15,274 nt of DNA, from contig JAIFTM010000039.1 of assembly GCA_019661745.1 (NCBI GenBank), forward strand, positions 1-15,274, given 5' to 3'. The notes under the pieces were generated by a model that ran no database searches, was not told where the DNA came from, and worked only from the letters and a program-made list of their open reading frames with translations. Position numbers and translations under genes: made by a program. Below, piece after piece: positions 1 through 15,274 of the stretch. This stretch comes from Mollicutes bacterium PWAP (GTDB taxonomy: Bacteria; Bacillota_I; Bacilli_A; Mycoplasmatales; Metamycoplasmataceae). How positions within the stretch are numbered: position 1 is the first letter of the stretch; each line of letters starts with the position of its first letter.

Positions 1-89
1 AAATATTTAAAAAAGAATTTGAAAACACTGAAATTAGATGAGAATATCAACCTAAAATAGGCACAGGTGTTATATTAATGGTAAAATAA
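1..89 (+). CDS. C-terminal end of a probable SAM-dependent O-methyltransferase (TrmR/YrrM-like), partial
   Basis: Only the last 28 codons are in the window (codons from base 3, stop TAA 87-89), with one TGA read as Trp. The tail ends P-K-I-G-T-G-V-I-L-M-V-K. This resembles the closing beta-strand of class I O-methyltransferases of the TrmR/YrrM type, which typically end with a P-[IV]-G-x-G-[LV]-x-L-x-x-K pattern. In Bacillus the tRNA-wobble-uridine methyltransferase gene yrrM lies a few genes upstream of greA, so the context fits. What is seen is only this short tail; the family call is inference from it plus synteny and could be wrong. The gene ends 3 bases before the greA -10 box. Confidence 0.35.
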
Positions 90-92
90 ATA

Positions 93-98
93 TATAAT
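93..98 (+). promoter_or_regulatory. -10 box of greA
   Basis: A perfect TATAAT lies immediately after the previous stop codon. Transcription would begin near 105, giving a leader of about 16 nt that keeps the strong Shine-Dalgarno AAAGGAGAG at 108-116. No convincing -35 hexamer is seen. The position of this box argues against an ATG at 97, which sits inside it. Confidence 0.6.
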
Positions 99-120
99 GT
101 TTTTTACAAAGGAGAGTATC

Positions 121-594
121 ATGAAAAATGTAAACCAAAAAATTGAAATTTCAAAAGAAAAACTTGTTGAATTAAAACAAGAACTAAAAAATCTTTATGT
201 TGAAAGAGAATTAATTGTTGTTGAATTAGCAGAAGCTAGAGCACAAGGGGATTTATCTGAAAATGCTGAATATGATGCCGCAAGAGATAAGCAAGGAGAA
301 ATTGTTTCTCGTATAAGTGAATTACAATACATAATTGATTATCATACTATTGTTAAACATAATTCTAACTCTAAAATAGTTAGATTAGGTTCTATTGTCG
401 AAGTTTCTTCAAAGACAAATAAATCTGTTAACGGTAAATATACAATAGTTGGTTCTTTAGAAAGCAATCCATTAGAAAAAAAAATATCTAATATTTCACC
501 TTTAGCTGTGGCTATTGTTGGCCAAAAAGTTGGAGACATTGTTGAAGTTAAAACAACAAAATTTTTTAAAGTAAAGGTAGAATCTATTAATTAA
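121..594 (+). CDS. greA: Transcription elongation factor GreA
   Basis: GreA binds the secondary channel of RNA polymerase and stimulates cleavage of backtracked transcripts. The 157-residue protein has the usual length and layout: an N-terminal antiparallel coiled coil (about residues 1-75) whose tip carries G-D-L-S-E-N-A-E-Y-D, with the acidic residues D44 and E47 that act at the polymerase active site, followed by a C-terminal globular FKBP-like domain (about 80-157) with the family's V-x-V motifs. An in-frame ATG exists at 97, but it lies inside the -10 box and before the Shine-Dalgarno (AAAGGAGAG, 108-116), so 121 is chosen. The stop overlaps the next start by one base (TAATG), suggesting translational coupling to ybeY. 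Confidence 0.95.
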   Translation: MKNVNQKIEISKEKLVELKQELKNLYVERELIVVELAEARAQGDLSENAEYDAARDKQGEIVSRISELQYIIDYHTIVKHNSNSKIVRLGSIVEVSSKTNKSVNGKYTIVGSLESNPLEKKISNISPLAVAIVGQKVGDIVEVKTTKFFKVKVESIN

Positions 595-1061
595 TGAAAA
601 ACACTATTGTGTTAAATAATAAAACTAATTATGAATTTAAATATTTATCTTTATTACAAGAAATTTTTGATAAATTAATGAATAAATTAGAAGTAAAATC
701 AAAAACAGAGATTTCTTTAAATATTGTTGAAAATAATGAAATACAAAAATTATCTAAAATTTATCGTAATAAAGATAAAGTAACTGATATTTTATCTTTT
801 AAAAATGATTGAGAAATTTTAGAACCTATAATTGGTTATAAAATGTTAGGCGATTTATATATATCTTTTAAAAAAGTAGAAGAACAAGCAAAAGAATATA
901 AACATTCTGAATTAAGAGAATGATCATATTTATTTGGTCATGGAATTATGCATATTATGGGAAATGATCACTTAACAAAAAAAGATGAAGACTATATGCA
1001 TTCCTACATTGAATTAGTTTTAAAAGAAATGAATATTAGGAGGAAAAATGGAAAAAATTAG
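594..1061 (+). CDS. ybeY: Endoribonuclease YbeY (16S rRNA maturation)
   Basis: YbeY is a metal-dependent single-strand endoribonuclease involved in 16S rRNA 3'-end maturation and ribosome quality control. The 155-residue protein reads through two TGA (Trp) codons. It has the signature H-G-x-x-H-x5-H (H116, H120, H126; here H-G-I-M-H-I-M-G-N-D-H), which binds the catalytic metal. The N-terminal half carries the family segment L-N-K-x-Y-R-x-K-x-x-x-T-D-[IV]-L-S-F in variant form (around residues 53-69). The usual GYDH at the end of the motif is GNDH here. It starts on the last base of the greA stop and overlaps cdd by 14 bases. In Firmicutes ybeY heads the ybeY-dgkA-cdd-era cluster, which matches this context. 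Confidence 0.93.
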
Positions 1062-1452
1062 AAATAGAACAAAAGAATTATTAAAAAATTCTTATGGTGT
1101 TTATTCTAAAGTTTTTGTTTCCAGCTTAATAGAGACAGAAATTGGCAATTTTGAAGGTGTTAACGTAGAAAATCCTGCTTTTGGAGAAACTATTTGTGCA
1201 GAAAAAAATGCTATTTTAAACGCTGTAACTAATGGAATGAAACCGGGTCAATTAAAAAAAGTTCACATAAATAGTAGTGTTAAGGGTTTTTTACCCCCAT
1301 GCGGAAGTTGTAGACAAGTTATTAGTGAATTTGTAAATGAAAATACAAGTATTGTTTTACATGATAGTGATAAAAATAAATCAATTGAAATTTTATTCAT
1401 TGATTTATTTCCTTATACTGTTAATAAAAAATCATTTGATGTTTTTGAATAA
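1048..1452 (+). CDS. cdd: Cytidine deaminase
   Basis: This enzyme catalyses zinc-dependent deamination of cytidine and deoxycytidine to uridine and deoxyuridine, part of pyrimidine salvage, on which mycoplasmas depend. The protein has 134 residues, typical of the homotetrameric short class. The motifs are complete: C50-A-E52 (zinc ligand and proton-shuttling Glu) within G-E-T-I-C-A-E-K-N-A, and P84-C85-G-S-C88-R-Q (the other two zinc cysteines). The substrate-binding region usually written N-x-E-N-x-x-[FY] appears as N-V-E-N-P-A-F (residues 39-45). The Shine-Dalgarno AGGAGG (1038-1043) lies inside the end of ybeY, and the coding regions overlap by 14 bases. A terminator hairpin begins at the stop codon. 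Confidence 0.95.
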   Translation: MEKIRNRTKELLKNSYGVYSKVFVSSLIETEIGNFEGVNVENPAFGETICAEKNAILNAVTNGMKPGQLKKVHINSSVKGFLPPCGSCRQVISEFVNENTSIVLHDSDKNKSIEILFIDLFPYTVNKKSFDVFE

Positions 1453-1473
1453 TAGAAAGTTCTATTATTTTTT
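1450..1473 (+). terminator. Rho-independent terminator of the greA-ybeY-cdd unit
   Basis: A stem of 7 bp (1450-1456 with 1461-1467, loop AAGT) is followed by six T (1468-1473). The cdd stop codon TAA forms the base of the 5' arm. It separates the upstream unit from the era promoter, which begins 7 bases later. Confidence 0.7.
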
Positions 1474-1479
1474 ATTCTT

Positions 1480-1485
1480 TATAAT
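1480..1485 (+). promoter_or_regulatory. -10 box of era (leaderless)
   Basis: TATAAT is followed by exactly six bases and then the era ATG at 1492, so transcription probably starts on the A of the start codon. No Shine-Dalgarno is present. No good -35 box is visible; the region upstream is the cdd terminator. Confidence 0.6.
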
Positions 1486-1491
1486 TAGAAT

Positions 1492-2376
1492 ATGAAAAAA
1501 TTTAAATCAGGATTTGTAGCTGTGTTGGGAAGACCTAACGTAGGAAAAAGTAGTTTAGTGAACTCATTCATTGGCTTTAAAGTTTCTATTATTAGTTCTA
1601 CTCCTCAAACTACAAAAAATCAAATAAAAGGAATATATACAACAGATGAAATGCAAATTGTCTTTATAGATACCCCAGGCATCCATAAACCACAACAAAA
1701 ACTTGGAGAATATTTAAATAAACAAAGTTATTCTTCTTTAAAAGATAGTGAATGAATATTATTTTTAACGCCAATAAATGATGAGATAGGAAAAGGTGAT
1801 AAATTAATAATAGAAAAACTTAATCTTTCAAAAACTGCTGCGATAATTAGTAAAATTGATGAATCCAATGAAAAAGATGTTATTGCTAAAGTTGAAAAAT
1901 TAAAAGAATTAGGTTTTCAAGATGTTCTTGCTTATTCTGTTTCAATACCTGAATCTAAAAAAGCTTTGGAAAAATATCTTAAAGAAAAATTGCCTGAAGG
2001 AGTTTCTTACTTTCCAGAAGATGAAATAACTGATAAAAACTTAAGATTTATAGCAAGCGAAACTATTCGTGAAAGTGCAATAAATTTTACTTCGCAAGAA
2101 ATTCCACATTCTATCGGAGTAAGAATAGAAGTTTTTAAAGAACCGGAAAATGAAGGAGAAAAATATCATATTGAAGCAACAATTTTTGTTGAAAGAGAAA
2201 GTCAAAAAGGAATTTTAGTTGGTAAGAATGGTTCAATGATTAAAAAAATATCAACAGATGCTAGAATTAAATTAAAAAATGAACTTAATCACCCAGTATT
2301 TTTAAAAAATAAAGTAAAAGTTAAGAAAAATTGAACTAATAAGCCTGACTTATTTAAGGAATTGGGTTATAATTAA
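1492..2376 (+). CDS. era: GTPase Era
   Basis: Era is an essential Ras-like GTPase that binds the 3' end of 16S rRNA and chaperones 30S assembly. The 294-residue protein reads through two TGA Trp codons (W88 and one in the C-terminal N-W-x-N-K-P motif). G domain: G1 G13-R-P-N-V-G-K-S20, switch region T-T-K-N-Q-I-x-G, and G3 D60-T-P-G63. G4 is S120-K-I-D123, where the family normally has NKxD, so the base-specificity Asn is Ser. The C-terminal KH domain contains G-I-L-V-G-K-N-G and ends with the typical N-W-x-N-K-P-x-L-x-x-E-L-G-Y. The start sits six bases after a -10 box. The glyS promoter overlaps its last codons, and its stop lies just before the glyS leader. Confidence 0.95.
2345..2373 (+). 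promoter_or_regulatory. Promoter of the glyS leader transcript
   Basis: CTGACT (2345-2350, 4 of 6 to TTGACA) is followed by 17 bases and then a perfect TATAAT (2368-2373). The -35 to -10 spacing is ideal, unusually so for this window. It lies inside the last era codons and predicts a start near 2380, just ahead of the first leader hairpin. Confidence 0.6.
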
Positions 2377-2379
2377 AAA

Positions 2380-2488
2380 AATGGTTTGGAAACCGTTTAT
2401 TAGATAAAATATATTTATAAGATGCTTTTCAAAGTGGGACGTTAGCCTTTGATATTTGCATTTTTTTTATTATTTAAAAGGAGAAAAT
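2380..2488 (+). promoter_or_regulatory. Structured glyS leader with attenuator-like hairpin (possible T-box remnant or small RNA)
   Basis: The predicted RNA from about 2380 has two hairpins. Hairpin 1 pairs 2381-2387 with 2390-2396 (extendable with A-U pairs; terminal loop about four bases around TGGA). Hairpin 2 has an outer stem 2421-2425/2458-2462, an internal loop, an inner 6-bp stem TCAAAG/CTTTGA (2429-2434/2447-2452) and a 12-base loop (2435-2446), followed by eight T (2461-2468). The loop starts with TGGGACG, which matches six of seven positions of the T-box bulge consensus UGGNACC, and it is likewise flanked by a short helix. This suits a regulatory leader for a tRNA synthetase gene. 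However, no Stem I or specifier loop is evident, and the variable base is G where tRNA-Gly would be expected to call for A. A plain attenuator or an independent RNA of about 90 nt remains possible. The glyS Shine-Dalgarno AAAAGGAGA is at 2476-2484. Confidence 0.45.
2420..2468 (+). terminator. Intrinsic terminator-like hairpin inside the glyS leader
   Basis: A nested stem (2420-2425 with 2458-2463, and 2429-2434 with 2447-2452) runs directly into an eight-T tract. It lies between the promoter and the glyS start, so transcripts must pass it to reach glyS. That is the arrangement of an attenuator, or of a free-standing small RNA with leaky termination. Confidence 0.5.
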
Positions 2489-3844
2489 ATGAAAAATAAA
2501 GAAAAAAAATTAAAAGAAATTATCAATCATCTTAAATCGACAGGTTTTGTTTTTCAAGGAAGTGAAATTTATGGAGGACTTTCAAATACGTGAGATTATG
2601 GACCTTTAGGAGTTTTATTAAAAGAAAATATTAAAAATCTTTGATGGAAAGAGTTTATATTAAAAGAGTCTAATAACTATGGTTTAGATTCAAAAATTTT
2701 AATGAACCCTAAAGTTTGAGAAGCTTCGGGGCATGTTGAAAACTTTTCCGATCCATTGATTGAAAACAAAATTAATCACAAAAGATATAGAGCAGATAAA
2801 ATTGTTGAAGAACTTTTCCCTGAAATAAATGCAGAAGCTATGGATAACAAAAAATTAGAAAAATTTATTATTGAAAATGTTAAAGAATATGATGGTTCCA
2901 AAACTAATTGAACTGATATTAAAAAATTCCATTTGATGTTTGAAACGTCTCAAGGAGTTGTAGAAGGATCGAAAAATAAAGTTTATTTAAGGCCTGAAAC
3001 AGCTCAAGGTATATTTGTTAACTTTGAAAAAGTACAAAGAACTATGAGGGCAAAAATTCCTTTTGGTATAGGGCAATATGGAAAATCATTTAGAAATGAA
3101 GTAACTCCAGGTAATTTTATATTTAGAACTAGAGAATTTGAACAAATGGAATTGGAATACTTTGTTAAGCCTGAAAATTCTGATAAAGCTTACAAATATT
3201 ATGTTGATAAAACTACAAATTTTTCAACAAAAATTATTGGAATTAAAGAAGAATCTATTAAACTAAGAGTTCATGAAAAAGAAGAACTAGCGCATTATTC
3301 AAAAGGAACAACTGATATTGAATTCATTTTTCCTTTTGGTTGAGGAGAATTAATGGGAGTTGCAAATAGAAGCGATTTTGATTTAAAAAATCATGAAAAA
3401 CAATCTGGAGAAAAATTAAGTTATAGAGATCACATTACACAAGAAATTTACACTCCATATGTAATTGAACCATCAATAGGTTTAGATAGACTAATGCTCG
3501 CTGCAATAATTGATGCTTATGAAATTGAAGAAGATGGAAGAATTGTTATGAAACTTAAAAAAGATATTTCACCATATAAATTATCTGTTTTGCCTCTAAG
3601 TAAAAAATATCATTCAAAATCAGCTAAAAAAGTTTTTGAAAAATTAATAGAAAATGGAATTAGTGTTAATTATGATGAAGCAGGTTCTATTGGCAAAAGA
3701 TATAGAAGACAAGATTCTATTGGAACTCCAATTTGTTTAACAGTTATTGATGAAACAGATTCTAAGGGGATTATAACAATTCGTCATAGAGATAATATGA
3801 AACAAGAAACAATAAACATTGATGATTTAGAAAAATATATATAA
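2489..3844 (+). CDS. glyS: Glycyl-tRNA synthetase, class II alpha2 (single-chain) type
   Basis: The enzyme charges tRNA-Gly with glycine in the cytoplasm. The 451-residue protein reads through several TGA Trp codons and uses one TGG in the pair W52-W53. Class II core: the Y-G-P-L-G segment (residues 37-41), motif 2 around F-R202-N-E with the second Arg in F-R-T-R215-E, and motif 3 G331-L-D-R334. The anticodon-binding domain follows (about 355-451). This is the dimeric form rather than the alpha2-beta2 GlyQ/GlyS form. The conserved D-C-x-x-C zinc-knuckle segment after S-G-H-V-x-x-F-S-D-P is E-N-K-I-N-H here (92-97), and no replacement C-x-x-C is seen before the F-x-L-M-F-x-T segment. The start is set by AAAAGGAGA six bases upstream. 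It has its own promoter and structured leader. Confidence 0.95.
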
Positions 3845-3980
3845 AAAATAAGATAAAAAAATAAAATGAAATACTTATTTGTGAATAAAAAATAATTTAT
3901 TAAATTTAATATAATAATAGTTTTAAAAGCTGAAAAAATAGATGTAATTTTTCATTATTATTATAATTAATTATAAAATA
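3845..3980 (+). other. AT-rich intergenic region with possible promoters
   Basis: I see no gene and no clear terminator after glyS. TATAAT occurs at 3910-3915 and 3962-3967, and TATAAA at 3972-3977. The last two are close enough to the ATG at 3981 to drive the small reading frame that follows. Such boxes also arise by chance in DNA this AT-rich. Confidence 0.35.
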
Positions 3981-4220
3981 ATGAAAATGGATAAAAATAA
4001 AGAAATGAAAAATAAAAAAACAGCAATTTTTTTAGGTGCTGGTTTTGATAAGAATTTTAATCTCCCTAATTTAGAAGAATTATTAAATAATAAAGATGAT
4101 CATATTAAATCTAATGCATCTAAAAAAAGAAATTTAGTTAAAGACAAAATTAAATTTATTATGAAAAATTATTCTCTTTCTAGATGTTATAGTGAATTAG
4201 ATATAGTCCAAAAAGTGTAG
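3981..4220 (+). pseudogene. Short SIR2-like N-terminal fragment, probable gene remnant
   Basis: A 79-codon frame has residues 14-36 reading K-T-A-I-F-L-G-A-G-F-D-K-N-F-N-L-P and N-L-E-E-L-L. This follows the opening of SIR2-like NAD-binding domains (hydrophobic strand, G-A-G-x-S/D, then L-P-x-x-x-E-L-L). Such domains normally need about 200 residues or more, and here the frame stops after 79. Shifting to the +1 frame just after the stop gives a stretch reading N-G-Q-I-N-I-Y-I-S-I (4233-4262). That loosely recalls the I-x-I-[IV]-T-x-N-Y-D strand of the same domain, as expected if the gene decayed by frameshift, but the resemblance is weak. No Shine-Dalgarno is seen. A small intact protein of unknown function cannot be excluded. 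SIR2-like proteins are common NAD-depleting anti-phage effectors, but no function is claimed here. Confidence 0.4.
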
Positions 4221-4289
4221 TGTTTTCAAAAAATGGACAAATCAATATTTATATATCAATATAATAAATTGCTGTTATAAAAAACATAA

Positions 4290-4329
4290 AAAAGATTAGT
4301 TTTTTATAAAAATAAAAAACTAATCTTTT
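4290..4329. terminator. Bidirectional intrinsic terminator
   Basis: A perfect 16-bp stem (4290-4305 with 4314-4329) with an 8-base AT loop has T-runs in both directions. It is the longest perfect inverted repeat I find in the window. It would end transcription from glyS or from the SIR2-like remnant. Confidence 0.7.
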
Positions 4330-4371
4330 GCTTGGGTAGTTTACAAAAAAAGTGTTAGTTTGATTTTTATT

Positions 4372-4399
4372 AAACAAATTTTAAAATAATTTGTTTTTT
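4372..4399 (+). terminator. Second hairpin with T-run upstream of the membrane-protein gene
   Basis: A 9-bp stem (4372-4380 with 4388-4396) with loop TTAAAAT has a T-run merging into its 3' arm. It sits just before a -10 box and overlaps the place where a -35 box would be, so terminator and promoter are superimposed. Confidence 0.45.
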
Positions 4400-4402
4400 C
4401 TT

Positions 4403-4408
4403 TATTAT
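4403..4408 (+). promoter_or_regulatory. -10 box (TATTAT) of the membrane-protein gene, leaderless
   Basis: TATTAT is followed by six bases and the ATG at 4415. This is the same spacing as at era, leuS and plsY. There is no Shine-Dalgarno. Confidence 0.45.
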
Positions 4409-4414
4409 TAATAT

Positions 4415-4906
4415 ATGAATAAATATACCATTAATGATGTTTTGAAAAGCGATAATTATTTAAAAATTGAATTATTGGAAAGAAAAAGAAAAATAATTAA
4501 AATTAAAAATTTATTAATTTCAATTTTTTTAGTATTAAACATTTTAATTTCAATAACTATTTTTTTTACTTTAAGGAATGGAATATATTATTTTTTTATT
4601 ATAGTGGGTGTTCTCTTATTGGCAATTTTATATATAACTATACCAATTATTAAATCTTTTGATAATAATTTATTTTATGATTCAAAAGATGATTTAAATA
4701 AAAAAGAAGTTGATATTTATAATATTGATGACGTTGCTAAAATGAGTCTTATTAATTTTGAAAATTGTATTCAAATTAATGATTTCGAAGATGAAAAATT
4801 TATTGTAAAAAATTTTTGAAAAAAAGCTAAATTTTTAAATTCTCTAAAAAATCAAAGAGAATCTATAATTTCATCTTTAAAACTAAATATTAAAAAAACA
4901 AAATAA
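4415..4906 (+). CDS. Hypothetical membrane protein with two transmembrane helices
   Basis: The family is not recognised. The protein has 163 residues with one TGA Trp codon (W135). A charged N-terminal segment (1-30, with R/K-rich L-E-R-K-R-K near 21-26) precedes two hydrophobic helices at about 33-53 and 57-79, separated by a very short turn (L-R-N-G). A Lys/Asp/Asn-rich C-terminal region (80-163) follows. The positive residues before helix 1 suggest both termini are cytoplasmic (inference from the positive-inside rule). There is no signal peptide or lipobox. Its start is set by a -10 box six bases upstream. It lies between terminators and just upstream of leuS, which has its own promoter, so it is probably a single-gene unit. 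Confidence 0.7.
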
Positions 4907-4930
4907 ATAATTTTTTAATATTTTATTTTT
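4900..4930 (+). terminator. Weak possible terminator after the membrane-protein gene
   Basis: An imperfect A/T-only stem (about 4900-4909 with 4919-4929, one bulge) ends in a T-rich run. It overlaps the stop codon (4904-4906). All pairs are A-U, so stability is low. Confidence 0.25.
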
Positions 4931-4942
4931 ATCATTTACATT

Positions 4943-4948
4943 TATAAT
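4943..4948 (+). promoter_or_regulatory. -10 box of leuS (leaderless)
   Basis: TATAAT is followed by six T and the ATG at 4955. Transcription is predicted to start at or next to the A of the ATG. There is no Shine-Dalgarno. Confidence 0.55.
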
Positions 4949-4954
4949 TTTTTT

Positions 4955-6817
4955 ATGTTTAATCATAAAAAGATAGAAAAAAAATGAGCAAAATATTGAG
5001 ATGAAAATAAAACTTTCAAAACAACAGATAAAAGTGATAAAAAATATTATGTTTTAGATATGTTTCCATATCCATCAGGTTCAGGACTTCATGTAGGACA
5101 TCCAGAAGGTTATACAGCAACTGACATTGTTGCTAGGTACAAAAGATTGAATGGATTTGATGTATTACATCCAATTGGTTGAGATGCCTTTGGTTTACCA
5201 GCCGAACAATATGCTATAAAAACAGGTAATCATCCAAATAAATTTACAATTAAAAATATAAATAATTTCAGAAGACAACTTAAAGAATTAGGATTTAGTT
5301 TTGATTATGATAAAGAAGTTAATACTACAGATCCAAAATTTTTCAAAACTACACAATGAATTTTTATTCAAATGTATAAAAAAGGATTGGCTAAAATTAA
5401 AGAAGTCAATGTCAACTGATGTCAAGAACTTGGAACAGTGCTTGCTAATGAAGAAGTATTAAAAGATGAAAATGGTAATGGAGTTTCTGAAAGAGGCGGT
5501 TTTAAAGTAATTCAAAAACCAATGAAACAATGAGTTTTAAAAATTACAGATTATGCTCAAAAATTATATGATGGTATTAATGATTTGGACTGACCAAGTT
5601 CTTTAAAATCTTTGCAAAAAAATTGAATTTTTTCTCCTGAAGATGGTTCTTTACATTTAAGAGATTGAGTATTTTCAAGACAAAGATATTGAGGCGAACC
5701 TTTTCCTTTTGCCTTTAATGAAAAAGATGAAATTATGATCATGGAAAATCTTCCTTTAGAATTGCCTGAAATGGATGAAATTAAACCAAGCGGAACAGGA
5801 GAAAGCCCTCTAGCTAATAATAAAGAGTGACTATATTTTGATTTAAAGGGCACTACTTGAAGAAAAGATACAAATACAATGCCTCAATGAGCAGGAAGTA
5901 GTTGATATTACTTAGCTTATATACTTAAAAATGATGACGGTTCTTATTTTGATATAACTTCAAAAGAAGCTAAAGAAAGATTTGAAAAATGATTGCCTGT
6001 TGATTTATACATAGGCGGACAAGAACATGCGGTACTACATCTTTTATATGCAAGATTCTGACATAAAGTATTATTTGATTTAGGAATTGTAAATACTGAA
6101 GAACCATTTCAAAAAATTATTAATCAAGGGATGATACTAGGTCCTGATATGAAAAAAATGTCTAAAAGCAAAGGTAATGTTATAAATCCTGATGATATTA
6201 TTATAGAATTTGGAGGTGATACTTTAAGACTTTATGAAATGTTCATGGGCCCTTTAGAAGAAACCAAACCTTGAAGTGAACAAGGAGTTAAGGGAATTAG
6301 GAAATGATTGCAAAGAGTATATGATTCTAAACAATTTATTTCTGAAGAAAAAAATATTTCAATTATTTCTTCCATAAATAATCTTATTAAAAATGCAACC
6401 AAAGATATTGAAAAATTAAAATTTAATACTGTTATTAGTAAAATGATGGTGTTTATTAATGATGTTTATAAAAATAAAAATATAGATAAAGATTCTTTAG
6501 AAAAATTCTTAGTTATTCTTTCATTATTTGCGCCTTTTATTGCTGAAGAAATGCTTTCAGAATTAAACAAAAATGATGTATTTAAACAAGAATGACCTGC
6601 TTATAATGAAGATTTAATAAAAAAAGAAAATATTATAATTCCAGTTCAAATTAATGGCAAAACAAGAGGTAAATTGATTTTAGAAGATTGAATGAAAGAA
6701 GATGACATTATTTCACATGCAAAAAAAATTCCAAATGTTAAAAATTTCATTGATGGAAAAAAAATCATTAAAGAAATATATATATTAAAAAAAATTATAA
6801 ACTTAGTTGTTAAGTAG
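4955..6817 (+). CDS. leuS: Leucyl-tRNA synthetase lacking the CP1 editing domain
   Basis: A class I synthetase that charges tRNA-Leu. It has 620 residues against roughly 800-860 for ordinary bacterial LeuRS, and many TGA Trp codons. The class I signatures are intact: H46-V-G-H49 after F-P-Y-P-S-G, and K401-M-S-K-S405. The catalytic core passes directly from K-N-W224-I to L-R236-D-W-V-F-S-R-Q-R-Y-W. In other LeuRSs about 190 residues of CP1 editing domain, with its T-rich peptide and conserved Asp, lie between these two points. Here a linker of about 11 residues ([11 protein letters not shown]) replaces them. The anticodon-binding and C-terminal domains are present ([11 protein letters not shown] near the end). 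The enzyme therefore cannot hydrolyse mischarged tRNA in cis. The same condition is published for Mycoplasma mobile. Confidence 0.96.
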
Positions 6818-6837
6818 AAATTCATTCTACTTTTTTT
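6812..6837 (+). terminator. Intrinsic terminator of leuS
   Basis: The stem AAGTAGAA/TTCTACTT (6812-6819 with 6825-6832; loop ATTCA) is followed by T. The stop codon TAG (6815-6817) is inside the 5' arm. Confidence 0.75.
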
Positions 6838-6854
6838 ATTTGCATCATTGAGTT

Positions 6855-6860
6855 TATAAT
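6855..6860 (+). promoter_or_regulatory. -10 box of the exonuclease-like gene
   Basis: TATAAT lies nine bases before the ATG at 6870. The predicted leader is 0-4 nt and there is no Shine-Dalgarno, so the mRNA is essentially leaderless. Confidence 0.5.
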
Positions 6861-6869
6861 AAATTATAT

Positions 6870-7700
6870 ATGCCTATAAATAAAATAAGAGTATTAATAG
6901 ATTTTGAAGCTATTTCAAATCCATTTTCAAGAAAATTAAAAATAGATTTAGATTTGCCTTTTGCATATTCAATGTCTTTTAAATATAAAGGAAATTGAAA
7001 TACAAAAAGTTATGTAATTGATTTTAATAAAGTTGGTAAATATGATGTTTACTCCAATATAAGAAAAAGTATTATTAAAAACTTAAAACAAATTTTAGGT
7101 TATTCTTTTAAAGTTAATTCAGAAACAATATATTTTGTAGGTTGAGCACCTATTTTAGAAAGAAAATTAGTTACAAAAATTTTTAACGATAATTTTGATG
7201 TAAAAGATTTAGCAAAGGGACATCAAATTTCTCTTTCAAAAGTAACTAGAGAATTGGATAAAAATTATTGAGAAGATTTTTCTAAAGCAATTAGTAGGAA
7301 CATCGATAATGAAATAGCATCTAAAAGAGCTGTAGATAGCAATGATGGAGCTAAAGCAGCATTAGCCGGTTATATTTTGTTTTGTAAAGCAAATGGAATT
7401 AAAGATAAAAAATGATACTTTAATTTTGATTCTTCAACACTTTTAAAAGAACTTTATGAATATTCTAAAGATGATGTTATTAGAATGATAATGATTGAAG
7501 AGAATTATTCATCATTTTTAGAAAAAACATTATTAATAGAAAAAGAAAGACATAAAAAAAACAAAATAAGATCTAAAATTTCTAATTTAACAAAAGCAAA
7601 TAATATTATTGATGAATTTGACTTAATGACAAGACAATTAGAAGATGGCATTCAAACAAAAATTATTGATTTAGAAAAAAAATTAAAAGATTTAGATTAA
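6870..7700 (+). CDS. DUF2779-like / DEDD exonuclease-fold protein, function unknown
   Basis: A 276-residue protein with TGA Trp codons. It opens with a beta-strand ending in I-D11-F-E13, a D-x-E like motif I of DEDD 3'-5' exonucleases and of DUF2779 proteins (which typically read [IV]-D-F-E-[TA]). A later strand reads Y-F-V-G-W-A-P followed by L-E-R (about residues 90-98), resembling the Y-N-x-x-F-E segment of that group. N-D-G-A-K-A-A-L-A-G-Y (about 153-163) resembles the last exonuclease helix, though the usual catalytic Asp there is not obvious. The C-terminal third (about 205-276) is Lys/Glu-rich and probably coiled coil. Whether it is catalytically active is uncertain because only motif I is convincing. 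The start is supported by the -10 box. It is monocistronic between the leuS terminator and the plsY promoter. Confidence 0.6.
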
Positions 7701-7736
7701 AAATTTCAAATTTATAAAGAAAAACAATAAATATTT

Positions 7737-7742
7737 TATAAT
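7737..7742 (+). promoter_or_regulatory. -10 box of plsY (leaderless)
   Basis: TATAAT is followed by GAAACT and the ATG at 7749. The ATG at 7741 overlaps the box and opens a different frame, so it is not the start. There is no Shine-Dalgarno. Confidence 0.55.
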
Positions 7743-7748
7743 GAAACT

Positions 7749-8480
7749 ATGAGTTGAGAATCTATATTATGAACATTTGGTTTTTCTATAATTGCATATT
7801 TAATAGGTTCTATAAGTTGAAGCATTATTATAGTTAAAATAAAAGACAATAAAGACATTAGAAATCAAGGTTCTGGTAACGCAGGAAGTACAAACGTTAC
7901 AAGAAATTACGGCAAAAAAATTGGTTTTTCTGTTTTTTCTTTAGATTTTATAAAAGGAGTTATTCCTCCTTTATTAGCTTTTGCAGTTATGAAGGGAACA
8001 GAAGGTAAAGGTCTTCACACAGAAAATATCATTATTCAAATAGTTGCGCTTTCAACTATTATTGGCCATATTTTTCCATTATTTTTTAAATTCAAAGGCG
8101 GCAAAGCAGTCGCAACAAGTATGGGAGTTGCATTAACTATGCAATGGCCATTATTAATTCCTATTGGAATTATATTTAGTTTGATTTTAGCTTTTACAAC
8201 TAAAAAGATATCACTTACAAGTATTTCAACTGTTTGATTTTTAACTATATGCTCAGTGGGCTTATTTTTAGGTGGTCATTATGGATTTATTGGAAGCGAC
8301 AATGATAAAATATACTTCCATATAATAAGTCCAATAATGCATAATAATGAATTATGATTCAATGTATTATGTATTATTTTAATTGGAATTGCAATTACAA
8401 TAACACATAGGAAAAATATTAAAAGAATTATTGCTGGAACAGAAAACACAATAGGTTCTAAAAATAAAATAAAAAAATAG
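7749..8480 (+). CDS. plsY: Glycerol-3-phosphate acyltransferase PlsY
   Basis: An integral membrane enzyme that transfers the acyl group of acyl-phosphate to glycerol-3-phosphate to form lysophosphatidic acid, the first step of membrane phospholipid synthesis. The 243-residue protein starts with a hydrophobic helix (about 8-28). All three conserved cytoplasmic motifs are visible: G-S-G-N-A-G-S-T-N (41-49); G-H-I-F-P (106-110) followed by K-G-G-K-A-V-A-T (116-123); and a C-terminal T-H-R-K-N-I-K-R-x-x-x-G-x-E. It has TGA Trp codons and at least one TGG (in M-Q-W-P). Its partner acyltransferase, plsC, is on the opposite strand of this window. The start sits six bases after a -10 box, and the end overlaps a terminator hairpin. 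Confidence 0.93.
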
Positions 8481-8521
8481 GTTTTGTGCATATTTTTATA
8501 TAATAAAAATACCTATTTTTT
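8472..8521 (+). terminator. Terminator of plsY, with the next promoter in its loop
   Basis: An 11-bp stem (8472-8482 with 8511-8521) contains the plsY stop TAG in its 5' arm. The 28-base loop can fold further (ATTTTTAT against ATAAAAAT). TATAAT for the following gene is inside the loop at 8499-8504. Confidence 0.5.
8499..8504 (+). promoter_or_regulatory. -10 box of the MIP-channel gene
   Basis: The predicted start is near 8511, so the RNA would begin with ACCTA (8511-8515), which can pair with TAGGT at 8521-8525 as a 5' hairpin. A Shine-Dalgarno, AAAGGAA, follows at 8531-8537. No -35 box is recognisable. Confidence 0.45.
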
Positions 8522-8544
8522 AGGTTTTAGAAAGGAATTTTAAT

Positions 8545-9324
8545 ATGTCATGAAATCATGATGTCACAATTACTACTATTGCAGAATTAATTGGGACAAT
8601 GTTATTACTTATAGGTGTTACTGCAACAATATATGGTACTAAAAAATCAGGACTTGAAGGAATCAAAATAAGATTGGTTCAAGGGGCTGGAATTGCACTT
8701 TCACTTATGCTTGCAGTTTATGCTGCACAAGCTATAGAACAAACAAGTGGTATTGATGAAAAAAAACTAACAGGTTGAGTTAATCCTGCTGTTGCTTTAT
8801 TTGCTGGTATTGGACATGGATTTAATAATGAGTTTGAAAATGCTGCTATAGTTGCCTCTATTGGGGCACAATTTGTAGGAGCAACTTTAGGATTATTTGC
8901 TATGATGGGTCTTCTATATATCGCACAAATGAATAACCCTGAAGAAAAAGAAACAATTAAATCTTTATTCTCTGTTGAAAAAGAAAATATTAGTTCTATT
9001 GTTAAAAAAGATATTTTTGGAGAAATGGCTTCTTCATTTATTTTCTTAGGAGGAGTAGCAGCGGCCGCTGTATTTGGAACGGCTTCTGTTGTTCTTGCAG
9101 GTTTCATTGTAGGACTTTCAATATTTTTAGCAATTATATCTTTAGGTGGGAAATTCAACCAGTTATTTAACCCAGCTGCTGGATTTGCAACTGTTATAGG
9201 ATCTTTAGTTTCTAATAAATCTGATAAAAAAACTGCTTTCTTAAGATATGGGCTTACTTTAATTGGTAACATATCTGCTGCAGGAATTATTGGTGTTTCT
9301 TACTACGGATTAAAAAATATTTAA
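8545..9324 (+). CDS. MIP-family channel (aquaporin/glycerol-facilitator-like), atypical filter
   Basis: A 259-residue membrane protein with the MIP duplication. The first half begins T-I-A-E-L-I-G-T-M-L-L-L and carries N80-P-A-V. The second half begins I-F-G-E-M-A-S-S-F-I-F-L and carries N209-P-A211. The A-E-x-x-G-T / G-E-x-x-x-S start of each repeat and the two NPA boxes identify the family, which passively conducts water or small polyols such as glycerol. The residue after the second NPA is Ala212, not the Arg that shapes the selectivity filter in GlpF and most aquaporins. Ala84 also replaces the usual Thr in N-P-A-V-T. A charged loop (K/E-rich, about 132-158) links the halves. The substrate cannot be assigned. 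The start is supported by AAAGGAA at 8531-8537. Confidence 0.85.
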
Positions 9325-9348
9325 TAATTAAATATAAAATTTATTTAT

Positions 9349-9378
9349 AAAAAACAAAGATTTATTTCTTTGTTTTTT
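9349..9378. terminator. Bidirectional terminator between convergent genes
   Basis: A 12-bp stem (9349-9360 with 9367-9378; core CAAAGA/TCTTTG; loop 9361-9366) has a T-run on either strand. It serves the MIP-channel gene on + and the scp-rluB operon on -. Confidence 0.8.
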
Positions 9379-9387
9379 ATACTTTAA

Positions 9388-10104
9388 TTATTTAATTATT
9401 CCGTTAGCGATTAATTTAAGTTTTTTAATTTCTTTAGGAGTAAGTTTTCTATACTGCCCTTTAGATAAATTTCCAACATGACTAATTCCTGCATATTCAA
9501 TTCTTGTTAAATTATTAACATTTGCATCTACATTTTCAAATAATAATTTAACATGGTGATAAGAACCAACACTTAATGTAACAACATAACTTCTTTTTTC
9601 ATCAAGAGTAACTGTTTGGATAGAATACTTACCATTAACTTTAACAGAACCTCCATTTAAAAATTCTAATTCTTCAAAACTTAAAACTTTATTTAACTTA
9701 GCTTTATAAACTCTTTTAACTTCATAACGAGGATGAGTTAACTTATGTGTTAAATCTCCATCATTAGTTAATAAAAGAGTTCCTTTTGTATTATAATCGA
9801 GTCTTCCTACTGGAAATACTCTTTCAGGTATTTGAGTTAAATCTAAAACAGTAACTCTTCCTCTATCATCACTAGCGGAAGTAATAACTCCATCTGGTTT
9901 ATTTAATAAATAATAAACTTTTTGTTCTTCTACAATGGGAACACCATTAACTGTAATGTTTTGTTTTTTGCTTGCTCTATCGCCTAAAGAAGCAACTTTA
10001 CCATCTACTTTTACTTTTCCTTCATTAATTAAAAATTCAGCTTTACGACGGCTTGTTAAACCGCTGTATGCAATTATTTTTTGTAATTTTTCAGTATTAT
10101 TCAT
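9388..10104 (-). CDS. rluB: Pseudouridine synthase, RsuA/RluB family
   Basis: It isomerises uridine to pseudouridine in rRNA; the RluB type usually acts on 23S rRNA. The 238-residue protein has an N-terminal S4 RNA-binding domain (about 3-50, with G-L-T-S-R-R-K-A-E-x-x-I and G-x-V-x-V-D-G-x-V). The catalytic domain carries V-G-R-L-D103-Y-N-T-x-G-x-L-L-L-T-N-D-G, with the catalytic Asp, and ends with the family's L-x-x-G-x-Y-R-x-L-T-x-x-E. The ATG at 10104 is preferred over the in-frame ATG at 10110, and over a longer reading from 10149, because an AAGG sequence lies about ten bases before it and the S4 domain starts right after. It overlaps scpB by 8 bases (ATGAATAA). In Bacillus the homologous gene also follows scpA-scpB. 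Confidence 0.9.
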   Translation of the reverse strand: MNNTEKLQKIIAYSGLTSRRKAEFLINEGKVKVDGKVASLGDRASKKQNITVNGVPIVEEQKVYYLLNKPDGVITSASDDRGRVTVLDLTQIPERVFPVGRLDYNTKGTLLLTNDGDLTHKLTHPRYEVKRVYKAKLNKVLSFEELEFLNGGSVKVNGKYSIQTVTLDEKRSYVVTLSVGSYHHVKLLFENVDANVNNLTRIEYAGISHVGNLSKGQYRKLTPKEIKKLKLIANGIIK

Positions 10105-10660
10105 TATCATCTTGCCTTTGACTACTAAATAAATCAAATTCTTCTTCATCAGAAGTAGAGTCTAATTGTTCAATGTCAGGAAGTTCTCTAAGAGAATTTA
10201 ATTGAAAATAATCATAGAATTTTTTGCTAACTCCATATAAAACAGGATTTCCAGGAGTTGGAGCAATGCCTTTTTCTTCAATAATTCCTTTAATTAGTAA
10301 AGTATTAGTTACGGCTTCACTACTCTTGCCTCTAATTGCATTAATTTTACTTTTTGTAACAGGTTGATTATAAGCGACAATTGCTGAAACTTCTATAGCC
10401 GCATCAGAAAGAACTCTTCTTTTTTCAACAGTAACAAAATCACTAATTTCTTCAGCAAATTCTGGACGAGTAATAAATTTAAAAACATCAGCTGCTTCAA
10501 TTAACATTAAACCTCTTTGTAAGTTATTAAATTCTTTTTTAAATATTTTTAATTTTTTTCTACAGTCTTCTGTATTAATTTTTAAAATAATTTTAAGTTG
10601 TCTTGGTGTTAACCCTACATCTCCTTGAATATAAAGCATTGCTTCAATTAAATTATTCAT
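10097..10660 (-). CDS. scpB: Segregation and condensation protein B
   Basis: A kite subunit of the SMC-ScpAB condensin, which compacts and segregates the chromosome. The 187-residue protein has two winged-helix domains (about 1-75 and 85-160). Family segments include the N-terminal I-E-A-M-L-Y-I-Q-G-D-V-G-L-T, and A-I-E-V-S-A-I-V-A-Y-N-Q-P-V-T-K-S-K-I-N-x-I-R-G, which is the most conserved stretch of ScpB. The loop G-K-S-S-E-A-V replaces the usual G-V-x-S-x-x-x-I. An acidic C-terminal tail follows (D-S-T-S-D-E-E-E-F-D), as in other ScpBs. It overlaps scpA and rluB by 8 bases each, with ATG inside ATGAATAA, so the three are probably translationally coupled. Confidence 0.95.
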   Translation of the reverse strand: MNNLIEAMLYIQGDVGLTPRQLKIILKINTEDCRKKLKIFKKEFNNLQRGLMLIEAADVFKFITRPEFAEEISDFVTVEKRRVLSDAAIEVSAIVAYNQPVTKSKINAIRGKSSEAVTNTLLIKGIIEEKGIAPTPGNPVLYGVSKKFYDYFQLNSLRELPDIEQLDSTSDEEEFDLFSSQRQDDNE

Positions 10661-11495
10661 TAATTACTCCTTTCTTAAGAAAAATCTCTTCATATTGATT
10701 TTCTTGGTAAATATAAATTTCTTTTCTTCTAGACATATCTAATAATGCTATTAATGTTGCCGTAAAGTGTTCTATTGTGGGAACTGAAAAAATATCCTCA
10801 AAATTAAATTCTTTTTTTGCTTGCATAATTTTTATTATTCTTTCTCGCATTTCTTGAGTAGAAATAATATTAGTTTCAATTTTAGCTTCTCTATAAGTTG
10901 CTGAAGCTTTTTTTTCAAAAACTTTTCTCATGGCAATTATTAATTTTGTAATATCGCTTTTACCGTTAAGAATTTTAACTGATGTTTCTTTTTCAAATTC
11001 AGAAATATCAGATTTCTTTTTTGTAAAGGATAATTTTCTTTTCTTTTCTCTATCTCTAAAGTTTGATTTTAAAGATTTATATTTTTGATACTCGATAAGT
11101 TGAATAATTAATTCATTCTTGTCTTCTTGGAATTCTTCATCTTCTTCAAAAAATATGCTTTTGCTTTTAAGTTGTAAAAGAGTTGCTCACATTAATAAAT
11201 ATTCACTTGCTAAATCTATGTTTTGATTTTTAAAATTATTAATAGCTAAATTGTAAAAGTCACTAAGTTCAATAACGTTTATATTTTTTATATCTATTTT
11301 TTTATCTTTAATGTATTCCAAAAGTAAATCTAAAGGACCTTCGTAATTTTCAATTTGTATATTTTCAATTTGATTATTTTTATTTTTTATATTTTCAATT
11401 TGATTATTTTTATTTTTTATATTTTCAATTTGATTATTTTTATTTTTTATATTTTCAATTTGAGTATTGTCAATATTGTTATTTTCAGTTCTCAT
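10653..11495 (-). CDS. scpA: Segregation and condensation protein A with repeat-expanded N-terminus
   Basis: The kleisin subunit that bridges SMC heads and binds ScpB. It has 280 residues with an in-frame TGA (Trp) at 11187-11189. The conserved start of ScpA, here I-E-N-Y-E-G-P-L-D-L-L-L, begins only at about residue 48. Before it are tandem copies of a ten-residue unit, N-Q-I-E-N-I-K-N-K-N, encoded by 30-bp DNA repeats, whereas ordinary ScpAs have only a few residues there. The middle is Lys/Glu-rich (helical linker), and the C-terminal winged helix (about 225-280, ending in I-F-L-K-K-G) binds the SMC head. The start ATG lies 4 bases from the plsC stop, and the GAGG in the last plsC codons is a possible Shine-Dalgarno. 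It overlaps scpB by 8 bases. Confidence 0.93.
11346..11462 (-). repeat. 30-bp tandem repeat in the 5' part of scpA
   Basis: Three perfect consecutive 30-bp units run 11361-11390, 11391-11420 and 11421-11450 (each begins ATTTTCAATTTG on the + strand). They are flanked by a 12-base partial copy of the same core at 11346-11357 and another at 11451-11462. The unit length is a multiple of three, so copy-number change would lengthen or shorten the ScpA N-terminus by ten residues without shifting frame. The identical units imply recent duplication or ongoing homogenisation. Confidence 0.95.
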
Positions 11496-11498
11496 TAT

Positions 11499-12281
11499 TT
11501 AAACCTCATTTTTATCTTTGATTGTGATTTTTCCTTGAGGAGCAACTCATTTACTTTCTACAATTTTTCTAATTTTTTCAGCTAATTGTTTTTTATTTGC
11601 TCCAATGGCCATCATTGGTTTCATTGGTTTGTGAAAAATAACTGTAACTTCTCTTTTTTCTCTAGAAGTTTCTCTTGCATCTATTGCATTATTTATTGTT
11701 ACAGGAATAATTGGTAAAAAGAATTTTGAAGCACCTCTTAAAGCTCCAGATTTAAATTGTTGAACTTCTCCATTTTTACTTCTAGTTCCTTCTGCAAAAA
11801 CAACTGCATATTTATTTTTTTCTTTAGCTTCTTTAAAGAATTCATCAATTTGTTTTAAAGATTTTCTAGGATTAATTCTAGATAAATAATGTGTATTTAT
11901 AATAGTTTGATAACCGATTGTTCTTTTATGTTTTTTAGCTTCTTCTTTAGCTAAAAACATTGGCATTTTAGAAGGTTTTTTCTTAGAAGGATCTTGTGTT
12001 TCTAATGAAGCTAAAATAATAGCAGGATCAAAACTACTAGTATGATTAGGAATTAACAATGCACTTTTTTTTGGAAGATTATCATAACCTTCTACTTTTA
12101 CAGTAACTCCAAATATTTTTAAAATTTTTTTAGCTTTTTTTAAGACTCAATCATTAAGTTCTTGATCTGGAAAACGATCTACCACTTTATTTTTTTTAAT
12201 TTTTCTTGCTTTAGTTCTTGCTCTACTATTAGAAATAGATAATCCTAATGCCCCAAAAAATAATTTTGTTTTAACATTCAT
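11499..12281 (-). CDS. plsC: 1-acyl-sn-glycerol-3-phosphate acyltransferase
   Basis: It adds the second acyl chain to lysophosphatidic acid, giving phosphatidic acid, and acts downstream of PlsY on the inner face of the membrane. The 260-residue protein has TGA Trp codons, one near residue 45 and one near residue 245. The acyltransferase motifs are H80-x4-D85 (in N-H-T-S-S-F-D) and E164-G-T-R-S, with the preceding V-E-G-Y-x-N-L-P and V-V-F-A-E as in the family. A later I-P-V-T-I (block 4) is also present. The N-terminus (1-45) is basic, with a short hydrophobic stretch. The start ATG 12281 follows AAAAGGAGA placed at the end of acpS, and the gap to acpS is one base. It is followed after 3 bases by scpA. 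Both neighbours are in the same operon. Confidence 0.93.
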
Positions 12282-12282
12282 T

Positions 12283-12585
12283 TTATTTCTCCTTTTTAAT
12301 TGCAACTGAAATATAAATATCATCTTCAGTACTTGTTGATAATAAATATCCTTCATAGATATATCTACCAAATTCATCTTTTATGATGTTAATTTTATTA
12401 AATCTAAAATTAACATTTTCAGCTTTAAATATTGATTCTTTTAAGGACCATCTAGAAGCTAAAAATTTTTCTTTGTTTTTAGATTTTTCATATTTTTCAA
12501 TTTCTTCTTTAGAAAGTATTCTTTTAATAAAAGAATTATTTTTATTTTTAAACCTACTTATTTTTGTTATATCAATGCCTATCAT
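12283..12585 (-). CDS. acpS: Holo-[acyl-carrier-protein] synthase
   Basis: It transfers phosphopantetheine from CoA to the serine of acyl carrier protein. The 100-residue protein is slightly short for the family (about 115-125). It starts with M-I-G-I-D-I-T-K-I-S-R-F, with the metal-binding Asp in G-I-D, and carries the second signature F-L-A-S-R-W-S-L-K-E-S-I-F-K-A, with the second metal-binding acidic residue (Glu of K-E). The first gene of its operon; a -10 box lies nine bases upstream and there is no Shine-Dalgarno. It precedes plsC, a lipid gene that may also use acyl carriers. What acyl carrier protein does in a mycoplasma without a full fatty-acid synthase cannot be told from this window. 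Confidence 0.92.
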   Translation of the reverse strand: MIGIDITKISRFKNKNNSFIKRILSKEEIEKYEKSKNKEKFLASRWSLKESIFKAENVNFRFNKINIIKDEFGRYIYEGYLLSTSTEDDIYISVAIKKEK

Positions 12586-12594
12586 AATATTTTT

Positions 12595-12600
12595 ATTATA
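12595..12600 (-). promoter_or_regulatory. -10 box of the acpS-plsC-scpAB-rluB operon
   Basis: TATAAT (minus strand, read from 12600 to 12595) lies nine bases before the acpS ATG. The mRNA would have a leader of only a few bases. No -35 box is visible. Confidence 0.5.
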
Positions 12601-12635
12601 ATATACATAGTCTTTTTTAAGATTAAAAGAGTTAT

Positions 12636-12659
12636 AAAAAATCGTCTAAACGATTTTTT
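12636..12659 (-). terminator. Terminator of the ABC-importer operon
   Basis: A perfect 10-bp stem (12636-12645 with 12650-12659) has loop CTAA, with a T-run at the 3' end on the minus strand. The stop codon of the binding-protein gene (12646-12648) is in the loop, so the last codons form the 5' arm. Confidence 0.75.
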
Positions 12660-13704
12660 GAACATTTTTTATAAAATAATTTTTATATTCTAAAAAATTA
12701 TGTGCTAAATATTTTAAATCTGAAGAACTTTTATTCAAATAATTATGAATTTCTTTTTCTGAAATATGAATAACAGATATTATTTTTTCTAATGAAGAGT
12801 ACTTGTTTAATATTTTTAATTTAATGTTTGAATATTTGTTTAATATATTTTTGTTAAATAAATAACCCGCCTTATAAAAAGGCAAAACTCCCAAATTATT
12901 TATTTTCAAAGAAGTCATTGTATTTAAATTGAAATCATTATCTAAATCAAAACCTATAAGTAAATCAATTTTTTCATTTTTTAAAAGGTCATATTTATGA
13001 ATATCTTGTAATAACATTGTTTTTCAAGAAGAAATATTAATTTGTTTAATGTTTCAATTTATTATGTTTTTAACATCTTTGCTACTGGGTGACGGTATTT
13101 TTTCTGTATTTCCAGTGGCCTTTTGGAATAACTCTCCTATTAATGTTGTTTTAAAAGAATCATCGCTAATGCCTATTGTGCCTTTGTTATTTTTGATATA
13201 ATTAACAAATGAAACAGCATTTGTTTTCCTTGATATCATAGTAAAACCATTATTAAACCCAAGACCATCAACTATAGGGCTTTCAATAGCCTTAATATTT
13301 TTTAAATTTTGTTGTTTAATTAAAAATTGATTTAAATCATTAAATTTAATATTGTTATTTTTAGGATCAAACCCATGCTTTTCTTGACCAAAATAAATAT
13401 TTGCAATTGTTCCGGAAAATTCTGCAATTGTATCTATGCGTTCTTTTTCAAAAGCATTAACAACTTTATTATTATCAAAACCTGTTTTAATTTTAGTATT
13501 TATGTTTGTATAATGATTTATCATTTCTTCTTCAACATAAGCACTAAAAAGACTTGTTTTATCTAATTTTGCACCTATATTTAAAACAGGATTAATTTTA
13601 GTATTTATACTTTTAGTTATTAAAATAGAAATTGGCATTATTGGAATTAATAAAAAAAGACTTATGGAAAGAATTTTTTTAAATTTAATTATTTTATTAG
13701 ACAT
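12646..13704 (-). CDS. Substrate-binding protein of a quaternary-amine (glycine betaine/choline-type) ABC importer
   Basis: A 352-residue protein of the OpuAC/OpuBC/ProX type that delivers an osmolyte or choline-like compound to the transporter. It reads through two TGA Trp codons (around 13021-13056). An N-terminal hydrophobic helix (about 11-30) after K-F-K-K has no lipobox Cys, so the protein looks membrane-anchored rather than lipidated. The mature part begins I-G-A-K-L-D-K-T-S, like the G-x-K-x-F-x-E-x-x-I start of this family. I-D-T-I-A-E-F-S-G-T is comparable to the E-I-D-x-Y-x-E-Y-T-G-T segment, and later L-G-F-N-N-G-F-T-M matches the G-F-N-N-x-x-A region. ATG 13704 overlaps the permease stop by 8 bases; the TTG at 13710 is less likely. 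The terminal family assignment is by motifs only; the exact substrate is unknown. Confidence 0.8.
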
Positions 13705-14329
13705 TAGCAACCTTTTTTTTATTATTTTTTGAAGAAAAAGATCACTTAATTAAAGAAATTATTCCAAATGTTGTTAAAGATAATAAAATAATTGGAATAG
13801 TTCCTTGCATAACTAAAGAAACTGATTTTAGAGTTATACCTTGATAAATAATTTCTCCTAGTCCGCCTGCACCAATTGAAAAAGCTATAGATGTAGTTCC
13901 AATAATTAAAATAGAACTTATTCTAATACCATTAATTATTGTAGAAAGATTACCTCTAAATCTTATTTTTCAAATTATGTTTCATTCATTCATTCCTAAA
14001 CTTTTAGCAACAAGAATTTTTTTCTTTTCTATATTATTTAAAGCTACTATAGTATTTGAAAGTATAGGAAATATTCCATAAAGACTTAAAGTAATAAGTA
14101 CTATCAATAATAAATCATCAATAGTGGGCAAAAGAACTCCAAATAAAGTTATTGAAGGAATAACTTGAAGAATGGCGCTTCCATTCACAAATATTGTTTT
14201 TGCAAATTTAGTTTTATAAACTAAAATACCAATGCCAATTCCAATTAAAGTAGAAATAATAAGAGCTAAAAAACTCATTTCAATATGCTCTAAAAGTTGG
14301 TTTCAAATATCATTTCAATAAATTACCAT
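13697..14329 (-). CDS. Permease of a quaternary-amine ABC importer
   Basis: A 210-residue membrane subunit of the OpuBB/ProW type. After a short amphipathic start (residues 1-16) there are about five hydrophobic helices, near 17-37, 44-65, 70-97, 133-153 and 170-195. The EAA-type cytoplasmic loop that docks on the ATPase is E101-x-x-x-x-x-V-A-K-S-L-G112-M. I-P-S-I-T-L-F near 57-63 and I-G-A-G-G-L-G near 152-158 are characteristic of this permease group. Three TGA Trp codons fall near residues 5, 9 and 116. The start overlaps the ATPase stop by one base (TAATG), and the end overlaps the binding-protein start by 8 bases (ATGTCTAA). The tail is Lys-rich. Confidence 0.88.
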
Positions 14330-15177
14330 TATTTATTTCCTTCTATGATTGAAAAATCTTCAATTACATCTAATAAGAAAAAACTTCTTATATATTTATC
14401 TTTAGTTTTTTTTATTTCTTCAGCTGTAAAGCATTTATTTTTATAAATTTTTCCATCTTTTAATATGTAAATAAAATCACTTAATTTCAATACTTCATCA
14501 GGATCATGACTTACCATTATTATTGTAATACCTAATTCTTCTTTTAATTTATAAGTTAAATTTTGTGTAGCTGTACGAGTGATGGGGTCTAAAGCAGAAA
14601 AAGGTTCATCCATTAAAAGAATATCATTTTCTAAAATCAAAGCTCTAATTATACCGATTCTTTGTTGTTGGCCTCCTGAAAGTTCAATCGGAAATTTTTC
14701 ATAAAATTTTTTATTTATTTGTAATTTATCAAATAATTTAAATAATCTTTTTTGAAAAATTATTTTTGAAAAATTTCCATTATTTTTTTCATTTTTAATT
14801 TCTTTTTTAGGAACAAGATTTAATTTCATTTTTTTAATAATAGTTTTTTGTTTTATCTTTCTAACTAATTCAAAATTTTCTTTAATATTTAAATGATCAA
14901 ATAAACCGCCTTGTTGAACAATGTAGCTTATTAGATTTGTTTTTTCTTTTAAAGACATATCAGTAATATCATTATTAAAAAGTAAAATATTTCCACTTTT
15001 AATTTTTTTTAAACCATTCATTGTTTGTAGTAGAGTACTTTTACCAGAACCAGAAGCACCAACGATGGTTGTAAATGAACTCTTTTTAATAGTAAGATCA
15101 ATATTTTTTATCACAATTTCTTTTTTGTAATCAACAACAACATTTTTAAATTCAATTGCATTTAATATTTTTTTCAT
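14329..15177 (-). CDS. ATPase of a quaternary-amine ABC importer, with an insert before the signature
   Basis: A 282-residue nucleotide-binding subunit that powers the importer. Walker A G40-A-S-G-S-G-K-S-T48; Q-loop Q88; signature L166-S-G-G-Q-Q-Q-R173; Walker B I-L-L-M-D190-E191-P; D-loop S-A-L-D; switch H224 in V-S-H-D. A-L-D-P-I-T-R after Walker B is typical of glycine betaine/choline importers. The Q-loop to signature span is about 79 residues, longer than the usual 55-65, because of a Lys/Asn-rich stretch at about 105-140. There is no C-terminal CBS domain pair, unlike the osmoregulated OpuAA/ProV. The Shine-Dalgarno AAGGAG is six to ten bases upstream. It is the first gene of the operon and overlaps the permease start by one base. 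Confidence 0.92.
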   Translation of the reverse strand: MKKILNAIEFKNVVVDYKKEIVIKNIDLTIKKSSFTTIVGASGSGKSTLLQTMNGLKKIKSGNILLFNNDITDMSLKEKTNLISYIVQQGGLFDHLNIKENFELVRKIKQKTIIKKMKLNLVPKKEIKNEKNNGNFSKIIFQKRLFKLFDKLQINKKFYEKFPIELSGGQQQRIGIIRALILENDILLMDEPFSALDPITRTATQNLTYKLKEELGITIIMVSHDPDEVLKLSDFIYILKDGKIYKNKCFTAEEIKKTKDKYIRSFFLLDVIEDFSIIEGNK

Positions 15178-15252
15178 TTTAAATACTCCTTAGTAAAAAA
15201 CAATAACTTTAAAAAAACAAACTAAATAATATTAATCATTAGAAAAATTGAT

Positions 15253-15258
15253 ATTATA
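15253..15258 (-). promoter_or_regulatory. -10 box of the ABC-importer operon
   Basis: TATAAT (minus strand, 15258 to 15253) predicts a start near 15246 and a leader of about 70 nt that keeps the Shine-Dalgarno AAGGAG. A -35 box would lie at or past the window edge. The rest of 15178-15252 is AT-rich with nothing else recognised. Confidence 0.4.
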
Positions 15259-15274
15259 AATAAATTATTAAATT

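Follow-up and report, generated by a model that had tools for sequence, protein, structure and literature searches.

The window, a 15,274-nt stretch of DNA from Mollicutes bacterium PWAP, carries a leuS gene for a leucyl-tRNA synthetase (LeuRS) without the CP1 editing domain. We think it very probable that an ancestor lost CP1 by excision, leaving a short turn to bridge the gap in an aminoacylation core that stayed complete, and that the order has seen at least three such losses; the enzyme would charge tRNA-Leu normally and be unable to hydrolyse mischarged tRNA, leaving Leu codons somewhat ambiguous.

The leuS gene and its CP1 junction

The source genome amounts to 549,125 bases in 85 contigs and is 80.9% complete; the window is its contig C35 and is AT-rich (16–29% GC per kb). 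The leuS open reading frame, read in table 4, has 20 TGA codons for Trp. The features of the gene are as follows.

4955..6817 (+), leuS, leucyl-tRNA synthetase without CP1 editing domain, 620 aa (ORF, Pfam, NCBIfam, structure match)
5090..5101 (+), HVGH, the class I 'HIGH' signature, residues 46-49 (motif reading)
5624..5629 (+), W224-I225, N-terminal deletion edge (invariant in alignments A1 and A2)
5630..5656 (+), linker FSPEDGSLH, residues 226-234, replacing CP1 (alignment, AF2 model)
5657..5695 (+), C-terminal deletion edge LRDWVFSRQRYWG, residues 235-247 (alignment)
5675..5677 (+), Ser241, kept as Ser here; Ala in many CP1-less rows
6155..6169 (+), KMSKS signature, residues 401-405 (motif reading)
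6362..6682 (+), anticodon-binding domain PF08264, residues 470-576 (Pfam)

Across the junction the protein reads N223-W224-I225, nine residues, and then L235-R236-D-W-V-F-S-R-Q-R-Y-W-G, where CP1-bearing relatives in the same family have 152–189 residues in place of the nine. Pfam matched the protein to a class I core and an anticodon domain but not to the editing domain PF13603. The NCBIfam bacterial leuS profile, TIGR00396, scored 757.2 bits (cut-off 548.4) and aligned in two stretches, the better one pairing residues 234–620 with profile positions 410–843. The core is conserved, and the assignment to the bacterial LeuRS family rests on it, not on CP1. A TIGR00396 search of the genome gave only one match set above the cut-off, and this is the sole LeuRS detected in the 80.9% complete genome. 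In an AlphaFold2 (AF2) model built from 42 sequences (mean pLDDT 86.9, pTM 0.84), the linker is predicted as coil, with residues 226 and 233 assigned as bridge, which makes it a tight turn.

A first-pass annotation, made from the letters alone, had already read this gene as a 620-residue LeuRS lacking CP1 with both class I signatures intact. The alignment, the missing PF13603 match and a short linker common to other genomes bear out the loss, and HVGH, KMSKS and the anticodon domain were all found at the residues listed above. The annotation had placed about 11 residues between the flanks; the linker is indeed short, and its length by alignment is nine (F226-H234). Alignment of many LeuRS enzymes, which it had proposed, mapped the deletion edges to W224-I225 and L235. 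It had also named a sequencing deletion absent from other isolates as a possible refutation. The assembly is fragmented, as a deletion introduced by assembly or sequencing of the window's contig would suit, but the leuS frame is intact and short linkers recur at the same site in 28 other genomes. Because it lies far outside the normal length range and is common to many independent genomes, the linker is neither chance nor a local deletion, and we regard the chance of an artefact as negligible.

The best PDB fold match of the model is the M. mobile (Mycoplasma mobile) LeuRS, 3ziu (TM 0.85, 58% identity). The two enzymes are colinear end to end and share one fold, and in both CP1 has given way to a short linker, of 12 residues in M. 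mobile and 9 here. The architecture that the annotation had compared with the editing-less M. mobile enzyme is thus already known, and the window's gene adds a case; to our knowledge, a CP1-less LeuRS had come from one species only. However, the M. mobile protein has Ala at the position of Ser241, which the window's enzyme keeps, and it sits in another part of the core tree, possibly after a separate loss. The further suggestion that the window comes from M. mobile or a close relative did not survive: the nearest proteins among the homologues listed are 71% identical, and the 58% identity and core-tree place of the M. mobile LeuRS rule out M. mobile itself.

The LeuRS enzymes of Mycoplasma todarodis (P0021), M. 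marinum (P0035) and Mesomycoplasma moatsii (P0062) are likewise CP1-less (67, 65 and 64% identical to the window's), but they have 12-residue GKE...YH linkers and Ala at the Ser241 position. The canonical enzymes of E. coli (4aq7) and T. thermophilus (1h3n), which carry CP1, share the core, the signatures and the anticodon domain and are fold matches of the model. Against the CP1-bearing T. thermophilus protein, the window's LeuRS aligns in three stretches; one break falls at CP1 (229 to 417 in T. thermophilus) and the second at another insertion, N-terminal of KMSKS. In LeuRS of genera g7 and g11, which belong to the window's family and carry a degenerate CP1, the editing motifs TTR.DT and HD.RD are also absent (5 rows read); these proteins differ in that the domain remains as 152–161 residues and the core is more diverged.

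Elsewhere in the window, two small ORFs (79 and 163 aa) without Pfam match lie between glyS and leuS at 3981-4906, in the AT-richest kilobase (16% GC). A ScpA-like protein at 10653-11495 scores 215.7 bits for NF000994, below the cut-off of 234, and three head-to-tail IENIKNKNNQ copies lie near its start (11370-11459, minus strand). On the minus strand at 12646-15177, ABC transporter ATPase and permease genes are followed by one for a 354-aa protein without Pfam match, which may be the transporter's binding protein.

Distribution and repeated loss of CP1

We searched 135 genomes of the window's family (f1) and 320 of its order. A LeuRS match at 1e-30 was found in 313 of the 320 and was absent at that threshold from G002, G003, G056, G144, G147, G237 and G303. 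G003 (f1, 2 contigs, 83% complete) also had no TIGR00396 match above cut-off. One uninterrupted match along the query, the CP1-less pattern, was seen in 29 of the 313: 21 in f1 (genera g1, g2, g8, g10, g12, g13 and g14), the remaining 8 in family f3. Every one of these linkers was read and has 8–15 residues; the other 54 rows of an 83-row alignment have 105–191. CP1-less enzymes account for 3 of 3 genomes in g8, 11 of 12 in g14 and 8 of the 9 LeuRS found in f3, the ninth of which (G137) has a worn CP1 of 165 residues. Among the best 120 of 7,999 scored homologues, a CP1 is present in 5; the other 115, one of which is the window's own, have linkers of 8, 9, 12 or 13 residues. In a search for cases outside the order, 369 of 395 class-level genomes had a match at 1e-60, and among the matches listed the only uninterrupted rows of full length were those of G000 and G129, which belong to the window's family. 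Single-match genomes were read only in part (not, for example, G371 and G377), and a much diverged case could escape this search.

PF13603 scores across the 135 family genomes (1e-10) were at least 135 bits in 51 and 40–61 bits in 21 (3 in g7, 18 in g11), with no match in 63. CP1 survives as remnants of 105 residues in G220, 116 in G213 and 152 in G146; the first two (L097 and L098) lack the editing motifs and are possible halfway stages.

LeuRS trees were built with the CP1 columns removed. CP1 state changed 4 times on a quick 83-row tree and 4 times on a careful 53-row tree (4–4 in bootstraps), made after 30 rows with long branches or redundant sequences had been taken out. Adding M. mobile and 11 database proteins and removing 6 rows gave a 59-row tree with 5 changes (5–6 in bootstraps). 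The simplest account has at least three losses of CP1 within the order: in f3, where the sister G137 keeps its worn CP1; in the window's clade; and in g12, whose CP1-less rows are sister to G120 with an intact CP1 (100/96). The branch uniting the window's group with g14 received 97/88 in the 53-row tree and 65/79 in another, so that a loss shared by these two has weak support in the latter and better support in the former; one loss for the window's clade alone is the best reading.

M. mobile is perhaps an additional, separate loss. Its LeuRS lies outside the window's clade, grouping with mostly CP1-bearing rows (86/94, 59-row tree). Joining it to the window's clade cost 15.4 log units (AU p 0.029, the clade having been chosen after seeing the tree), and joining it to CP1-less g12 was not rejected (p 0.40). 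The groups constrained in these tests were chosen after tree inspection, and the p values serve as guides.

A single loss for all CP1-less LeuRS, with the CP1-bearing genomes among them misplaced, would account for the likeness of the g8, g14 and M. mobile linkers (GKE..-GK.-TYH/K), and the window's group, g14 and the CP1-bearing trio described below are indeed split off together by a branch of the best tree (65/79). However, one clade of all 32 CP1-less rows was rejected (AU p 2.2e-49), G120 with its intact CP1 is sister to CP1-less g12, and f3 is far away in both the LeuRS and RpoB trees. We consider a single loss barely credible. The pattern may reflect separate losses, or recombination spreading a CP1-less stretch.

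CP1-less genomes were also scattered in an RpoB tree of 49 rows (6 changes), in which the window's own row has a long branch and no firm place. RpoB put g14 with g4–g7, g9, g11 and g12, apart from g2, g8, g10 and g13, and the LeuRS tree disagrees. Given this conflict, leuS may have been transferred into g14, or one of the trees is wrong.

Four of 61 g11 genomes (G065, G070, G078 and G079; L078-L081) have a g5-like, intact LeuRS, and the other g11 genomes match the LeuRS query far worse. G065 sits with G110 of g11 in the RpoB tree. Whole-gene replacement of leuS is likely in these four.

Candidate regain of CP1 in genus g14

G124 (L071; f1, g14) has a CP1 of 168 residues on a core nested in CP1-less g14. 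Two database proteins, P0114 (CP1 of 179 residues) and P0117 (176), join it with support of 94 in one tree and 89/94 in the 59-row tree; since they come from other contigs, a fault in a single assembly does not explain the CP1 of this trio. A constraint uniting the CP1-less rows of the window's group and of g14 to the exclusion of the trio was rejected (p 9.5e-5). From the sequences, a CP1 nested in a CP1-less clade suggests regain by domain transfer through recombination. Probably, the g14 ancestor lost CP1 and the trio reacquired it at the old junction from a lineage resembling g4/g5 within the same family, with different histories for core and CP1 and with Ala241 as a scar; some g11 genomes (4/61) would have regained it with a whole g5-like leuS.

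The CP1s of the trio group with those of g4 and g5/g11 (87/88) in a tree built without G137, the near-duplicates P0119/P0120 and CP1s that are worn or on long branches; CP1-only trees resolve poorly. Two CP1 indels give segments of 9 and 5–6 residues in the trio, 9 and 5–6 in g4, and 8–9 and 5–9 in g5/g11, against 11–12 and 11–16 in all other rows of a 43-row set. Compared over 22 core windows of 30 columns, the trio is nearest to g14 in 20, among them the one at the junction; of the remaining two, g5 ties in one and leads in the other. In the trio's CP1s the TTR stretch is intact and HD.RD has both its Asp residues but not its His; in G124, Lys replaces Arg. PF13603 scores are 159 bits for P0114 and 167 for P0117, and the P0114 CP1 is predicted to be folded (pLDDT mostly 77–91, one block 57).

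Position 241 is Ala in G124, P0114 and P0117. In a 190-row set, whose rows are related and not independent, 42 of 46 CP1-bearing rows have Ser, the trio alone has Ala and one could not be read by motif; the 144 CP1-less rows have Ala in 99 and Ser in 45. There are counter-cases in both directions: Ala with CP1 in 3 of 29 named outgroup loci and G149, and Ser without CP1 in the window's LeuRS, G001, G055 and G122. Ser241Ala went in the same direction as CP1 loss in 3 of 4 independent pairs, with no difference in the fourth (p 0.25; too few pairs).

The alternative to regain is that the trio retained the old CP1, with at least four separate losses within g14 on the 59-row tree. RpoB places g14 nearer g4/g5, where a g4/g5-like CP1 would be less strange. 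However, retention gives no reason for the g4/g5-type indels, which are absent from g6, g9 and g12 although RpoB places these no farther away, and it would require the ancestor to have had Ala241 before any CP1 was lost. We therefore favor regain in the trio.

Proofreading and its biological meaning

Trans-editing factors exist for other tRNAs, and a second LeuRS or a distant factor acting on tRNA-Leu could lie in the missing part of the genome. The first-pass annotation had named a separate CP1-like protein as one finding that would overturn its reading. A PF13603 search of the 80.9% complete genome found no free-standing CP1; the matches were IleRS (C63) and ValRS (C38) alone, at 25 and 21.4 bits (33.7 for ValRS with its neighbours in frame). 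NCBIfam gives both proteins these names, and at 888 and 825 aa they are full length. LeuRS CP1 domains of the family score 135–223 bits. In 27 genomes searched in the same way, the LeuRS CP1 of G120, G124 and G054 scored 135–219 bits, and in the 21 CP1-less f1 genomes (the window's and 20 relatives) no match exceeded 34.4 bits. We judge editing in trans to be very improbable. A 2014 paper describes the free-standing editing proteins YbaK, ProX and AlaX as absent from Mollicutes (PMC4014445).

Other editing domains are recognised in this genome: B3/4 of PheRS at 68.8 bits, on a beta frame of only 432 aa, and tRNA_SAD of ThrRS at 33.8 bits. Among the synthetase editing domains tested there, LeuRS alone is without its domain.

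The fidelity of the window's LeuRS would then rest on its synthetic site and on tRNA-independent pre-transfer editing. By analogy with M. mobile, for which such ambiguity has been reported, we infer that it mischarges tRNA-Leu somewhat; two papers describe the M. mobile enzyme as ambiguous (PMC3834818, PMC10057733). Val, Ile or Met at Leu codons, which the first-pass annotation suggested, would follow from the same analogy. It is also conceivable, though unlikely, that CP1 was lost by neutral streamlining and that the synthetic site is strict enough to prevent mistranslation. A stricter synthetic site has a precedent in human mitochondrial LeuRS, according to PMC3834818; in other synthetases, too, errors need not follow when an editing domain is lost (PMC11415595), and CP1 loss recurs, as expected if it is cheap. 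The description of M. mobile LeuRS as ambiguous speaks against this, as does a scan for core columns conserved in CP1-bearing rows and changed in at least three of five CP1-less groups; it gave four columns, taken irrespective of the leucine pocket, and is a weak test.

In family f3 (L174-L182; G138, G140, G142, G143 and G145), the editing domains of ThrRS and PheRS were unmatched beside a CP1-less LeuRS. Pfam found no tRNA_SAD in 5 of 5 ThrRS read, although three control ThrRS show it, and no B3/4 at 0.01 in 4 of 4 PheRS beta chains read. About 200 N-terminal residues without Pfam match are kept in 3 of the 5 ThrRS, an unmatched stretch is retained between the tRNA-binding and B5 domains of PheRS beta, and weak B3/4 matches lie below the cut-off in G136, G143 and G145. 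These domains appear to be missing in some f3 proteins and at least unrecognisable in others, and f3 may lack three editing functions (LeuRS, ThrRS and PheRS). A 2020 review knew of no mycoplasma with at least three lost editing functions (PMC7373986).

Editing domains of LeuRS, PheRS and ThrRS are mutated or deleted in several Mycoplasma species, as the 2014 paper cited above notes. Repeated loss or regain of LeuRS CP1 was not found in literature searched by titles and abstract starts, with subscription journals little covered, which is weak evidence of absence. A 2011 PNAS paper reportedly dealt with mycoplasma editing-domain mutations.

The CP1-less LeuRS is the enzyme of most genomes searched in several genera and of a second family. 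With CP1 lost several times, partly decayed in some lineages and probably regained, there are natural replicates for asking whether loss of synthetase editing in host-bound bacteria is a benefit or only decay, and the mixed genera g12 and g14 offer near-relatives with and without CP1 for proteomic comparison. If the regain is true, LeuRS proofreading would be reversible in mycoplasmas, and statistical mistranslation of Leu codons would be a state that is entered and left, not a dead end.
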